A stretch of DNA of 64,000 nucleotides, from positions 1-64,000 of the forward strand of contig JAFDVW010000002.1 of the NCBI GenBank assembly GCA_018268755.1, written 5' to 3'. A model generated the notes under the pieces. It made no database searches and was not told where the DNA came from. It worked only from the letters and a program-made list of their open reading frames with translations. How positions within the stretch are numbered: position 1 is the first letter of the stretch; each line of letters opens with the position of its first letter. The DNA comes from Acidobacteriota bacterium (lineage in GTDB: Bacteria; Acidobacteriota; Terriglobia; Terriglobales; Acidobacteriaceae). Made by a program: the position numbers and the translations under genes. This document shows positions 1 through 64,000 of this stretch, one piece after another.

Positions 1-566
1 TCTTCGTCGCGGCCAATCACCGGGTCCAGCTTGCCGCGGCGGGCCTGCTCCGTCAGGTCGCGGGCATAACGCTCTAAGGCCTGATACTTGGCCTCGGGGT
101 TCTGGTCGGTCACCTTCTGCGATCCGCGAACGGAGGTCAGCGCCTTCAGAATGGCGTCGTAATTTGCACCATGACGCGCCAGAATCTCCTGCGCGGCGTC
201 GCGCTTCAGATGCGTGATGGCGAGCAGCAGGTGCTCGGTCGAGACATACTCGTCCTTAAAATTGTCGGCTTCTTTGAAAGCTCGTTCCAGCAGCTGATTG
301 GCCGCCGAGGAAAGCCCGGGCTGCGCCGCCGCGCCTGTGACCTTGGGCAGCTTCTCCAGCTCGCGGTAAATTTCACTCAGCACCGCCTGTGGACCGATGC
401 CGATCTTCTCCAGCACCGGCGAAACGATGCCTTCTTTGTCTTCCAGCAGAGCCGCCAGCAAATGCAGCGGCTGCAGCTCGGGATTGCCGTGCTCCGAGGC
501 AAGCTCGTTGCCGCGCTGGATGGCTTCCTGCGCTTTTAGCGTGAATTTGTCCCAACGAATCGCCAT
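1..566 (-). CDS. clpB: ClpB disaggregase, N-terminal part (cut by window edge)
   Basis: ATP-dependent protein disaggregase that works with DnaK to rescue aggregated proteins in the cytoplasm. Only the first 188 codons are inside the window; the reading frame is open to base 1. The translation starts MAIRWDKFTLKAQEAI and shows the two helical Clp_N repeats ('HGNPELQPLHLLAALLED', then 'STEHLLLAITHL'), followed by the linker into the first AAA+ module ('LDPVIGRDEE'). The ATG at 566 has a GAGGA Shine-Dalgarno. It lies downstream of hsp20 on the same strand, with an AT-rich palindrome between them that ends about 10 bp before this start. Co-localised chaperones suggest heat-shock control. Confidence 0.95.
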   Translation of the reverse strand, partial: MAIRWDKFTLKAQEAIQRGNELASEHGNPELQPLHLLAALLEDKEGIVSPVLEKIGIGPQAVLSEIYRELEKLPKVTGAAAQPGLSSAANQLLERAFKEADNFKDEYVSTEHLLLAITHLKRDAAQEILARHGANYDAILKALTSVRGSQKVTDQNPEAKYQALERYARDLTEQARRGKLDPVIGRDE

Positions 567-569
567 AAA

Positions 570-668
570 TCCTCGATTGGTAATTTTGTAATTGAGAAAT
601 TGGGTAATTGGAAGGCTGGGCCGGAATTTTCTAAATTACAAAATTACCCGATTACCAAATTACAAAAT
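570..668. repeat. AT-rich imperfect palindrome, copy 1 (hsp20-clpB spacer)
   Basis: Imperfect inverted repeat built from iterated 7-8-nt words such as GGTAATT and TTGTAATT. The left arm is about 576-609 and the right arm about 631-668, around a GC-rich centre. The block 634-661 is the exact 28-nt reverse complement of 22331-22358. In RNA it would form a long hairpin between hsp20 and clpB. No ORF is supported here. Confidence 0.85.
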
Positions 669-751
669 GAAAGGGAGGCGGTCACCTCGGCCACCTCCCG
701 TCTTTCGCGAACCAGCTCGCGGACAACAGTGTCCGCGCCACCTGGACTCGC

Positions 752-1234
752 TTATGCGGCTTTGCCTTTGCCTTCCAGCGTCTTTTCGCCGCCCACGTTG
801 ACCTTGATCTGCTTGGGCTTGGCTTCGGCTTTCTTGGCCAGCTTGATCTTCAGCACGCCCTTGTCGTAGTTCGCGGCCACGCTTTCCTGGTCCACGCTCT
901 GCGGCAAAGTGAAGCTGCGGGTAAAGCTGCCATACTGACGCTCCACGCGGCGGTAGTTCTCTTCCTTTTCTTCCTTCTCGAACTTGCGCTCGCCATGCAC
1001 GGTCAGGGTGTTGTTCTCAATGCGGACATCGATGTCCTTCTCCTCGATGCCGGGTACTTCGATCTTCAAGGTGACGTTGTGTTCGTCCTCGTAGACATCT
1101 ACGGCAGGAGCGAAGGTGCTGGTGGTCAGCGCCTCTTCCCGGCCTTCGCCATACGATTGCTGGAACAGACGGTTCATCCGGTCCTGCAAGGTGCTGAACT
1201 CACGGAAAGGATCCCAACGGGTAATCACGGTCAT
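752..1234 (-). CDS. Hsp20 family small heat-shock protein
   Basis: ATP-independent holdase that binds unfolding proteins in the cytoplasm and hands them to ClpB/DnaK. The 160-residue protein has a short N-arm, an alpha-crystallin domain from about residue 45 to 140, and the family signature 'DKGVLKIKLAK' near its end. The C-tail is Lys/Glu-rich. The ATG at 1234 is preferred over an in-frame ATG at 1249 because a GGAGGA Shine-Dalgarno sits six bases before it. clpB follows on the same strand. A TTGACA/TAGCAT promoter overlapping a HAIR-like inverted repeat lies upstream. Confidence 0.93.
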   Translation of the reverse strand: MTVITRWDPFREFSTLQDRMNRLFQQSYGEGREEALTTSTFAPAVDVYEDEHNVTLKIEVPGIEEKDIDVRIENNTLTVHGERKFEKEEKEENYRRVERQYGSFTRSFTLPQSVDQESVAANYDKGVLKIKLAKKAEAKPKQIKVNVGGEKTLEGKGKAA

Positions 1235-1314
1235 GACTAAATCCTCCAAAGGTTTTTCGGAAATTTTGGCTAACCTCGCCTACATCACTTTGGATGTGGC
1301 TTTAGTATGTTGCG

Positions 1315-1343
1315 ATGCTAAAATGTGAGTGTTTTATTGTCAA
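1315..1343 (-). promoter_or_regulatory. hsp20 promoter with HAIR-like inverted repeat
   Basis: On the minus strand there is TTGACA (1343-1338), a 17-nt spacer and TAGCAT (1320-1315). The same DNA reads CTTGACA-N7-ACTCACA (1344-1324), 10 of 14 positions matching the HspR box CTTGAGT-N7-ACTCAAG. The promoter call rests on spacing and hexamers. The operator reading is inference. The rest of 1235-1544 shows no gene. Confidence 0.6.
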
Positions 1344-1544
1344 GTCAGTTTTTATGTTTATTTTCAGTGGTTTATGCCGATTTCATCGCTCAATCTACCA
1401 CCCTCCTGGCCACTTGCCCGGTCTCTGGATATGTCGAGGAGCCGTATACCTCTCAGGAAAATATCTCCCAGGAGCAGGGCGGCCGCGGACGGGCGTCTCC
1501 GCCCATGACCAACCGCTATATGCCAGGTGCGAGGTGTTCTGCCA

Positions 1545-2747
1545 CTACACACCCACGATCAGGCACTTCAGATAGGCGGTTTCCGGCACTTGCATAAGGA
1601 TGGGATGGTCTTTGGCCTGGACGCGGTTTTCGAGCAGGCGAAGATTTCTGTGGACATCGCGGGCGGAAGCGGCCACCACGGCCAGGAAATCTTCCCCGCT
1701 TACGTGGTAGGAGCAGGAGCAGGTAACCAGGATCCCGCCCGGCTTGAGCATCTTCAACGCCCGTAGATTCAGCTCTTTATAGCCACGCAAGGCGGTATCC
1801 AGGTTCTTCTTGCTCTTGGCGAAGGCCGGGGGATCGAGCACGATAGTGTCAAACTGCTGCCCGGAGGCGGCATAGTCGCGCAGCAAGTCGAAGGCGTTGG
1901 CCTCGATCCATTCGATTTCGCGGGAGTTCAAGGCTGCGTTCTGCTCCGCAACTTCGAGCGCCGGCCGCGAGCTATCCACTCCCGTCACCTTGGCGCAGAC
2001 CTTGGCCAGGTGCAGGGCGAAGCCGCCCTGATAGCAGCACACGTCGAGCGCTTCCCCGCGTGCATACTGCGCCGCCGCGGCATAGTTCTCCCGCTGATCG
2101 AGAAATGCCCCCGTTTTTTGCCCTTCCAGCCCGTCGTAATGAAACTGCACGCCGTTCATGGTGAAGATAGTGCTCGACTTCTCCCCCAGCAGGCAGCCGG
2201 AGTCGCGCGCCGGCAACTGCTCCAACTCGCGGATGCGCGGCTCCACCCGCTCCAGGATCGCGGTCGGCCGCAGCTTTTCGCTCAGTTCAGCCACCAGGGC
2301 CGTGCGCGCCGTCTCGGTGTCCATGGCCTGGGTGAGAATTTGCAGGGAAAGCAGATCGTTGTAGCGATCGACGATCAACCCGGGAAGGAAATCGGCTTCG
2401 CTGAAAATCACGCGGTAGGCGTTCGTGTCGCCCGATTTCCCCAGCAGCCGCTCGCGGTAGGCGATGGCCTCGGCGATTCTCTGGCGCAGCAACCCAGGCA
2501 GATCGGCGACTGGCTCGCGCGAGAGCATGCGGATGGCAATCTGCGAGGCGCTGCTGTAAAGCGCCGTGCCCAGAACCTTGCCGCGCTCATCGGCCACGCT
2601 GACCAGCGCGCCGGGAAGCACGCCGTCGGCGGAAGCAACGTCCGAGCGGTACACCCAGACGTGGCCAGCCTTCAGCCGCTCCCCGCCGCGCCGGGAGATT
2701 TTGACGATGGGGATGGAGGAAGGCGGCGACGGAAGCTTAGGGGACAT
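1545..2747 (-). CDS. rlmI: Class I rRNA methyltransferase, RlmI family (23S rRNA m5C1962)
   Basis: SAM-dependent methyltransferase predicted to make m5C1962 in 23S rRNA. The 400-residue length is typical. An N-terminal PUA-like domain covers about residues 12-95 ('KAGHVWVYRSDV'), then a central domain, then a Rossmann methyltransferase with the SAM loop 'LDVCCYQGGFALHLAK' (234-249), 'LDPPAFAKSK' (304-313) and the 'TCSCSYHVS' segment. The ATG at 2747 gives the full PUA domain. It stands alone upstream of hsp20. The exact target base is inferred from the family; other m5C specificities are possible. Confidence 0.88.
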   Translation of the reverse strand: MSPKLPSPPSSIPIVKISRRGGERLKAGHVWVYRSDVASADGVLPGALVSVADERGKVLGTALYSSASQIAIRMLSREPVADLPGLLRQRIAEAIAYRERLLGKSGDTNAYRVIFSEADFLPGLIVDRYNDLLSLQILTQAMDTETARTALVAELSEKLRPTAILERVEPRIRELEQLPARDSGCLLGEKSSTIFTMNGVQFHYDGLEGQKTGAFLDQRENYAAAAQYARGEALDVCCYQGGFALHLAKVCAKVTGVDSSRPALEVAEQNAALNSREIEWIEANAFDLLRDYAASGQQFDTIVLDPPAFAKSKKNLDTALRGYKELNLRALKMLKPGGILVTCSCSYHVSGEDFLAVVAASARDVHRNLRLLENRVQAKDHPILMQVPETAYLKCLIVGV

Positions 2748-2775
2748 GGAGAGATGTTAAACCTAATAAACGTGG

Positions 2776-2795
2776 CGCGGGCGCCCTCGCCCGCG
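2776..2795. repeat. GC-rich hairpin, copy 1
   Basis: Perfect 8-bp stem CGCGGGCG/CGCCCGCG with loop CCCT, preceded by GTGG. A related unit with the same GTGGCGCGGG lead is at 19855-19879. No T-run follows, so it is not a convincing terminator. Confidence 0.6.
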
Positions 2796-2853
2796 TTGAC
2801 CCGGAAGTTTTCTAGCGGCCAGCTTCCATCATCCCCAGCTCGCATCATCCGAA

Positions 2854-2912
2854 TGTCATCCTGAGCGAAGGAAGTGATTCGCAAAGCGAATCACTTCGAA
2901 GTCGAAGGACCT
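2854..2912 (+). repeat. REP-like unit, copy A
   Basis: Starts TGTCATCCTGAGCGAAGG, ends GTCGAAGGACCT, and encloses the hairpin AAGTGATTCGC/GCGAATCACTT. It shares its ends with copies at 3017-3079 (inverted), 21312-21371 and 54419-54480. The middle varies but stays self-complementary. Confidence 0.85.
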
Positions 2913-3016
2913 CATGCCAGCTGACGCACAAATTGCCCTGGCAAGGGGTTCTTTGAACAGACGCTGAATCCCAAGAGAGAATGCCTTGCAACGCCAGTCA
3001 AAACTGCAAGAAAATT

Positions 3017-3079
3017 AGGGATCCTTCGACTTCATAGCTGCTTCGCTTTCGCGAAGCCGCTCTTCCGCTCAGGATGACA
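3017..3079 (-). repeat. REP-like unit, copy B (inverted)
   Basis: Reverse-strand copy of the REP-like family. On the minus strand it begins TGTCATCCTGAGCGGAAG and ends GTCGAAGGATCCCT, with an internal GCTTCGCGAAAGCGAAGC hairpin. Together with copy A it forms a tail-to-tail pair 100 bp apart. Confidence 0.85.
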
Positions 3080-3202
3080 AATTAAGAGGAGAGGGGACGG
3101 CGGTAGAAATCAAGCTATGCCGACTGGTCATCCACAATTTTCACCACCCTACATTTCACCAAAAACACGGGATTTTCGAATGGAGCACTGAGTGTGTGGT
3201 TC

Positions 3203-4654
3203 TTAGTGCAAATACTGCGCGGCCTGTTCCGGCGTCACCATGACGAAGATCAATCCGGTCAGATGATCGAAGTTGAAGATGGCGGCCTTGCCTTTTTCCG
3301 TGCCTTCGCCAATCCACACCCAGGTGCCCTGCCCGTCTTCCCGGCGAAAGATGGGAGGCAGTCCGGCAGGAGCCACGGCATTCGGTGCCGGCCGCCTCAC
3401 GCGAAACTTCATTACGTCGCCGGCAGCTCCTACCTGATAACCATGCACATTATTGAAGCCGGTAGGAACAATCGTGGCCGAGGTCTCATCGCCCTCGCGC
3501 GTGACCATGGCTCCAGCGAAGTAGGGCGCGTTGTGCGGCGTGAGCTTGGTGCCGGGATGGTGCGAAGTATAGAGGTCGGTTGCATCTTTAAGGTCGTTCG
3601 GCACCTGCTCGAGGCTCTTGGCGGGGGCCAGTGAAAGCTGGTTCCCATTCAGAATGTAGATGGCCTGACTGGCATCGAAAGCGGCGATCCACGATCCTTG
3701 CGCATTGTGTCCCAGATAGCGGCCGTTGACTTTGTCGGCGAAGTAAATCAGCACCGCCGGCTGCCATTTCTCATCCCAGGGACTGAACCAATAGGTAATG
3801 CACTGAGCTCCCAGAGCGTTGGGCGCCAGCACGATGTTGCCGGCGGATTTCGGGAAATTCGGATCATCTCCGTAAAGGCTGCGAAAAAACACCGTGGGAA
3901 AGGGCGTATGCTGAAAATACTCGGGAGCTGGATTCTTCAAGCCGAGCGGCAAACTGTATATTGAGAAATTGGAAGGGGCTTGAGCGAGAAGGTCCCCCTT
4001 GAGCACCATTCGTCCCTGAAACCAGGTCCCATCTTCGTTATAGCCCTGGTAAAGAAGGAACGCTCCACCTCCACCCACCGAGTGGTCGGCTTCCACAATA
4101 GGCAGGGACTTCGGGCCAGCAGGGTAATGGTAGAACAGCTTCTTGATGTTGAAAGTGTTCGCGCGCAACGCGATTTCGCCCCGCGCGTTGGGAAAATTGG
4201 GGTCCTCCCCGTAGGGGCCGTTGGCCGCGGCGCCGGCTTTGCCTCCAGCCGGCACACCTCCATGGTCCGCCAGATACTGCGGCGAAGGGTTCTTTAAGCC
4301 GCTCGGCGCTTCCGCCGGCGACTTCACACTGGCCCGCCGGAACACGTTGCCCTTCAGGATGTAGACGGCATCCTGCTCATACATCCACGTACCCTCGGCG
4401 TTAAATCCGAGGTACACCATGCCGTGGATTTGTCCGCCGAAAGGTACTGCCAAAGCAGTAGGAATATCACCCGCCTGGTAGGCATAGGCGACGGCCGTGG
4501 CGCCCAATGGGTTCGGCGCGAGCACGACCAGCCCTTTGCCCTGGGGCAGGTTCGGATCGCTTGCGACAGACTGCGCGATCGCGCTCACTGAGGACACGAA
4601 CAGAATTGTCCCGACAAGAACCACCAAAACGTGGCCTTCTCTTGCACGTCCCAT
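3203..4654 (-). CDS. Secreted protein with three tandem ~100-residue repeats
   Basis: I do not recognise a family. The 483-residue protein has an N-terminal hydrophobic signal (about residues 8-27, ending near AIAQS). Three homologous units follow at about 33-131, 151-249 and 264-366. Each starts '(D/E)DPN(L/F)P', continues with an 'IVLAPNALGA'-like strand and a 'GYNEDGTW'/'GFNAEGTW'/'GHNAQGSW' turn, then '(L/I)LKG(N/D)' and '(G)LKNP(S/A)P(Q/E)Y'. A non-repeat C-terminal domain (about 370-483) contains 'GQGTWVWIGEG'. This looks like a periplasmic or outer-surface beta-rich repeat protein. It is monocistronic, with REP units downstream. Confidence 0.75.
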   Translation of the reverse strand: MGRAREGHVLVVLVGTILFVSSVSAIAQSVASDPNLPQGKGLVVLAPNPLGATAVAYAYQAGDIPTALAVPFGGQIHGMVYLGFNAEGTWMYEQDAVYILKGNVFRRASVKSPAEAPSGLKNPSPQYLADHGGVPAGGKAGAAANGPYGEDPNFPNARGEIALRANTFNIKKLFYHYPAGPKSLPIVEADHSVGGGGAFLLYQGYNEDGTWFQGRMVLKGDLLAQAPSNFSIYSLPLGLKNPAPEYFQHTPFPTVFFRSLYGDDPNFPKSAGNIVLAPNALGAQCITYWFSPWDEKWQPAVLIYFADKVNGRYLGHNAQGSWIAAFDASQAIYILNGNQLSLAPAKSLEQVPNDLKDATDLYTSHHPGTKLTPHNAPYFAGAMVTREGDETSATIVPTGFNNVHGYQVGAAGDVMKFRVRRPAPNAVAPAGLPPIFRREDGQGTWVWIGEGTEKGKAAIFNFDHLTGLIFVMVTPEQAAQYLH

Positions 4655-4725
4655 GGAAGGACTCCTTGCGCTCTGTTGTTGGCTGGGCCCCGAGTAGGCG
4701 AACGTTGTATCACGACTCAGAAGGA

Positions 4726-5634
4726 TTATCCAAGGGAATCGACCCTTGGCCCTTCAACCGGCGCCACCACCCGCAAGGCCCCCCTGGCCACGCTCACTTC
4801 CATCGGCGTGCGGCAGACGAACTCGCCATCGGCGTAAACATCGAGCGGGGTCTCCGTCTGCACACGTAAGCGATCCGTCTGGAAATATTGGATCTCCGGC
4901 AAAGCGAAAGACAGATGCCGTCCGAAATAGACGGTGGGGAACAGGCAGAACAGCTTGAGCTTGTCGATGTCGGTGATCAGGCAGACGTCCAGCTTGCCGT
5001 CATCCAGCTGGGCCCGCGGAGCAATCTGCATGCCCCCGCCAAAAGCCGGCCCATTGCCGAATGCGGCCAGCATGGTGGGGGCCGCACTGCGCTCCTGCCA
5101 GGTCCCACCTTCCTGTGCCAGAATCCGCATGCGCGCCGGCGCGTAAGCATATAGCGCTCCCGGCAGGCTCAGCACGTAGCCGCCATAGGCGCGCAGCCAG
5201 CGCGGCAACCGGTTGGCCCGCCGCGCCACCGCTCCATCCAACCCAATCCCACCCACCGAGGCGAAATAATGATGCGGCCCGTCTGCCGTCTCCCCGCCCA
5301 GCGGGGTGATCACGCCCAGATCAATCGTCCGCAGATTTTGCTTCCCGGATTCCAATTGCCGCCACGCCCGCAGCGCATCCCGCCCGTTCTTCAATCCCAG
5401 GGAGCGCGCAAAATCGTTGCCGCTGCCGCTCGGCACCACCAGCACCGGCAACTGCAAATCGACCAATTGCGCAAGGTGGCGATGCAGCGTCCCGTCACCG
5501 CCAAAAAGCAGCACCACGTCCACTTCTCCGGAAGTAGCGGGCAGGCCCACCTGCCACTGGGCCGGGGAATTTTTCTGGAATGGCTTCAGGGATGCAGAAG
5601 ATGTTCCCCATCCCAGAATGGCCGCGGCGCGCAT
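4726..5634 (-). CDS. Diacylglycerol/lipid kinase family protein (YegS/BmrU type)
   Basis: Phosphorylates a lipid such as diacylglycerol using ATP at the inner membrane. The 302-residue protein carries the nucleotide loop 'LLFGGDGTLHRH' (residues 43-53) and 'VPSGSGNDFARS' (67-78), both diagnostic for the DAGK catalytic domain. The C-terminal beta-sandwich has 'IAPRAQLDDGKLDVCLI' and ends 'DVYADGE'. The ATG at 5634 gives MRAAAILGWG; an in-frame TTG at 5652 would add six residues. It is transcribed away from treS. The lipid substrate cannot be read from sequence. Confidence 0.88.
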   Translation of the reverse strand: MRAAAILGWGTSSASLKPFQKNSPAQWQVGLPATSGEVDVVLLFGGDGTLHRHLAQLVDLQLPVLVVPSGSGNDFARSLGLKNGRDALRAWRQLESGKQNLRTIDLGVITPLGGETADGPHHYFASVGGIGLDGAVARRANRLPRWLRAYGGYVLSLPGALYAYAPARMRILAQEGGTWQERSAAPTMLAAFGNGPAFGGGMQIAPRAQLDDGKLDVCLITDIDKLKLFCLFPTVYFGRHLSFALPEIQYFQTDRLRVQTETPLDVYADGEFVCRTPMEVSVARGALRVVAPVEGPRVDSLG

Positions 5635-5754
5635 GCGCAGGCAGCTTATCAAAAACTCACCCCGCGTGTTGCAAATCAGCGCCCTCCTGCCTTTTCAGAC
5701 TGACCGGGCAATCCTTTTTCGCTACCATACCAAGAGGGCCAAGGAGGACTGAGC

Positions 5755-7395
5755 TTGCCGCCATCGCAAGACATGCTCTGGTATAAGGACGCCGTCATCT
5801 ACCAGGTCCACGTGCGGACGTTCTGTGATAGCAATGCCGATGGCATCGGCGACTTCCGCGGCCTGGCGCAGAAGCTCGACTATCTCCAAGAGCTGGGCAT
5901 CACCGCCATCTGGCTGATGCCGTTCTTCCCCTCGCCCCTGCGCGACGACGGCTACGACATCGCCGACTATCGCTCCATCCATCCCAGCTACGGGACGCTG
6001 GAGGACTTTCAGAATTTCCTCAAGCTCGCCCACCAGCGCAATATTCGCGTCCTCATCGAGATGGTGCTGAACCACACCTCGGACCAGCATCCCTGGTTTC
6101 ACGAATCGCGCAGCTCGCGTGACAACCCCAAACGCGATTGGTATGTGTGGAGCGAAAGCGACGCCAAGTACCGCGAAACTCGCATCATCTTCCTCGATAC
6201 CGAGCTTTCCAACTGGGCCTGGGACCCGGTCTCCAAGCAGTACTACTGGCACCGCTTCTTCAGCCACCAGCCGGACCTCAACTACGACAACCCCGCGGTG
6301 CGGGAAGAGATGTGGAACATCATGAAGTTTTGGCTGGAGATGGGCGTGGACGGCTTCCGGCTGGATGCAGTCCCTTATCTGGTCGAGCGCGAGGGCACCA
6401 ATTGCGAGAACCTGCCGGAGACCCATGCCATCGTCAAAGACTTGCGCGCCCGCATGGACCGGGAGTTCCCCGGCTGTATGCTGCTGGCCGAAGCTAATCA
6501 GTGGCCCACCGACCTGCGCCACTATTTCGGCAACGGCGATGAATTTCACATGGCCTTCCACTTCCCCCTGATGCCCCGCATGTTCATGGGACTGAAGCTG
6601 GAAGATCGCAAGCCCATCACCGAGATCCTGCAGCAGACCCCCTCCATTCCCGACGCCTGCCAATGGTGCCTGTTCCTGCGCAATCATGACGAGCTCACCC
6701 TGGAAATGGTCACCGACATGGAGCGGGACTATATGTACGACGAATACGCGCGCGACAAGGGCATGCGGCTGAATATGGGCATCCGCCGCCGCCTGGCCCC
6801 GTTGCTCGACAACGACCGCCGCCGCATTGAGCTGATGAACGGCATGCTCATGTCCATGCCGGGCACTCCCATCATTTATTACGGGGACGAAATTGGCATG
6901 GGCGACAACGTCCACCTCGGCGACCGCAACGGGGTGCGCACCCCCATGCAGTGGGACGGCGGCTGGAACGGCGGCTTCTCCACCGCCGATCCCGAAAACC
7001 TTTATGCCCCGCCCATTCTCAATCCTGTCTATGGACTGCAGGTGGTCAACGTGCAATCGCAAAAACGTTTTGACCACTCCCTCCTTTCCTGGATGAAGCG
7101 CATCATACAGGTGCGAAAATCGATGCCGGTGTTCGGGCGAGGCAGCATGGAGTTTCTCTACCCGGCCAATCACCGTGTGCTGGCCTATGTGCGCAAGCTG
7201 GGCAATGAAACCATTCTGGCGGTCAACAATCTGGCCAGCTCCGCCCAGGCCGTCGAACTGGACCTGAAAAGCTACAAAGGGAATATCCTGATTGAAATGT
7301 TCGGGCGCAACATCTTCCCGCGCGTAGGAGACCTGCCCTATCTTCTAACGCTGGGGCCCTATCAGTTTTACTGGTTCCGTCTGCGCAAGATTTGA
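5755..7395 (+). CDS. treS: Trehalose synthase, GH13 (maltose alpha-D-glucosyltransferase)
   Basis: Interconverts maltose and trehalose in the cytoplasm, linking glycogen or maltose to the osmoprotectant trehalose. The 546 residues cover a GH13 barrel with 'FFPSPLRDDGYDIADY' (57-72), 'VLNHTSDQHPWF' (104-115), nucleophile D204 in 'GFRLDAVPYL', acid/base E246 in 'LLAEANQWP' and 'NHDE' (310-313), then a beta C-domain. Length and motifs match TreS rather than oligo-1,6-glucosidase. No maltokinase fusion is present. TTG at 5755 is preferred because AAGGAGG sits seven bases upstream; ATG at 5773 is possible. A glycosyltransferase and a channel-like gene follow. Confidence 0.9.
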   Translation: MPPSQDMLWYKDAVIYQVHVRTFCDSNADGIGDFRGLAQKLDYLQELGITAIWLMPFFPSPLRDDGYDIADYRSIHPSYGTLEDFQNFLKLAHQRNIRVLIEMVLNHTSDQHPWFHESRSSRDNPKRDWYVWSESDAKYRETRIIFLDTELSNWAWDPVSKQYYWHRFFSHQPDLNYDNPAVREEMWNIMKFWLEMGVDGFRLDAVPYLVEREGTNCENLPETHAIVKDLRARMDREFPGCMLLAEANQWPTDLRHYFGNGDEFHMAFHFPLMPRMFMGLKLEDRKPITEILQQTPSIPDACQWCLFLRNHDELTLEMVTDMERDYMYDEYARDKGMRLNMGIRRRLAPLLDNDRRRIELMNGMLMSMPGTPIIYYGDEIGMGDNVHLGDRNGVRTPMQWDGGWNGGFSTADPENLYAPPILNPVYGLQVVNVQSQKRFDHSLLSWMKRIIQVRKSMPVFGRGSMEFLYPANHRVLAYVRKLGNETILAVNNLASSAQAVELDLKSYKGNILIEMFGRNIFPRVGDLPYLLTLGPYQFYWFRLRKI

Positions 7396-7453
7396 AGCAG
7401 CCTTTCAGCCCTGTTGCGGTTGAAGAAAATCCAAACCGGCCCGCGCCGTCACC

Positions 7454-8737
7454 ATGACCCGGAGGTCCCTGTTGCCCGAGGAGAGCATTCTTTCGGATGA
7501 TTTCCTTCGTGAACTGATGAACGTCGGCGAGGTGGACATCCTCATCGGGGTGCCCACCTACAACGACGCCAACACAGTCGGGACCGTAGTGCAGGCGGTC
7601 CGCGCCGGCCTGCTGCAATATTTTCCCCGCCAGCGCGCCGTCGTCATCAACGCCGACGGAGGCTCCAAGGACGCCACTCGCGATCTGGTGCGCGCCGCCT
7701 CCATCAGCGATCTGCACCATCCTTCCGGCATGACCGCCCTGCGCACCCTGCATTGCATCAGCACCCAATATTCCGGGGGCGTGGAAAGCGGCAAGGCCCT
7801 GCACACCATTCTGGCCGCCGCCGATCTGCTGCGCGCCCGCAGCTGCGCCGTGGTCGCCCCCGATTCCATCCACATTGAACCTGTCTGGATGAAAGGGCTG
7901 CTGGATCCGTTGCATAACAGCCACGTCGATCTGGTCACCCCGCTCTACCGCCGTCACAAATTCGACGGACTGCTGGTGCGCAACCTCATCTATCCTCTGG
8001 TCCGCGCGCTCTACGGCAAGCGCGTGCGCGAACCGAACCCTACCGAGTTCGCCTTCTCCTCCCGCCTCGCGGTGCAATTCCTGAACCAGCACCCCTGGAC
8101 GCAGGACGCCGGCCGTGACGGCACGGAAATTTCCCTGATTCTCACCGCCCTCGAGCAAGACTGGCCCATCGCGCAGGTGTTTCTTGGAGAAAAGTCCCGC
8201 ACCGAGCACGCGCCCACCGACCTGGTAAGGGCCATGCGGCAGACTGTGGGTACGATCTTTTGGTCTTTGGAGCAGAATTTTTCTGCCTGGAGTTCGCGTT
8301 CCGGCTCATCGCCGCTCCCTACCAGCGGACCGGAAGCAGATGTGGATCTCGAACCAATCCGCGTCAATCGCAAACGGCTGTGGGAGATGTTCGCTCGCGG
8401 CGTGGCCGAACTGGAGCCCGTGCTGAAGTCCATTCTTTCTCCGGCGACTTTGGCGGAGTTGCAGCGCGCCGCCGCCAAAGAAGAAGAGTTCCACTTCTCC
8501 GACGAATTATGGGTGCAGACCGCCTACGAGTTCGCCGCTTCGTTTCACCAGGAAGTCATCAGCCGTGACCATATCGTGCAGGCCCTGGTGCCTTTGTATC
8601 GCGGCAAAGCCTACACCTTTCTGACCGAGAACCGCGACGCCTCCGGCGAACAGCTGGAGGCCGGCATTGAAGCACTCTGCCAGACCTTCGAGCAGAAGAA
8701 ACCCACCCTGCTGGAATTGTGGGAGGGAACAAAGTGA
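7454..8737 (+). CDS. GT-A (family 2-like) glycosyltransferase
   Basis: Predicted cytosolic nucleotide-sugar glycosyltransferase of 427 residues. The N-terminal GT-A half has 'GVPTYNDANTVG' (32-43), 'NADGGSKDAT' (66-75) and an acidic metal site in 'VVAPDSIHIEP' (133-143). The C-terminal half (about 290-427) is helical. No transmembrane segment is seen. The layout recalls glucosyl/mannosyl-3-phosphoglycerate synthases, which make compatible solutes; its place between treS and a channel-like gene supports that, but the acceptor is not determined. The ATG at 7454 lacks a strong Shine-Dalgarno; ATG at 7508 would remove 18 residues. The stop is 6 nt before the next ATG. Confidence 0.75.
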   Translation: MTRRSLLPEESILSDDFLRELMNVGEVDILIGVPTYNDANTVGTVVQAVRAGLLQYFPRQRAVVINADGGSKDATRDLVRAASISDLHHPSGMTALRTLHCISTQYSGGVESGKALHTILAAADLLRARSCAVVAPDSIHIEPVWMKGLLDPLHNSHVDLVTPLYRRHKFDGLLVRNLIYPLVRALYGKRVREPNPTEFAFSSRLAVQFLNQHPWTQDAGRDGTEISLILTALEQDWPIAQVFLGEKSRTEHAPTDLVRAMRQTVGTIFWSLEQNFSAWSSRSGSSPLPTSGPEADVDLEPIRVNRKRLWEMFARGVAELEPVLKSILSPATLAELQRAAAKEEEFHFSDELWVQTAYEFAASFHQEVISRDHIVQALVPLYRGKAYTFLTENRDASGEQLEAGIEALCQTFEQKKPTLLELWEGTK

Positions 8738-8743
8738 GGTCCC

Positions 8744-9448
8744 ATGTGGCAAAAATTCATTAATGACCTGATGCTGGCCAGCCAGGAAATCATCAGCGAG
8801 GTGGCCAAGTTTCTGCCGCGCCTGCTGGTGATGCTCGTCCTGGTGCTGGTCGGGTACGTGATCGCCTATCTTCTGAAATCCGTGCTGCGCAGCATTCTGC
8901 GCCTGACCAAGTTCGACAAGCTTTCCGAGCACGCCGGGGCCACGCAGCTGCTTAATAAGGCGGCCTTGCCTTCCTCCACCGAGTTGCTCACTCGCCTGGT
9001 GTTCTGGGTAGCCTGGATCGGCTTTCTGCTGGCCGGCGCCAGCGTGCTCGGTATCGGCGGCATGCAAGAACACGTCGGCCACTTCTTCGGCTTCCTGCCC
9101 CGGCTGTTCGCCGCGCTCTTCGTCTTCTTCTTCGGATTGCTGGCGGCCAGCTTTTTCTCCCGCGCCGCGCTGCTGGCGGCGGTTAATGCGGACTTGCCTT
9201 CCTCCCGGCTCATCGGCATCACCGTCCGCACCGTGATCATTGTCTTCAGCGTGGCCATGGGCTTTGAGGAGCTGGGCCTGGCCGAGCACACCGTTTTGGT
9301 GGCCTTCGCCATTGTTTTCGGCGCGCTCATGCTGGGACTGGCCCTGGCCTTTGGTCTGGGAGGACGCGACCTGGCCCGCAAGTATTTGGAAAGGCGATTC
9401 TTGCACGGCGAGAACGAAGAGCGGGAGGATGAACTTTCCCCTTTGTGA
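8744..9448 (+). CDS. TM-helix repeat membrane protein, mechanosensitive-channel-like
   Basis: This 234-residue inner-membrane protein has about five hydrophobic segments (near 24-46, 85-103, 117-141, 157-176 and 181-204) and ends 'LAFGLGGRDLARKYLE', the conserved motif of TM_helix repeat proteins related to small-conductance mechanosensitive channels. It lacks the cytoplasmic MscS beta domain. The start codon lies 6 nt after the glycosyltransferase stop, so the two are very probably co-transcribed. In the treS context it may release or sense osmolytes (inference). Confidence 0.75.
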   Translation: MWQKFINDLMLASQEIISEVAKFLPRLLVMLVLVLVGYVIAYLLKSVLRSILRLTKFDKLSEHAGATQLLNKAALPSSTELLTRLVFWVAWIGFLLAGASVLGIGGMQEHVGHFFGFLPRLFAALFVFFFGLLAASFFSRAALLAAVNADLPSSRLIGITVRTVIIVFSVAMGFEELGLAEHTVLVAFAIVFGALMLGLALAFGLGGRDLARKYLERRFLHGENEEREDELSPL

Positions 9449-9632
9449 GCCCTTTCACTCGCTGCGATTTTTAATGCGCCACATGGGGAGCAGTGTGGAA
9501 AGATTCTCGTTTCCGCGCCGGCTCCTTGACAAGGGCCTTCCGCCGGAGCAATATGCAGCACATACCCCTGCGGCCGAACCCTGTAGTTCCCTCCCAAAAA
9601 ATCTGAGCGCATTTTTCGGTTCGAGGTAAAGC

Positions 9633-11330
9633 ATGTCTCCAGTTGCCGTTCCTTCTCGCAAAATGCTGGTCCTGGCCCAGGACCCGACCGTAAAAGTTGG
9701 CGGCAAAGTGGTGACCGCCGAAGTGGATGTTCCCGACGAAATTCTCTCTCCGGGGCCGCGCGGCTACCGTGTCTACGTCGTGGACTTCGATTCCTCCAGC
9801 GGCCTGCTCTATCAGCCGGCCAAAGTCCCGGTGGATGAAACCCGCTCCCTCGCGCGCCTGCTCGACGATCCCGCCTTCCATGCGCAGAACGTTTATGCCA
9901 TCGTCATGCGGACATTGTCCCGCTTCGAGTTCGCTCTGGGCCGCCGCATCAGCTGGAGCTTCGATGGACATCAGATCCATGTGGCCCCGCACGCTTTCCG
10001 CGATGCCAACGCCTTTTACTCCAAACGCGACCGCGGACTGTTTTTCGGCTACTTCGAAGACGCCAAGGACCGCCGCGTCTTTACCTGCCTCTCCCATGAT
10101 GTCGTCGCCCATGAAACGACCCACGCCCTGGTCGACGGCCTGCGGGAGCGCTACACCTTTCCCTCTTCTCCCGATCAGGCGGCCTTCCATGAAGGCTTCG
10201 CCGATGTGGTGGCCTTGCTCTCCATCTTTTCGCTTCCCGGGGTCGTGGAAAAACTCATGACGCGAAAGATGAAGCGCAGCAACGACAAATTTGTGCGCCG
10301 CTCCGAACTCACCCGTGATGCCTTGCAGGCCACCGCCCTCTTCGGCCTGGGCGAAGAGGTTGACCCCCGCCATGATGCGCTGCGGCGGTCGGTCTCTATC
10401 AAGCCCAGCAAGCGGCTCATCCACACCGCGGAGTTCCTCGAACCGCATCGCCGCGGCGAACTGCTGGTCGCCGCCATGATGAACGCATTCCTCAGCCTGT
10501 GGCTCAAACGCATTGGACATTTGGCCCGGAATGAAGGCGCAACCCTGTTTCGCGCCAAAGTCGCGGACGAAGGACGCCTGGCCGCCGACCACCTGCTCAC
10601 CATGGGGATCCGCGCCCTGGATTACGCACCCGCCACCGATCTTCTCTTCGGCGATTACCTAAGCGCGCTGCTCACTGCCGACCTGGAGGTCCAGCCCGAC
10701 GACTCCACCTATCATTATCGCGAGACCCTGCGCGGGAGCTTTGCCGCCTATGGCATCATGCCTACTTCAAGCCGGGAAACCACCACCGAGCCCGGGGTGT
10801 GGGAACCGCCGCCGGCGCTGAAGCTCGACTATTCGCGCACCCATTTCGATGCCATGCGCCAGGACCGTGACGAGGTCTTTCACTTCCTCTGGCAGAACCG
10901 CGAGGCCCTGGGGGTCGACGATCGTGCCTATACCCGCGTGCAATCGGTGCGTCCGTGCTTGCGCATGTCGTCCGATGGCTTCCTGCTGCATGAAACCGTC
11001 GCGGAGTACATCCAGATCCTGAACCTCAAGGCCGCCGAACTCAGCAAGTTTGGTCTCACCCAACCAAAAGATATGCCTGGCACGCTGCCTATCACCATCT
11101 ACGGTGGCGGCGTGTTGATCTTCGACGAATACGGCCAGTTGAAATACCACATTCGCAACCGCATCCTGAACCATACCCGCCAGGACCGGCGCCTGGATTA
11201 TCTGTGGAAGTCCGGCTCCCTGACCCCGGGCGATACGGAAAGACGATTTGCCATGATGCACCGTCTGCGCAATACCGATGGCTTGCGCGCCAGTGCGGAA
11301 ACGGAGTGCGCCGATGCCGAATCCTTCTAA
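9633..11330 (+). CDS. Cytosolic gluzincin-type peptidase-like protein
   Basis: This 565-residue protein has no signal peptide or membrane segment. Its one clear motif is a gluzincin zinc site: 'HETTH' (residues 160-164), with the third ligand E187 in 'HEGFADVVALL', as in thermolysin-like enzymes (HExxH plus ExxxD). I cannot assign the N-terminal ~100 residues or the C-terminal ~200 residues, which include 'YIQILNLKAAELSKFG'. The ATG at 9633 follows an AGGTAAAGC. The last 17 bases overlap the start of the MBL hydrolase, so the two are translationally coupled. Lack of an export signal is unusual for M4-like peptidases. Substrate unknown. Confidence 0.7.
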   Translation: MSPVAVPSRKMLVLAQDPTVKVGGKVVTAEVDVPDEILSPGPRGYRVYVVDFDSSSGLLYQPAKVPVDETRSLARLLDDPAFHAQNVYAIVMRTLSRFEFALGRRISWSFDGHQIHVAPHAFRDANAFYSKRDRGLFFGYFEDAKDRRVFTCLSHDVVAHETTHALVDGLRERYTFPSSPDQAAFHEGFADVVALLSIFSLPGVVEKLMTRKMKRSNDKFVRRSELTRDALQATALFGLGEEVDPRHDALRRSVSIKPSKRLIHTAEFLEPHRRGELLVAAMMNAFLSLWLKRIGHLARNEGATLFRAKVADEGRLAADHLLTMGIRALDYAPATDLLFGDYLSALLTADLEVQPDDSTYHYRETLRGSFAAYGIMPTSSRETTTEPGVWEPPPALKLDYSRTHFDAMRQDRDEVFHFLWQNREALGVDDRAYTRVQSVRPCLRMSSDGFLLHETVAEYIQILNLKAAELSKFGLTQPKDMPGTLPITIYGGGVLIFDEYGQLKYHIRNRILNHTRQDRRLDYLWKSGSLTPGDTERRFAMMHRLRNTDGLRASAETECADAESF

Positions 11331-12579
11331 CCCGACCGGAGTCACCGTTCGCTCCTATCAGGTGGGCTTTGGAGATTGTTTTCTGCTCACCTTTCACTAT
11401 CCCGAAGAAGACCGCTATGTATTGATAGACTTCGGCACCACGGGCACGCCCGATGGCAAAAACAAGCAACGCCTTCTCGCCATCGCCAAAGACATCGCCA
11501 AATCTTGCCACAACAAACTTCATGCCGTGGTGGCGACGCACCGCCATCGCGACCACATCAGCGGCTTCGACACCGGCGGCGCCACCAGCCCCGGCAAAAT
11601 CATCCGCGATTGCCATCCTGATGTCGTGGTGCAGCCCTGGACCGAAGACCCCAAAGCCAAGACCAATGCCGTCGAAGCTACCCAGACCCAGGTCGAGAAT
11701 TTCCAGCTGGCCTTTGCTCAGATGCATGCCTTCGCCGGGCAGGCGCTGCAGGAAATTGCCCGGCTGAAGGCGTTTTCCACGCAGGACTTCGGCCCCCTGG
11801 GTTTTATCGGGGAAGATAATCTCGCCAATGCCGCCGCGGTCAGAAATCTCATGACCATGGGGAAAAAGAATTTCTATGTGAATGCCGGCAGTCCGTCGGG
11901 ACTGGAAGCAGTTTTGCCGGGAGTCAGAATTTGGGTGCTCGGGCCCCCCACCCTCAAGCAGTCCGATCTTATTCGCAAAGAGCGCAGCAGCGATCCCGAT
12001 GAATTCTGGCAGCTGCAAAACAAGTTCTGGACCATCCAGGGCAAGCCGCCCTCCGCCGCCAGTTTGTTCCCTGGCCACGAGGCGCGGCAACTTCCCCTTG
12101 AAGCCCGCTGGTTTGTGGAGAAGGCCGCCCAGGTGCGCGGCGACCAATTATTGCAACTGGTGCGCGTGCTCGACAACGCCATGAACAACACCAGCGTGAT
12201 TCTCTTATTGGAAGTAAACGGCAAACGCCTGCTCTTGCCGGGAGACGCGCAGATTGAAAACTGGTCTTATTCGCTGGGCAAGCCGCAGACCACGGCCCTG
12301 TTGAAGTCCGTTAGCCTATACAAGGTCGGCCACCATGGCAGCCGCAACGCTACGCCGAAAACCCTGTGGAACTTGTTCGCCAACCGTTCCACGCAGGCTT
12401 CCGCCACTCGCCTGAAGACCATGGTCTCCACTATGGCGGGAAAATTCGGCTCGGAGAAAAGCAAGACCGAAGTCCCGCGCAAAACGCTGATCGCCGAACT
12501 CAAGGCCAAGAGCGATTTCTTCTCCACCCAGGAACTCACCGGCAGCGCCCTGAGTCCCAGCCACGAGGAGACCTTATAG
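11314..12579 (+). CDS. MBL-fold hydrolase, ComEC/Rec2-like domain
   Basis: Predicted di-metal hydrolase of 421 residues. 'HRHRDH' (76-81) is the canonical HxHxDH motif after 'LIDFG' (37-41), with a later 'LLLPGDAQ' and 'VGHHGSRN', as in the soluble domain of ComEC. No transmembrane segments, so it is cytosolic and not a DNA-uptake channel. The ATG at 11314 lies inside the end of the upstream peptidase gene (17-nt overlap). An in-frame upstream ATG at 11278 would extend the overlap. A long insert (about 105-260) between metal motifs is not recognised. The stop is 9 bp from the convergent oxidoreductase gene. Substrate unknown; phosphodiester cleavage is a guess from ComEC. Confidence 0.8.
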   Translation: MPNPSNPTGVTVRSYQVGFGDCFLLTFHYPEEDRYVLIDFGTTGTPDGKNKQRLLAIAKDIAKSCHNKLHAVVATHRHRDHISGFDTGGATSPGKIIRDCHPDVVVQPWTEDPKAKTNAVEATQTQVENFQLAFAQMHAFAGQALQEIARLKAFSTQDFGPLGFIGEDNLANAAAVRNLMTMGKKNFYVNAGSPSGLEAVLPGVRIWVLGPPTLKQSDLIRKERSSDPDEFWQLQNKFWTIQGKPPSAASLFPGHEARQLPLEARWFVEKAAQVRGDQLLQLVRVLDNAMNNTSVILLLEVNGKRLLLPGDAQIENWSYSLGKPQTTALLKSVSLYKVGHHGSRNATPKTLWNLFANRSTQASATRLKTMVSTMAGKFGSEKSKTEVPRKTLIAELKAKSDFFSTQELTGSALSPSHEETL

Positions 12580-12588
12580 AAAGTAACG

Positions 12589-13938
12589 CTACACGTTCTT
12601 GATCGTCTTCGACGCTGCGTCCCAGGCCACGGCGCTCTGCCGGAAGTACGATTCGTTCGCCATGTGGCAGGCCAACGCTGCATTGTGTCCGAACAACGCG
12701 TCTTCCACCACCGGCTGGCGGCTGCGCACCGCCTCGAAGAACGTCCACAGGTGCGGCTTCACATCGTCGAAGTCCGGGGCCTTCATGGTCATGCTCTCCG
12801 GCATGGGCTCCTGCCCGAGCTTGGGGTCATTTTCCTCGTGCCATTTCTTGAAGTACTCTTCGCGCATGGCGCGCGGAAATCCAAACGCATAATAGCTCGG
12901 CGCGGAGTCTTTACCGCTCTGCGGCGTATAGCTTAGGCCAAACTCGGTCACCTCCAGAATTCCCTTCGAGCCCTGGAACCGATAGGTTTCCGGCATCTCC
13001 GTGCCCAGGTTCAGCCGCATATACACGGGAATCTCGCCATACTGGAAGATGGTCGGGTGCACGTCCGGCATGTTGCGCCCATCCTTCCAACGCAGAATCG
13101 CGCCGATCGACATGGCCCGCTTCGGCGGTTCTTGGATGCCGAGCATGAACATCATGCCGCTGACCAGATGCACCAGAAGGTCCCCGGCTACACCGGTGCC
13201 GTACTCCTTCCAGCACCGCCAGCGCGCGAAAGTATAAGGATCGAACGCCTTCTTCGGCGCCGTGCCCAGCCAGGTGTTCCAGTCGAGGGTCTCGGGCGAA
13301 AGGTCGGTGGGCGGGGGATACTCCCAGGCCCCTGTGGGATCGTTGCGCCCCAGCCATCCCTCCACCAGCATGAGATCGCCGATCATGCCTTGGGCAATCA
13401 TCTCCTTGGCCTTCTTGCACAGCTGGGAGCTCACACGCTGCGAGCCGATCTGCACGATGCGCCCAGTCTTCTGCGCCGCCTCCACCATGGCGACCCCATC
13501 CGCTGGGCTGTGCGACATCGGCTTCTCGCAGTAGATGTCTTTGCCCGCATGCACCGCATCCACCACGATCTGCTTGTGCCAGTGGTCGGGGACGGCAGCG
13601 ATCAGGCAATCGATGTCTTTGTTCGTCAGCAACTCCTGGTAGCGCCGCGTGACCGGCAGATTCGGGTTGTTGACGATTTCCCGCGCCAGCGTGTGCCGCC
13701 CGTCATACAGATCGCATGCGGCCACGCACTCGACCCCGGGAAGCTGGATGGCATTGCCCAGCAATCCCGACCCTTGCATCCCGATACCAATGATCCCAAA
13801 GCGCAGCTTGTCGCCCGCCGGCGGGACGGCCGCCCACAGCGGATCAGGTTCCAGAAGAATGGTTTTCGCGGCCAACGATGCGCCCGCGGCCGCGGCGCTC
13901 ATGCCCAGGAAATCCCGGCGAGAATAACGGGGACCCAT
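12589..13938 (-). CDS. Gfo/Idh/MocA family oxidoreductase with Tat signal
   Basis: NAD(P)-dependent sugar or inositol dehydrogenase-type protein, 449 residues. It opens with a twin-arginine signal ('YSRRDFLGM', residues 5-13, then an Ala-rich stretch), so it is exported folded with cofactor. The Rossmann loop 'GIIGIGMQGSG' and the signature 'YCEKPMSHS' identify the family. The C-terminal domain is the usual beta-sheet region. It is followed upstream in the transcript by a DUF1080 gene (26 bp gap). This pairing occurs in bacteria that process 3-keto sugars outside the cytoplasm. Exact substrate unknown. Confidence 0.88.
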   Translation of the reverse strand: MGPRYSRRDFLGMSAAAAGASLAAKTILLEPDPLWAAVPPAGDKLRFGIIGIGMQGSGLLGNAIQLPGVECVAACDLYDGRHTLAREIVNNPNLPVTRRYQELLTNKDIDCLIAAVPDHWHKQIVVDAVHAGKDIYCEKPMSHSPADGVAMVEAAQKTGRIVQIGSQRVSSQLCKKAKEMIAQGMIGDLMLVEGWLGRNDPTGAWEYPPPTDLSPETLDWNTWLGTAPKKAFDPYTFARWRCWKEYGTGVAGDLLVHLVSGMMFMLGIQEPPKRAMSIGAILRWKDGRNMPDVHPTIFQYGEIPVYMRLNLGTEMPETYRFQGSKGILEVTEFGLSYTPQSGKDSAPSYYAFGFPRAMREEYFKKWHEENDPKLGQEPMPESMTMKAPDFDDVKPHLWTFFEAVRSRQPVVEDALFGHNAALACHMANESYFRQSAVAWDAASKTIKNV

Positions 13939-13964
13939 AAATGCCCTCCTGCAATCATGCCTGA

Positions 13965-14624
13965 TTATTTTTTCAAGGCTTTGATGGCGACTTCCTTGAA
14001 GAACACGATGTCGTTGTCGCTATGGTTCTGCAGCCCGAAGTAGCCTTCGTTCGGCCGGGTGCCACGCTGTGGTTCGAAATCAAATTTTCTCTCCGGAACG
14101 GGATTCCCTTCGGTGTAATCCGTGACCTTCATCCCGTTCAGGACCACCATCGTCCTCGGCCCATCCAGCGTGATCTCCATGGTGTTCCATTCCGGTCCCG
14201 GCTTGCCCGGCTTGGCCAGCGGCTTGGTCAGGGAATACAGCGTGCCGGTTACGTGATAATCGTCCTCGTTCGAAGTCTCCGGATGATTGTCGATCTGTAC
14301 CTCGTAGCCGTAATGCACCGGCATCCATTCTTCCCGGGGTTCAATCGGAATGCGGATAAACACTCCGGAGTTGTCGTTGGCGTCGCGCATCCGGAAGACC
14401 ACGCGGATCACGCAGTCGCCCACCTTGCCCCCCGTCCAATAAAGCAGACCCATGCCGCCATGGGTGCGGATGAGGCCATCCTCGACGGTCATGCTGCCCG
14501 GGCCCACATGCTTCCAGCCCACCAGGTCTTTGCCATCAAACAGCTGCTTCCAGCCTTCCTCCTGCCCCCAAGCCATGGCGGAGAACGCAAACAAGATGAG
14601 TAAAAACAAATACTTACGGATCAT
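13965..14624 (-). CDS. Secreted DUF1080 protein (3-keto-disaccharide hydrolase-like)
   Basis: A 219-residue exported beta-sandwich protein. Signal peptide 'MIRKYLFLLILFAFSAMAWG' (1-20). The mature part opens 'WKQLFDGKDLVGWKHVG', the DUF1080 hallmark, and contains 'DNSGVFIRI' and 'YEVQIDNHPE'. Some DUF1080 members are reported to cleave 3-keto-glycosides. The ATG at 14624 is preferred over 14660 because GGGAGG lies seven bases upstream and it begins the signal peptide. It is first in a minus-strand pair with the Gfo/Idh/MocA gene. Confidence 0.88.
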   Translation of the reverse strand: MIRKYLFLLILFAFSAMAWGQEEGWKQLFDGKDLVGWKHVGPGSMTVEDGLIRTHGGMGLLYWTGGKVGDCVIRVVFRMRDANDNSGVFIRIPIEPREEWMPVHYGYEVQIDNHPETSNEDDYHVTGTLYSLTKPLAKPGKPGPEWNTMEITLDGPRTMVVLNGMKVTDYTEGNPVPERKFDFEPQRGTRPNEGYFGLQNHSDNDIVFFKEVAIKALKK

Positions 14625-14779
14625 TGGCGAACCTCCCAAAGGAAGCCCACAAATATACACCCGCAGGTCTCTGTGGGAAAGCTATCCTCTGGTACAGGTG
14701 GAGGGGAGGGCACAGGCCTGGTTACTGCCGGGAGGGCCCGACGGCGAACCGTCGTGCCGGCGGAACGCATCCAACACGT

Positions 14780-14785
14780 TATAAT
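14780..14785 (+). promoter_or_regulatory. Candidate -10 box for the S41 gene
   Basis: A perfect TATAAT lies 51 nt before the S41-family ATG at 14837, in the divergent spacer with the DUF1080 gene. No good -35 was found at 16-18 nt. Confidence 0.4.
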
Positions 14786-14836
14786 GGGAGTCACTATTCT
14801 AAGGAAGTGACCCTCCCTTCCCGAGAGCCAAAAGTG

Positions 14837-16054
14837 ATGTCCATGAAAACCAAGGCCGCAGTTCTGATTGCTTCCGCAGCAATTTTGTTGTTCACCCTCG
14901 CCGGCACGCTGAATGGCGTGCGCGCCTCCAGCGGCGACGGCGCCTACCGCCAGATCCAGGTCTACAGCGAGGTGCTTTCCCGGGTGCGCCAGGAATACGT
15001 GGAAGAACCCAATATTCCCGCCGTCACCAATGGCGCGCTGCACGGCCTGTTGGAATCTCTCGACGCCGACTCCAGCTATCTCTCCCCGGCGGAATATAAG
15101 GACTACAAGGCGCACTTGACCGGTGGCCGGGCCACCATTGGGGCCACTGTCTCTAAGCGGTTTGGTTACGCCTCCGTGGTCTCGGTGCTTCCCGGCGGCG
15201 CGGGAGAAAAAGCCGGACTCCAGGCCGGCGACATCTTCGAAGCCATTGAGGGTAAGAGCACGCGCGAAATGTCTTTGGCCGAGATCCGCAACCTGTTGAG
15301 CGGGCAACCTGGGTCCACCCTGACCGTGTCGCTGGTGCGCGCCCGCAAAGCGGAGCCCCAAAAGACCGTCCTCACCCGCGAACTGGTCACCATTCCTCCC
15401 GTCAGCGACAAGATCCTGGAAGATGAAATCGGCTACCTGCACGCCGACGCCCTGCCCGCCGGCAAGTCCCAGGAAATCGCCGCCAAAGTCAAGGCCCTGC
15501 AAAAGAGCGGGGTGAAGCGCCTCATCCTCGATTTGCGCAATTGTTCCGATGGCGATGAGTCGGAAGGCGTGGCCGTGGCCAACATATTTATGAGCCACGG
15601 AATCATCACCTACCTGCAGGGACAGAAGTACCCTCGCGAGGCCTTCAACGCCGACCCTGCCAAGGCCGTGACCTCTCTGCCCCTGGTGGTGCTGGTCAAC
15701 AAATCCACCTCCGGCGCGGCCGAGATTGTGGCCTCTGCCATTCTGGAAAATGCCCGCGGTGACGTCGTCGGCGACAAGACCTTCGGCGAGGGCTCGGTGC
15801 AGAAGGAGATTCCTCTGCCCGACGGTTCCGCCCTCATTCTCTCCGTGGCCAAGTACTACACGCCTAGCGGCAAAGCCATTCAGGACACCTCCGTGACCCC
15901 CAATGTTCTGGTGGCTGACAATGACGACGATGGCGCTTTGCCGGACGATGATTCGGGCGATACCACCGCCGAGGAAAACAAAAAGCCGGCCGGACAACAG
16001 CCGGACGAGCCCCTGCAAAAAGCGATTCAGGTGCTTAAGAAACGGGCCAGCTAG
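14837..16054 (+). CDS. S41-family (CtpA-like) PDZ protein, possible pseudoprotease
   Basis: Related to C-terminal processing proteases of the periplasm. The 405-residue protein has an N-terminal signal anchor (about 7-26), a PDZ domain ('SVLPGGAGEKAGLQAGDIFEAI'-type loop, about 100-180) and a peptidase core. The nucleophile region reads 'NKSTSGAAEI', where the usual SASASE Ser aligns with Gly293 (a Ser is at 292). The catalytic-Lys motif TFGKG reads 'TFGEG' (Glu318). Both changes suggest altered or lost activity. The acidic C-tail contains 'DNDDDGALPDDDSGD'. ATG 14837 replaces an implausible 71-codon extension. An intrinsic terminator follows. Confidence 0.8.
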   Translation: MSMKTKAAVLIASAAILLFTLAGTLNGVRASSGDGAYRQIQVYSEVLSRVRQEYVEEPNIPAVTNGALHGLLESLDADSSYLSPAEYKDYKAHLTGGRATIGATVSKRFGYASVVSVLPGGAGEKAGLQAGDIFEAIEGKSTREMSLAEIRNLLSGQPGSTLTVSLVRARKAEPQKTVLTRELVTIPPVSDKILEDEIGYLHADALPAGKSQEIAAKVKALQKSGVKRLILDLRNCSDGDESEGVAVANIFMSHGIITYLQGQKYPREAFNADPAKAVTSLPLVVLVNKSTSGAAEIVASAILENARGDVVGDKTFGEGSVQKEIPLPDGSALILSVAKYYTPSGKAIQDTSVTPNVLVADNDDDGALPDDDSGDTTAEENKKPAGQQPDEPLQKAIQVLKKRAS

Positions 16055-16082
16055 CTCCTCCGGGACAGCTGCAACTTTACCC

Positions 16083-16114
16083 ATCGCGCGCCTCGCGGCG
16101 CGCGATTTGTTTTG
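16083..16114 (+). terminator. Intrinsic terminator after the S41 gene
   Basis: Perfect 10-bp stem ATCGCGCGCC/GGCGCGCGAT with loop TCGC, followed by TTGTTTT. It separates the S41 gene from PBP1A. Confidence 0.8.
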
Positions 16115-16156
16115 CCCTCTGATGGGAATTTCTTCCTGCTATGCTGAACTCATCTC

Positions 16157-18379
16157 ATGGAGCTTTACTCCCCAGATCCGGCTTCTGCCCAGCCTGACCG
16201 GCACAAGCTGGTGGGCCGCGTGCTCTTCGCGCTCTCCGTGCTGGTCGCCGCCCTGGCCGGCACCCTCACTGGACTGCTGTTGGTCTACTCCACCGACCTG
16301 CCGCAGGTGGAGGAACTGGAACGCTACCGTCCCAGCTCGGTCACCGAACTCTACGACGACCACGGCCGCGTCATCGGCACCTTCGCCCTGCAAAAGCGCG
16401 TGGTGGCTTCTTATGACGACTATCCGCCGGTCCTGCGCAATTCCCTGATTTCCATCGAAGACAAGGATTTCTACCGCCACTGGGGCATTAATGTGTGGCG
16501 CATTGTGGGTGCGGCTTATCGCGATATTCAGTCCGGTGGCCGCGTGCAGGGGGCCTCGACCCTCACCATGCAGCTGGCGCGCAATCTCTTCCTCTCTCCT
16601 GACCGCTCCTTCCATCGCAAGATCCAGGAAGCCCTGCTGGCCGTCCAGATCGAACGCCGTTTCACTAAGCCGCAAATTTTCACCTTGTACGCCAACCAGA
16701 TTTATCTCGGCCACGGCGTCTACGGGTTCGAGGCCGCTTCGCAGTATTACTTCAGCAAACCGGCCAAGCAGCTCACACTCCAGGAAGCCGCACTGCTGGC
16801 GGGGTTACCTAAGTCCCCGACTTACTATTCCCCCATCAATCATCCGGACCGCGCCCTCAAGCGTCGCAATCTGGTGATCAATGCACTGCTGGAAGATGGC
16901 AAAATCACCGCCGCGCAAGCCAACGATCTGCGCAACCAACCTCTCGAACTGAAGCTGGCCCGCGACCCCAATTCCCTGGCCCCCTATTTTGTCGAAGAGA
17001 TTCGCCGCTATCTGGAGAACAAATACGGCAGCGATCAGGTGCACGAAGGCGGGCTGCGTGTCTACACCTCGCTCGACATGGACCTGCAGCGCGCCGCCAA
17101 CCAGGCGGTGCTGGATGGCTTGGCCGCCTACGAACGCCGCCACGGCTGGAAGGGCCGCCTGGAAAATGTCCTCGCCTCCGGCGCCACCCTGGCTGCTTAT
17201 CGCCATCCCGACTGGGACGACGATGCTGAAATCAACGGTTACATGCACGCGCTGGTAACCGAAGTCTCGCCGGGGTCAGCCACCGTGAAATTCGGCAAGT
17301 ACACCGCCGTTCTCGGGCCTGCCGATGCCGCCTGGGCCACCAAAAGCATTCAGGACACACTCAAGCCCGGTGATATCGTCTACGTCAAAGTGCTCGCGCT
17401 GGGCGCGGACAAGAAAGCCCACGTCAGTCTGGAACAGGATTCCGGAGCGCAGGGCGCGCTGGTCGCCCTCGACAACGCCACCGGCGCGATCAAGGCCATG
17501 GTCGGCGGGCGCGACTTCAATCTTTCCAAGTTCAATCGCGCCACCCAGGCGCTGCGCCAGGTCGGCTCCTCTTTCAAACCCTACGTCTATACCGCGGCCA
17601 TTGACCAGGGCGCCTCCCCCAATGACATCGTCCTGGACGCGCCAGTTTCCTTTCCCACCGCCTCCGGCCCCTATACGCCGCACAATTACGACGAAAAATT
17701 TGAAGGCAACATCACCTTGCGCCGCGCACTGGCCCAGTCCCGCAATATCCCCGCCTTGAAATTGGCCGACAAAATCGGCATTAAGACCGTCCTGGACTAC
17801 ACCCGCAGATTTGGCGTGACTTCCAACATCCCGCCTTACTTGCCCATTGCCCTGGGAGCGGGCGAGATCACGCTGTTTGAGCAGACCGCGGCCTACAGCG
17901 TGTTCCCCAATGATGGCGTGCGCATTGCGCCCCACTACATCACCAAAGTGACGGACTACGAAGGCCGCGTGCTGGAAGAAGATTTTCCCGAGGTGAAGGA
18001 TGTCATCAGCGCCCGCAGCGCCCGCATCATGACCTCCATGTTGAGCGACGTGGTGCAGCACGGTACCGGCATCGCCGCCAATAGCTTGAAGCTGCCGCTC
18101 GCCGGAAAAACCGGCACCACCAATAACTTTACCGACGCCTGGTTCATGGGATTTTCCCCCACCCTGAGTTGCGGCGTGTGGGTGGGCTTCGACGAGAAAA
18201 GGACGCTCGGCGCCAAAGAAACCGGGGCCCGCGCCGCTCTCCCCATCTGGATGGACTTCATGAAGACCGCGCTGGCCGGCAAAGATCCCGGCGAATTCCA
18301 GCCCCCGCCCGGTGTGCCTGCCCTGGCGCAGAAGCTCGACACACCCGACGCCGCTCCTGCCGAAGAAGAGGCGCAGTAG
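16157..18379 (+). CDS. Penicillin-binding protein 1A (bifunctional GT51/transpeptidase)
   Basis: Class A PBP that polymerises and cross-links peptidoglycan in the periplasm, anchored by one N-terminal helix (about 20-43). The 740 residues show GT51 motifs 'EDKDFYRHWG' (E101 catalytic) and 'GASTLTMQLARNLFLS', then a transpeptidase with SxxK at S471-K474 ('GSSFKP'), a 'QSRN' motif and 'KTGTT' at 651-655. An OB-like insert sits between the domains. A TATGCT box is 11 nt upstream of the ATG. Zinc-ribbon and PASTA genes follow, consistent with an envelope cluster. Confidence 0.95.
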   Translation: MELYSPDPASAQPDRHKLVGRVLFALSVLVAALAGTLTGLLLVYSTDLPQVEELERYRPSSVTELYDDHGRVIGTFALQKRVVASYDDYPPVLRNSLISIEDKDFYRHWGINVWRIVGAAYRDIQSGGRVQGASTLTMQLARNLFLSPDRSFHRKIQEALLAVQIERRFTKPQIFTLYANQIYLGHGVYGFEAASQYYFSKPAKQLTLQEAALLAGLPKSPTYYSPINHPDRALKRRNLVINALLEDGKITAAQANDLRNQPLELKLARDPNSLAPYFVEEIRRYLENKYGSDQVHEGGLRVYTSLDMDLQRAANQAVLDGLAAYERRHGWKGRLENVLASGATLAAYRHPDWDDDAEINGYMHALVTEVSPGSATVKFGKYTAVLGPADAAWATKSIQDTLKPGDIVYVKVLALGADKKAHVSLEQDSGAQGALVALDNATGAIKAMVGGRDFNLSKFNRATQALRQVGSSFKPYVYTAAIDQGASPNDIVLDAPVSFPTASGPYTPHNYDEKFEGNITLRRALAQSRNIPALKLADKIGIKTVLDYTRRFGVTSNIPPYLPIALGAGEITLFEQTAAYSVFPNDGVRIAPHYITKVTDYEGRVLEEDFPEVKDVISARSARIMTSMLSDVVQHGTGIAANSLKLPLAGKTGTTNNFTDAWFMGFSPTLSCGVWVGFDEKRTLGAKETGARAALPIWMDFMKTALAGKDPGEFQPPPGVPALAQKLDTPDAAPAEEEAQ

Positions 18380-18414
18380 GCGAAAACTGCCCTGCGGCGT
18401 ATGATTCCAACCCT

Positions 18415-19095
18415 ATGACGATCGAATCGGAGCGGCAGCGCCTGGCGCAACTCTACGCTGGCATGTCCCTCGGTGAGCTGCAGAAGGTCGCGGAGGACGC
18501 CGCTTCTTTGACGGAGGTTGCGCGCGAAGCTCTGCACGCGGAGATTGCCCGCCGCAACCAGCTGGGAGATGACGTGCAGGAGGGCCCTCTGCAAGCCGCG
18601 ATCAGCCCTGAGCCCGAGCAGCGCGATCTCGTGCTGGTACGCCGTTTTCGCGATCTGCCCGAGGCGCTCTTGGCCAAAGGCGCTCTAGACTCCGCCGGCA
18701 TCCCCTGCTTTCTCGCCGATGACAACATGGTCCGCATGGACTGGTTCATCTCCAACCTGCTGGGCGGCGCCAAGCTTCTGGTGGACCGGGAAAACCTGCA
18801 TGCCGCGATCGAGCTCCTGGACCACCCCATTCCCGAAATCTTCGAGGTGGAAGGGATCGGAGAATACGAACAGCCGCGCTGTCCCCGCTGCCAATCCCTC
18901 GATATCCATTTTGAAGATCTGGATAAGCAGGTTGCCTATGTCGGGCTCTTCGCCAGCATTCCCATTCCTTACTACCGGCACCGCTGGAAATGTGCCGCCT
19001 GCGGCCTGGCGTGGAAGGAAGAAGAAGAATCCGGGGATGCGGAGGATGGCGGTTCTCCATCCTCCCCGGAAGGCGATGACGCCCCAAAGTTATAA
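18415..19095 (+). CDS. DUF2007-like protein with C-terminal zinc ribbon
   Basis: A 226-residue cytosolic protein. The central region ('LVRRFRDLPEALLAKGALDSAGIPCFLADDN', given here only by its key words RRFRDLPEA and GIPCFLADD, about 63-105) resembles DUF2007 putative signal-transducing domains. The C-terminus has a four-Cys zinc ribbon, 'CPRC' and 'CAAC' about 40 residues apart, and an acidic tail. ATG 18415 was chosen because the longer reading frame runs antiphase into PBP1A. TATGAT ends 9 nt before the ATG, so the mRNA may be leaderless. It lies 35 bp after PBP1A and 9 bp before the PASTA gene. Role unknown. Confidence 0.7.
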   Translation: MTIESERQRLAQLYAGMSLGELQKVAEDAASLTEVAREALHAEIARRNQLGDDVQEGPLQAAISPEPEQRDLVLVRRFRDLPEALLAKGALDSAGIPCFLADDNMVRMDWFISNLLGGAKLLVDRENLHAAIELLDHPIPEIFEVEGIGEYEQPRCPRCQSLDIHFEDLDKQVAYVGLFASIPIPYYRHRWKCAACGLAWKEEEESGDAEDGGSPSSPEGDDAPKL

Positions 19096-19104
19096 TCTCC
19101 TGAC

Positions 19105-19833
19105 ATGCGAGCTTTCTTCCGTTTCGTGCTGCGCGCCCTGCTGTTGATCGTGGTGTTCCTCGTCTCCATGCTCACGGCCATGCGCTTTGCCATCCACGGA
19201 CGCGAAGTCGCCGTGCCCGACCTGCTCAGCAAAACTCCCAGTGAAGCGCAAAGATTGTCTGAAGCTGAAGGCTTGCAGGTGGAAATTGAGCGCCAGTACT
19301 TCAGCCCCAATGTGCCGGAGGGAAGAATTCTCTCGCAGGCCCCACCTGCCGGCAGCAAAGTGCGGCGGGGCTGGCAGATTCGCGTGGCCCAGAGTCTCGG
19401 CCCGCAGCGGGTGGAAATCCCCAGCGTGTTGGGCCAGAGTCAGCGCGTGGCCGAGATCAACATTCGCCGCCGCGGACTTGAAATTGCCGGCGTCGCGCTG
19501 ATCGCCATGCCCGGGGCCGATCCTGACCAGGTCCTCTCCCAAAGTCCGCCTCCTAGCGCCAGCGGCATCTCCGCACCCAAAATCAGTTTGCTGGTCTCCG
19601 GGCCCGCCGCGACGCAAGCCGTCGTGATGCCCAGTTTTGTGGGGCAACCCATGGGGACGGTGCGCCAGACGCTCGAAGACGCAGGCTTCCACCTGGGCAC
19701 TGTCGCTCCCGCCGCCGCGGATAGCGCCGCGCCTTCATCGGCCCCCGCTGCAGCCAGCATCGTGGTTTCACAGACTCCTCCTGCCGGAGAAAAGGTCCTG
19801 CTGGGCGCCACCATCAATTTTCAGGTGCGATAA
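19105..19833 (+). CDS. Membrane-anchored PASTA-domain protein
   Basis: A 242-residue protein with one N-terminal transmembrane helix (about 5-26) and three extracytoplasmic PASTA repeats (about 35-100, 101-170, 173-242). Each has a 'VP(D/S)' or 'MPSFVGQ' start and an 'SQ(A/S)PP(A)G' turn. PASTA domains bind peptidoglycan stem peptides or beta-lactams. No kinase domain is attached, unlike PknB/StkP. With PBP1A two genes upstream it probably modulates wall synthesis. A TATAAT ends 8 nt before the ATG. Confidence 0.88.
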   Translation: MRAFFRFVLRALLLIVVFLVSMLTAMRFAIHGREVAVPDLLSKTPSEAQRLSEAEGLQVEIERQYFSPNVPEGRILSQAPPAGSKVRRGWQIRVAQSLGPQRVEIPSVLGQSQRVAEINIRRRGLEIAGVALIAMPGADPDQVLSQSPPPSASGISAPKISLLVSGPAATQAVVMPSFVGQPMGTVRQTLEDAGFHLGTVAPAAADSAAPSSAPAAASIVVSQTPPAGEKVLLGATINFQVR

Positions 19834-19854
19834 ATAATGACTGCGGTATGCTCG

Positions 19855-19879
19855 TGTGGCGCGGGTGTCTCACCCGCGC
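19855..19879. repeat. GC-rich hairpin, copy 2
   Basis: 9-bp stem GCGCGGGTG/CACCCGCGC with loop TCT, led by GTG. Related to the hairpin at 2776-2795. It sits between the convergent PASTA and rsmB genes without a T-run. Confidence 0.55.
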
Positions 19880-19935
19880 GTAGCAGGAGACGCAACCATT
19901 CGCTGCAAACCTTTGGCCGCCACGCAAGAAACCTG

Positions 19936-21264
19936 CTAAACCCTCTCCAGCACCGCTGCAAAGAACCCATCGCAAGGATGCGTTCCCGGCGTCGTGCGCA
20001 GATACCGGCCCTTGACCAGCGAATCCAAGTCCTTCCACGCCAGCTCATCACCCAGCCGTTCCAACTCGGCCCGGCAATCTCGCAGGCGAAACCCCGTTCC
20101 CAGGGCCTTCTCCACGACGGCTTCATTCTCTTCGTGCTCCAGCGAGCACGTCGAATACACCAGCCGCCCACCCGAAGCTATCTGCTTCATCGCTGCCCGC
20201 AAAATTTCCAGCTGCCGGGCCGGCAGATCGACCAGGTCCTCCGCTTGCAGCCGCCACTTGATCTCCGGATTACGCGCCAGTGTGCCGGTGCCGGTACACG
20301 GTACATCGGCCAGCACGCGATCGAAGCGCGCCTCGCCTTTCAGCTTGCGTACGTCGCTCACTTCGACCTCGACATTTTTGGCTGGGACCAGTTTCCGCAA
20401 CAACCGCGCCCGGTGCGCATGCAATTCCACGGCCGTGATCTTGGCGCCTGGGTTCTGCTCGGCCAGGATGCGGGTCTTGCCTCCCGGCGCGGCGCAGCAA
20501 TCCAGGATATTCGCACCCTTGCCGACCAGCAGCGCCACTAACTGCGAGCTTTCGTCCTGGACCGCAACCCGCCCTTCGCGGAAAGCTTTGGTTTTCGTGA
20601 TGTCGCCCTCAAGCACCACTCGCGCCGAGGTCAACAGCCGTCCGGGAGCCAATTCAATGCCCTCCTGCCGAAGCTCCGCCTCCACCTCTGCCTTCTGCAG
20701 GCGAACTGTGGTCGCAGGAATTTGCTGGTCTCCAGCGCAAATCTTCGCGGCGCGTTCCAGACCCAACTCCCGCACCCAGCGCTCCACCAGCCACCGCGGA
20801 TGGGCATATTGTTGGGCCAGGACCTCCGCCGAAAGCGCCTGCTTCGTTTCTGTGGAAGCGCCCGCCTTGCTTCCCGGCTGATCAGCGATCTTTCGCAACA
20901 CGGCGTTGGCGAAGCCGGCGGCCGAGCGCTTGCGCGACTGCTTGACCAGCTCCACGCTTTCGTGGATCGCGGCCCACGCCGGAATCCGGTCAAGAAACAA
21001 CAGCTGATATACGCCCATGCGCAACGCGGCCAGCACTTCCGCATCCAGCTTTGGGATTTTTTGCGAAGAGTGCGCCGAAATCTTCCCGTCCAGCCACGAC
21101 CGCCAACGCAACACGCCCAGCACAATTTCCGTGGCCAGATTGTGGTCGGCAGGCGAAAGGCGGGAGGCGTGGGATGAGTGCAGCAACTCCGAGGCATACC
21201 CGCCCTTCTGCTCCACCTGGAGCAGAATTTCGAAGATCACGGCGCGCGCAGGAGAAATCGGCAT
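19936..21264 (-). CDS. rsmB: 16S rRNA (cytosine-967-C5)-methyltransferase
   Basis: Makes m5C967 in 16S rRNA. The 442-residue protein has an N-terminal NusB-like helical domain ('SPARAVIFEILLQVEQ', 'FANAVLRKIAD') and a methyltransferase with 'LDCCAAPGGKTRILAE', the catalytic Cys pair in 'DVPCTGTGTLAR' and 'STCSLEHEEN'. The ATG at 21264 gives the normal N-terminus; the frame is open farther upstream only through a REP unit. It is last in the minus-strand series aroC-def-fmt-rsmB, a common arrangement of translation genes. Confidence 0.93.
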   Translation of the reverse strand: MPISPARAVIFEILLQVEQKGGYASELLHSSHASRLSPADHNLATEIVLGVLRWRSWLDGKISAHSSQKIPKLDAEVLAALRMGVYQLLFLDRIPAWAAIHESVELVKQSRKRSAAGFANAVLRKIADQPGSKAGASTETKQALSAEVLAQQYAHPRWLVERWVRELGLERAAKICAGDQQIPATTVRLQKAEVEAELRQEGIELAPGRLLTSARVVLEGDITKTKAFREGRVAVQDESSQLVALLVGKGANILDCCAAPGGKTRILAEQNPGAKITAVELHAHRARLLRKLVPAKNVEVEVSDVRKLKGEARFDRVLADVPCTGTGTLARNPEIKWRLQAEDLVDLPARQLEILRAAMKQIASGGRLVYSTCSLEHEENEAVVEKALGTGFRLRDCRAELERLGDELAWKDLDSLVKGRYLRTTPGTHPCDGFFAAVLERV

Positions 21265-21311
21265 TAGTCTCTGAATGTCATTCTGAATTGTGTGGTCAAT
21301 TTGAGGTGTGT

Positions 21312-21371
21312 TGTCATTCTGAGCGAAGCGGAAGCAAGCGAAGCGCGGCTTCCGCAAGTCGAAGAATCCCT
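21312..21371 (+). repeat. REP-like unit, copy C
   Basis: Begins TTGTCATTCTGAGCGAAGCG and ends GTCGAAGAATCCCTA, with a GGAAGC...GCTTCC inner stem. It fills most of the gap between fmt and rsmB. Confidence 0.85.
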
Positions 21372-21378
21372 ATCCAAT

Positions 21379-22332
21379 TCAAGCACCGGCCACCGTGTGG
21401 CCCAGCTTCTCGCCCGGATTAGGGCGATAGCCGTGCACAAAGTCCGGCCCCGGCATGCGCTTCTTGCCCTCGACCTGCACTTCGAGTAGTTCGAGTGCCC
21501 CCGTGGCACAGCCGGCAAACAAGCTGCCAGCCTCGACCTCCAACTCTCCCGGCACCAGCTTTCGCTCCACCGCCTTGGCCGACCACACATGCAGGTTCTT
21601 GCCCCGAAACGTGGTGAACGCCCCCGGCCAGGGCGTAAATCCGCGCAGGCGATGGCAGATTTCCCCCGCCGAACGATGAAAATCGATACGGCCGTCTTCT
21701 TTTTTCAGGATCGGCGCCAGCGTGGCTTTGCTGTGGTCTTGTGGCCGCGGCGCAATGGTCCCCGCCTGCAATCCCCGCAGGGTCTCTACCAGCAACTCCG
21801 CGCCCGGAGCGGAAAGCTTCGGGGCCAGCGTCTCCGCCGTATCGTCGGGAGCAATGGCAATCTCCTGCTGCAACAGGATGTCGCCGCTATCGAGCCCCGC
21901 GTCGATGCGCATCGTAGTGTTGCCGGTCACGCTTTCGCCGCTGGCAATTGCCCACTGGATGGGCGCGGCCCCGCGATACTTCGGCAACAGCGAAGCATGC
22001 AGATTGATATTGCCCAGCGGCGGCAGGTCCAGCATCCACTGTGGAATAATGCGCCCATAACCTACCACGATGATGGCGTCCGGCTTCAAAGCGCTAAGTT
22101 GGGCGCGGAACTCTTCGTTGTGTTTGATCTTTTCCGGCTGGGTGATGGGGAGCTTGAAGTCGAGCGCGCATTGCTTCACCGGCGAGAACGCTACTTCCAT
22201 GCCGCGCCCCTTGGGGCGGTCGGGCTGGGTGACCACCAGTGGCACGGAAAATCCCGCCTCGACCAGCTTTTGCAGCGTGGGAACGGCAAAACGCGGCGTA
22301 CCGCAGAAAACAAGATGAAGGAGATTTTGCAA
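21379..22332 (-). CDS. fmt: Methionyl-tRNA formyltransferase
   Basis: Formylates initiator Met-tRNA using 10-formyl-THF. The 317 residues carry 'VFCGTPRFAVPTL', 'NLHASLLPKYRGAAPIQWA' (the catalytic N-H-D set) and the C-terminal OB domain ('GRIDFHRSAGEICHRLRGF', then 'TPWPGAFT'). The only usable start is TTG at 22332, and its last bases belong to the AT-rich palindrome that fills the def-fmt gap. No Shine-Dalgarno is visible and the protein starts within a few residues of the usual position. The native start may have been displaced by the repeat. Confidence 0.93.
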   Translation of the reverse strand: MQNLLHLVFCGTPRFAVPTLQKLVEAGFSVPLVVTQPDRPKGRGMEVAFSPVKQCALDFKLPITQPEKIKHNEEFRAQLSALKPDAIIVVGYGRIIPQWMLDLPPLGNINLHASLLPKYRGAAPIQWAIASGESVTGNTTMRIDAGLDSGDILLQQEIAIAPDDTAETLAPKLSAPGAELLVETLRGLQAGTIAPRPQDHSKATLAPILKKEDGRIDFHRSAGEICHRLRGFTPWPGAFTTFRGKNLHVWSAKAVERKLVPGELEVEAGSLFAGCATGALELLEVQVEGKKRMPGPDFVHGYRPNPGEKLGHTVAGA

Positions 22333-22420
22333 TTTGGTAATCGGGTAATTTTGTAATTCAAGAACAAAGTTTCAGACGCGGGTTCAAATTACCAAATTCC
22401 CCGCTTACCAAATTACAAAT
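22331..22420. repeat. AT-rich imperfect palindrome, copy 2 (def-fmt spacer)
   Basis: Arms at 22331-22358 and about 22385-22420 form an imperfect inverted repeat. The first arm is an exact 28-nt reverse complement of 634-661. The element spans nearly the whole interval between the def stop (22423) and the fmt TTG (22332). Confidence 0.88.
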
Positions 22421-22422
22421 CC

Positions 22423-22932
22423 CTACCATTCTCCCGCTTTCACCAGCTTGCGGATCTTGCGTTTGATCAGGTCCCGTTTCAGCGCGCTGATGTGGCTGAT
22501 GTAGAGCTTCCCGTTCAAGTGGTCGGTCTCATGCAGGAAGGCGCGCGCCAGCAGGTCTTCGCCCGTCTTCTCGTACCATTTGCCATTCACATCCTGGGCG
22601 CGCACGGTGACTTTTTTCCCGCGCGTGACCTCTTCACGAAACTCGGGAATGCTCAGGCAGCCTTCGCTGCCCCGCTGCTTGCCCTCAACGTGGAGGATCT
22701 GCGGATTGGCCAGCACCAACTTGGCCTCGGGGTCTTCCTTGAAGGTCACATCGATGACCGCCAGGTGCTTGGAGATGCCAATCTGCGGCGCCGCCAGGCC
22801 CACGCCATGCGCCGCGTACATGGACTCGAACATGTCCTCCACCAGCTTTTTCAGTTCGTCATCAAACACGGTGACCGGCTCGGCCTGTTTCTCGAGGACT
22901 GGGTCGCCATACTTCACGATGGGATAGATCAT
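22423..22932 (-). CDS. def: Peptide deformylase
   Basis: Removes the N-formyl group from nascent proteins; Fe2+ or Zn2+ enzyme. The 169 residues contain all three motifs: 'GVGLAAPQIG' (motif 1), 'EGCLSIP' (metal-ligand Cys) and 'HETDHLNG' (HExxH). It precedes fmt in transcription order, the usual functional pairing of formylation and deformylation. The ATG at 22932 begins MIYPIVKYGDPVL. It is 18 bp after aroC. Confidence 0.96.
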   Translation of the reverse strand: MIYPIVKYGDPVLEKQAEPVTVFDDELKKLVEDMFESMYAAHGVGLAAPQIGISKHLAVIDVTFKEDPEAKLVLANPQILHVEGKQRGSEGCLSIPEFREEVTRGKKVTVRAQDVNGKWYEKTGEDLLARAFLHETDHLNGKLYISHISALKRDLIKRKIRKLVKAGEW

Positions 22933-22950
22933 CAGTTATAGGGGGACTGC

Positions 22951-24123
22951 TCAGTAGTTTTTTAACTGCTCCAGATATCCTGCAAAATTGCGTTTGGTCT
23001 CGACCATCGAGTCGCCGCCGAACTTCTCCAGCGCGCAGCGTGCCATGGTCAGCGCCACCATGGCTTCCGCGGCCACGCCCGCCGCCGGCACCACACACAC
23101 ATCGGACCGTTCGTAGGCCGCCTTCACCGGCTCGCGGGAGGTGAAATCCACCGATTGCAAGGGACGCCGCAGCGTCGAAATCGGCTTCAGATAGCCGCGC
23201 ACCCGGATCTCCTGCCCATTCGATGTGCCACCTTCAATGCCACCCGCGTTATTGCGGTTGCGGGTAAAGCCGGTGAACCCGGACTTCGCCCCATAGCCAA
23301 TCTCATCGTGCACTTCCGAACCCGGCACGTAGGCCCCGGCAATGCCGGTGCCGATTTCCACCGCCTTCACCGCCTGCAGCGACATCACCGCGGCCGCCAG
23401 CAGCGCATCCAGACGTTCGTCCCACTGCACATGCGTGCCCAGCCCCGGCGGAACCCCATGCGTCACCACCTCAAAAACTCCGCCCAGCGTGTCACCGGTC
23501 TTATAAATCTTATCGACCTCTTCCTTCATGCGCTGTTCGGTATCCGGGTCTGCACAGTTCAGCAGGACTTCCTGTTTCTCCCACAGGGCTTGAATTTTCT
23601 CCCAGGGAACCTCGTCTTTCAGCTCCACCGGCCCCACGCCAATCACGTGGCTCAGCACTTCGATGTTCAGTTCCCGCAGAAATGACTTGGCCAGCGCGCC
23701 GATCGCCACCCGCGCCGCCGACTCCCGCGCGGACGCTCGCTCGAGAATATAGCGCGCCTCGGAAAAGTTATACTTCAGCGCTCCCGCCAGGTCGGCATGC
23801 CCCGGACGCGGCGAGGCTACGCGTTTGTGCTTGGCCGGGTCGCCCTCCTCGACTGGCAGCGATTCGGTCCAGTTCTTCCAGTCTTTGTTTTCCAGCAGCA
23901 CCGCGATGGGCGAACCAATGGTCTTGCCGTGCCGCACGCCGGAAAGAATGTGGGCTTTGTCGGTTTCAATCTTCATGCGCCCGCCGCGGCCGTAGCCCTG
24001 CTGGCGGCGCCAAAGTTCCCGGTCTATAAAGGCCTGGTCTACCGGCACCCCGGCTGGCAGCCCCGAGAGGTACGCGACCAGCGCCTCCCCGTGAGATTCT
24101 CCTGCAGTAAAGTAACGAAGCAT
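22951..24123 (-). CDS. aroC: Chorismate synthase
   Basis: Last step of the shikimate pathway, converting EPSP to chorismate with reduced FMN. The 390-residue protein starts '[17 protein letters not shown]', the invariant N-terminus with the catalytic His, and has '[13 protein letters not shown]', '[12 protein letters not shown]' and '[11 protein letters not shown]'. Chorismate feeds TrpE/TrpG encoded elsewhere in the window. A TACAAT box ends 9 nt before the ATG. def follows 18 bp later. Confidence 0.97.
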
Positions 24124-24564
24124 CGCTCTTGGATTGTAAATGATGCCGTGCTCCAGATTACGCAGGCACGTGTGTTTTCATGGATTTGTGCTTCATTCAA
24201 CCGAATGAAGAGCAAAAATCAAGTTTTATAAAGGATGAAGACCGAGCCGCATGTATGGATCGAGAGGGTGGCGCAGGCCTTTAAGGCCTGCGATTTGGCG
24301 GCAAGCAATATGCGGCTTTAGCCGCTGCGGTGCTTAGGCGCTTCGCGCGGTAGCTTCTTCGTCAGAAATCAAATTCGCAGCGCTGAAGCGCAGCGCTACC
24401 CGACATCGCCGAATTCTCAGCCCCCTCCTACACAAGCGACAACCGATTGATTCTAATCAACTTAATGAGGATAAGACTCGCGGAATGCAGCCCGCGGGCA
24501 ATTTCAATTGTGATACCCTAACACTTGTCTGAGGCCTGCTTCCTCGAAGCAGCATCGAATAACC
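24124..24564. other. Palindrome-rich intergenic region
   Basis: The 441 bp between divergent aroC and the DUF1385 gene hold several inverted repeats: CGCAGGCCTT/AAGGCCTGCG at 24272-24292, GCGGCTTTAGCCGC near 24313-24326, and the AGCGCTGAAGCGCAGCGCT block near 24379-24397. No ORF looks real. The DUF1385 promoter should lie at the right end but no clear -35/-10 was seen. Confidence 0.55.
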
Positions 24565-25557
24565 ATGCGTTTCCTTCGCACCATGTGGCGCTTTTTCCTC
24601 TCCCTCCAGTTGCTGCCGGCGCTGGAGAATGGAGAGGAGACCACCCTCGTCGGCGGCCAGGCCGTCCTCGAAGGGGTCATGATGCGTTCGCCGCATGCCT
24701 GGGCCATCGCCTGCCGCAAGCCCTCGGGAGAAATTTCCACCCATAGCGAAGTGTTGGAGCGGCCCTCGGAAAAGCATAAGTGGATGGCCCTGCCCGTCGT
24801 CCGCGGGGTCATGACGCTCGGTTACGCCATGAGCCTCGGCTTCAAGGCGCTGAAGTTCTCCGCCAACACCGCGCTCGACGAAGCCCAGGCCGATGTCGCG
24901 CCTGACAAGAAACTGGAAATCAGCGGCTGGCTGGCGGCGGTCAATATTCTTTTCTCCGTCGGCTTCTTCATCTTTATGTACAAGTTTGTTCCCCTGCTGG
25001 CCGCCACCGAGATCAAGAAGATTTATCCCGTGTTCGGCGAGCAGGTGCTCTTCAACCTGGTGGATGGCGCGGTCCGCATCTTGCTGTTCCTGCTCTTCAT
25101 CTGGGGTGTCTCCCGCATGAAGGACATTCATCGCGTGTTCCAGTATCACGGCGCCGAGCACAAGACGGTCTTTGCCTTTGAAAACGGCGACCCGCTGAAC
25201 ACCAAAGAAGTGCAGAAGTACCCCACATTCCACCCGCGCTGCGGTACGAGTTTTCTGATGACGGTGATGCTCATCTCCATCGTCGTCTATGCCATGGTCC
25301 CGGCGGTCACCTTCTGGGGACGTTTCGGGGCGCGTATCGCCCTCTTGCCGGTCATCGCCGGCGTCTCCTACGAGATCATCCGCTTCGCCGCCAAACATCG
25401 CGGCTCGCTCTTCGCGCTCATGACCGCGCCCGGCCTCTGGCTGCAGCGCATCACCACCCAGCCTCCCTCCGATGATCAGGCGGAATGCGCCATCCTCGCC
25501 CTCGATCAGGCCATGGCCCTGGAAAAAGAGCAGGGCGGCCAGCTCGTGATTGCCTAG
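24565..25557 (+). CDS. DUF1385 multipass membrane protein
   Basis: A 330-residue inner-membrane protein of the DUF1385 family, usually found next to prfA and prmC. The N-terminal part carries 'VGGQAVLEGVMMRSPHAWAI' (about 29-48), followed by hydrophobic helices near 130-150, 170-190 and 220-260, and the conserved 'YHGAEHKTV' and 'HPRCGTSFL' motifs with His, Glu and Cys that could bind metal. Function unknown. prfA should follow directly; here an S23 element intervenes. Confidence 0.85.
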   Translation: MRFLRTMWRFFLSLQLLPALENGEETTLVGGQAVLEGVMMRSPHAWAIACRKPSGEISTHSEVLERPSEKHKWMALPVVRGVMTLGYAMSLGFKALKFSANTALDEAQADVAPDKKLEISGWLAAVNILFSVGFFIFMYKFVPLLAATEIKKIYPVFGEQVLFNLVDGAVRILLFLLFIWGVSRMKDIHRVFQYHGAEHKTVFAFENGDPLNTKEVQKYPTFHPRCGTSFLMTVMLISIVVYAMVPAVTFWGRFGARIALLPVIAGVSYEIIRFAAKHRGSLFALMTAPGLWLQRITTQPPSDDQAECAILALDQAMALEKEQGGQLVIA

Positions 25558-25597
25558 CGGGCCCCCCCGCGAAAACCTCGGCCATTCGCCATTTTGC

Positions 25598-26110
25598 TAT
25601 TAGGTTTCGTCGTTCGTCATTGGTCGTTGGCTCCCAATATTAGGTTTCGAAATGTTCATTCGTCACATACATCTATGTCATGGGGAGCTAACGTGGCGGC
25701 AGGAGGATCCCATGTCGTCATCGTTTCGTGACTTGCGGATTTGGCGGGAAGCTTTGCAATTGAGCATTGAAATCTATAGGGCGACGGCCAGCTTTCCCAA
25801 ACACGAACTGTACGGATTAGTCCAGCAGATGCGGCGAGCTGCAGTATCGATCCCCAGTAACATTGCAGAAGGTAACGGCCATCGCACCGACCGGGAATTT
25901 TTGGCCTTTTTGTTTCATGCCCGTGGTTCCCTTTTGGAATTAGAGACTCAGTTAATGATTGCGCAGGAATTACAATATTTATCAAAGGAACAAGCGTTAC
26001 GTCTTCTGGACTCGGCAGCCACTGTGGGGCGCGGATTGAATGGGTTGATTAACTCTCTTCGCGCTAACGCCGCATAATCAAACCGGCTAACGACCAACGA
26101 CGAACGACCA
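25598..26110. mobile_element. Putative S23 (four-helix-bundle) element with inverted-repeat ends
   Basis: A 25-nt inverted repeat (25608-25632 and 26085-26109, 21 of 25 pairs) brackets the four-helix-bundle gene. The arms are quasi-heptameric (CGACCAA, CGACGAA, CGACCA). A direct repeat TATTAGGTTTCG occurs at 25598-25609 and 25638-25649. The right end is 7 nt from the prfA ATG. Mobility is inference; no transposase or target duplication was identified. Confidence 0.6.
25712..26077 (+). CDS. Four-helix-bundle protein (S23 / 23S rRNA intervening-sequence family)
   Basis: A 121-residue helical protein of the S23 family, first known from ORFs inside 23S rRNA intervening sequences and related to Avd of diversity-generating retroelements. 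Hallmarks are 'FRDLRIWREALQLSIEIY' (5-22), 'FPKHELYGLVQQMRRAAVSI', 'NIAEG', and 'GSLLELETQL'. Conserved basic and aromatic residues suggest nucleic-acid binding. AGGAGGA lies just before the ATG at 25712; the upstream ATG at 25652 is unlikely. It lies in intergenic DNA, not in rRNA, and is bracketed by inverted repeats. Function unknown. Confidence 0.88.
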   Translation: MSSSFRDLRIWREALQLSIEIYRATASFPKHELYGLVQQMRRAAVSIPSNIAEGNGHRTDREFLAFLFHARGSLLELETQLMIAQELQYLSKEQALRLLDSAATVGRGLNGLINSLRANAA

Positions 26111-26116
26111 AAGACC

Positions 26117-27196
26117 ATGTTCGATAGACTTGACCAAATCGAAGCCCGCTACGAAGAGCTGACCCAGGCGCTTGCCTCGCCGGAGATCACCAACGACTCC
26201 GCCAAGTATCAGAAGACCGCCAGGGCGCACAGCGAAATTACCCCCATCGTCGAGAAGTACCGCGAGTACAAGGAAATGAAGCGCGGCATCGCCGACAGCA
26301 AAGCCATGCTGGCCGATGAAAAAGATCCCGACATGCGCGCCTACGCCCAGGAGGAACTCGACCAGCTGGAGGCCCGCGTCGGCTCCGTCGAAGAGGAACT
26401 GAAAGTCCTCCTCTTGCCCAAGGACCCGAACGACGAGAAGAACGTCATTCTGGAAATCCGCGCCGGCACCGGCGGCGATGAAGCCACCCTCTTCGCCGAG
26501 GAGATGTTCCGCATGTACACGCGCTATGCCGAGTCACAGCGCTGGAAGGTCGAGGTGCTCTCCACCTCGGAATCCGGTGTGGGGGGCCTGAAGGAAGTTA
26601 TCGCCCTCATCGAGGGCAACCGCGTGTATTCCCAGCTCAAATACGAAAGCGGCGTGCACCGCGTGCAGCGCGTCCCGCAGACCGAGACCCAGGGCCGGGT
26701 CCATACTTCCGCCGTCACCGTGGCCGTGCTCCCCGAAGCCGAAGACGTCGACATCAAGATCGACGCCAAGGACCTGCGCATCGATACCTTCTGCTCCTCG
26801 GGCCCGGGCGGGCAGTCGGTGAACACAACTTATTCCGCCGTGCGCATCACCCACATTCCCACCAACACCGTAGTGAGCTGCCAGGACGAAAAATCGCAGA
26901 TCAAGAACCGCGAAAAAGCCATGCGCGTGCTGCGCTCGCGCTTATATGAAGTGGAAATGCAGAAACAGCAGGACGCCCTCGCTAAAGAACGCAAAGCCAT
27001 GGTGGGTTCCGGCGACCGCAGCGAAAAGATCCGCACCTACAACTTCCCCCAGAATCGCCTCACCGACCACCGCATCGGGCTCACCATTCATCAACTGGAA
27101 ACCATCATGGACGGCAAGCTCCAGCCGGTCATCGAGGCCCTGGTGGCGCACTATCAGGCGGAGAAGCTCAAGCAGGAAGCTACCACGGTGGCATAA
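26117..27196 (+). CDS. prfA: Peptide chain release factor 1
   Basis: Terminates translation at UAA/UAG. The 359 residues include the helical N-domain, '[17 protein letters not shown]', the codon-recognition region around '[19 protein letters not shown]', and the GGQ peptidyl-hydrolysis motif in '[11 protein letters not shown]'. The Gln is the PrmC methylation site; prmC is encoded 5.7 kb downstream. The ATG at 26117 is 7 nt after the S23 element and has no Shine-Dalgarno. Confidence 0.97.
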
Positions 27197-27330
27197 ATAC
27201 CACGCCCGCAGGTCATGTAGGCCCAGATGCCATGTAGGCCCAGATGTCCTCATCTGGGCGGCCGCGCCAAAGCGCGGCTTCGGAATGTTTCCCCAGGCAT
27301 ACGAGGAAACCTGCCCCTACACAGGTCCGG
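27197..27330. other. Spacer with 16-nt tandem direct repeat
   Basis: CATGTAGGCCCAGATG occurs at about 27214-27229 and again at about 27231-27246, followed by CATCTGGG, which can pair with CCCAGATG. The gap lies between the convergent prfA and a hypothetical gene. No ORF. Confidence 0.5.
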
Positions 27331-27993
27331 CTATCCCCGCTCGAAGGCGTGCTTCTTTTCCAGTTCCGCCAGGGCTTCCTGCACGTCGGCTTCGAACTTT
27401 GCCGATTGCTCCAGCAAAGCGGGAGTCGCGCCGGCGCGGCCCCCCTCCAGCTTGATCAGCCCCTGCGACTCCAGCTTCTTCGCGATGCCGGCCATGTGCT
27501 CTGCCGTCGTCCCCGCATACAGCGCTTCCGTGGCATCGTCGATCGCCACTGGGCCCCTGCCCAGCTTGCCGTTCCAGTAGACGCTGCGCAGCACCAAAAG
27601 CGACAACTCTTCTTCGCCGGCCTTCCCAAAGGCCCACTGGTTGCGCTTGAAATCATAATGGCGGCTGGAAAACTGCACCGGCACCAGCTTGCCCGATTTC
27701 AGGAACTCCAGCTGTCGCCGGTCCACTTCCTTGCGCAGGGCGTTGATCACCACCCCTTCAATGTCCTTCGCCTCAAGGGAGGGCACGACATCTCGCAGGG
27801 TCGCCGACAAATTGATGGCGACCGGTGAATGCAGCACATCGTTTCCCGCCAGGCGCAGGTCGGCGTGCAGGAACCAGAAATCGGCCCCCGAGGTTGATTT
27901 CTGGAAGGGCCATTTCAGGTGAAATACCAGCGGCAGTCCGGTCAGCGTGACATAAATGCGCGTGCTCGCGGCACCATTGTTCGGCGAAGTCAT
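27331..27993 (-). CDS. Conserved-looking hypothetical protein, 220 aa
   Basis: I do not recognise a family. The 220-residue soluble protein begins 'MTSPNNGAASTRIYVTLTG', has mixed beta/alpha composition with 'FWFLHADLRLAGNDVLHSP' and 'SSRHYDFKRNQWAFGKAG', and ends in a charged helix 'EADVQEALAELEKKH'. Codon and GC usage match the neighbours and the start has an upstream purine stretch. It is 122 bp downstream of lpxC on the same strand and may be co-transcribed. Confidence 0.65.
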   Translation of the reverse strand: MTSPNNGAASTRIYVTLTGLPLVFHLKWPFQKSTSGADFWFLHADLRLAGNDVLHSPVAINLSATLRDVVPSLEAKDIEGVVINALRKEVDRRQLEFLKSGKLVPVQFSSRHYDFKRNQWAFGKAGEEELSLLVLRSVYWNGKLGRGPVAIDDATEALYAGTTAEHMAGIAKKLESQGLIKLEGGRAGATPALLEQSAKFEADVQEALAELEKKHAFERG

Positions 27994-28115
27994 GGCAGAT
28001 TGTTCCTATCGGGGAATGTTAAGAGAGATATTTTACTGTGAGTCGGGCAGTGAGACCAACCCGGGGCGCTGGGGAAGGACACGATTTTAATCGTGCCAAA
28101 CTACATCCGATCACC

Positions 28116-29021
28116 TCAGGCGTGCGACTGTACCGCGGCCGCCAGGGCCGGCGGCGCGTTGTATTCCTCTTCTTCCACCGTCGTCTCTTCCCAAAGCGTG
28201 CGGTCGCGCAGCAGGCGGGACACCAGGGCCGTATGCATGGCGTGGCCGGCGCGGTCGGCCACTACTCTGCCCAGAATCTGCTTGCCCAGCAGGGCCAGGT
28301 CGCCAATCAGATCCAGCACCTTGTGCCGCACGAATTCGTCGCTGTAACGCAAGGGCGGATTGGTCAATCCCTCGCGCGACAACACCAGGCAGTTCTCCGG
28401 CGAAGCGCCGCGAATCAAACCTTGCTTGCGCATGGCGTCGGCCTCATGCAGGAAGCCAAAGGTCCGCGCCGAGGCTATGTCGCGCAGATAATTTCCGTTG
28501 TTCAGCTCCACCTGGAAGGTTTCTTTGCCGATGAGCGGGTGGGGGAAATTGATGGTGTATGCCACGGCGTAGGTATCGGAAGGATAGACGCCGATAAACT
28601 TATCGCCCTCGCGCAGTTCCAGTTCGCGACGAATACGCCAATAGGTCCGCGCCCGCCGCTGCTTGCGAATCCCGGCCCGCAGGATCGCATCCACAAAGGG
28701 CTTGGCGCTGCCATCCAGAATCGGCAGCTCCAGATTGTCCAGCTCTACGATCGCGTTGTCGATGCCCAGCCCGATAAATGCGGAAAGAATATGTTCGGTG
28801 GTGGATATCAGGACGCCTTTCTTCATCAGGCTGGTGGCGTAGCTGACGCGGGCCACGTTGCGGCCCACCGCTTCTACTTCGAATCCGTCCAGGTCCACGC
28901 GACGAAAGACAATGCCTGCGCCGGCCGGCGCGGGAAGAATTTTCAGATGGACGGGAGCGCCACTATGCAACCCCACCCCGCGCGCTTCCACGGCCGTCCG
29001 GATTGTCTGTTCCGTTCTCAA
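28116..29021 (-). CDS. lpxC: UDP-3-O-acyl-N-acetylglucosamine deacetylase
   Basis: Committed zinc-dependent step of lipid A synthesis, showing that the host has an LPS outer membrane. The 301 residues carry 'GVGLHSG' (16-22), 'TTEHILSA' (zinc His77), 'HKVLDLIGD' (two more ligands) and 'AGHAMH' (catalytic His). The only start candidate after an in-frame stop is TTG at 29021. The length is normal. No other lpx gene is adjacent. Confidence 0.96.
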   Translation of the reverse strand: MRTEQTIRTAVEARGVGLHSGAPVHLKILPAPAGAGIVFRRVDLDGFEVEAVGRNVARVSYATSLMKKGVLISTTEHILSAFIGLGIDNAIVELDNLELPILDGSAKPFVDAILRAGIRKQRRARTYWRIRRELELREGDKFIGVYPSDTYAVAYTINFPHPLIGKETFQVELNNGNYLRDIASARTFGFLHEADAMRKQGLIRGASPENCLVLSREGLTNPPLRYSDEFVRHKVLDLIGDLALLGKQILGRVVADRAGHAMHTALVSRLLRDRTLWEETTVEEEEYNAPPALAAAVQSHA

Positions 29022-29298
29022 TCGGTTTTGCTGGCCACCAGTAAGTGGCTCAACTGGAAGAGATTACGCCTTTGCCAGTATTCCTGTCTGTGGTAAAAAA
29101 GCCACACTCAGGAAGTTTTGCCCCTTCTTCCCACCGCCTTCCTCATCCAAATATTAGAATTTTCAAAGAGATACCTGCCCCCTCAGGGCTGTGGTTACAC
29201 CCTGGGCCCTGGCCCTCGGTTTGGGCATTTTTCCAGCCCGGACCGCCCCAGCCACAAAATTCTTTGCGGCACCGAATGCCCAATTTCGTCTAAACCCT

Positions 29299-29664
29299 AT
29301 GCTCCGCGACAAGGTCAATCTGGCAGAGAAGTTCTCCGCCTTCCAGGACTACCGCCATCCCCGCATTGTGGGAGAGGTCAATGACTGCCATATCAAGGTC
29401 GTCAAACTCCAGGGGGAGTTTGTATGGCACCAGCATGAACACGAAGACGAACTCTTTCTGGTGGTGCAAGGCGAGTTAGTCATGCGCTTGCGCGATCGCG
29501 AGGTCACCATCCGGCCGGGGGAATTCTTCGTTGTGCCCCGCGGCGTGGAGCACTGCCCCGTCGCCGGCCAGGAAACCCATATCGTGTTGATTGAACCGAA
29601 GAGTACGCGCAACACCGGCGCCCTGGTCCACGACTACACCGTGGAAGCGCCGGAGTGGATCTGA
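29299..29664 (+). CDS. Cupin-domain protein
   Basis: Small single-domain cupin, 121 residues. Motif 1 is 'GEFVWHQHEHEDELFLVVQG' (three His and a Glu as metal ligands, about 39-58) and motif 2 'PGEFFVVPRGVEHCP' (about 72-86). It is cytosolic and the reaction cannot be predicted. The ATG at 29299 is chosen because the longer frame runs through non-coding sequence. The stop is 3 bp from the convergent DUF1579-like gene. Confidence 0.88.
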   Translation: MLRDKVNLAEKFSAFQDYRHPRIVGEVNDCHIKVVKLQGEFVWHQHEHEDELFLVVQGELVMRLRDREVTIRPGEFFVVPRGVEHCPVAGQETHIVLIEPKSTRNTGALVHDYTVEAPEWI

Positions 29665-29667
29665 AAA

Positions 29668-30195
29668 TCATGATTTCCGCCGCTTGTAGTGGACCGGCCA
29701 TATTACCTTCCAGGTTTTCCCCTGGTCTTTGGAAGACTCCCAGCTCCAGTCCAATTCATCCGCCCCGATGTTCTTCCACACCATGCGCTGCAGGAACCGC
29801 GCCCCTGCTGCGTCGCTGGCCTCGCGCTGCAAAATCATCTGGCCGTCCTGGAACTCACCGCTGAAGTCCAGATATGCGCCCTGGTTGTCCACCCAGGTCT
29901 GCTTCCATTTTTTCGCGATGGGATCAAAGCGCGAAACGCTCATTCCGACCAGCGGATTGTCCGGCCCGCCGCTGAAATTTTCTTCAATCACACAGCCCTC
30001 AAAGGCCTGCCGGACCCGGTTGGTCCCGCCACCACTCTCGCCCGGAGTCGTCAGCTCCCACTCCCCGACCCAAAAATCAAATTGCTTCTGCTCGGGCTCT
30101 GCACAGGGTTTCGTGCTCTGCTGCGGGAATGCGCTCCATGAAAAGAAGAGCGCCACACAAAATGCTGTAGCCAGAATATTTTGTTGGATCGCCAT
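29668..30195 (-). CDS. Exported DUF1579-like protein
   Basis: A 175-residue exported protein with a signal peptide (about 1-25, ending 'FPQQ'). The mature part opens 'FDFWVGEWELTTP', as in DUF1579 lipocalin-like proteins, followed by 'FEGCVIEENFSG' and 'WKQTWVDNQGAYLDFSGEF' beta strands. Probably a periplasmic beta-barrel of unknown ligand. It converges with the cupin gene. Confidence 0.7.
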   Translation of the reverse strand: MAIQQNILATAFCVALFFSWSAFPQQSTKPCAEPEQKQFDFWVGEWELTTPGESGGGTNRVRQAFEGCVIEENFSGGPDNPLVGMSVSRFDPIAKKWKQTWVDNQGAYLDFSGEFQDGQMILQREASDAAGARFLQRMVWKNIGADELDWSWESSKDQGKTWKVIWPVHYKRRKS

Positions 30196-30403
30196 CTTCC
30201 CTCCTGTCCACCCGAATGAGACGAAGGATTTCCGCGAAAGATAGCGGCCTGGCCGGAAACAGAAAGACTGGACACTTCTCGAATGTCAGGAGGAGTGAAA
30301 ATGCTGGGGAAAAATTCCGCGGGAAGAGTATTCCGCAAAAATCCGTGGGAATGTTGGGGCTGGACTTGGGCCCAGCCCCGGAAACGCAAATACGAAAGAA
30401 TGT

Positions 30404-30865
30404 CTATTCTGCCGGTTGCGAGACATGCTCGTGTACCAGCAACCATTTCCCTTCTTGCTTCTCCATGACAAACGTCCAGCGGAAGGTGGCCAGCTCTCGC
30501 TTGCCGCTTTTCAGGGTGGCGTCCATCTTCACCGTTGCCGTTCCCCAGACCATGTCCCCTTTGGGATGCAGTTGCGCATCGTCGTTTACCGTGAACGTAG
30601 CGCTCTTGAAATTCGCCAGCTCTTTGCTTACGCCTGCCCTGAACTCGTCCCAGCTGGCGTATTGCAGCGGGGCCACGTCAAAGAAGACATGCGGTCCCTG
30701 GGCGTAAAACTGCCCTTGTTTTTCGATATCCAGCGAACCCCAGCCGTCCCAAATCTTCTGGAGATAAGCTTTGTCCGGACCCGGGCCGGACTTCTTCGGG
30801 GCGGCCGCCAGTCCCACACTCAAGATCAGCACACACACCAGCAGCGTAGAGAAGCGTTTCAGCAT
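30404..30865 (-). CDS. Exported SnoaL/NTF2-like protein
   Basis: A 153-residue protein with a signal peptide (about 1-21, 'LILSVGLAAA'). The mature domain follows the SnoaL/DUF4440 pattern: a helical start ('YLQKIWDGWGSLDIEKQGQF'), then strands ending 'FRWTFVMEKQEGKWLLVHEH'. Such domains bind small molecules or act as non-enzymatic partners. No catalytic residues are evident. Apparently monocistronic. Confidence 0.75.
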   Translation of the reverse strand: MLKRFSTLLVCVLILSVGLAAAPKKSGPGPDKAYLQKIWDGWGSLDIEKQGQFYAQGPHVFFDVAPLQYASWDEFRAGVSKELANFKSATFTVNDDAQLHPKGDMVWGTATVKMDATLKSGKRELATFRWTFVMEKQEGKWLLVHEHVSQPAE

Positions 30866-31182
30866 GCATCTTCCTCCATTTCGGCGACAGATTGTCGCAC
30901 AGCATCCGCCAAATCGCTAGCCAAGCAGCGCACTTTCGCGGCTCGCCACCGCCGCCAAGCACCCCCTGGGCTCACGCCCCTCGTCCGCGCCTTTTATAAC
31001 TGTCTTATTTTCAGTTATTTCCGCCGACGATTTCCCGGTAACCAGCTTGCCGACTCTCTTTCGGCAACTTGCCACTGTTTACAGAACCTGCTTATACTCA
31101 GGTGTTTGCCCGCCCACCCCGGTGAGTCTCCCCGGTGCCGGCCAGCATTAACCTCGGACCGCATCCATATTCGGAGATCGTT
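30866..31182. other. Intergenic region with the glutamate dehydrogenase promoter
   Basis: The 317-bp divergent spacer carries the promoter at 31069-31098 and an ~85-nt leader for the dehydrogenase gene. No other gene, repeat or stable hairpin was seen. Confidence 0.6.
31069..31098 (+). promoter_or_regulatory. Sigma70-type promoter of the glutamate dehydrogenase gene
   Basis: TTGCCA (31069-31074), 18-nt spacer, TATACT (31093-31098). Both hexamers match consensus at 5 of 6 positions. Confidence 0.65.
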
Positions 31183-32451
31183 ATGACCAAGACTGTTTCC
31201 CTCGAACAGGAGAGCAACCCCTGGGAGGCGCAGGCAGCCCGCTTCGAGCTGGCTGCGCATAAACTCAACCTGGACGAGGGGCTCTGGAAGATCCTGCAAT
31301 ATCCCAACCGCGAGATCATCCTCCACATTCCCGTGGCCATGGACAATGGCAGCATGGAGGTCTTCACCGGATTTCGCGTGCAGCATTCGATTGCCAGGGG
31401 TCCGGCCAAGGGCGGCATTCGCTATTCCCCGGACGTAACGCTCGATGAAGTTCGCGCCCTGGCGGCCTGGATGACCTGGAAGTGCGCCGTGGTCAATATT
31501 CCCTTCGGCGGCGCCAAAGGCGGGGTCATTTGCGACCCGCACAAGATGTCCATGGGCGAGCTGGAGCGCATGACCCGCCGCTATACGGCGGAGCTGGTGG
31601 ATTTCATCGGGCCGGAAAAGGATGTCCCCGCTCCCGACGTCAATACCAACGAACAGATCATGGCCTGGATGATGGACACCTATTCCATGCACATGCGCCA
31701 GACGGTCACCGCCGTGGTCACCGGCAAGCCCATCAATATCGGCGGCTCACGCGGACGCCGCGAAGCCACCGGCCGCGGCATCATGATTGTCTGCGATGAA
31801 GCCGTGAAGAAGCTCGGCCTGACCCCGGAAAATACCCGCGTCATTGTGCAGGGCTTTGGCAACGTCGGCTCCAACGCCGCCCGTCTCATGGCGGCCGCGG
31901 GCTACAAGATCATCGGCCTGGCCGAAGTCGGCGGCGGCCTCTACAACCAGAACGGCCTCGATCTGGACGCCCTGTGGGAGTTCCGCCAGCGCAATGGCAC
32001 GGTGCAGGGCTTCCCCGGCGCCGACAAGGCGGATGCGGGAGAATTGCTGACCACGGAATGCGAAATCCTGATTCCCGCCGCCACCGAGAACCAGATCACC
32101 AGCCAAAACGCCGACAAGGTGAAATGCAAGATTCTCGCCGAGGGCGCCAATGGCCCCACTTCCGCGGCCGCCGATGAAATCCTCGCCGATAAGAAAGTTT
32201 TCGTGATTCCCGACATTCTCTGCAATGCCGGCGGCGTCACCACCTCTTACTTTGAGTGGGTGCAGGACCGGCAGGGATATTTCTGGAAAGAATCCGTGGT
32301 CAACGAGCAGCTCGAACACATCATGAAAACGGCCTTCGAAGACGTAGTCCGCTATGCCGAGACCCACGGAGTGCACAACCGGATTGCGGCTTATATGCTG
32401 GCCATAGACCGCGTCGCCTACACCATCCGGCAACGCGGGATTTACGCATAA
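31183..32451 (+). CDS. Glu/Leu/Phe/Val dehydrogenase (glutamate dehydrogenase)
   Basis: NAD(P)-dependent oxidative deamination of glutamate to 2-oxoglutarate and ammonia. The 422 residues include '[18 protein letters not shown]' with the substrate-binding Lys, '[15 protein letters not shown]' (catalytic Lys and Gly-rich loop), '[17 protein letters not shown]' and the Rossmann motif '[12 protein letters not shown]'. ATG 31183 follows a GGAG; the upstream GTG at 31135 is unlikely. The stop is 11 nt before the HhH gene, which shares the transcript. Confidence 0.95.
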
Positions 32452-32462
32452 GGAGAATGAAC

Positions 32463-32777
32463 ATGCGCAAACATTGGGCCGCGAGTCTTTTTCTTTGCCT
32501 GGTGTTGGCTTTTGCCGGCACCGCTTTCGCGCAAGGCACTGCCGCGCCGAAAACGACTGCCGCTAAAGCCACCGCCGCCGTCAAGGCTGATCTGCTGGAC
32601 ATCAACTCCGCCACCAAAGACCAGCTGGACGCGCTGCCCGGGATCGGCGAAGCTTACTCGCAGAAAATCATCGATGGCCGCCCCTATCGCGCCAAAACCG
32701 ATCTGGTCCGCAAGAAGGTCCTTCCCCAGGCGACTTACAACAAGATCAAGGACCTGATCATCGCCAAGCAAAAATAG
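32463..32777 (+). CDS. Exported helix-hairpin-helix (ComEA-like) protein
   Basis: A 104-residue protein with a signal peptide (1-20, 'AFAGTAFAQ') and a C-terminal HhH domain: '[19 protein letters not shown]' followed by '[18 protein letters not shown]', the ComEA pattern that binds double-stranded DNA non-specifically. The linker is Ala/Thr/Lys-rich. AGGAG is eight bases before the ATG at 32463. It is co-transcribed with glutamate dehydrogenase, and no other competence gene is nearby. A terminator follows. Confidence 0.85.
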
Positions 32778-32797
32778 ATCGCTTGCTGCTTTCCATC

Positions 32798-32835
32798 TCG
32801 CGCCGGGACTCCTTGCTTCCGGCGCGATTTCTTTC
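32798..32835 (+). terminator. Intrinsic terminator after the HhH gene
   Basis: 9-bp stem TCGCGCCGG/CCGGCGCGA with a 12-nt loop and a TTTCTTTC tail. Confidence 0.7.
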
Positions 32836-32897
32836 TCTTGTCTGGCTCCGCGGCTGGCTGCGCTGCCCAGAGATCGCAAACCTCTTTTAGGACACCC

Positions 32898-33737
32898 TTG
32901 GACCTTCGCAAAACATTGGAGCAGGCTGTCGCGCAGCTGACTTCCGCCGCCATCGGCTCGCCGCGCATGAACGCCGAAGTGCTTTTGATGTTCGCTCTGG
33001 GCGTGGACCGCGCGTATCTCTACGCCCACGCCCAACGCCAGCTCACTCCCGAGGAAGCCCTCCGCTACGAAGAGCTGATTGCCGAACGCGCGCGCGGCGT
33101 GCCCGCGCAATACATTACCGGCCATCAGGAATTCTGGGGCATGGATTTCGTGGTCACCCCCGATGTGCTGATTCCCCGCCCGGAAACTGAACACCTCCTG
33201 GAGAACGCTCTGCCTCTCGCCCGCGCCCTCGCCCATCCCCGCATCGTGGATGTAGGCACCGGTTCCGGCTGTATCGCCGTCGTCATCGCGAAAGTGCTGC
33301 CCCAAGCCGAGGTGCATGCCACCGATATCTCTCCCGCCGCCCTGGAGATTGCCCGCGCCAACAGCGCCCGCCATCAATTGGACCGCCGCATCCAGTTTCA
33401 CCAAACTGACCTGCTGCATGGCCTGCCCGATCAGAGCTTTGACTTCGTGCTCTCCAATCCTCCTTACGTGGGCGAGTCCGAAGAGGACCAGGTACAACTG
33501 GAAGTCCGCAAGTTCGAGCCCCGCCACGCGGTCTTCGCCGGGCCCACCGGCCTGGAAATCATAGAGCGCCTCATTCCCCAGGCGGAACGCGCCTTACGGC
33601 CGCGCGGCTGGCTGATGATGGAGATCAGCGGCTCCATCGCTTCCCGGGTCCAAAAACTGCTCAGTTCTTGGACAGAAGTGCGCCTGGCCGAGGACTTACA
33701 AGGCATTCCCCGCATTGCGATTGCCCGCAAAGCTTAA
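32898..33737 (+). CDS. prmC: Release factor glutamine methyltransferase
   Basis: Methylates the Gln of the GGQ motif in RF1/RF2 using SAM; RF1 itself is encoded at 26117-27196. The 279-residue protein has an N-terminal helical domain, 'YITGHQEFWGMDFVV', 'LIPRPETEHLLE', SAM loop 'VDVGTGSGCIAVVIA' and the substrate motif 'SNPPYVGES'. No ATG fits. TTG at 32898 gives a normal N-terminus; TTG at 32838 would add 20 atypical residues. Separation from prfA by 5.7 kb breaks the usual prfA-prmC neighbourhood. Confidence 0.93.
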   Translation: MDLRKTLEQAVAQLTSAAIGSPRMNAEVLLMFALGVDRAYLYAHAQRQLTPEEALRYEELIAERARGVPAQYITGHQEFWGMDFVVTPDVLIPRPETEHLLENALPLARALAHPRIVDVGTGSGCIAVVIAKVLPQAEVHATDISPAALEIARANSARHQLDRRIQFHQTDLLHGLPDQSFDFVLSNPPYVGESEEDQVQLEVRKFEPRHAVFAGPTGLEIIERLIPQAERALRPRGWLMMEISGSIASRVQKLLSSWTEVRLAEDLQGIPRIAIARKA

Positions 33738-33971
33738 GCACAGTCCGCCATCCAAAAGTGCAAATTCTTTCACTCCCCTCGCCCGCAAGCCCTTTTCACA
33801 ACTTCCTTCACAAATTGTCTCGAATGTTTTGTCGGATTTTGGTTATGATCTTTCACCCGCGAAACCCTGGCGGGAGGCCCCGTTTCATCTGCTGACTTCT
33901 TTCACCATCTTGAGGCAATGAACCCGCGCTGTTTTCCCGGAACGGCGCACTGCACACTCTGTGGAGGTTTC

Positions 33972-36335
33972 ATGTCTGACCGTTTCTCGAAATTTGCAGT
34001 TTTGCGTTTTCTGTCCGCTTCCCTCCTTCTGCTCTCGGCACTGCTCGCGCACGCCGCCGGAAGCCGGCGGGTCATTATCTACTCCTCCGGCTCCCGCCAG
34101 GAATTGAAACAGCGGGTCCAGGCCTTGGGCGGCAAGGTCCAACGTGAATTTGACAACGTCACCGCCGTCTCCGCCACGGTCCCGGAAGGCGCGCTTTCCG
34201 CGCTGCATGCCGTGGCCGGCTATAAAGTCAGAAAGAGCGCCGCGGTGCTTGCCCCAGTCACGCGTGGGCCGCGGGGCTTGGCGGGCCAGGTGCGGGTGGC
34301 GTCCGCCGGTCATTTGAAGTTTGATCAGGCCACCATCATCAAGAACGCGCAAACCAAACCTTCCGACTATCTGTTCAACAATGCGCTGATCAATGCCGCC
34401 GGGCTGCAGGCTGCGGGTTATCTGGGACAGGACGCCATCGTCGCCATCATTGACAGCGGCACCGCCAACAATCCGGATGTCGTGTTCTCCCTCGACGGCG
34501 CGGTCATTGGTGGGGAAAGCTTTGTTCCCAGCTCCGAGGACCCGGTGACTTCCGCCACCAGCACTAAAAACGGTGACCACGGCACCTGGGTGGGCACTAT
34601 GATCGCGGGCAACACCGCGTTCCTGCTTCCCAACACTTCCTGCCTGGCTCGTTCCGTTCAGTTCAATGCCCCGGACTCGATTTTTGACGGCACGCCCTAT
34701 GGCTATGCCGGCTACCAGGTGCTTCCCTTGGTCGGAGTAGCTCCGGCCGCCAAGCTTTACGCGCTCAAGGTATTCCCCTCGACCGGAGACAGCGCGGCGG
34801 ATGATCGCATTATTGCCGCCATGGATCGCGCCATTACCCTCAAGAAGAACTTCCTTGCCGGCAAGCCCTCCGTTCCTGTCTCCGGTTCCGGCACCGAAGA
34901 TGATCCTTATGTCTATGACTCGCTGAATATCCAGGTCGTCAACATGAGCCTGGGTGGCCCGACGCAGGCCGCCGGACGCGACGTGGAAGACTTGCTGGCC
35001 CAGCAAATGCTGAAGGTCGGGATTACGCTGGCCACCTCGGCGGGCAACGCCGGACCGGCTTTGCTGACCACGGGCAGCCCTTCCACCGGTTTGGGCTCCA
35101 TCTCCTCGGCCGCCGCCGATGTACCCGCGCATGAACGCATTTATTGGGACGTGGCCGGCGCCTCCTCTTGTGCTGTTGGCTTAGGCGCCCTGGCTCGTCC
35201 CACCGACACCATTCAGACCGCATACTTCAGTTCGCGTGGTCCCACGGCGGACGGCCGCGTCGGCGTCGATGTCACCTCCGCCGGATACTTCAACTTCGTT
35301 CAAAGTGCGGACGGCAGCCTGTCTCTGGTCGCCGGCACTTCCTTCACCGCACCCACGGTCGCCGGCGCCGCCGCCTTATTGCGTTCCGCCCTGCCCAAAG
35401 CCTCGGCCATCGAAACCCGCAATGCTCTGGTTTTGGGCGCCAATCCCCGTGTCCTGGACGACAAATCCGGCGCCGTGGAACAGGGTGCCGGCTATCTCGA
35501 CGTGGCCCGCTCTCTCGACTTGTTGCAACGCCGCAAAGTCTCCAATCGCTTGCCCGCGTTCCCCTTTTATTTTGGGGAAGTCGGCTTGAACGCCCTGAAG
35601 TTCGGCATTGTCCCCAGTTTCCTGTTTCCGGGAGTCCCTCTGAAGTTCAACGTGAAAAATGTTTTGCCGGGTGAGACCCGCGAGTTCCTGGTGCGAGTGG
35701 GCGCCGGCCGTTCGCAGGTGCAGGTGAGCGTAAACAGTGTTACCCCCAAACTGTCTGCGGACCAGCAAAACCAGCTCTTCGGTGATGACATCTTCTTCGC
35801 CGTGCACCAGGCCAAGACCTCTTCCTTCGGAGAAGGCGATTATCCCATCCAGGATTTCGTGGGCTCTCCGGCGACCTATACCATCGATGATCCCGAGCCC
35901 GGCTATATGCGCGTGGTCATCATGGGAGACTGGACCAACGCCGGTCCGGTCGCGGCCAGCGTTACGCTCACTGCCAGCAATGTAGGGACACCGGTGTTCT
36001 CGCGTTCCAGGAAAATTGCCGAGGGCGATCAACACAGTTACACGCTGAACGTCCCTTCCGGATGGACGTCCTTGCACGCTGAACTCACCTGGGACAATGA
36101 CTGGAGCCATTACCCCACCAACGATCTCGACCTGATCCTGATCGACCCCAATGGCAATGTGAATATCGACGGCGCCACCTTGAACGGACGCGAGATCGCC
36201 GACATCCCCAGTCCCACGCCCGGACAATGGACGGTTGTGGTGGATGGTTTCGATATCTTCGGGAAGTTACTGGACGATGGCAGCGAACGCGGTCCGCAAA
36301 CCGACGTCTATCGCCTCACTGTCTACCCCCAGTAA
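33972..36335 (+). CDS. Secreted S8 subtilisin-like serine peptidase
   Basis: A 787-residue exported protease. Signal peptide about 1-29, then an inhibitor-I9-like propeptide (about 32-92), then the subtilase domain with the triad D161 ('AIIDSG'), H203 ('DHGTWV') and S457 ('GTSFTAPTVAGAAALL'). An oxyanion Asn lies in 'TSAGNAGPA'. Two beta domains follow (about 540-787); the last ends 'SPTPGQWTVVVDG', like a P/homoB-type domain. ATG 33972 has GGAGG at proper distance; ATG 33918 is less likely. It stands alone, closed by a strong terminator. Confidence 0.93.
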   Translation: MSDRFSKFAVLRFLSASLLLLSALLAHAAGSRRVIIYSSGSRQELKQRVQALGGKVQREFDNVTAVSATVPEGALSALHAVAGYKVRKSAAVLAPVTRGPRGLAGQVRVASAGHLKFDQATIIKNAQTKPSDYLFNNALINAAGLQAAGYLGQDAIVAIIDSGTANNPDVVFSLDGAVIGGESFVPSSEDPVTSATSTKNGDHGTWVGTMIAGNTAFLLPNTSCLARSVQFNAPDSIFDGTPYGYAGYQVLPLVGVAPAAKLYALKVFPSTGDSAADDRIIAAMDRAITLKKNFLAGKPSVPVSGSGTEDDPYVYDSLNIQVVNMSLGGPTQAAGRDVEDLLAQQMLKVGITLATSAGNAGPALLTTGSPSTGLGSISSAAADVPAHERIYWDVAGASSCAVGLGALARPTDTIQTAYFSSRGPTADGRVGVDVTSAGYFNFVQSADGSLSLVAGTSFTAPTVAGAAALLRSALPKASAIETRNALVLGANPRVLDDKSGAVEQGAGYLDVARSLDLLQRRKVSNRLPAFPFYFGEVGLNALKFGIVPSFLFPGVPLKFNVKNVLPGETREFLVRVGAGRSQVQVSVNSVTPKLSADQQNQLFGDDIFFAVHQAKTSSFGEGDYPIQDFVGSPATYTIDDPEPGYMRVVIMGDWTNAGPVAASVTLTASNVGTPVFSRSRKIAEGDQHSYTLNVPSGWTSLHAELTWDNDWSHYPTNDLDLILIDPNGNVNIDGATLNGREIADIPSPTPGQWTVVVDGFDIFGKLLDDGSERGPQTDVYRLTVYPQ

Positions 36336-36351
36336 ATCTGTACCTTGCAGC

Positions 36352-36379
36352 AAGGCCCGGGCGAAAACCCGGGCCTTTT
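36352..36379 (+). terminator. Intrinsic terminator after the subtilase gene
   Basis: 10-bp stem AAGGCCCGGG/CCCGGGCCTT, loop CGAAAA, with TT and CTCC after the stem. Confidence 0.85.
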
Positions 36380-36398
36380 CTCCCCTATAGAAACCGTC

Positions 36399-36737
36399 TT
36401 AGACCGTCGGCGGCATCACCGTAGCCGCATACGGCGCTTGTGGAACCAAGGGGGCCTGCAGTCTTAATTCGATGCCGCCCACCCATCCCGCAAACAGGTT
36501 GTACAGCAAGGCTGTGATGGCCCCGGCAATAAAACCGATGGCTCCATAGATCACGGGGAAAATCAGGGCCAACACCAACATCACCCCCGCCCCTAGCGCC
36601 GCCTCCCGCTGCCCGGCCAGCATGCCCGCCATACCGGCAATCAGAAAAATCGGAATAAAAATCAGACCCAAGACCGCGTAGATGGCCCCCATCATCTTGG
36701 CCACGGATAAAATCCCAATCGATTTCACGATGTGCAT
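36399..36737 (-). CDS. Small membrane protein, 112 aa
   Basis: Family not recognised with certainty. The protein has an amphipathic N-terminus and two to three hydrophobic segments (about 14-38, 45-70 and 72-85), Gly/Ala/Ile-rich, resembling DUF3566-like or small pore-like inner-membrane proteins. The C-tail is Pro/Ala-rich. ATG 36737 follows an AGGGGCG purine run. It is 36 bp downstream of hyuB on the same strand, so it could be co-transcribed. Confidence 0.7.
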   Translation of the reverse strand: MHIVKSIGILSVAKMMGAIYAVLGLIFIPIFLIAGMAGMLAGQREAALGAGVMLVLALIFPVIYGAIGFIAGAITALLYNLFAGWVGGIELRLQAPLVPQAPYAATVMPPTV

Positions 36738-36773
36738 ATTTCGCCCCTTATGTGTGAATTGCAAATCCACCGC

Positions 36774-38357
36774 TTAGCCAAATCCGCCTCCCCCCGGGGT
36801 CTCAATGCGAATGCGCTCTCCCTTGCGCAATCGCACATGGAACTTGCCGGGCATTTCCTGTGCCAGCCGCCCCGCTTGCAGAATTCTGGCTTGGCCCAGG
36901 GCTCCAGCTTTTCCGCCGCGTAGACCCCATGGGGCAAACTTGCGTCGTTCCGCCAGCAAGGTGACTTCGCTATCGGCTAGCACTTCGATCTCTCGCACCA
37001 CTCCATCCCCGCCGCGGAACTTCCCGCTTCCTCCGCTCCCCCGCCGCAGGGAATACTGCCGCACTCGCAGCGGATAGGCATACTCCAGGGCCTCCGCCGG
37101 AGTATTCAGCGAGTTCGTCATGTGCGTGTGCACCCCGGAAACTCCCGGCTTGGTGGGCCGCGCCCCCATACCGCCGGCAATGGTTTCGTAGTAAGTGAAT
37201 GCTTCCCCGGTGCGGGGATCCACGCCGCCGATGGTCAAATTGTTCATGCTGCCGGAAGCCGCGGCTGGGACCCGCTCGGGAATGGCCTGCGCCATGGCGC
37301 GCAGCAGCACATCCACAATCCGCTGCGAAGTCTCCACATTGCCCCCTGCCACCGCTGCCGGAGGTCTTGCATTCACCACCGTGCCCGGCGGGGCAAGCAC
37401 GCGGATGGGTTGCATCAGCCCGGCCGTGGCCGGCACATCCTCCTGCACCAGGCAGCGGAAAATATAGAAGCAGGCGGAATACGTAATGGCTTCCACCGCG
37501 TTCACGCTGCCCTCCACCTGGGGGTCGCTCCCGCTGAAGTCCACCGTCGCCACCGGCTTTCTCCGGTTGCGCCCATGCAGGGTGACGTGCACGGCAATCC
37601 GCACCGGCTTCTCCGTGATGCCATCGTTGTCCAGAAAATCTTCCGCGTGGTAGGTCCCGGCCGGAATGCGCTCGAGAAACCCGCGCATCATCGCGGCCGA
37701 GTACGCCAGCAACTCCTGCGCCGCCCTTCGCGCCCGCGGCAGTCCATATTGCCTGCACACCTCGCGCAGGCGCTCTGCGCCGGTGTGGCAGGCCGCGATC
37801 TGCGCTCCCAGATCGCCCTCCCGTTCCTCCGGGGTCCGCACATTGTTCAAGAACAGGGAAAAAATCTCGCGTTGCATGACCCCGCCCCGCAGCAACCGCA
37901 CCGGCGGAATGCGCAGGCCCTCCTGGTAAATCTCCCGGCACAGTCCCATCGACCCCGGATACATGCCGCCGATATCGGCGTGGTGCGCGCGGGAAGCCAC
38001 GTAAAAGTCCGCTTCCCCCTTTGCGCGCGCGATGTGCACCGGCGCCACCAGGGTCACGTCCGGCAGATGCGTCCCCCCGCGAAAGGGATCGTTGAGCATC
38101 ACCACATCGCCGGCCTGCAGGGGAAAGGCTTCGATCGCCGCACGCACCGACAGGGGCATCGAGCCCAGGTGCACCGGCATATGATCACCCATGGCGATGA
38201 CCTGGCCGTCGCCGTCAAACACCGCGCAGGAGTAGTCGCGGCGCTCTTTGATGTTGGGCGAAAACGCCGTCCGGCGCAGCGCCGCGCCCATTTCTTCCGC
38301 GATGGAGTGATAGATATTTTTGAAAATTTCCAGCTCGATGGGGTCGCGCAGCTTCAT
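36774..38357 (-). CDS. Hydantoinase B/oxoprolinase family protein (HyuB)
   Basis: Subunit B of ATP-dependent N-methylhydantoinase, 5-oxoprolinase or acetone-carboxylase-like enzymes. The 527-residue protein begins '[21 protein letters not shown]' (first 20 residues only) and contains '[15 protein letters not shown]', '[19 protein letters not shown]', 'HHADIGG' and 'TPGGGGFG' at the end, all typical. ATG 38357 gives the standard start; the longer frame overlaps a promoter region. HyuA, normally adjacent, is absent on either side, so its partner must be elsewhere or it acts alone. Substrate unknown. Confidence 0.88.
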
Positions 38358-38428
38358 GAATGCCAAAAAGTGTACGCCTGTCCGCCGGCCTCGGCGTTGA
38401 AAAGGTAACGAAAAACGAAGGAAATCTG

Positions 38429-38457
38429 TTGACAATAGCACGCAGACTACGCAATAT
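38429..38457 (+). promoter_or_regulatory. Candidate promoter of the lysine-rich micro-ORF unit
   Basis: A perfect TTGACA at 38429-38434. Downstream, CAATAT at 17 nt or TATCTT at 20 nt could serve as -10; neither is ideal. It is in the divergent spacer from hyuB. Confidence 0.5.
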
Positions 38458-38465
38458 CTTGATGA

Positions 38466-38530
38466 TGACTGTGATGTCCACCGCATTACGTGGACGGCAA
38501 CGTTGCAGTTGGGTCATGAAATCACAGTCA
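38466..38530 (+). ncRNA. Structured leader: predicted three-way-junction-like RNA
   Basis: Outer stem TGACTGTGAT (38466-38475) pairs perfectly with ATCACAGTCA (38521-38530). Inside are a hairpin GTCCAC/GTGGAC (38476-38481 and 38490-38495) and the palindrome GCAACGTTGC (38497-38506). The fold ends 21 nt before the Shine-Dalgarno of the micro-ORF. The structure is read by eye. Whether it is a riboswitch, a leader or an sRNA domain is open. Confidence 0.5.
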
Positions 38531-38562
38531 CACAAGGGAAAAATCGTTCACGGAGGAACTTC

Positions 38563-38604
38563 ATGCCAGCAAAGAAAAAGGCTAAGAAGAAAAAGAAGCA
38601 CTAA
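38563..38604 (+). CDS. 13-residue lysine-rich micro-ORF
   Basis: Reads MPAKKKAKKKKKH followed by TAA: 8 of 13 residues are Lys, with 4 AAA and 4-5 AAG codons in close runs. A consensus GGAGG (38552-38556) is six bases from the ATG. Upstream are a TTGACA box and a foldable leader; downstream is a strong intrinsic terminator, so it forms its own short transcription unit of about 200-240 nt. It could encode a basic nucleic-acid-binding micropeptide or be a leader peptide whose translation (polylysine pausing) controls something downstream. No family is recognised. Confidence 0.6.
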   Translation: MPAKKKAKKKKKH

Positions 38605-38641
38605 GCCGTTCGCGAGGCAAAGCCTCGTACTACTTACAACG

Positions 38642-38679
38642 CCTCCCGGAAGAAGCACCTTCCGGGAGGTTTTGCTTTT
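38642..38679 (+). terminator. Intrinsic terminator after the micro-ORF
   Basis: Perfect 11-bp stem CCTCCCGGAAG (38642-38652) / CTTCCGGGAGG (38659-38669), loop AAGCAC, then TTTTGCTTTTG. It lies between the micro-ORF and the MerR-family gene. Confidence 0.85.
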
Positions 38680-38727
38680 GCCCCTGCCCTTCTCAGGTAA
38701 AATTCAGGTTGTTCCCAGAACTGGGGA

Positions 38728-39180
38728 ATGGTAGAAACGCCAAAGAAGCGATCCCGTCTCGCTGGAAAGGCGGCGCAGCCAATGACTAGCAAAACCAAAT
38801 CGCCAAAATCCGCCAGGGCCGCCGAAATCGTCATTCCCGACCGCCTATACTTCCGTATCGGCGAAGTGGCCACGCTTTGCCATCTCCCGGCTTACGTGCT
38901 GCGTTTCTGGGAAACCGAATTTCCCCAGCTCAAGCCGGTCAAAAGCAGCACCGGCCAGCGTATGTATCGCCGCAAGGACGTCGAACATGTCCTGCGTATC
39001 AAGAAGCTGCTCTATGAAGAGGGTTTTACCATCGCCGGCGCTCGCCAGCATTTGAAGGAAGAACACAAAGCGGAAAAGAAACAGGCGGCGCTGCCTTTTC
39101 CCCTGGCCCCCGCGCCCGATCTCGCCCCCATCCGCCAGGGCCTGCGCGACATTCTTACCCTGCTCTCAGCCCGCCCCTAG
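38728..39180 (+). CDS. MerR-family transcriptional regulator
   Basis: A 150-residue DNA-binding protein. After a basic N-terminal tail (1-33) comes the winged helix of MerR type: 'FRIGEVATLCHLPAYVLRFW' (about 40-59) and 'RMYRRKDVEHVLRIKKLLYE' (about 73-92). The C-terminus is short with no obvious effector or metal cysteines. Similar stand-alone MerR proteins occur widely in Acidobacteriota and Myxococcota. ATG 38728 or 38782 could start it. The 3' end overlaps rpiA by 4 bp in convergent orientation. Target unknown. Confidence 0.85.
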   Translation: MVETPKKRSRLAGKAAQPMTSKTKSPKSARAAEIVIPDRLYFRIGEVATLCHLPAYVLRFWETEFPQLKPVKSSTGQRMYRRKDVEHVLRIKKLLYEEGFTIAGARQHLKEEHKAEKKQAALPFPLAPAPDLAPIRQGLRDILTLLSARP

Positions 39181-39887
39181 AGAACGTTCTGCTTGCCGGA
39201 GCGGACCAACTCTTGCACCCCGTCCGGCCCCCCGAAGATCGCCCGCCACGCCATCCCGATAAACAGCCCGTGCTCGACTACCCCGGGCATCGCTTCCAGC
39301 GTCCGCGCCAGCGCCGGCGGATCGCCTATCTTGCCGAAATGGCAGTCCAGAATGTGATGGTGCTCGTCGGTGACGAATGCCTTTCCCGCCGCGTCCAGGC
39401 GAAGCTTCACCGTCGCTCCCAGCGCCTCAATCCGGCGCCGAAGCAGGGTCTGGGCAAATGGAATCACTTCGACCGGTAAAGGAAATTTACCCAGGAAGGG
39501 TTGCCGTTTGCTGGCGTCGGCAATGATGACCAGCTGCCGCGAGGCTGAGGCGGTGATCTTTTCCCGCAGCAACGCCCCGCCTCCGCCCTTGATCAGATTT
39601 AGCTGCGGATCGACCTCATCCGCCCCATCGATGGTGACGTCAATCTGCGGACACTCTTCGAGCGTGGTCAGGGGAATGCCCAGCTGCGAGGCCATGGCCT
39701 GGGTGTGAACGGAGGTGGGTATCCCGCGGATATTCAGCCCTGCCTTTACCCTTTCCGCCAGCGCGGGCAGCAGGTGTGCGGCCGTGGTCCCCGTGCCCAA
39801 CCCCACCACAAATCCGTCTTCGATATAGCGCAGGCTGGCGAGGGCCGCAGCTTTCTTCTCCTGATCACTTTGAGGATCGTTGGCCAT
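39177..39887 (-). CDS. rpiA: Ribose-5-phosphate isomerase A
   Basis: Interconverts ribose-5-phosphate and ribulose-5-phosphate in the pentose phosphate pathway. The 236 residues have 'VVGLGTGTTAAHLL' (phosphate loop), 'DVTIDGADEVD' (catalytic Asp) and 'KGGGGALLREKI' (catalytic Lys/Glu). ATG 39887 starts a typical N-terminus with a slightly polar extension. It converges on the MerR gene with a 4-bp overlap. Confidence 0.95.
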   Translation of the reverse strand: MANDPQSDQEKKAAALASLRYIEDGFVVGLGTGTTAAHLLPALAERVKAGLNIRGIPTSVHTQAMASQLGIPLTTLEECPQIDVTIDGADEVDPQLNLIKGGGGALLREKITASASRQLVIIADASKRQPFLGKFPLPVEVIPFAQTLLRRRIEALGATVKLRLDAAGKAFVTDEHHHILDCHFGKIGDPPALARTLEAMPGVVEHGLFIGMAWRAIFGGPDGVQELVRSGKQNVL

Positions 39888-40127
39888 GGGATTTCTTTAC
39901 TGCGGCTTATTCTACGTCGCGCGGCCCGCGATCCACCAGATTCCAGCCATGAATTCGTGCCGAGTCCGGGAGCGGCCGCGCTATAATCTTTCTGGATTTC
40001 ATTTCTCCCGGTTCGCGCCTTATGTTTTCGTCGTCTGCAGAATTTCTGCCTAGATTTCCAAAGCATTCTTTTTCTCCACAAGGTCTTTTCGGTCTAATAT
40101 CAGCAGGAATTTTTCCCACGGCTTAAC

Positions 40128-41495
40128 TTGGCGACCACCGACTACAGCCTCGCCCACACTCTTCCCGCCAACGTGGAAGCCGAGCGCTCCATTCTGGGCG
40201 CCATCATGCTCGATAACCTGGCTTATAACCAGGCGGCCGAACACCTGCGCACCGAAGACTTTTCCCTCGACTCCCACCGCCGCATCTACTCCCGCATGGT
40301 GGACCTGGCCGAGTCCTCCCGCCCCATTGACATCATTACCCTGGTGGAAGAGCTGGAGCGCAACAAGGAGCTGGAAGCCGTCGGTGACATGGGCTACCTC
40401 TCCGGCCTGGTGGATGGCGTTCCCGACCGTCCCAGCATTGAGCACTACGTCAAGATTGTCCGCGACAAGGCCCTGCTGCGCGGCCTGATTCACACCGCCA
40501 ATTCCGCCATTGCCCGCGCCGCCGAACAAAGCGATCCTGCCGAGGAAATCCTCAATGACGCCGAAGCCGCCATCTTTCAGCTTTCGGAAAAACGCATCGG
40601 CCGCGGATTCATGGGCGTGCAGGAGATCATGCGCGATTCCTTCGGCGGAATCGATGAGCTCCTGCGGCGCGGACAGCGCGTCACCGGTCTGGCCACCCAC
40701 TACACCGATCTCGATGAAATGACCAGCGGCCTGCAACGCTCCGATCTGGTCATCCTGGCCGCCCGCCCTTCCATGGGAAAAACCGCGTTTGCCATCAACA
40801 TCGCCGAGAATGCCGCCGTCGAAGACAAAAAAGTCGTCGGCATCTTTTCCCTGGAAATGTCGCGCGAGGCCCTGCTCATGCGCCTGCTCTGTTCCCAGGC
40901 CCGCGTCAACTCCCACAAGATGCGTACCGGCTCCCTGTGGCGCGACGATATGGACAAGGTTGTCCACGCCATGGAGCAGCTCGCCCAGGCCCCCATCTTC
41001 ATCGACGACACCCCTGGGGTCTCGCTCAGTGAAATGCGCGCCAAGGCCCGCCGCCTGCAGCAATCACAAGGCGGACTCGACCTCATCATCGTCGACTACC
41101 TGCAGCTCATGACCGGGGGCAGCAAGCGCTATGAGAACCGCAACCAGGAAGTCTCCGCCATCTCCCGCGGCCTCAAGGCGCTGGCCAAAGAACTGAACGT
41201 TCCCGTGATTGCGCTTTCCCAGCTCAGCCGGGCTCCCGAAGCCCGCAGCGGCGACCATCGTCCCCAGCTCGCCGACCTGCGCGAGTCCGGCTCCATCGAG
41301 CAGGACGCCGACCTGGTCATGTTCATCTTCCGCGAAGAGGTCTACAACCACGACGACCCCGAACTCCAGGGCGTGGCCGAGATCATCATCGCCAAGCAGC
41401 GCAATGGCCCCATCGGCCGCATCAAGATGGCTTTCCTGAAGGATGCCACCCGCTTTGAAACCCTGGCGGAAGGTGGCATTCAGGGCGAAGAATAA
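40128..41495 (+). CDS. dnaB: Replicative DNA helicase DnaB
   Basis: Hexameric 5'-3' helicase of the replisome. The 455 residues comprise the N-terminal primase-interacting domain ('LPANVEAERSILGAIMLD', about 9-26) and a RecA-type ATPase with Walker A 'ARPSMGKTAFAINIA', Walker B 'LIIVDYLQLM' and the DNA/Arg-finger region 'ALSQLSRAPEARSGDHRP'. TTG at 40128 starts directly at the conserved N-terminus. No intein is present. A pair of DnaA-box-like words follows the stop. Confidence 0.96.
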   Translation: MATTDYSLAHTLPANVEAERSILGAIMLDNLAYNQAAEHLRTEDFSLDSHRRIYSRMVDLAESSRPIDIITLVEELERNKELEAVGDMGYLSGLVDGVPDRPSIEHYVKIVRDKALLRGLIHTANSAIARAAEQSDPAEEILNDAEAAIFQLSEKRIGRGFMGVQEIMRDSFGGIDELLRRGQRVTGLATHYTDLDEMTSGLQRSDLVILAARPSMGKTAFAINIAENAAVEDKKVVGIFSLEMSREALLMRLLCSQARVNSHKMRTGSLWRDDMDKVVHAMEQLAQAPIFIDDTPGVSLSEMRAKARRLQQSQGGLDLIIVDYLQLMTGGSKRYENRNQEVSAISRGLKALAKELNVPVIALSQLSRAPEARSGDHRPQLADLRESGSIEQDADLVMFIFREEVYNHDDPELQGVAEIIIAKQRNGPIGRIKMAFLKDATRFETLAEGGIQGEE

Positions 41496-41795
41496 CTCGG
41501 CTGGCAGGGGCGCCGGAAGGCCGGCAGCGCTTCCCTATTACCCTGTGGAAAACTTTGTGGACGTGAATTTACATATTTTGCAGGCCACTCCCACGATTTC
41601 CCCGGAAAGCCCGGAAAATCCCCTCGTCCCCCCTTTAACATGCACACAAATAGGGACTTAAGTCGTATCCAGGATTTTCTGTAGGGAATTCGGGAAAATT
41701 TGGCCAGCCCAGCAAATTCTGGGAGATTTGCACATTTCCAGGGACATGTCCTTCCGGGAAGAAGGCGCTTTCGGCAGCCCCAGCACTCCCCGCCC
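41496..41795. other. Intergenic region with two DnaA-box-like words
   Basis: 300 bp between convergent dnaB and an MBL gene. TGTGGAAAA (41544-41552, 8 of 9 to TGTGGATAA) and TGTGGACGT (41556-41564) lie in tandem just before an AT-richer stretch. No ORF or terminator was identified. Confidence 0.45.
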
Positions 41796-42617
41796 TTACC
41801 CTAAGACCAGCTCCAGGCCCTCGGACGCAGCTTGCACTTTGGGATAGTAATTGCGCGCTTCCGCCACCACCTGGTCAATGCAGGCATCGTCGTGGTCGGG
41901 ATCATGGTGGAACAGCACCAGTTCCTTGGCCCCGCTCTCCATCACCACGTTGATGGCTTCCCGCCAGTGGCTGTGCCCCCAGCCGCGCTTTTTGGCCTCA
42001 TATTCCTCGGGAAGGTATTGCGCGTCGTAGATCAGCACATCCGCACCGGCCGCCAGTTCCCGCACGTTCTTATCGAAGAGCGGATCTCCCGGTTCGTTGT
42101 CCGTGGCATAGACCACCACTCCATCTTTGGTTTCCAGGCGAAAACCCATGCAGCCCTGTGGGTGGTTTAACCACTTCGTGCGCACCGTCACCCCCTCCAG
42201 CGGCAGCGTGCCCTGGTCAATGTTGTAAAACGTGCGCCGCGCCTTCATTTCGCTCATATCTACGGGAAAGTAGGGCGCTGCCATCTGCTCCCGCATCACT
42301 TGCTGCAGGCTGAGCGTGCGCTGCGTGGAGTGCAAGGAAAAAACATTCTCCGCCTTGTCGTAGAGCGGCCCGAAAAACGGGATCCCCTGAATATGGTCCC
42401 AGTGAAAATGCGAGACAAAGATGTGCGCGGAGAGCGGACGCCCGTTAAATTCCTCGCGCAGTTGCTGGCCCAGGGTGCGGAACCCCGTCCCACAGTCGAA
42501 AATGTAAAGCTGTTCCCCGAAGCGGATTTCCACGCAGGAGGTATTGCCTCCGTAGCGCATGTTTTCTGGTTGAGGAGTAGGCGTGGATCCACGCACACCC
42601 CAGAACTTGATCCGCAT
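41796..42617 (-). CDS. MBL-fold metallo-hydrolase (phosphodiesterase/RNase Z-like)
   Basis: A 273-residue cytosolic hydrolase. It begins 'MRIKFWGVRGSTPTPQ', the standard start of this subfamily, and has the di-metal motif 'SHFHWDH' (HxHxDH), 'TDNEPGD' and late His ligands in 'LVLFHHDPDH'. The family includes class-II-like cyclic-nucleotide phosphodiesterases and RNase Z relatives; the substrate is not settled. ATG 42617 is preferred; an upstream ATG at 42704 would add about 29 residues. It is divergent from trpE. Confidence 0.85.
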   Translation of the reverse strand: MRIKFWGVRGSTPTPQPENMRYGGNTSCVEIRFGEQLYIFDCGTGFRTLGQQLREEFNGRPLSAHIFVSHFHWDHIQGIPFFGPLYDKAENVFSLHSTQRTLSLQQVMREQMAAPYFPVDMSEMKARRTFYNIDQGTLPLEGVTVRTKWLNHPQGCMGFRLETKDGVVVYATDNEPGDPLFDKNVRELAAGADVLIYDAQYLPEEYEAKKRGWGHSHWREAINVVMESGAKELVLFHHDPDHDDACIDQVVAEARNYYPKVQAASEGLELVLG

Positions 42618-42721
42618 ATGCCCCCGACGGGTATAAAAAGCCTTGTTGGCATCTTCCCCTGCAAATCGGCATCCGTCAATCCATGGCATGGTTACCAGAG
42701 TCATAAAAGCGCCCTGTCCCC

Positions 42722-42727
42722 TATAAT
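42722..42727 (+). promoter_or_regulatory. Candidate -10 box of trpE
   Basis: A perfect TATAAT 44 nt before the trpE ATG. No good -35 was found. The short leader contains a GCCCGCGGG...CCCGGCGGGC stretch but no Trp-codon leader peptide. Confidence 0.4.
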
Positions 42728-42771
42728 GAAAAGCCCGCGGGATTCGGCCGTCTTGGCCCCGGCGGGCGCAC

Positions 42772-44250
42772 ATGCTCACACCCGATTACAAGGAATTTTC
42801 CCGTCTCGCCCAAACCGCCACCCGCGTGCCCGTGGTGAAGTCCGTGGCTGCCGACCTGCTCACCCCGGTCTCCGCCTTTTTGGCCGTCGCCGCCCACGAG
42901 CCGCACGCCTTCCTGCTCGAGTCGGTGGAACGCGGCGAGCAGATTGGCCGCTATACCTTTCTCGGCGCCCGCCCCTATCAACAGGTAGTGGCCCGTGGTT
43001 CCTCCATTACCATCCAGCGCGGCCGCCGTACCCAGACCGTGCAGGGCAATGCCTTTCAGGTGGTCAAAGAGGAGTTGCGCAAGCACAAGCCGGCCGCTAT
43101 TCCCGGCCTTCCTCCTTTCACCGGCGGCGCGGTCGGCTATTTCGCCTACGACATCGTGCGCCAGCTGGAAAACATCGGCGTGCATGCCAAAGATGATCTC
43201 TCCGTGCCCGATGGCGTGATGATGTTCTTTGACCGGCTCTTGGCTTTCGATCACCTGCGCCATCAGATCCACATCATCGCCATGGCCGACGTGGCCGGCG
43301 AGACTCCCCGCAAGGCGTACGACCGTGCCCTGGCTGACATCGCCAAGCTGGAAAAGAAGCTGGCTGCCGGGTTGCGTCCCGCCGTCTGGCAAAAATCCTC
43401 GCGGCGTCCCAAAGGCAGACTCCAGGTCAAAGGTCGCACCCCGCAAAAGCAGTTCCTGCAAGCGGTGCAGCGCGCCAAGGAATACATCGCCGCCGGAGAT
43501 ATCTTCCAGGTGGTACTCTCGCAGCGCCTGGACTTCACCCCCGATGTGCCGCCGTTCGATCTCTACCGCGCCCTGCGCGCCATCAATCCCTCGCCCTACT
43601 TATATTTCCTGCGCATGGGCGATACCCACGTGCTGGGGTCGTCGCCGGAACTCCTGGTGCGGGTCACCGGACACAAGCTGGAGTATCGCCCCATTGCCGG
43701 CACGCACCCGCGCGGCCGCGACGAAGCCGAAGACCAGCTTCTGGCAAAACAGATGCTCTCCGATGAAAAAGAACGGGCGGAGCACGTGATGTTGGTGGAC
43801 CTGGGCCGCAACGATCTGGGCCGGGTCAGCGAGTACGGCTCGGTTAAGGTACGCGACCTCATGTATGTGGAGCGCTATTCCCACGTCATGCACATCGTCT
43901 CCGCGCTGGAAGGACGTTTGCGCAGCGATCTCGACGCTTTGGACGCTTTCGCCGCCTGCTTTCCCGCCGGCACCCTGAGCGGTGCCCCTAAAGTGCGCGC
44001 CATGCAGATCATCGAAGAACTCGAACCCACACGCCGCGGTGTTTACGGCGGCTCCGTCCTCTATGCCGACTACGCCGGGAACCTCGATTCCTGCATTGCC
44101 ATCCGCACCATGCTGATGAAGGGCAAGAAAGCTTATCTGCAGGCCGGCGCCGGCATTGTCGCCGACTCTGACCCGCTCCGCGAATTTCAGGAGACGATGA
44201 ACAAGGCGCAGGCCGTGCTCCGCGCCGTCGCAACCGCGCGCAACCCGTAA
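42772..44250 (+). CDS. trpE: Anthranilate synthase component I
   Basis: Converts chorismate and ammonia to anthranilate for tryptophan synthesis. The 492 residues include the feedback site motif 'LLESVERGEQIGRYTFLG' (48-65) and the catalytic chorismate-binding core with 'PIAGTHPRGRDEAEDQ', 'ERAEHVMLVDLGRNDLGRV' and 'FPAGTLSGAPKVRAMQ'. The retained LLES motif predicts tryptophan inhibition. Its glutaminase partner trpG is 214 bp downstream but on the opposite strand. Confidence 0.96.
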   Translation: MLTPDYKEFSRLAQTATRVPVVKSVAADLLTPVSAFLAVAAHEPHAFLLESVERGEQIGRYTFLGARPYQQVVARGSSITIQRGRRTQTVQGNAFQVVKEELRKHKPAAIPGLPPFTGGAVGYFAYDIVRQLENIGVHAKDDLSVPDGVMMFFDRLLAFDHLRHQIHIIAMADVAGETPRKAYDRALADIAKLEKKLAAGLRPAVWQKSSRRPKGRLQVKGRTPQKQFLQAVQRAKEYIAAGDIFQVVLSQRLDFTPDVPPFDLYRALRAINPSPYLYFLRMGDTHVLGSSPELLVRVTGHKLEYRPIAGTHPRGRDEAEDQLLAKQMLSDEKERAEHVMLVDLGRNDLGRVSEYGSVKVRDLMYVERYSHVMHIVSALEGRLRSDLDALDAFAACFPAGTLSGAPKVRAMQIIEELEPTRRGVYGGSVLYADYAGNLDSCIAIRTMLMKGKKAYLQAGAGIVADSDPLREFQETMNKAQAVLRAVATARNP

Positions 44251-44464
44251 GGCTCTCCATGAATGGAGGGCGGACACCCTGTCCGCCCATGACTTATGTG
44301 GATCAGACCGAAGAGCGCAAATCGAGCATGGCTCGCGTCAACAGCCACGAAGTGGCGCAAGAATGCAGCCCAGCGCGTAAGCGCTGGGTAAAAGTGGAAA
44401 GGAACGAGCCCCGAAAGGGGCGAAAGATGAGTTGTGACCCCAGTCTCGGGAAGCCCCAAGGAAT
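44251..44464. repeat. Palindrome-rich spacer between convergent trpE and trpG
   Basis: Three perfect hairpins: GGGCGGACA/TGTCCGCCC (44268-44288, loop CCC), CCCAGCGC/GCGCTGGG (44369-44388, loop GTAA) and GCCCC/GGGGC (44408-44421, loop GAAA). They are separated by non-coding DNA. No ORF is supported. Confidence 0.7.
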
Positions 44465-45043
44465 CTATTTTGTCTTGAGGAAATTTCCGACCAGCTTCTT
44501 GCCTTCACCGGTCAATACGCTTTCGGGATGGAACTGCACGCCTTCCACCACATATCGTTTGTGCCGCAGACCCATGATGGTCCGGGTGCCGTCTTTTTCC
44601 GTGGTCCAGGCGCTCACTTCCAGTTCTTCCGGCAGGTCTTTTTCCTGCACAATCAGCGAGTGATAGCGGGTCGCCGTCATGGGAGAGGGTAACCCGGAAA
44701 ACACCGTGCGCCCGTCGTGCTCGACGGGACTGGTCTTGCCATGCATCAGGTGGGGCGCGCGCACCACCTTCCCGCCAAACGCCTCGCCCAGGGCCTGGTG
44801 GCCCAGGCACACCCCCAACACCGGCACCTTGCCGGCAAAGTGCCGGATCAGCTCGATGCTGATCCCAGCCTCGGCCGGCGTGCACGGCCCGGGCGAAACC
44901 AGAATGCGCTCCGGCCGCATGGCTTCAATCTCGCCCACCGTGACCTGGTCATTGCGGCGCACTTCCACCTTCGCCCCCAGCTCGCCCAGATACTGGACCA
45001 GGTTGTAGGTAAAAGAATCGTAGTTGTCGAGGACGAAAACCAT
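44465..45043 (-). CDS. trpG: Anthranilate/aminodeoxychorismate synthase glutaminase subunit
   Basis: Class I glutamine amidotransferase that supplies ammonia to TrpE (or PabB). The 192 residues have '[18 protein letters not shown]', '[11 protein letters not shown]', the nucleophile Cys in '[17 protein letters not shown]' and the His-Glu pair in '[13 protein letters not shown]'. ATG 45043 follows an AAGAAG. It converges with trpE instead of following it, so the two are expressed from separate promoters. It may also serve folate synthesis as pabA. Confidence 0.95.
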
Positions 45044-45161
45044 CTCTTCTTAAGCTTACACGTTGGACCGGCAACTGAGAACTGAGCCCTGCCATGGCAC
45101 ACTGCGGCTATTGACACATTCGCCCTAAACCGCCATGCTTACAAGCTTTACCGGAGGATTC

Positions 45162-45491
45162 ATGGCCGAAGCCCAGCAGGAAAAGCGGGGGACCCGCCGG
45201 TTCGCACTTCGTTTGCCCGTCTCGGTGCAGTACCAGGAAGAAGGTTCTTCCCAACGTCCCGCCCAGACCCGGGATGTGAGTGCGCGCGGCATTTGCTTTT
45301 TTATCGACAACGGCATCTCTCCCGGATCGCCGCTCGAGTTCACCCTCACTCTGCCCCCGGAGATTACCCTGACGGAAAGCATCCGGGTGCATTGCAAGGG
45401 ACATGTCGTACGCGCCGACGAAGGACAACCGGAAGGCAAGGTAGCCGTCGCCGCCGTCATCGACGAATACGAGTTCCTGGCGGAATCCTGA
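45162..45491 (+). CDS. Single-domain PilZ protein
   Basis: A 109-residue cytosolic PilZ domain. The RxxxR-type element 'KRGTRRFALRLPV' (6-18) and the 'DVSARGICFFID' (D/NxSxxG, about 38-49) motif are the c-di-GMP binding signatures. ATG 45162 has CGGAGG seven bases upstream. A second solo PilZ gene is at 52742. It could act as an effector of motility, EPS or biofilm control; partner unknown. Confidence 0.82.
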   Translation: MAEAQQEKRGTRRFALRLPVSVQYQEEGSSQRPAQTRDVSARGICFFIDNGISPGSPLEFTLTLPPEITLTESIRVHCKGHVVRADEGQPEGKVAVAAVIDEYEFLAES

Positions 45492-45554
45492 TCCGCTTCG
45501 GCCTCCGTTACGCCCCTGCGTGTCCGCCCTGCGACTTCACCCCGTCTGCCGCGA

Positions 45555-47015
45555 GTGATATCGTGGAACTATCGCTCGTGCTTCCGAGATGATTCCTTGT
45601 CGCGCACCAGCTTCCCATTCGCGCTTCTGACGGCCGCCATTCTGCTCGCGCATTATGGCTCCGCCCAGACCCCTCCCCCGCCGCCTACCGTGGCGGTGGT
45701 GCAGGCGGTGCGCGTGGTCCCCGATAAGGATGGGCCCTCGGTCGAAATCTTGGCCAATCGCTCGGTGACCCCGCAGATCCGCAAGCTGGACAACCCGCCG
45801 CGCCTGGTGATTGATCTGCCCAATACCAATTTTTCCCTCAAGCGCAAGCGCTTTGCCATCAGCAGTGACGAGATCAGCGCCGTTCGCCTTGATCAGTTTC
45901 AAAAAGAACCGCCCGTTACCCGCGTGGTGGTGGACTTGCTGAAGCCGGTCGCCTATTCCTGGGACACCGCCGGTAACCGCCTCATGGTGCGCCTCCGCGC
46001 CGAAGCTCCTCCCTCGCCCCAGCCGCCCACCGTAATGTCGCTCCACAAATCCGCCGAACCCGCGGTGGTGCCGGTGAGCTCCGGGAACAGCGGAGTAATG
46101 GCGATCGCGGGCAGCCGCTTGGCCGCCGGCTCCTCCATCACCGCCGGCTCCGATACTGCCATCCTGCATTTGGCGCGTGGCGGCGAAGTCCGGGTTTGCC
46201 CGGGCAGCACCGTCTCCGCCACGCCCTCGCAATCTGGGCGCGATCTGATGCTGGCCATGAACACCGGCTCGCTGGAGACCAACTATTCCCTCGATACCTC
46301 CGCCGATTCCGTGCTCACCCCGGACTTCCGCATTCTGCTGGCCGGTCCCGGCGATTTTCGCTATGCCATCAGCGTGGATTCGCGCGGCAATACCTGCGTG
46401 CGCACTCTGCCCGGCAACACCGCATCGGCGATCGTCTCAGAGTTGATGGGAGATGGGACTTACCAGGTGAAACCCGGGGAGCAGGTAGTATTTCGCTCCG
46501 GACGCCTGGCCGCGCGCGACAACGAGATTCCCCTCGGCTGTGGCTGTCCCGCCCCGGCCACGCGCGAAGTGCTGCGCGCCGCCACGCCTTCGGTTCCACC
46601 CATTCCCGACGAAAAGCTGCCCCCGTCCTCGCGCCTGGCTTCCCCGGGAGAAACGCTGCAGCCCGTGCCGCCGCCGGTTTCTGCCCGCGAACTGAATACT
46701 CGCAGCCAGCTGCCGGGTCAGGTCACGGTTTCGGTGGCAGAACCGGATATGCCGCCCCTGCCGGCCAGCAAGCCCAATGATGTCCAAGTGCAGATCGATG
46801 CGCCCTTTGTCTTCCGCGCTGCCGATCCGCCGCCCGCACCCACGCCGGTCGCCCCCATCCTCGAAGCCCGCAACCTGCCCTTGCGCGCGATTCCAGGAGA
46901 GACCCGGGCCCCGCTGCTGGAATTGCCCCCCGCCCAGCCCCCGGCGCAGACCAAGCCCCCCCAGCGCAGTTTCCTGGGGAAAGTGAAGGGATTCTTCGCC
47001 GCGATCTTCCGCTAG
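45555..47015 (+). CDS. Exported AMIN-domain protein with FecR-like region
   Basis: A 486-residue exported protein. A signal segment (about 18-38, ending 'HYGSAQ') is followed by an AMIN domain (about 45-150, with 'PPRLVIDLPNT' and 'VVDLLKPV'), which targets proteins to peptidoglycan or the secretin complex. The next part (about 175-320) resembles FecR ('GGEVRVCPGSTVSATPSQ', 'GTYQVKPGEQVVF'). The C-terminal third is Pro-rich with a short basic amphipathic end. GTG 45555 or TTG 45597 could be the start. No amidase or secretin domain is present. Confidence 0.75.
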   Translation: MISWNYRSCFRDDSLSRTSFPFALLTAAILLAHYGSAQTPPPPPTVAVVQAVRVVPDKDGPSVEILANRSVTPQIRKLDNPPRLVIDLPNTNFSLKRKRFAISSDEISAVRLDQFQKEPPVTRVVVDLLKPVAYSWDTAGNRLMVRLRAEAPPSPQPPTVMSLHKSAEPAVVPVSSGNSGVMAIAGSRLAAGSSITAGSDTAILHLARGGEVRVCPGSTVSATPSQSGRDLMLAMNTGSLETNYSLDTSADSVLTPDFRILLAGPGDFRYAISVDSRGNTCVRTLPGNTASAIVSELMGDGTYQVKPGEQVVFRSGRLAARDNEIPLGCGCPAPATREVLRAATPSVPPIPDEKLPPSSRLASPGETLQPVPPPVSARELNTRSQLPGQVTVSVAEPDMPPLPASKPNDVQVQIDAPFVFRAADPPPAPTPVAPILEARNLPLRAIPGETRAPLLELPPAQPPAQTKPPQRSFLGKVKGFFAAIFR

Positions 47016-47043
47016 CCTGCCGAATACCAGGATTTTTTATGGA

Positions 47044-47322
47044 TTAGCCCCGGCGAATGCTGCGGGCCAGCGGCTTTACGCGATCACGCAGGTCTTCCGC
47101 GATCTCCGCACCGCGCTCCAGGGCGTCTTCGGCGGAATCCTTCCAGTCTTCCACCCGGTCCATGGCGTCGTCATACTTGCGGCGAAGGTCCTTGCGCAGC
47201 TGCCTGCCCGTCTTCGGGGCCAGGAGCAGTGCGGTCAGAGCGCCCGCTCCCAGTCCAATGAGCAGAAATGTTACCGCCACGCCGACGTTGCTGCCTTCCG
47301 AAGATCGTTTTTCTTCACTCAT
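47044..47322 (-). CDS. YtxH-domain protein
   Basis: A 92-residue membrane-anchored protein. One N-terminal transmembrane helix ('VAVTFLLIGLGAGALTALLL', about 14-33) followed by 'APKTGRQLRKDLRRKYDD', the YtxH signature, and a long charged coiled helix. Such proteins are common in stress loci and have no known enzymatic role. ATG 47322 is preferred over 47352. It converges with the AMIN gene and is divergent from efp. Confidence 0.85.
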   Translation of the reverse strand: MSEEKRSSEGSNVGVAVTFLLIGLGAGALTALLLAPKTGRQLRKDLRRKYDDAMDRVEDWKDSAEDALERGAEIAEDLRDRVKPLARSIRRG

Positions 47323-47552
47323 AAATGGACCTCGCCGAAATAGGTTTGCCAAACTTTGCCTATTCTATCCCTCGCTTGCCCCGCCCCGCTGCGAAACTTG
47401 CCCGCCGGCAAGTTACTGTTGGGGCAGCATTCCCAAAATCAAGGGCCTCCGTTAAAATAAATGCTTTGCTGTCCGTGGCCTGGCGGAAAATGTGGTTCGC
47501 CCGCCTTTCGCCGGCCGATTGCCTTCCATTTCTTAAGGAGATTTACGCCGCA

Positions 47553-48113
47553 ATGGCCATCCCTGCGACCCAGCTTCGCCCCGGCATGATCATCAAGCAC
47601 AACAATGATCTGCATTCTGTTTTCAGCGTCGAGCACCGTACTCCGGGCAACCTCCGCGCCTTCATCCAGGCAAAATTGCGCAATCTGCGCACCGGCGCCA
47701 TGTTTGAGCACCGCTTCCGCTCGCCTGACCCCATCGAAAAGATCACCGTGGATGAAGTGGACATGGAGTTCCTTTATAGTGACGGCGACGATTACTACTT
47801 CATGAACACCGAGAACTTCGAACAGACCCATCTCACCCGCGACACCCTGGGTGACGCCGTGGACTACCTGATTGCCAACCTGCAGATCAAAGTCGAGTTC
47901 TTCGACGGCAAGGCGGTCGGCATCGAGCTGCCCCAGACCGTGGAGCTTACCGTAATTGAAACCGAGCCCGGCCTGAAGAGCGCCACCGCTTCCAGTGTGA
48001 CCAAGCCGGCCAAGACCGAGACCGGTCTGGTGGTGCAGGTACCGCCCTTTATCAACGAAGGGGAAAAAATCAAAGTCGACACCGCCGAAGGGACTTATCT
48101 CTCGCGGGCCTGA
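47553..48113 (+). CDS. efp: Elongation factor P with Asn at the loop tip
   Basis: Relieves ribosome stalling at polyproline. The 186 residues show the three-domain layout: KOW-like N-domain, OB domain and C-terminal 'GLVVQVPPFINEGEKIKVD'. The tip loop reads 'RTPGNLRAF': the position normally Lys34 (beta-lysylated) or Arg32 (rhamnosylated) is Asn33. No epmA or earP is in the window. ATG 47553 has AAGGAG at 47535-47540. acyP and apt follow on the same strand. Confidence 0.95.
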   Translation: MAIPATQLRPGMIIKHNNDLHSVFSVEHRTPGNLRAFIQAKLRNLRTGAMFEHRFRSPDPIEKITVDEVDMEFLYSDGDDYYFMNTENFEQTHLTRDTLGDAVDYLIANLQIKVEFFDGKAVGIELPQTVELTVIETEPGLKSATASSVTKPAKTETGLVVQVPPFINEGEKIKVDTAEGTYLSRA

Positions 48114-48129
48114 TTTCGTCCTTAATCCC

Positions 48130-48423
48130 ATGACTACTGCCCCACAGTCCGCCCTCCGTTTCATTGTGCGGGGACGCGTGCAGGGCGTCGGCTTCCGCTG
48201 GTTCGTGGAGCACGAAGCCCAACTCCTGGGAGTCACTGGCTGGGTGCGCAATAACTCGGACAGCACCGTGGAAGTTCTGGCCCAGGGTACGCGCGAGCAG
48301 CTGGTAGGCCTGCGCGGCCGCTTGCACCAGGGTCCCCGCGCCTCGCGCGTGGATGCTGTCGAAGAATTTGAAGCGCGGCCGCTCCCCGGCCTTACTTCAT
48401 TTCGCATTGAAGGAGACTCGTAA
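48130..48423 (+). CDS. acyP: Acylphosphatase
   Basis: Hydrolyses acyl phosphates in the cytosol. The 97 residues contain '[18 protein letters not shown]' (13-30, catalytic Arg) and '[17 protein letters not shown]' (catalytic Asn). It starts 16 bp after efp and ends 1 bp before the apt ATG, so the three genes form one operon. A HypF-like fusion is excluded by length. Confidence 0.93.
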
Positions 48424-48424
48424 C

Positions 48425-48967
48425 ATGTCCCAGTCGGGCCTGAACTCCGATCAGCTGAAAAAATTGATCCGCGAAGTCCCTGACTTCCCCAAGCCGGGCA
48501 TCCTGTTTTACGACATCACAACCCTGCTCAAAGACAAGCTCGGCTTCGCCGCGCTCATCGATCAGCTCTCCGAGCAGTACATCGGCAAGCACATCGACCT
48601 CATCCTGGGCATGGAGGCGCGTGGCTTCATCTTCGGGCCTGCGCTCGCTTATCGCCTCAACGCCGGCTTCGTGCCCGTGCGCAAACCCGGGAAACTTCCC
48701 GCCCCCACCACCAAGGTCTCCTATGACCTGGAATATGGCAGCAATACCCTGGAAATTCATAAGGACGCCATCCAGAAGGGACAGCGCGTGTTGATCGTGG
48801 ACGACTTGCTGGCCACCGGCGGCACCGCCGAAGCCACTGCCCGGCTCGCCGTATCCCTCGGCGCGGACATCGCGGGATTTACTTTCGTGGTGGAACTCGA
48901 CTTCCTGAATGGACGCGAGAAACTGAAGCCCTACCCGGTCTTCTCCCTGCTCAACTATGACAAGTAG
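48425..48967 (+). CDS. apt: Adenine phosphoribosyltransferase
   Basis: Salvages adenine to AMP with PRPP. The 180 residues carry '[17 protein letters not shown]' (17-33), '[10 protein letters not shown]', and the PRPP motif '[16 protein letters not shown]'. AAGGAG is about nine bases before the ATG at 48425. It is the last gene of efp-acyP-apt. The C-terminus '[11 protein letters not shown]' is standard. Confidence 0.95.
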
Positions 48968-49014
48968 GCATACACCGGTGGCGGCTTCCTGCGCTGCCGG
49001 CGCCGCTCGTGGAT

Positions 49015-49230
49015 TTAGCGGAAGATTTCTTCCAGGACCAGGACCAGTCCGTACCACACCAGCCCGCTGAATAAGAGGGCGGTGGTGAATCCCAGGATTC
49101 GGTCCCAGCGAAAATGGGGTGAGTGTTCTGCCTGGAATTCGGAGGACAACGGGGCCTCAAACTGCAGATTGCGCCGCTGGGGAGTGGGTAGATCTACCGC
49201 GTGGATCCATTTCGCGGTTTCGTAGCGCAT
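49015..49230 (-). CDS. Small single-pass membrane protein, 71 aa
   Basis: No family recognised. Residues 1-45 are polar ('HFRWDRILGF'), followed by a single hydrophobic helix ('TALLFSGLVWYGLVLVL', about 50-66) and an acidic end. An AAAGGTAGG lies upstream of the ATG at 49230. It converges with apt. Coding status is plausible but not proven. Confidence 0.5.
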   Translation of the reverse strand: MRYETAKWIHAVDLPTPQRRNLQFEAPLSSEFQAEHSPHFRWDRILGFTTALLFSGLVWYGLVLVLEEIFR

Positions 49231-49395
49231 GAGATTAGCCTACCTTTCAACGGGGGGATAAAGGCACGCTCACTTCTACTGCACCAAATTGTGGCACTGC
49301 TTGAAAAACAGGTCATCTTACAGGAGGCGGTGCTTCTCGACCACTAAAAAATGCCACCGCCGGGCGGGAACGTGACCGGCGGTCCCACCGCTTCC

Positions 49396-50646
49396 CTATC
49401 CACCACGCTGCACATACAGCATGTAAGCCGTCAGCGCCGTGATCAACACCGTGATCGCCCAGGCCCCAATATTGTAGGCCCGCGGATTCCTGTAGCTTCC
49501 CATGAGGTCGGGCTTGTTCACTAGTAACAAGATCAGCACCAGCACCACCGGCAGCAGCACTCCATTCAGCACCTGGGAAAAAATCGCCACCTTGATGAGA
49601 GGGAAATTGGGCAGCAGAATCACCACTGCTCCCAGGGCGATCAGCCCGGTGTAGAGCCCGTAGAACACCGGGGCATTCTTGAACTTCTTGTTCAGGCCCG
49701 CTTCAAATCCCATGGCTTCACAAACCGTGTAGGCCGTGGAAAGCGGCAAAATCGACGCCGCAAACAGCGAGGCGTTCAGCAGGCCCACCGAAAACAGGAT
49801 GAAGGCGTAGTCTCCGCCCAGCGGGCGCAGCGACTGGGCCGCGTCCGCCGCGTCGGTGATGTGATAGTAGCCGCGCGCAAACAGCGTGGCGGCGCAGGCC
49901 ACGACAATGAAACCCGCCACCAGCACGGAAAATACCGAGCCCACAATGGCGTCGGCCTGGCTGTATTTCAGATCGTTCTTTCCTGCGCCTCGTTCCACCA
50001 CCGAGGCCTGCAAGTAGAACTGCTGCCAGGGTGCGATGGTGGCCCCGATAATGCCCACCGATAAATACAGGTAGGAGGAGTCCTTCAGGTCTTTGAGCGA
50101 CGGCAGTTGCACAATGTGTTCGGCCGCCTGCATCCAGTCCGGCTTGGCCAGCACCGCGGTGACGATGTAGGCGATGTAAAGGAACGACAGGAAGACAAAG
50201 ATCTTTTCCAGCTTCTTGTAGTCGCCAAAAACTACCAGCGACCACACCAGAACGGCCGCAATCGGCACAGAAATATACTTGCTGATCCCGAACAGCTGCA
50301 TGCTGCTGGCCACGCCGGCGAATTCCGAGAGCACATCGCAGAAGTTGCACAACACCAGGCCCACCATCAGCAGGAAGGTCAGACGGATGCCATATTCCTC
50401 GCGCACCAGGGCGCTCAGGCCTTTGCCCGTGACCACGCCCATGCGCGCGGCAATTTCCTGGGCGAAGGTCAACGCGATCGCCACCGGAATCATGGTCCAA
50501 AGCAGGGAATAACCGAACTGCGCCCCGGCCGAGGCGTAGGTGTAGATGCCTCCCGCGTCGTTATCTACATTCGCGGTGATGAAGCCCGGCCCCAGGATGG
50601 AGAGCACGAACAGCAACCGGGTTGTCCAATAGCGCCAGCGCCGCAC
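49396..50646 (-). CDS. NRAMP-family divalent metal transporter, non-canonical metal site
   Basis: A 416-residue, eleven-helix SLC11-type transporter of the inner membrane. The first helix has 'GPGFITANVDNDAGG', where the canonical DPGN is D30-A-G-G33. The helix-6 motif MPH is replaced in 'IGATIAPWQQFYLQ'. So the metal-coordinating Asn and Met are Gly and Ala. That pattern is like the NRAMP-related magnesium transporters (NRMT) rather than MntH. The C-terminal half keeps family features ('GLLNASLFAASILPLS'). Mg2+ transport is an inference; Mn2+ or another substrate remains possible. Confidence 0.85.
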   Translation of the reverse strand: MRRWRYWTTRLLFVLSILGPGFITANVDNDAGGIYTYASAGAQFGYSLLWTMIPVAIALTFAQEIAARMGVVTGKGLSALVREEYGIRLTFLLMVGLVLCNFCDVLSEFAGVASSMQLFGISKYISVPIAAVLVWSLVVFGDYKKLEKIFVFLSFLYIAYIVTAVLAKPDWMQAAEHIVQLPSLKDLKDSSYLYLSVGIIGATIAPWQQFYLQASVVERGAGKNDLKYSQADAIVGSVFSVLVAGFIVVACAATLFARGYYHITDAADAAQSLRPLGGDYAFILFSVGLLNASLFAASILPLSTAYTVCEAMGFEAGLNKKFKNAPVFYGLYTGLIALGAVVILLPNFPLIKVAIFSQVLNGVLLPVVLVLILLLVNKPDLMGSYRNPRAYNIGAWAITVLITALTAYMLYVQRGG

Positions 50647-50769
50647 GACTGTCTCCAGGGTCCGAATTGAGGCAAGTTTGCATAGCCGATCTCAAAACCA
50701 GAGGAATAGCTAGATTATGGGAAGCCCGCCGATCGTACAACCGCAAAACCTGATTTTTTGGGGGAAAGT

Positions 50770-51039
50770 TCACTTTCCCGGCTTGTCTTCACTAATCAGC
50801 AGAACCCCGTCCTTGGGAAGGTAGCTCTTGCGCCGGAACCAATCTTCCATCGCTTCTTTCAGCTGGCCCATCGGCACCGTGCTTCCCACCTCCATCACAC
50901 CGTCCGCCACCGGTAAGGTGTCGTCGAAGACCGTGGCATTGGTGAAGTTGCGCATGGAAAAACTGTCCAGCCACTTCATAGGGCAGGCTGTCCTATGGCC
51001 GTGGCTTTCATACTCCACACGGATTTTGCGGGCAAACAT
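50770..51039 (-). CDS. Hypothetical protein, 89 aa
   Basis: Family not recognised. The 89-residue soluble protein starts 'MFARKIRVEYESHGHRTACP' and has an Asp/Trp-rich middle ('EDWFRRKSYLPKDGVLLI') ending in a charged tail. Its frame has codon usage typical of the window and shows no competing real gene. It is divergent from the GlsB-like gene and 123 bp upstream of the transporter start. Confidence 0.55.
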   Translation of the reverse strand: MFARKIRVEYESHGHRTACPMKWLDSFSMRNFTNATVFDDTLPVADGVMEVGSTVPMGQLKEAMEDWFRRKSYLPKDGVLLISEDKPGK

Positions 51040-51156
51040 TCTCTTGATTTAAACACAGCCGCTGCCCACACCGCGAATTTCTGCCAAGGCTATACTGCTT
51101 AGGCTGCAACCGGAGATCTTCTTTCCGGCATCCATGCTCCTGCGGGAGAACACCTC

Positions 51157-51402
51157 ATGTTTCTTCTCTACTTGTTGATCGTCGGGCTGATTGCCGGCTG
51201 GGCCACCGGCAAAATCATGAAGGGCTCCGGCTACGGGGTCGGCATGGACATCGTGCTGGGCATCGTAGGCGCCATTGTGGGCGGCTGGATTATGCGGCTA
51301 CTGGGCTTCTATACCACGGGAGGGCTCATTCCCAGCATCCTGGTGGCGATCCTCGGGGCAGTGGTTGTTGTCGCCCTGGTGCGCCGGCTGCGGCGCGTTT
51401 GA
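51157..51402 (+). CDS. GlsB/YeaQ/YmgE family stress membrane protein
   Basis: An 81-residue inner-membrane protein with three hydrophobic helices (about 2-15, 27-47 and 54-75). The pattern 'GWATGKIMKGSGYGVGMDIV' and 'GIVGAIVGGWI' identifies the transglycosylase-associated family linked to acid or general stress. No enzymatic residues. ATG 51157 follows a GGGAGAACACC stretch. Confidence 0.9.
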   Translation: MFLLYLLIVGLIAGWATGKIMKGSGYGVGMDIVLGIVGAIVGGWIMRLLGFYTTGGLIPSILVAILGAVVVVALVRRLRRV

Positions 51403-51410
51403 ATTCCCTG

Positions 51411-51441
51411 CAAAACAAAAAGCCCGGCGCCGGCCGGGCTT
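51411..51441 (-). terminator. Intrinsic terminator for the 119-aa hypothetical gene
   Basis: 9-bp stem AAGCCCGGC/GCCGGGCTT with loop GCCG; on the minus strand it is followed by TTTTTGTTTTG. On the plus strand there is no T-run. Confidence 0.75.
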
Positions 51442-51467
51442 AGGTGATCCTGAAAATCTGAGAAATC

Positions 51468-51827
51468 CTATTGCGTAACCGGCTGGCTCTCCGCTTCCTT
51501 GGCCACCGCTTCCAGGTGGGCCAGCGTCTCCGCCACGGTCAGAGAATACATCTCCCGGCCAACGCCCTCGCCGGATTCCAGCGCCGTCTTCAGAAAGTGA
51601 CCGGCAATCTCAATCGCCAGCGCATCCGTGATCAACTGGCCGGTGCGGTTCTTATACTCCACCCAAGCCGGGTGCGGCAGGGCGACCCATACTGTACGGC
51701 CGTCTACCAGAAACTTCACGTCCACGGCATCGGCGTGGCGGGTGGCGATGGCCACAATCAGGGCCTGATAAATACAGTGGACTTGCCGCTTGCTCCAGCG
51801 GTCGGTAGCGTGAAAATCGCGGTACAT
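51468..51827 (-). CDS. Hypothetical protein, 119 aa
   Basis: Family not recognised. The soluble 119-residue protein opens 'MYRDFHATDRWSKRQVHCIY' and has 'KFLVDGRTVWVALPHPAWVEY' in parts (beta strand), then a helical C-terminus with 'SLTVAETLAHLEAVAKEAES'. ATG 51827 is preferred over 51863. It is divergent from purN and closed by a terminator at 51411-51441. Confidence 0.6.
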   Translation of the reverse strand: MYRDFHATDRWSKRQVHCIYQALIVAIATRHADAVDVKFLVDGRTVWVALPHPAWVEYKNRTGQLITDALAIEIAGHFLKTALESGEGVGREMYSLTVAETLAHLEAVAKEAESQPVTQ

Positions 51828-51932
51828 GCCTATTAGGATATCGAACCCCGGGCCGGGCGGCAAATGCGGGCGAGCAGGGCCTACGGTAAAATCGCCTGTA
51901 CTCTAAAGCCACTGGCCAAACCAGACACCGCC

Positions 51933-52535
51933 ATGAAAAACCTCGGCATTCTGCTTTCCGGGCGCGGCTCTAACTTTGAAGCCATCGCCGCCAATGTCAA
52001 CGCCGGCCGCATTCCCGGCGCCCGCATCGCCGTGGTCATCTCCAATAAACCCGATGCCGGCGGCATTGCCACCGCGCAAAAGCTCGGCCTGCCTACCCAG
52101 GTCATTCCTTCCCGGGGCAAATCCCGCGAAGAGCATGACCGGGAAATCGTGGCCGCCCTGCGCGCCCACCAGGTGGATTTGGTCTGCCTCGCCGGATACA
52201 TGCGCCTGCTCTCCCCCTGGTTCGTGCAGCAATATCCTCACCGTATCCTGAACATCCATCCTTCCTTGTTACCCGCGTTTCCCGGCCTCGAGGCCCAGCA
52301 ACAAGCCTTCGCCTATGGGGTCAAGGTTTCCGGCTGCACCGTGCATTTCGTAGATGAAGAGCTCGACCACGGCGCCATCATCGTGCAGAAGGCTGTTCCC
52401 GTTCTGGATAGCGACGACGAGCACTCCCTGGCCCTGCGCATTCTCGAACAGGAACATCTGGCCTATTCCGAAGCCATTCGCCTGGTGCTGGATGGCAGTT
52501 ACCAGGTGGTGGGACGGCGTCTACAAAAGCGCTAG
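51933..52535 (+). CDS. purN: Phosphoribosylglycinamide formyltransferase
   Basis: Third step of purine synthesis, formylating GAR with 10-formyl-THF. The 200 residues contain 'LLSGRGSNFEAIA' (7-19), 'LAGYMRLLSPWF', and the catalytic 'NIHPSLLPAFPG' with His and the later Asp in 'ELDHGAII'. ATG 51933 fits the family N-terminus. Upstream is a TAAAAT box; no other pur gene is adjacent. Confidence 0.95.
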   Translation: MKNLGILLSGRGSNFEAIAANVNAGRIPGARIAVVISNKPDAGGIATAQKLGLPTQVIPSRGKSREEHDREIVAALRAHQVDLVCLAGYMRLLSPWFVQQYPHRILNIHPSLLPAFPGLEAQQQAFAYGVKVSGCTVHFVDEELDHGAIIVQKAVPVLDSDDEHSLALRILEQEHLAYSEAIRLVLDGSYQVVGRRLQKR

Positions 52536-52741
52536 CGTTCTGCCCCCGGTACGTAAAATTCCCGGAACTGGACGCCTTACTTTTGGAATACCCGCCGGTT
52601 ACTCCGGCGCGGCCGGATATCTCACACAAAACACGGTGCTTCTCTCTGCCTTGCTGGGCGCGGGATTTGGCCTTTCTCGTGCACTTTCTCTCCTCGTAAA
52701 GCAGTTGCGAAATCGCCCGAACGACAGGAGATGACGTAAAT

Positions 52742-53110
52742 ATGCACACTCAAGAACATGTTCTCGATCAGGAAGTAGCTTCCTTTCTGCCCCCTCGCCG
52801 CTTCCCCCGCTTCGCCCTCGATGTAGCGGTGACCATTCACTGCCGCACCGGCGAATTGCTCCCCGGCCGCGCCCTCGACATCAGCGAACGCGGTATGGCC
52901 GTCACTATTCCGGTGCAGGTGCCGGTGGGAGAAGTGGTCGCCTTGGAATTCGAAATGCCCCTCGAACGCATCAGCGTGGCCGCCATCGTACGCAACCGCA
53001 AGCGCTTCCGCTACGGCCTGGAATTCATCCAGCCCAACATCGCGGAAGAAGAAATCAAACGCAATCTCTCCCTGCTCGGCGCTATTGGAGATTGGAAAAT
53101 TCAGTCTTGA
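52742..53110 (+). CDS. Single-domain PilZ protein (second copy)
   Basis: A 122-residue PilZ protein. The N-terminal arm precedes 'RRFPRFALDVAVTI' (19-32, RxxxR) and 'ALDISERGMAVTI' (about 44-56, DxSxxG), the c-di-GMP-binding residues; strands follow through 'RYGLEFIQP'. Paralogous to the gene at 45162 by motif order only. Function in c-di-GMP signalling is inferred. Confidence 0.82.
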   Translation: MHTQEHVLDQEVASFLPPRRFPRFALDVAVTIHCRTGELLPGRALDISERGMAVTIPVQVPVGEVVALEFEMPLERISVAAIVRNRKRFRYGLEFIQPNIAEEEIKRNLSLLGAIGDWKIQS

Positions 53111-53197
53111 GCCTGCGCCGCCGGATACTCGCGCCGGCTCCCCCACTCCCCTTTTAAAACATTTCTGCCCGCCTCGGCGGTGGATGAGCACATTCCT

Positions 53198-53203
53198 TAT
53201 AAT
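53198..53203 (+). promoter_or_regulatory. TATAAT box 8 nt before tyrS
   Basis: Perfect TATAAT with only 8 bases to the ATG, no Shine-Dalgarno between. The transcript probably starts at or next to the start codon. No -35 recognised. Confidence 0.45.
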
Positions 53204-53211
53204 GTCCTCCG

Positions 53212-54417
53212 ATGGCTAATTTCGCACCGGTTGACGAACAACTCACCTACCTCAAGAAGGGCTCGGCGGAGATCATCCGCGAGCCGGAGCTGCGCGCCAA
53301 GCTGGAAAAGTCGCGCGCGTCCGGCAAGCCCCTTCGCGTGAAGGCCGGCTTTGACCCCACCGCCCCTGACCTGCATCTGGGTCACACCGTCTTGCTGCGC
53401 AAGCTGAAGCACTTTCAGGACCTCGGCCATACCGTCATTTTCCTGATCGGCGACTTCACCGGCATGATCGGCGACCCGACCGGCCGCTCCGTCACTCGGC
53501 CGCCTCTGACGCCGGAAGAAATCCTGCGCAACGCCAAGACCTACCTGGCCCAGGTCCACAAAATCCTCGACAAGCACGCCACCGAGGTCCGCTTCAACAA
53601 TGAGTGGTTCGAAAAAATGACTCCTGCGGACTGGATCCGCCTGGCCGCCAAATTCACCGTTTCGCAGATGCTGGAGCGCGAAGACTTTCACAAACGCTTC
53701 CAGGAAGAAAAACCCATCGCCATGCATGAGCTGCTCTACCCGCTGGCCCAGGGCTACGACTCCGTCGCCCTGCAGGCTGACGTCGAACTGGGCGGCACCG
53801 ACCAGAAATTCAATCTGCTCGTCGGCCGCGAACTGCAGCGCGGCTATGGCCAGGAATCGCAGGTGGTGCTCACCGTGCCCATCCTCGAAGGGCTGGACGG
53901 CGTGCAGAAAATGTCCAAATCGCTGGGCAACGCCATCGGCATCCAGGAAGCTCCCTTCGAGATGTATGGCAAGCTCATGTCCATCTCCGACCCCATGATG
54001 TGGCGCTACTATGAGCTGCTCACCGATGTGCAACTGGCCGACATCGAAAAGATACAGCGCGAGATGCATCCCATGGACGCGAAGAAAGAGCTGGCACGCC
54101 GCATTGTGACTGATTTCCATTCTGCCGAAGCCGCCGCCAAAGCCGGAGAAGATTGGGGCAAGCAATTCCAAAAAGGCGTCACGCCCGACGAGGTCGAAGA
54201 AGTTTCGATCGCCGCACCCGAGGGCCATCTGCGCCTCGATAAGCTGCTCGCGCTGGCCGGACTCGCCGATTCTGTCAGTGACGCCGGCCGAAAGATCAAA
54301 CAGAAATCCGTGAAGGTGAACGGCGAAGCGCAAGTGGAATCCACCGCACAGATCGATCTCGGTCAGCCGGTGACCATCCAGGTCGGCCGCAAGATCAAGA
54401 AAGTCAGCAAAGCTTAA
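53212..54417 (+). CDS. tyrS: Tyrosyl-tRNA synthetase
   Basis: Charges tRNA-Tyr in the cytosol. The 401 residues have the class I signatures '[11 protein letters not shown]' (HIGH) and 'KMSKSLGN', the tyrosine pocket '[10 protein letters not shown]', and a C-terminal S4-like RNA-binding domain ('[20 protein letters not shown]'). The length and spacing fit the TyrZ-type clade. It is followed immediately by a REP unit. Confidence 0.96.
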
Positions 54418-54418
54418 C

Positions 54419-54480
54419 TGTCATTCTGAGCGAAAAAGGCCTTCGCGCATGCGAAGGCCCTTTGAGTCGAAGAATCCCTA
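54419..54480 (+). repeat. REP-like unit, copy D
   Basis: Begins TGTCATTCTGAGCGAAAAAG just after tyrS and ends GTCGAAGAATCCCTA. The middle forms AAGGCCTTCGC/GCGAAGGCC. Its position suggests a role in 3'-end processing or transcript protection of tyrS. Confidence 0.85.
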
Positions 54481-54651
54481 CCCACGCCACTGTCCAATTT
54501 TCCTACACTGTGCAATCGTTCCTTTTTCTCGCCGAAACTTACATGGTTCCCAGCGTAATCACGGCGGCAAGCAATTGATTTCAAACCACCAAAAATCCCT
54601 ATATTTGGTCCCTCCCCTGCATCCCCTTTTTCCCAGTGAGGGAGGAACCCC

Positions 54652-55515
54652 ATGAATAAAATCGCAGTTTCACTCTGCACGGGATTTCTGTTGTCGGGCC
54701 TCTGTTTCGCGCAAACTTCTGCCAGCACTAAGACCGACGTGGCGGCTTCGCAAAGCGCCTCGGTCTCCGCGGACCACTCCGGTGCGCAGGCTAGCTCGAA
54801 CACATCCGCTACGGCCACCCAGGGAGCTACCGCTTCCGGCGGAAACAGCTACGCGCACGGTTCGAGCCAGCTGCAAAGCGGCAGCGCGGTGCAGGCCGAG
54901 CTGACCAAACCGGTCGATGCGCGCAAGAACAAACCCGGAGACGAAGTCATGGCCAAGACCACGCAGGACGTGAAGTCCAACGGCCATGTAGTTTTGCCCA
55001 AAGGATCGAAAATCGTCGGAAAAGTCACGCAGGCCCAGGCGCGTACCAAGGGACAAGAGGAATCTCAACTCGGCATCGCCTTTGACCACGCCATCCTGAA
55101 AGACGGCACGCAGGTGCCTATGGCTTTTGCCATTCAGGCCATCAGCGGCTCACAAGCTGCGGCCTCGATCGCGGATGACTCTACCATGGAGTCCGTGAAC
55201 ACCGGCTCGATGGCTACTGCATCCGCCTCCGGTACAACTCGCGGCCTTGTCGGCGGCGTGGCTTCCACTACCGGCAACGTCGTTCATACCGCGGGCTCAA
55301 CTACGGGAGCCACCTTGCACACCGCCACGGCCACCGGACTCGGCGCCAACGGGGCCATCGCTTCTTCGACGCAAGGCGTCGTCGGCATGCCCGGCATGAC
55401 ATTATCCTCGGTGGCTTCAAACTCCACCGGCGCAAGCTCAGTGCTCAGCTCCAGGAATAGTAACGTTCACCTGGACACCGGCACTCGCATGCTACTGCGC
55501 GCTACCGGGAAATAG
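54652..55515 (+). CDS. Exported Ser/Thr/Ala-rich protein with VirB10-like segment
   Basis: A 287-residue protein with a signal peptide (1-20, ending 'GLCFAQ'). The N-terminal third and C-terminal third are Ser/Thr/Gly/Ala-rich and low complexity. The middle (about 70-165) has the fold words of the TrbI/VirB10 beta-barrel domain: 'VQAELTKPVDARKNKPGDEV', 'LPKGSKIVGKV' and 'AFDHAILKDGTQVP'. No T4SS gene is nearby and it lacks a transmembrane anchor, so it is probably a stand-alone envelope protein. ATG follows GGAGG at good distance. Confidence 0.7.
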   Translation: MNKIAVSLCTGFLLSGLCFAQTSASTKTDVAASQSASVSADHSGAQASSNTSATATQGATASGGNSYAHGSSQLQSGSAVQAELTKPVDARKNKPGDEVMAKTTQDVKSNGHVVLPKGSKIVGKVTQAQARTKGQEESQLGIAFDHAILKDGTQVPMAFAIQAISGSQAAASIADDSTMESVNTGSMATASASGTTRGLVGGVASTTGNVVHTAGSTTGATLHTATATGLGANGAIASSTQGVVGMPGMTLSSVASNSTGASSVLSSRNSNVHLDTGTRMLLRATGK

Positions 55516-55582
55516 TAATCTTCCTGGTGGGGGAAGGCAGTAGGCAGGCTGCTGCCTTCCCTATACAATCAAACCAGCGGCG

Positions 55583-55948
55583 ATGCCTCGATCCACTCCA
55601 TTTCGTTGGCAGAAATTGGTCGTGGTGCCCATTCTGCTGTGGGCCGTGCTGGATCTCAGTGTGCCCGGACTGTGCTCGGATGAGCAGCTCCCGCCCGCGA
55701 CGCAGACATCGCAACACCTTTTTGCGGCAAAACGGACCGACTCCCAAATTGTTTCGCACTCTTCCCCGCCCGTTTCTACACCATCCCCGACCATCGAAGA
55801 AGATTGCTGGTGCTGCTGTTCCCATATCGTTCCGGCTCGGCCGGTAACGCTTGTAGCTTTGGCAACTTTGACCCTCGAAACCCTGCCTGCACCTGAGGAC
55901 CCGTCCCAAGGCTGGGCTCTGCCTCTTTATCACCCTCCCCGCGCTTAG
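55583..55948 (+). CDS. Small exported protein with CWCCCSH cysteine cluster
   Basis: A 121-residue protein with an N-terminal hydrophobic segment (about 11-31, probable signal or anchor). After a Ser/Pro-rich region comes 'EEDCWCCCSHIVP' (about 72-84), a dense Cys/His cluster that could bind soft metals. The C-terminus is hydrophobic and Pro-rich. It sits 137 bp upstream of an outer-membrane factor, membrane fusion protein and RND pump on the same strand. A periplasmic metal chaperone or sensor for the efflux system is inferred. Confidence 0.65.
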   Translation: MPRSTPFRWQKLVVVPILLWAVLDLSVPGLCSDEQLPPATQTSQHLFAAKRTDSQIVSHSSPPVSTPSPTIEEDCWCCCSHIVPARPVTLVALATLTLETLPAPEDPSQGWALPLYHPPRA

Positions 55949-56085
55949 CGACTGATCCCACCGCTCCTTATTGCGAGGACTTCGTGTCTTCGCCATTTGC
56001 CATACCCCAGAGTTCCGCGCCCCGCCGCGTCTGATTTCTGCCGTGGCGGCAACTGGAATTCTGGCCACCCATTTCGGGAGCATCT

Positions 56086-57306
56086 ATGAACACGCACCGG
56101 CTGCGGCTGTTGGCCGCATCCATTCTTCTGGTTTTCACGGGGAGGGCCTCTGCCGAAACCCTGACCCTTGCCGAAGCGCTGCATCTTGCCCGTCAGCGGG
56201 CCCCGCTGATCCTTGCGGCCACCGCCCAGATTGCGGAAGCGCGCGCTCGTCTGGCGGGCGCAAAAATTCTGCTGCAGCAAAACCCGACCCTTGAATTTTC
56301 CGCGGGTCCGCGCCGCACGCCCGGCAACACCCTCACCGATTTCGAAGTGGGGGCCACGCAGGCCTTCGAGCTGGGTGGCAAGCGCCGATCCCGCATCGCC
56401 GGGGCCCAGGCCGGGGTCGATCGCGAGACTGCCGCCAGCCAGAACACGACACGCGAACTTCTACATGATGTCGCCGTCGCCTTCTGGCAGACAGTGGCCG
56501 CGCAGGAGCGTCTGCGCCTGGCGGCCTCCGCCGATGCCAACGCCGGGGAACTGTTGCGCGGCACTCAACGCCGCTTTGATCTCGGGGATGTTCCTCTTCT
56601 TGACCTGAACGTCGCGCGCAACGCTGCCGCCAAAGCTCGTCTGCAGCTGCGTTCTGCCGAGTCCGAGCAGATCGCCGCTCTGGGCGACTTGCGCTTGCTG
56701 CTGGGCCTGCCTCCGACCGAACCGCTGTCGGTCGCCGGAGACCTGAAAGAGCGCCGCCTCTACCAATTGGACCAGTTGCTGGCGGAAGCCGCCGGCCGTC
56801 CCGACCTTCGCGTACTGGATGGGGAGCTGCGCCAGGCCGAAGCGGAAGTGCAACTCGGCAAAAGCTTCGCCGTACCCGACGTCAGTCTTGGCGTCCGCTA
56901 CGGACACGATGAAGGCGATGTCATTGCTCGCGGCGAACTGGCCGTCACTTTGCCCGTCTTTTCCCGAGGCCAGGAACTTCGCGCCGTGGGCTCCGCCCGC
57001 GCCACCCGCCTGCGCCGCGAGACCGACGCCAATCGGCAGATGGTCGCCAATCAGGTGACCACCGCGCTCACTCTGTACGAACAACGTATCCGGGCCGCTG
57101 ACGAGTTGGCCCGCAATGCCGTCCAGTCGGCGGAGGAAAACGAAACTCTGGCCCGGCGCAGTTACGAAGAGGGCGAGATCAGCATGCTCGATCTTCTTCT
57201 GGTCCGCCGGGAAAGTCTGGAGACCCAGTTCCTGTATCTGAACGCTCTGCTACAAGCCGCATTGCAAAGAGTGGAAGTCGAAACTCACGCCGGAGTCCTG
57301 CCATGA
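56086..57306 (+). CDS. TolC-family outer-membrane factor (CzcC-like)
   Basis: Outer-membrane exit duct of a tripartite efflux pump, 406 residues. Signal peptide about 1-23 ('GRASAETL'). Two OEP repeats follow: the first starts 'LTLAEALHLARQRAPLI' (24-40) and the second mid-protein ('DLRVLDGELRQAEAEVQLGK' region), with long coiled helices. Gene end overlaps the membrane fusion protein start by 4 bp (ATGA). The low similarity of OEPs means only the pump type, not the substrate, is inferred. Confidence 0.88.
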   Translation: MNTHRLRLLAASILLVFTGRASAETLTLAEALHLARQRAPLILAATAQIAEARARLAGAKILLQQNPTLEFSAGPRRTPGNTLTDFEVGATQAFELGGKRRSRIAGAQAGVDRETAASQNTTRELLHDVAVAFWQTVAAQERLRLAASADANAGELLRGTQRRFDLGDVPLLDLNVARNAAAKARLQLRSAESEQIAALGDLRLLLGLPPTEPLSVAGDLKERRLYQLDQLLAEAAGRPDLRVLDGELRQAEAEVQLGKSFAVPDVSLGVRYGHDEGDVIARGELAVTLPVFSRGQELRAVGSARATRLRRETDANRQMVANQVTTALTLYEQRIRAADELARNAVQSAEENETLARRSYEEGEISMLDLLLVRRESLETQFLYLNALLQAALQRVEVETHAGVLP

Positions 57307-58487
57307 AAAACATACAACTGCTTGTAGTCCTGCTGGCCCTGGGCCTCCTCGCGGGTTGCAAAAGCAACTCCGGCGAGGCCGTACCCGCAGAACCGTCGGC
57401 TCAGCCCTCTTCCGTCAACCGGCCTTCCCAGCCCGGCGTGCTGCACATTGAAGCCCTGATGCTGCGTGATTTGAAAATCACCACCGCCGCGGTCGAAGAG
57501 CGCCCCGGCGGAGAAGATGTCGGCTTGCTGGGCGAGCTGCATGTGAACGAAGATCGCTATGCCGAAGTAGCCTCTCCTGTCTCCGCACGCATCAGCGCCG
57601 TTCACGCAGTAGCGGGACAGTCCGTCGCGGTTGGCCAACCGCTGGTGACTCTGCAAAGCACCGATCTCGGACGCGCGCGCGCGCAACTTGCCTCCACCCA
57701 AACCCGGCTGGCTCTTGCGCAGCAGGCCCTTGCCCGAAAACGCAGTCTCGCGGAAGAAAACATCGTCTCGCAACGTGAAGTGCAGGAGGCCCAAGCCGCT
57801 GTCTCCTCCGCCGAGGCGGAACTCCAGGCAGCACAGGCCGAATTGCTCGCTCTCGGCGTTTCCGCAGGCCCGCAGGATGGCGCCGAAGGTCCGCAATTCA
57901 CTCTGCGATCGCCGTTGCGTGGAGTTGTCCTCGAGCGCACCGCCGTCCTCGGACAAACGGCCGATCCGCAACGCGCATTGCTCCGCATCGCCAACCTCTC
58001 CACGCTTTGGCTCACCGTGCAGGCCTTTGAGCGCGATGCTGTGCGCCTCAAAACCGGCCTCCCGGCGCGCGTTGCCTTCCCGGCTCTCCTTGGCCGGACA
58101 TTCAACGGCAAAATTGCCGTGATCGGTCAACAGGTGGACCTCCAGTCCCGCACGATCCCAGTGCGGATTGATGTCTCCAATCCCCAGGCCTTGCTGCGCC
58201 CCGGCATGTCGGCCAATGCCTGGATCACCCCGGGGGCTCAAGCCGCCAGACTTCTGGCCATTCCCGCCGCCTCCATGCAGCGGCTGGGAGAAGAGTGGGT
58301 GGTTTTTCTTCCCCAAGCGCGTGACACCTTCGAGATTCGCCGCGTAGGCCGCGGTCGCGATCTGGCGGGAGAAATCGAAGTCCTCTCCGGCCTCACCGCC
58401 GGGGAGACGGTCGTGGTGGACGGAGCTTTCCTGCTGAAAGCCGAGGCCGACAAGACCCGCGGAGAAGGAGAAGAACATGACCACTGA
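57303..58487 (+). CDS. RND efflux membrane fusion lipoprotein (CzcB-like)
   Basis: Periplasmic adaptor, 394 residues. The signal ends in a lipobox 'LLAGCKS' (Cys19), so it is lipid-anchored. Then barrel-sandwich lipoyl ('VSARISAVHAVAGQSVAVGQ'), a helical hairpin ('LALAQQALARKRSLAEENIV') and beta-barrel/membrane-proximal domains. The C-tail 'GEGEEHDH' is acidic and His-containing, a possible metal-binding end. It overlaps both neighbours by a few bases, giving a tightly coupled operon. Confidence 0.92.
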   Translation: MKNIQLLVVLLALGLLAGCKSNSGEAVPAEPSAQPSSVNRPSQPGVLHIEALMLRDLKITTAAVEERPGGEDVGLLGELHVNEDRYAEVASPVSARISAVHAVAGQSVAVGQPLVTLQSTDLGRARAQLASTQTRLALAQQALARKRSLAEENIVSQREVQEAQAAVSSAEAELQAAQAELLALGVSAGPQDGAEGPQFTLRSPLRGVVLERTAVLGQTADPQRALLRIANLSTLWLTVQAFERDAVRLKTGLPARVAFPALLGRTFNGKIAVIGQQVDLQSRTIPVRIDVSNPQALLRPGMSANAWITPGAQAARLLAIPAASMQRLGEEWVVFLPQARDTFEIRRVGRGRDLAGEIEVLSGLTAGETVVVDGAFLLKAEADKTRGEGEEHDH

Positions 58488-61400
58488 GCCCAACGGCTTG
58501 ATCCACAAGATTCTGCGCCAGGCTTTCTCTCATTCGGCGCTCACCTTGATTCTGGCCCTGGGGGCCAGCGCCATCGGCGCGTTGTGGCTGCGCGATCTGC
58601 GGCGGGACGTATTCCCCGATCTTTCCGCGCCCGTCTTCAACATCATCGTGCAAAACCCTGCCATGGGCGCGGAGGAACTCGAGACCGGCGTGGCCATTCC
58701 TCTGGAATCCGCGCTGGCCGGCCTGCCTGACGTGCGCCGCGTCCGCTCCAACTCTCAGCTCGGCGTCACGCAGGTCACTATTGAATTCGAATCCGACGCG
58801 GACTATTACCGCTCGCGCCAGTTTGTCGCGGAGCGCGTGGCCCAGACGGCATCGCAGCTCCCCCCCGGCACCGATGCTCCGCTGATCTCCAGCCTCACTG
58901 GCAGGTTGAATGAGATCTTTGAATTCACGCTCGAGGCGGAACCCGGCGCGGCCGATCCCATGCGCCTGCGTGACCTGGCGGAGTTTGATATTCGCAACCG
59001 CCTGATCGCCGTGCCCGGCGTTGCTGCCGTCGAAATTCTCGGGGGATACCTCCGCCAGTTCCAGGTGCAGCTCGATCCCGAGCGCATGTCCGCGCGCAAA
59101 GTCAGCTTGGATGAGATTACCCATGCCGTCGAGGGCGCCAATCTCAACGCCGCCGGCGGCTTCCTCACTCAGGGTTCCATGGAATGGACCTTGCGCGCGG
59201 TGGGCCGCATTCAGGATGTGGATGCGCTACGCAATACCGTGGTCGCGGTCAGGGGACGAACGCCGGTCATGCTGGGCGATGTCGCCGATGTGCGGGAGGC
59301 CCCCGCGATACGGCGTGGCATTGCCCATCGCCTGGATGGCGAGGTCGTGAGCTGCCGCATCATCAAGCAATTCGGTGCGGACACCGTCAAAGTCGCGGCT
59401 GGCATCCGCCAGGCCTTTGCTGGGATCCAGAAAACTCTTCCGCCCGGCGTCAACGTGCGCATCGTTTATGACCAGTCGCAGTTGGTCTCGAGCGCGCTGG
59501 GCGGAGTCACTCGCGCGATTCTGCTGGGCGCTGTCCTGGTCATTGGGGTGCTCATTGTCTTGCTCGGCGATTGGCGCGCGGCGCTCATTGTCACGCTCAC
59601 GCTTCCTCTCTCCATTGCGCTTGCCGGCTTGCTACTCAAGCCGGCCCACGTCGGCATCAACACCATGACCCTTGGTGGGCTCGCCATTGCCGTGGGTATT
59701 CTCGTCGATGCCGCCATCATCATGGCGGAAAACATCATTCACCGCCTTACTTCTCGCCGCAATCAGGACCGCCTTTCCACCGCGCTCGCGGCCGCCGGCG
59801 AAGTGGGCCGCCCCATCGCCTTCGCTACCCTGATCGTGATCGCCGTGTTCCTGCCTCTGTTTGCCATGACCGGCATCGAGGGCCGTATGTACAGTCCCCT
59901 TGCAGCCGCCGTCATTGCCTCCATCGCCGCCGCATTAGTACTGGCGTTGACTCTGGTCCCGATTCTCGCCGGCCACTTCTTACGCCCGCGCCCCGAAGGC
60001 CAGGAAGAGGACGTCTGGCTCATTCGCCGCCTGAAGCATCTCTACGCCCCGCTTCTCGACCGGGCTATTCGCAAGTCCGCGGTCACCATGACGCTTTCAC
60101 TCGTCGTCACCGCTCCTGTCCTGGTTCTCGCCTTCTATGTAGGTAGCGACTTCATGCCCAAACTGGATGAAGGCGCCTTTCTCTTGCAGACAATTCTGCC
60201 TCCGGAAACTTCGCTCGCGGAAGTCGATCGCGTGAACCACCGGATTGAGGATGCGCTGCGAAAGTTCCCCGAGGTCGAGGATGTGGTCCGCCGCACCGGC
60301 CGCGCGGAACGTACCGAAGATCCCATGCCCCACACCGTTTCCGATGTTCTCGTGGTGTTAAGGCCGCAACGCGCGCGCAGTCTGGACGAGTTGCAGGCCG
60401 CCATGCGTCAGGCCGTGGCGGCAGTCCCGGGGGCATCGGTGCTGTTCACCACGCCTCTGGGCATGCGCATTGACGAAGGTCTAGGCGGAACGCCGGCTGA
60501 CATTTCCGTCCGCGTCTTCGGTCCGGACCTCGATCGTCTGGCTACGCTCTCCGCCGAGGTCGAAGCCATCATGAAGACCGTGCCCGGCGTGACCGATCTG
60601 CGCACGGAAAAACTCACCGGACTTCCTCAGCTCAAAATCACGGTGGACCGCCAGGCCGTGGCCCGCGTCGGACTGACTCCCGGCGACGTCATTCACGCCA
60701 TCACCCTCGGGCTTGCCGGCGAGGAGATGTCGCAGGTCTGGATCGGACAAAAGCGCTACGATCTCGTCGTCCGCCTGCGCGATGAAAAACGCGCCGACAT
60801 CAACGCCATTCGCAACCTGCTTGTCGATGGGCACGATGGCACGCGCATTCCCCTGGGCCAGCTGGCGCAGATTGAGGAAACCTTCGGCCCTGGCGCGATT
60901 CGCCGCGAGGCCGGCAATCGCCGCATCGCCGTCGAGTGTGGCGTCGCAGGCCGCGACCTTGGCGGCACGGCGGCGGAGATCCAGCGCAAGATCGCAGCCC
61001 AGGTCAATTTGCCCACCGGCTACTTTTTCGATATTGCCGGTCGCGTGGAAAGCCAGGCACGCGCCAACCGCTCGCTCTTCCTTGCCATCGCCACCGCGCT
61101 GGTCATCGTGTTCTTGTTGCTCTATGTGGCGCTGGGTTCTTTCTCTGACGCCGCTATCATCCTCGGCACCTTGCCGGTCGCGTTTGTGGGAGGCATTGTC
61201 GCCCTCCTCCTCGCCGGAGAAACCTGGAATGTCTCTTCCCTGGTGGGACTGATCGGCCTGTTCGGCATCGCGGTGCAGAACGGCCTCGTGCTGGTGACCC
61301 AGACGCGCAGCCTGCTGGCGGAAGGAAGGCCCTTTGAAGATGCGGTGAAGGAGGCCAGCATCGGCCGGGTGCGGCCCAAGGTAATGACGGCGGCCACCGC

Positions 61401-61572
61401 CATCTTGGGCTTGCTGCCCATTTTGCTCTTGAATCTGCATGGCACGGAGATCGAGCGGCCGTTGGCGCTGGTCATGGTGGGAGGCTTGCTGACCTCTACC
61501 CTGTTCACCCTGCTGGCCCTGCCGACTTTCTACATCGCCCTGCACCGTCTGCGTGCGCGGATGGGGAGATAG
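58477..61572 (+). CDS. Heavy-metal-type RND efflux pump (CzcA/CusA-like)
   Basis: Inner-membrane proton-driven trimeric pump, 1031 residues, 12 transmembrane helices with two large periplasmic loops. TM4 carries 'VGILVDAAIIMAENI', where Asp and Glu fit the CusA proton relay; the first Asp of CzcA's DFGIIVDGAVV is Ala. CusA's Met-rich 'LPGMS' is 'LPPETS' here, so the Cu/Ag methionine triad is not conserved. Metal specificity is therefore open. 11-bp overlap with the membrane fusion gene. Confidence 0.93.
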   Translation: MTTEPNGLIHKILRQAFSHSALTLILALGASAIGALWLRDLRRDVFPDLSAPVFNIIVQNPAMGAEELETGVAIPLESALAGLPDVRRVRSNSQLGVTQVTIEFESDADYYRSRQFVAERVAQTASQLPPGTDAPLISSLTGRLNEIFEFTLEAEPGAADPMRLRDLAEFDIRNRLIAVPGVAAVEILGGYLRQFQVQLDPERMSARKVSLDEITHAVEGANLNAAGGFLTQGSMEWTLRAVGRIQDVDALRNTVVAVRGRTPVMLGDVADVREAPAIRRGIAHRLDGEVVSCRIIKQFGADTVKVAAGIRQAFAGIQKTLPPGVNVRIVYDQSQLVSSALGGVTRAILLGAVLVIGVLIVLLGDWRAALIVTLTLPLSIALAGLLLKPAHVGINTMTLGGLAIAVGILVDAAIIMAENIIHRLTSRRNQDRLSTALAAAGEVGRPIAFATLIVIAVFLPLFAMTGIEGRMYSPLAAAVIASIAAALVLALTLVPILAGHFLRPRPEGQEEDVWLIRRLKHLYAPLLDRAIRKSAVTMTLSLVVTAPVLVLAFYVGSDFMPKLDEGAFLLQTILPPETSLAEVDRVNHRIEDALRKFPEVEDVVRRTGRAERTEDPMPHTVSDVLVVLRPQRARSLDELQAAMRQAVAAVPGASVLFTTPLGMRIDEGLGGTPADISVRVFGPDLDRLATLSAEVEAIMKTVPGVTDLRTEKLTGLPQLKITVDRQAVARVGLTPGDVIHAITLGLAGEEMSQVWIGQKRYDLVVRLRDEKRADINAIRNLLVDGHDGTRIPLGQLAQIEETFGPGAIRREAGNRRIAVECGVAGRDLGGTAAEIQRKIAAQVNLPTGYFFDIAGRVESQARANRSLFLAIATALVIVFLLLYVALGSFSDAAIILGTLPVAFVGGIVALLLAGETWNVSSLVGLIGLFGIAVQNGLVLVTQTRSLLAEGRPFEDAVKEASIGRVRPKVMTAATAILGLLPILLLNLHGTEIERPLALVMVGGLLTSTLFTLLALPTFYIALHRLRARMGR

Positions 61573-61598
61573 AGAAGAAGAAACACTGAGGCGCTCGG

Positions 61599-61632
61599 AG
61601 CATCTTATTCGATGCTTATAAAATGCTATAAT
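61599..61632 (+). promoter_or_regulatory. TA operator and extended -10 promoter
   Basis: AGCATC-TTATTC-GATGCT (61599-61616) is a perfect 6-bp inverted repeat. TGC-TATAAT (61624-61632) is an extended -10 and ends 6 nt before the antitoxin ATG. The operator covers the -35 region, consistent with autoregulation. Confidence 0.6.
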
Positions 61633-61638
61633 CGCGCC

Positions 61639-61917
61639 ATGATTGATGTCACTCAAGATATTCATTCGCTGACCACGTTCAAGCGCAACTCCTCTGGCCT
61701 GATGAAGCGAATGAAGAAAACCGGGCGTCCTCTCGTGCTCACGGTGAATGGAAAAGCAGAGGCGGTTTTGCTGGATGCGGCGGCTTATCAGCAGATCGCC
61801 GGGCAGCTGGATGTCATGACCAGCCTCCGCCGCGGCCTGTCCCAGGCGGAGAAGGGGCAGGGCCGTTCGGTGGACGAGGTCTTCGACGAATTGCAGCAGA
61901 TAGACTCGCAGAAATGA
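61639..61917 (+). CDS. Phd/YefM-type antitoxin
   Basis: A 92-residue antitoxin. The N-terminal DNA-binding half ('SLTTFKRNSSGLMKRMKKTG', 'PLVLTVNGKAEAVLLDAAAY') is the Phd/YefM fold; the C-terminal half is helical and binds toxin. It overlaps the toxin by 4 bp (ATGA), the standard arrangement. ATG 61639 is preferred over 61612, which lies in the promoter. Likely leaderless mRNA. Confidence 0.92.
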   Translation: MIDVTQDIHSLTTFKRNSSGLMKRMKKTGRPLVLTVNGKAEAVLLDAAAYQQIAGQLDVMTSLRRGLSQAEKGQGRSVDEVFDELQQIDSQK

Positions 61918-62231
61918 AGTATCGCGTTGTCATCACGCCAGAAGCTGAATCCGACCTCCGTGCCATCCATTACTACATTCGTATTCATGCGCCGCGCGCA
62001 GCGCATGCTTGGCTGAGTCGCGCTCGCAGTAGCGCGAAGAACCTTAGCCGCCACCCGGAACGGTGCCCCCTGGCGCCGGAGAGCGCATCCTTCCATCAGC
62101 CGATTCGGGAGTTGTTCTTCGGCGAACGTAACCGCGACACCTATCGCTTTCTCTTTGTCGTGTTGGGTCAGGAAGTCTACATCCTGCACGTTCGCCACGG
62201 ATCCAGACTTCCCCTCACACCGGACGAGTGA
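61914..62231 (+). CDS. RelE/ParE-family toxin
   Basis: A 105-residue toxin of the RelE/ParE superfamily: 'VVITPEAESDLRAIHYYI' (5-22), 'SRARSSAKNLSRHPERCPLA', 'IRELFFG', 'YRFLFVV' and the C-terminal 'ILHVRHGSR'. Whether it is an mRNA endonuclease (RelE-type) or gyrase poison (ParE-type) cannot be decided; 'YYI' and the conserved Arg are compatible with both. Follows the antitoxin with a 4-bp overlap. Confidence 0.9.
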   Translation: MKYRVVITPEAESDLRAIHYYIRIHAPRAAHAWLSRARSSAKNLSRHPERCPLAPESASFHQPIRELFFGERNRDTYRFLFVVLGQEVYILHVRHGSRLPLTPDE

Positions 62232-62310
62232 GTAAACTTTGTGAGTATTTCAAACTTTTGGCAGATCTTATGCCATAGCGAGTTCGAGGCTAGGCCGAAA
62301 TATCTGATCC

Positions 62311-63861
<1,551 letters not shown>

Positions 63862-64000
63862 GGTGCGAAATTATAGCCCCTCGCGCCTGCGTTACCGCCC
63901 TTACGGACACAGGTTCTGATGTACTTCTGGTGTCTGGCAGGAAAGTCGGCGGATGGTAGGCTTTTGCCGAGGGGGAAACACATGCGCAGAAATTGCACCG
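63862..64000. other. Right-edge intergenic DNA
   Basis: 139 bp upstream of the carboxylase gene. No gene start, repeat or promoter could be assigned. Confidence 0.4.

Follow-up and report, generated by a model that had tools for sequence, protein, structure and literature searches.

Bacterial immunity has only recently been recognised to employ nucleases that proteases activate, and the partners described so far in the main text of Tuck et al. (Science 2025; PMC12799240) are trypsin-like proteases and caspases. According to that text, gated MBLs are DNases that stay inactive until a trypsin or caspase partner turns them on. The pro-nuclease HamM, which has two insertions, is cut after conserved isoleucines by the trypsin-fused HamA; the same protease activation of an MBL was demonstrated for AVAST, and in the case of CanC the activator is the CanAB caspase complex (PMC12799240). 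The published gated systems carry a sensor gene or a sensor fusion, and homologs of gated MBLs are stated to co-occur with proteases of "other diverse families" (PMC12799240). The main text contains no word starting with metalloprotease, subtilisin, peptidase, lipase or patatin, and the supplement may list the pair described here; in the preprint PMC12458937 the MBL matches are accession numbers. Among the papers listed in literature searches, supplements and bioRxiv as a collection aside, none dealt with a thermolysin-like or gluzincin partner of such an MBL.

The locus analyzed here is located in the first 64,000 nucleotides of contig JAFDVW010000002.1 (assembly GCA_018268755.1, Acidobacteriota), hereafter the window, and all of its features lie on the forward strand. 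It is composed of an ORF for a thermolysin-like cytosolic metallopeptidase (565 aa, 9633..11330), followed by a gene for a ComEC-like MBL hydrolase, a predicted gated pro-nuclease (421 aa, 11314..12579), recognized from its ORF, profile matches and fold. Both ORFs were found where the initial annotation had placed them, and the 17-bp overlap that it reported is exact with the MBL start at ATG 11314, the peptidase stop codon TAA occupying 11328-11330. This start is the most likely one, with GGAG at 11303..11306, inside the peptidase gene, read from the sequence as its probable ribosome-binding site; 53 bp would overlap if the gene began at ATG 11278, the longest in-frame start. GAGG at 9623-9626 lies ahead of the peptidase ATG at 9633. 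The source genome has a single copy of the peptidase gene. Genes for an MscS-like protein, an oxidoreductase and a 3-keto-disaccharide hydrolase adjoin the pair, and the ordinary chromosomal neighbours in the window comprise alpha-amylase, a GT2-like protein, the MscS-like protein, a GFO/IDH/MocA oxidoreductase, an S41 peptidase and a penicillin-binding protein. The GC content of the two genes (0.61 and 0.58) is close to that of the window (0.60) and thus gives no sign of recent import. An empty-site comparison did not demonstrate an insertion: in relatives that have both flanking genes, these are either on separate contigs (G005, G009, G024) or a long way from each other.

The peptidase contains the zinc-binding and catalytic motif HETTH at residues 160-164 (10110..10124) and the motif HEGFAD at residues 186-191 (10188..10205); the initial annotation had numbered H160, H164, E187 and D191 correctly. 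H160, E161, H164, H186, E187, D191 and H272 are invariant in 54 aligned relatives, and HExxH...ExxxD is kept in all 80 loci examined, the best 80 of at least 503 relatives; given this invariance, the motifs are more than chance occurrences. From thermolysin biochemistry, we take E187 to be the third zinc ligand and assume the corresponding role for D191, and H272 (10446..10448) is a candidate equivalent of thermolysin His231. The Pfam M4 profile (PF01447) matched the peptidase with E 0.0015 and 19.4 bits, below the gathering cut-off of 22.4, and no match was obtained in NCBIfam, in PADLOC or in a sequence search of solved structures. An AF2 model built from the 54 alignment rows reached a mean pLDDT of 90.1, and Foldseek with this model retrieved vibriolysin, thermolysin and aureolysin (E 1.5e-5 to 5e-4). 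VIA aligned it with the M36 protease 7z6t (Z 18.4, rmsd 3.8, 309 residues), with M4 vibriolysin 3nqx and elastase 9fqd (Z 17.7) and with thermolysin 1kei (Z 16.8). Together, the Foldseek and VIA matches mark residues ~7-390 as a thermolysin-like catalytic unit. With HExxH, the downstream Glu-xxx-Asp and the M4/M36 fold all present, the peptidase is, as modelled, a thermolysin-like (M4/M36-type) gluzincin with an intact catalytic set.

Secretion is the rule among M4 and M36 peptidases. The peptidase shares the catalytic fold and the HExxH...ExxxD...H set with these enzymes (thermolysin, elastase, vibriolysin, fungalysin); unlike them, it shows by eye neither a signal peptide nor a propeptide, its N-terminus is not hydrophobic, and in most relatives an MBL gene follows directly downstream; its sub-threshold Pfam M4 score sets it apart as well. 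Inspection of the translated sequence thus agrees with the absence of an export signal that had been noted at the outset. A further difference is an extra C-terminal alpha/beta domain (residues ~395-545, 10815..11267), with strands at 433-445, 451-466, 486-497 and 503-509 in the model. The Foldseek rows under the M4 rows were mostly NTF2-like folds with probability < 0.3, which makes an NTF2-like fold for this domain a weak lead; that the domain may serve in sensing or oligomerisation is a guess.

In the MBL, the HRHRDH motif of the initial annotation is present at residues 76-81, counted from ATG 11314 (11539..11556), together with the metal motifs G310-D311-A312 (12241..12249) and H340-H341-G-S (12331..12342). 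H76, H78, D80, H81, D311, H340 and H341, as well as G342 and S343, are invariant in 56 MBL relatives. The MBL model has a mean pLDDT of 83.8, with the core mostly > 90 and low stretches at ~112-170 and 213-290. The former is the low-confidence part of insertion 1 (11647..11823; pLDDT block means 77, 53, 62, 72, 65, 62), and insertion 2 spans ~213-285 (11950..12168; block means 84, 52, 56, 52, 66, 78, 72, 68); both are predicted gating loops. Among the 56 relatives, the interval 112-201 is 72-133 residues long and the interval 213-290 is 70-112 residues long. Insertion 2 contains the sequence D227-x-x-E230-F/Y231-W232 (11992..12009), a candidate protease recognition site, in which E is conserved in 47/56 relatives, F/Y in 50/56 and W in 52/56, within a stretch of pLDDT ~52-56. 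A conserved motif in a low-pLDDT stretch is what would be expected of a recognition site, and we infer cleavage there.

The best VIA match of the MBL was the ComEC MBL domain 9ic4 (Z 23.2, 3.2 A, 248 residues), followed by phosphorylcholine esterase (Z 19.5) and RNase J (Z 16.6). In NCBIfam it matched Avs1a (E 6.5e-15) above 6A-MBL (2.4e-8) and ComEC_Rec2 (2.2e-6), and in PADLOC it matched LmuA (E 1.5e-19); the PADLOC models LmuA, RTasMBL and Avs1a were each matched by all 56 MBL relatives. The score of the window MBL against Avs1a NF041809 (54.8 bits) is far under the curated cut-off of 420, and the protein is therefore not classed as Avs1a. The spacing between HxHxDH and GD has a median of 237 residues (range 156-286) in 73 of the 75 MBLs found paired with a peptidase, the other two (L066, L070) being without the spacing motif. 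In a comparison set from the phylum, the same spacing is 84-92 in ComEC-length ORFs (> 600 aa) and 90-129 in other short MBL ORFs, and for 11 additional Avs1a-like MBLs from the phylum it is 166-253; these values place the insertions in the same inter-motif interval as the published gating loops. The MBL is similar to the gated pro-nucleases of Avs1, Lamassu and DRT, and its closest profile kin are anti-phage MBLs. Compared with the ComEC DNase domain 9ic4, it shares the MBL fold, but it is stand-alone and soluble and has ~145 extra residues between HxHxDH and GD.

Like the gated MBLs of HamM/Hachiman, Avs1a/AVAST, Lamassu and DRT described in the main text of PMC12799240, the window MBL combines a ComEC-like core with two inserted low-confidence loops, and it likewise has a dedicated, co-varying protease partner and has spread between lineages. 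In those systems the partner is a serine protease fused to a sensor, whereas here it is a thermolysin-like metallopeptidase, and the gene order, protease and then nuclease, differs from that of the HamM, Avs1a, Lamassu and DRT systems (PMC12799240). Unlike loci of the AVAST/Hachiman/Lamassu kind, the window locus has no NTPase, helicase or STAND gene, so the earlier remark that no sensor or NTPase is visible still stands for it; a trypsin-like domain fused to a sensor is not present beside the MBL either. In gene order the pair is closer to canu (CanABC), with the protease upstream and the MBL pro-nuclease downstream; however, the canu protease is of the caspase family and that of the pair a zinc enzyme with HExxH and an M4/M36 fold, and canu has a CanB-like third gene, for which there is no counterpart between or beside the window pair (PMC12799240). 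The PADLOC candidate PDC-M48B also has an MBL component, and one of its models matches 54 of the 56 members, whereas the peptidase of the pair matches no PADLOC model. We take PDC-M48 to denote multi-gene candidate 48 and not peptidase family M48; a reading of PDC-M48B as a pair with a family-M48 peptidase was considered and dropped, the peptidase being without a PADLOC match.

To assess the distribution of the pair, a profile search was run on 84,980 species genomes, which yielded at least 503 confirmed peptidase relatives. Of these, the 80 best were analyzed further; they represent the nearest relatives rather than a random sample and include some near-duplicates. In 75 of these best 80 the MBL lies directly downstream of the peptidase, as called by ORF position in 69 cases and in six more in which the MBL frame opens upstream (L074, L099, L109, L129, L138, L143); the genes of the pair overlap or abut. 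One remaining locus (L069) is cut by a contig edge, and in four (L078, L092, L101, L136) no MBL was within reach, also by tblastn. Plasmid loci have the MBL beside the peptidase in all six cases examined, and among 23 whole-genome loci it is present in 13, lacking in 8 and undecidable at contig ends in 2. Conversely, the MBL subfamily was detected at E <= 1e-60 in 12 of 396 phylum genomes, and in 11 of the 12 it adjoins a peptidase; in the twelfth (G472) the peptidase is on another contig, both genes being near contig ends. Pairwise distances of peptidase and MBL are correlated (Mantel r 0.86 for 54 pairs, 0.69 for the 39 nearest), with none of 5000 permutations as high in either case.

The pair was found in Acidobacteriota, Actinomycetota, Pseudomonadota, Planctomycetota, Verrucomicrobiota, Myxococcota, Nitrospirota, Nitrospinota, Chloroflexota, Armatimonadota, Rokuibacteriota and Walliibacteriota, in Bacteroidota on a Hymenobacter plasmid, and in one Thermoplasmata MAG, with the caveat that MAG binning may err. 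It thus occurs in no fewer than twelve bacterial phyla, and in addition in one archaeal MAG and on conjugative plasmids. Peptidase relatives are patchy (29 of 396 phylum genomes and 5 of 100 relatives) and occur in 151 of 72,556 plasmid records, 23 of the 151 covering >=80% of the query. Phages gave partial matches only, in two phage records, and weak matches were seen in 23 viral contigs; distant blastn gave no match in an E. coli genome collection. A 97-row tree contains several separate losses of the MBL and mixed phyla, with the window row nearest by path to an Acidimicrobiia MAG. The pair is conserved and mobile and not accidental: co-occurrence across phyla, the check proposed with the initial annotation, gave a conserved neighbourhood where a non-conserved one would have told against the idea.

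Peptidases with intact catalytic residues also occur without an MBL, as S8-gluzincin fusions and beside other genes, which indicates that the peptidase can act without the MBL and has other uses. Some relatives are ~1190 aa long with an N-terminal S8 subtilase domain, Pfam-tested in L038, L042, L054 and L060 and assigned by length and annotation in the others; such fusions were found with an MBL (L038, L039, L042, L055, L142, L144) and without one (L044, L054, L057, L058, L060). Two MBL-less relatives follow an ORF of ~940-1000 aa, amidase-like by eye. In turn, subtilase-like ORFs accompany some Avs1a-like MBLs of the phylum (L168 and L172 by motif, L174 by eye), and in L169 the neighbour is a CHAT-like plus NTPase-like ORF (by eye). 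Judging by these varied neighbours, proteases of several folds seem to serve as partners of the MBL family.

To analyze the defence context, 140 of 327 neighbour ORFs from 57 loci were compared with 138 control ORFs from 20 regions, after removal of 13 near-duplicate loci and with exclusion of loci without a called MBL. No PADLOC enrichment was found, with 42 families matched in the 140 neighbour ORFs versus 123 in the 138 controls; the test is rough, since the controls come from the phylum of the window and the neighbours from many phyla. The defence-island neighbours that the initial annotation had proposed to look for did not emerge, and CBASS, SIR2 or caspase-family neighbours were seen at single plasmid loci. 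In the HMM searches neither protein exceeds the cut-off for any housekeeping family, a match that would have told against the initial idea, and the suggested protease plus nuclease-like conflict module gains support from the conserved pairing, the anti-phage MBL kinship and the precedent in the main text of PMC12799240, a defence role being presumed.

We consider it likely that the pair is a two-gene protease-activated pro-nuclease module, in which the peptidase would activate a gated DNase and cause cell death or arrest on infection. The MBL would be a ComEC-type DNase made inactive by two inserted loops covering the active site, and the cytosolic thermolysin-like metallopeptidase encoded upstream would be its dedicated activator. 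A trigger might be felt through the C-terminal domain of the peptidase or by oligomerisation; the activated peptidase would then cut both MBL loops, and DNA degradation by the freed DNase would kill or arrest the infected cell. That the resting MBL is inactive and cut by the peptidase, that its substrate is DNA and that the trigger is a phage we infer by analogy, the precedent of Tuck et al. (PMC12799240, main text) suggesting the same logic with a thermolysin-like activator. Against this scheme stand the PADLOC-neutral neighbours, the MBL-less relatives, the lack of a sensor gene or fusion, the sub-cut-off Avs1a score and the ordinary chromosomal setting.

The MBL-less peptidases, the S8 fusions and those beside other genes would also fit a conflict module of two parallel activities, with the peptidase cutting other cell or phage proteins and the MBL acting as an independent second effector, as would the patatin or Tle1-like third predicted hydrolase of some operons, which suggests several effectors. 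Such a division of labour is unlikely, because in none of the 396 genomes was the MBL subfamily seen clearly separated from the peptidase, the distances co-vary strongly and the MBL has gating-type insertions. Somewhat less probable still is a non-immune, toxin-antitoxin-like or housekeeping maturation pair, in which the peptidase would mature a metabolic phosphodiesterase or RNase; ordinary chromosomal neighbours, the absent PADLOC enrichment and the presence of phosphorylcholine esterase, RNase J and CPSF in the Foldseek and VIA results speak for it, but the distribution is patchy, with transfer across phyla and plasmids, and the best function-specific profile matches are anti-phage MBLs. 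We regard as very improbable that the MBL is a carrier or modifying enzyme of a secreted product on which the peptidase acts: the usual secretion of M4/M36 enzymes and the amidase-like ORF ahead of two MBL-less relatives would be in keeping with precursor processing, yet by eye the export signal and a hydrophobic N-terminus are absent, and no small precursor gene separates the partners.

If the preferred reading, a peptidase-activated DNase, is true, it would add a zinc-protease branch that reaches from Acidobacteriota to Actinomycetota and includes subtilase fusions and optional phospholipases, and the gated nuclease would be a general socket for unrelated protease folds; the pair would also be a compact two-gene system for directly testing what the protease senses. 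What looks new is the class of the protease, the breadth of its distribution and the optional phospholipase, whereas the mechanism could largely have been predicted from the 2025 precedent (PMC12799240, main text), whose supplement may contain the pair.

A more far-reaching version, which is possible but doubtful, holds that the peptidase is itself both the infection sensor and the activator of the gated DNase, and that in its widespread form it also releases a phospholipase, patatin or Tle1-like; one protease would then fire both DNA-degrading and membrane-degrading effectors. Phospholipase neighbours were counted by phmmer in 109 loci, i.e., the 80 best-relative loci and 29 others, including a few duplicates. 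A predicted phospholipase was present in 25 of the 80 (patatin-like in 12 and Tle1/DUF2235-like in 13) and in 7 of the 29, and in none of 20 control regions of 12 kb; the window locus has no such gene. Pfam identified Patatin in 7 and Tle1-like in 1 of the 140 neighbour ORFs. The phospholipase gene shares the operon in about a quarter of the loci: by script, it has the same direction and is no more than 150 bp away in 25 of the 109, with L133 unplaced; in L071 and L078 it is present but does not adjoin the pair. In L133 a Tle1-like ORF is situated directly upstream of the peptidase core, and in L050 the ORF frame opens inside the MBL gene.

The operon of the thermolysin-like metallopeptidase and the ComEC-like MBL hydrolase contains, in many relatives, a predicted phospholipase as its third gene, located either upstream or downstream (L080:11052-12275, L081:79-1137, L111:11043-12134 and L132:6887-7960, among others). 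The enzyme is patatin-like or Tle1/DUF2235-like, and the two types substitute for each other in this slot across the relatives' operons.

Fusion of an S8 subtilase domain to the metallopeptidase was found at L038:4246-7827, L054:7395-11006 and, judged by length only, L142:6204-9812; the MBL gene follows the fusion in part of these loci and is absent after others. Among the peptidase relatives without an adjacent MBL gene, two are preceded by an ORF of ~940-1000 aa (L061:9292-12279; L062:3100-5910), which by eye looks like a peptidoglycan amidase, and L044:6821-7375, also judged by eye, resembles an M15-type carboxypeptidase.

In L169, a locus from the window's phylum, an MBL resembling the anti-phage Avs1a family adjoins a long minus-strand ORF that, on visual inspection, resembles a CHAT protease-NTPase fusion. 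Within the window, an 805-aa S8 subtilase (33918-36335, +; Pfam E 5.2e-28) bears no positional relation to the pair. Two long window ORFs, of 352 aa (28038-29096, +) and 483 aa (3203-4654, -), gave no Pfam match at E 1e-4, and either may be a shadow frame. Single plasmid copies lie near genes annotated as a CBASS cyclase, SIR2 proteins and a caspase-family protein (L036:3091-4056, L038:9492-10886 and L035:3773-4633).

Follow-up and report, generated by a model that had tools for sequence, protein, structure and literature searches.

The window, by which we mean the whole 64,000-nucleotide stretch of Acidobacteriota DNA analysed here, carries at positions 38429-38679 a compact series of expression signals surrounding an open reading frame (ORF) of 13 codons. 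The original prediction described this region as a self-contained unit that could make a very basic micropeptide, and a direct check of the sequence (38429-38679) recovered every element that it had named. Specifically, the TTGACA box, the two 10-bp stem arms, a GGAGG sequence at proper spacing, the polylysine ORF and a terminator with a T-run all lie where they had been placed, although the intrinsic terminator, which had been called with 11 bp, contains 12 pairs. The features of the unit and its flanking genes are given below, where type A denotes the kind of gene present at this locus and type B a second kind described in the next section.

36774-38357, − strand: hyuB, presumably a hydantoinase B/oxoprolinase-like gene (a product name recognized from the sequence); conserved divergent upstream neighbour, outside the unit
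38429-38434, + strand: −35 box TTGACA, identified in the sequence; an upstream TTGAC is shared by 63 of 67 type A genes
38452-38457, + strand: −10-like box CAATAT, separated from TTGACA by a 17-nt spacer
38466-38530, + strand: predicted leader fold, a 10-bp outer stem enclosing an inner hairpin
38476-38495, + strand: inner hairpin GTCCAC-CGCATTAC-GTGGAC (arms 38476-38481 and 38490-38495)
38533-38562, + strand: conserved box CAAGGGAAAAATCGTTCACGGAGGAACTTC, defined by the BLAST core and alignments; contains the Shine-Dalgarno sequence GGAGG
38552-38556, + strand: GGAGG ribosome-binding site, 6 nt 5′ of the ATG
38563-38604, + strand: micro-ORF MPAKKKAKKKKKH, 13 amino acids, of which 8 are Lys; conserved in both gene types
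38613-38627, + strand: 3′ hairpin CGAGGC-AAA-GCCTCG between the ORF and the terminator, from fold prediction; family consensus GCG..CGC
38641-38670, + strand: intrinsic terminator of 12 pairs with loop AAGCAC; T-run at 38670-38679
38728-39180, + strand: merR-family gene (MerR_1, PF13411); conserved downstream neighbour, outside the unit

The arms of the outer stem pair perfectly over 10 bp (TGACTGTGAT at 38466-38475 with ATCACAGTCA at 38521-38530), and the inner hairpin aligns with a CCCAU..UUGGG hairpin of the family. The predicted transcript (38464-38680) has a folding energy of −73.9 kcal/mol (z = −4.35), and none of 200 shuffled sequences was equally stable. In an alignment of type A relatives, the sequence CAATATCTTG at the −10-like region is strongly conserved; a promoter scan left the CAATAT box, which is poor by E. 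coli standards, unflagged as a −10 element. A search of 38429-38680 against Rfam 15 returned no match. The sole Rfam match in the window is an Acido-Lenti-1 RNA (RF01687, 55.9 bits) at 44343-44388 on the − strand.

Two gene types carry the micro-ORF

A BLAST search with 38400-38720 found matches in 28 of 100 relatives, nearly all of them representing different genera within one family. The matches centre on the ribosome-binding site and the micro-ORF (query positions 134-217), and the matching loci carry Lys-rich ORFs of 11-17 amino acids. When the genome that contains the window was scanned with the degenerate pattern 'SD + M.x.KK...KK', exactly two sites were found, which are the window ORF and a paralogue, and a reversed control of this pattern gave no match in the same genome. 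Thus, given its conservation among relatives and the restriction of the pattern to the ORF and its paralogue, the window ORF is not a chance find.

The two sites correspond to one type A gene and one type B gene, which reside at unrelated loci and encode the identical peptide MPAKKKAKKKKKH. Type A genes have a leader of the form ...CAAGGGAAAATCGTTCACGGAGGAAACTTC and, in the usual case, AAGCAC as the terminator loop; most of them have a divergent hydantoinase-B-like gene on one side and merR on the other. Type B genes are built from TTTTTTCTTGACATC..CTCTATACATTCA, a two-hairpin leader, a ribosome-binding site of sequence AAGGGAGAATAG and a terminator of the form GGGGACGC..GCGTCCCC, with a promoter and ribosome-binding site that are consensus-like.

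Within the family, 129 of 150 genomes match a covariance model of type B (98 of the 110 that are of good quality). These matches cover 74 of 79 genera, and almost every matching genome has a single copy. Intact Lys-rich ORFs are present in 37 of 40 type B matches that were fetched; the three weakest model matches (E about 0.004) lack such an ORF and were set aside as false. The type A model matches 80 of the 150 genomes, where the weakest matches are cross-matches to type B genes, and full-length matches occur in about half of the family. Scanning a species-wide collection of genomes with a pattern yielded at least 117 stretches, almost all from Acidobacteriota metagenome-assembled genomes (MAGs; Terriglobia, Acidobacteriaceae and Candidatus Sulfotelmatobacter), with a few labelled Chloroflexi or Actinomycetota among the matches listed. 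Some pattern matches across the phylum proved to lie at the beginning of longer, ordinary genes, for example one for a 156-residue ribosomal protein S7-like product, and were excluded as members.

Of 29 genomes with a gene of each type, three encode the same peptide at the two loci. Resemblance between the type A and type B peptides of one genome is 0.686 versus 0.620 for permuted pairs, a modest difference that is confounded by relatedness. The ORF is the element most widely common to the two types, whereas their leaders and terminators differ completely.

The ORF evolves as coding sequence

Among type A and type B genes of the same length, Lys codons alternate between AAA and AAG and Ala codons vary at the third position, and the first two positions are nearly constant except in codons 2 and 3. 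To lower selection bias, codon usage was also assessed downstream of codon 8 in 65 ORFs obtained by BLAST or with the covariance model, which spans only the first eight codons. This region encodes almost exclusively Lys (388 codons, of which 295 are AAG and 93 are AAA) and Ala (by all four codons), along with Pro, Thr, His and a few other residues. Asn, Gln and Glu are the usual one-step neighbours of Lys codons, and not one codon for any of them occurs in this portion of the 65 ORFs. The ORF finder required a minimum Lys content, and so this absence constitutes the stronger part of the codon test. Furthermore, peptide length (12-32 residues in the family and 19-28 elsewhere in the phylum) changes by whole codons, such that both substitutions and lengths follow the codon frame as in protein-coding genes.

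On the basis of these sequence patterns, the unit is very probably a real, translated gene. This coding-type evolution, together with the conservation of the ORF, ribosome-binding site, promoter, leader hairpin and terminator, gives strong support to the proposed self-contained unit for a very basic micropeptide. Neither a hydrophobic core nor an aromatic residue is present in the peptide, and the order of its residues is loose, which makes a folded binding site unlikely. As judged by comparing members, it is charge rather than sequence that is kept, and action through charge would be the simplest reading. Lys-rich peptides of 11-13 residues degrade easily, and their detection is difficult.

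A candidate polyanion-binding peptide

The explanation that we favour, with moderate confidence, is an autonomous protein-coding micro-gene, equipped with a promoter, a structured leader, a strong ribosome-binding site and a terminator of its own, whose product would be a 13-residue, disordered and strongly cationic peptide that binds polyanions. Acting through its charge, such a peptide would be a free-standing equivalent of the Lys/Ala tails found in histone H1, AlgP and PhaF, and would neutralize or condense a polyanion such as DNA, RNA and ribosomes, or polyphosphate. Its presumed abundance would be set by two separate loci. We give this polyanion mechanism, taken by itself, roughly even chances. 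Peptides with KPAA repeats are DNA binders in vitro, and association with polyphosphate granules is known for AlgP (PMC9239181). In E. coli proteins, stretches rich in lysine are sites of polyphosphate binding (PMC12345225).

Leader hairpins and the type A terminator covary

The type B leader forms two hairpins in which 96.8% of alignment cells are paired, with 49 double-change cells compared with 11.4 in shuffled alignments. Its covariation score is 0.306 versus 0.152 after shuffling, and slid controls reach at most 0.065; the alignment used was fitted to the model, and an unfitted alignment (A1) agrees. The type A leader includes an 8-pair hairpin with a covariation score of 0.441 versus 0.224 after shuffling (0/500), with slid controls of at most 0.164. 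The multi-branch leader fold that had been proposed for the window is conserved only in part. Its inner hairpin is conserved in type A, as are the ORF, the 3′ hairpin and the terminator, whereas the 10-bp outer stem is private to the window sequence and occurs in no relative of the alignment (A2). Measured against the condition under which the original prediction would fall, a lack of conserved stems or ORF in close relatives, the ORF, the inner hairpin and the terminator hold up and the outer stem does not.

At most of the 12 pairs of the type A terminator, double changes are found in relatives, and as the stem covaries the AAGCAC loop remains nearly invariant. The hairpin carrying this loop (38653-38658) is the sole one of its kind in the window. 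The GGGGACGC..GCGTCCCC stem of the type B terminator is kept in 55 of 57 genes, and a related form exists in distant families. The possibility that GGGGACGC marks a generic terminator motif or a genome-wide repeat was rejected, since the stem has one site only in the genome that contains the window.

Because the type B stem and the type A loop are conserved beyond the needs of a plain terminator, they hint at a role at the RNA level, and an RNA function beside the peptide merits consideration. If so, the transcript of roughly 200 nt might be a dual-function or purely regulatory sRNA, in which the ORF is secondary or serves translation-coupled stability. Covarying leader hairpins, a type B stem that is so widely kept yet occurs once in the window genome, and the nearly invariant type A loop are all consistent with this idea. 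However, the ORF is what types A and B most share, the codon positions behave as coding, a 148-residue ORF occupies the same slot in one genome (see below) and Rfam holds no match, and for these reasons we judge such an sRNA to be an unlikely account of the unit.

Distant relatives and polyphosphate genes

Distant families of Acidobacteriota likewise carry two gene types, with peptides of 19-28 residues in the genomes G213, G239, G255 and G278. One locus has a type-B-like promoter and a GGGGACGCC terminator, and the leader and terminator of the other locus are of another kind. In G239, G255, G278 and two further genomes (G130 and G195), the type-B-like gene has a response-regulator gene upstream, and sigma-54 activator domains were confirmed for three of these regulators. 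Behind a sigma-54 response regulator, the same slot holds a 148-residue Lys/Arg/Thr repeat protein (MAKKKATKKKATKRK..) in G130 (L318, around 6660) and a 14-residue peptide in G195 (L319), a member of another family. Some MAGs labelled Chloroflexi contain one or two copies with an architecture of their own, although only 5 of the 201 genomes searched from that phylum have a match.

Some distant members (L036, L039 and L040) end in Cys (..KKC or ..KKCCC), compared with KKH or KKK elsewhere. Two other loci (L042 and L043) encode 83-residue proteins in which a K-rich N-terminal tail (MAKKKATKKKAS..) is joined to a small domain. Going by its sequence, this domain might conceivably be a bacterial histone fold; a Pfam search with the L042 protein gave no match.

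The surroundings of three type-B-like genes may point to one polyanion in particular. In G213 (L314, 5433-9381) the gene is flanked by ppk1 upstream and a Ppx/GppA gene downstream, G239 has CHAD and ppx-like genes nearby, and in G278 a gene for a PstB-like ABC ATPase follows directly. This pho/ppk/ppx neighbourhood occurs in two distant families and gives a hint of polyphosphate as the ligand. A special case of the favoured explanation would be that polyphosphate is the main ligand of the peptide, either in granules or with the peptide as a counterion under phosphate stress, for which AlgP is a precedent. We consider this narrower version distinctly unlikely, because the neighbourhood is seen only in those two families and the neighbours in the window genome are thiolase, helicase, hyuB and merR genes.

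Ribosomal role and merR attenuation

The near-universal presence of the type B gene, its consensus-like promoter and ribosome-binding site and the extreme basicity of its product could also suit a micro ribosomal or ribonucleoprotein component, comparable to eL41 or bTHX and bound stoichiometrically to the ribosome or its rRNA. Ribosomal proteins keep a residue-specific sequence, whereas the peptides here range from 12 to 32 residues (148 in one case) with free residue order, and the only member searched, of 22 residues, has no similarity to any solved chain. This role is therefore quite improbable.

A gene of the merR family lies downstream in at least 16 of the 20 type A loci found by BLAST, which is a conserved gene order, and ORFs homologous to the hydantoinase-B-like gene at 36774-38357 lie upstream of other type A genes. 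The distance to merR is much larger than in most loci in L013 (approximately +800 nt from the type A ORF) and in L009 (approximately +300 nt, counted to the start of the stop-to-stop frame). The type B gene of the window genome stands alone, between a divergent thiolase gene upstream and a convergent UvrD-like helicase gene downstream.

The original prediction had also raised the idea of a leader-peptide switch for merR through pausing on the lysine run. In such an attenuator, the pausing ribosome would sense charged tRNA-Lys and set read-through of the terminator into merR. Although a Lys-rich ORF directly 5′ of a terminator and the frequent presence of merR would suit such an attenuator, we reject it as extremely improbable because the type B gene of the window genome encodes the same peptide with no co-oriented gene to control and the spacing between ORF and merR varies widely (up to about 800 nt in L013); in addition, distant type-A-like genes adjoin other genes (pilT and a deaminase), no alternative antiterminator fold emerged from the consensus structures in a non-exhaustive search, and merR lies outside the lysine pathway.

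Database and literature searches

When nine related loci were compared with Rfam at E values up to 0.5, no family matched over the micro-genes, and only tRNAs were found elsewhere in these loci. No Pfam or NCBIfam family scored above its cut-off for the longer relatives. The closest approach was that of a 32-residue member to NF038053 (best E 0.028 and 14.7 bits, against a cut-off of 80), for which other members gave no match, and thus at curated cut-offs the peptides fall outside the H1-like families of the NF038053/NF038052 type. A search of PDB chains with one 22-residue member gave none at E values up to 1, which is a weak test for low-complexity peptides, and a plasmid collection yielded no match. 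Within the libraries covered, a literature search on lysine-rich micropeptides in Acidobacteria found no paper on this family.

Implications and comparison with known systems

Taking the micro-gene to encode a cationic peptide as favoured above, it would rank with the smallest stand-alone protein genes that are known to persist throughout a bacterial order and further afield. The family has been left unannotated owing to a size far below the calling range of gene finders. A near-universal, single-copy polycation gene suggests a basic cell function, in nucleoid, ribosome or polyphosphate physiology, in Acidobacteriota, which are a dominant and poorly understood soil phylum. More tentatively, at least one phylum may employ a dedicated, genetically encoded polycation in the form of a free Lys micropeptide of 11-32 residues from two unlinked gene types, a charge-neutralizing 'peptide polyamine' that would condense DNA, ribosomes or polyphosphate without a folded binding site.

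Several known systems share parts of this design. Dual-function sRNAs of the SgrS/SgrT type are short structured transcripts with a ribosome-binding site, a micro-ORF and a terminator. The transcript layout is alike, but here the coding part is the most conserved across both gene types. Leader peptides of amino acid operons (his and trp type) likewise combine a short ORF rich in one amino acid with a terminator close behind, but here no biosynthetic gene follows. Tiny basic ribosomal proteins (eL41, bTHX, bS22 and bL37) are very small, very basic and near-universal within a lineage. The micropeptide resembles them in these three respects but lacks residue-specific conservation.

By analogy, the nearest functional analogue is the tail of bacterial H1-like proteins (AlgP, PhaF and Chlamydia Hc1/Hc2), which also consists of low-complexity Lys/Ala(/Pro) repeats with length polymorphism. 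Polyanion binding would be expected for the micropeptide from its composition alone, and some longer members, including the 148-residue protein and the 32-residue peptide with its weak NF038053 score, resemble H1-like proteins. Should its function be shown, a conserved gene for a free polycation of 11-32 residues might merit a separate class, and otherwise would be a variant of the Lys-rich polyanion-binding tails. In contrast to the H1-like proteins, the tail here lacks any folded domain and by itself constitutes a gene of 11-32 codons, present in two unlinked types per genome. The family thus shows that a lysine tail can exist as its own gene and, in one genome, as a 148-residue repeat protein in the same slot.
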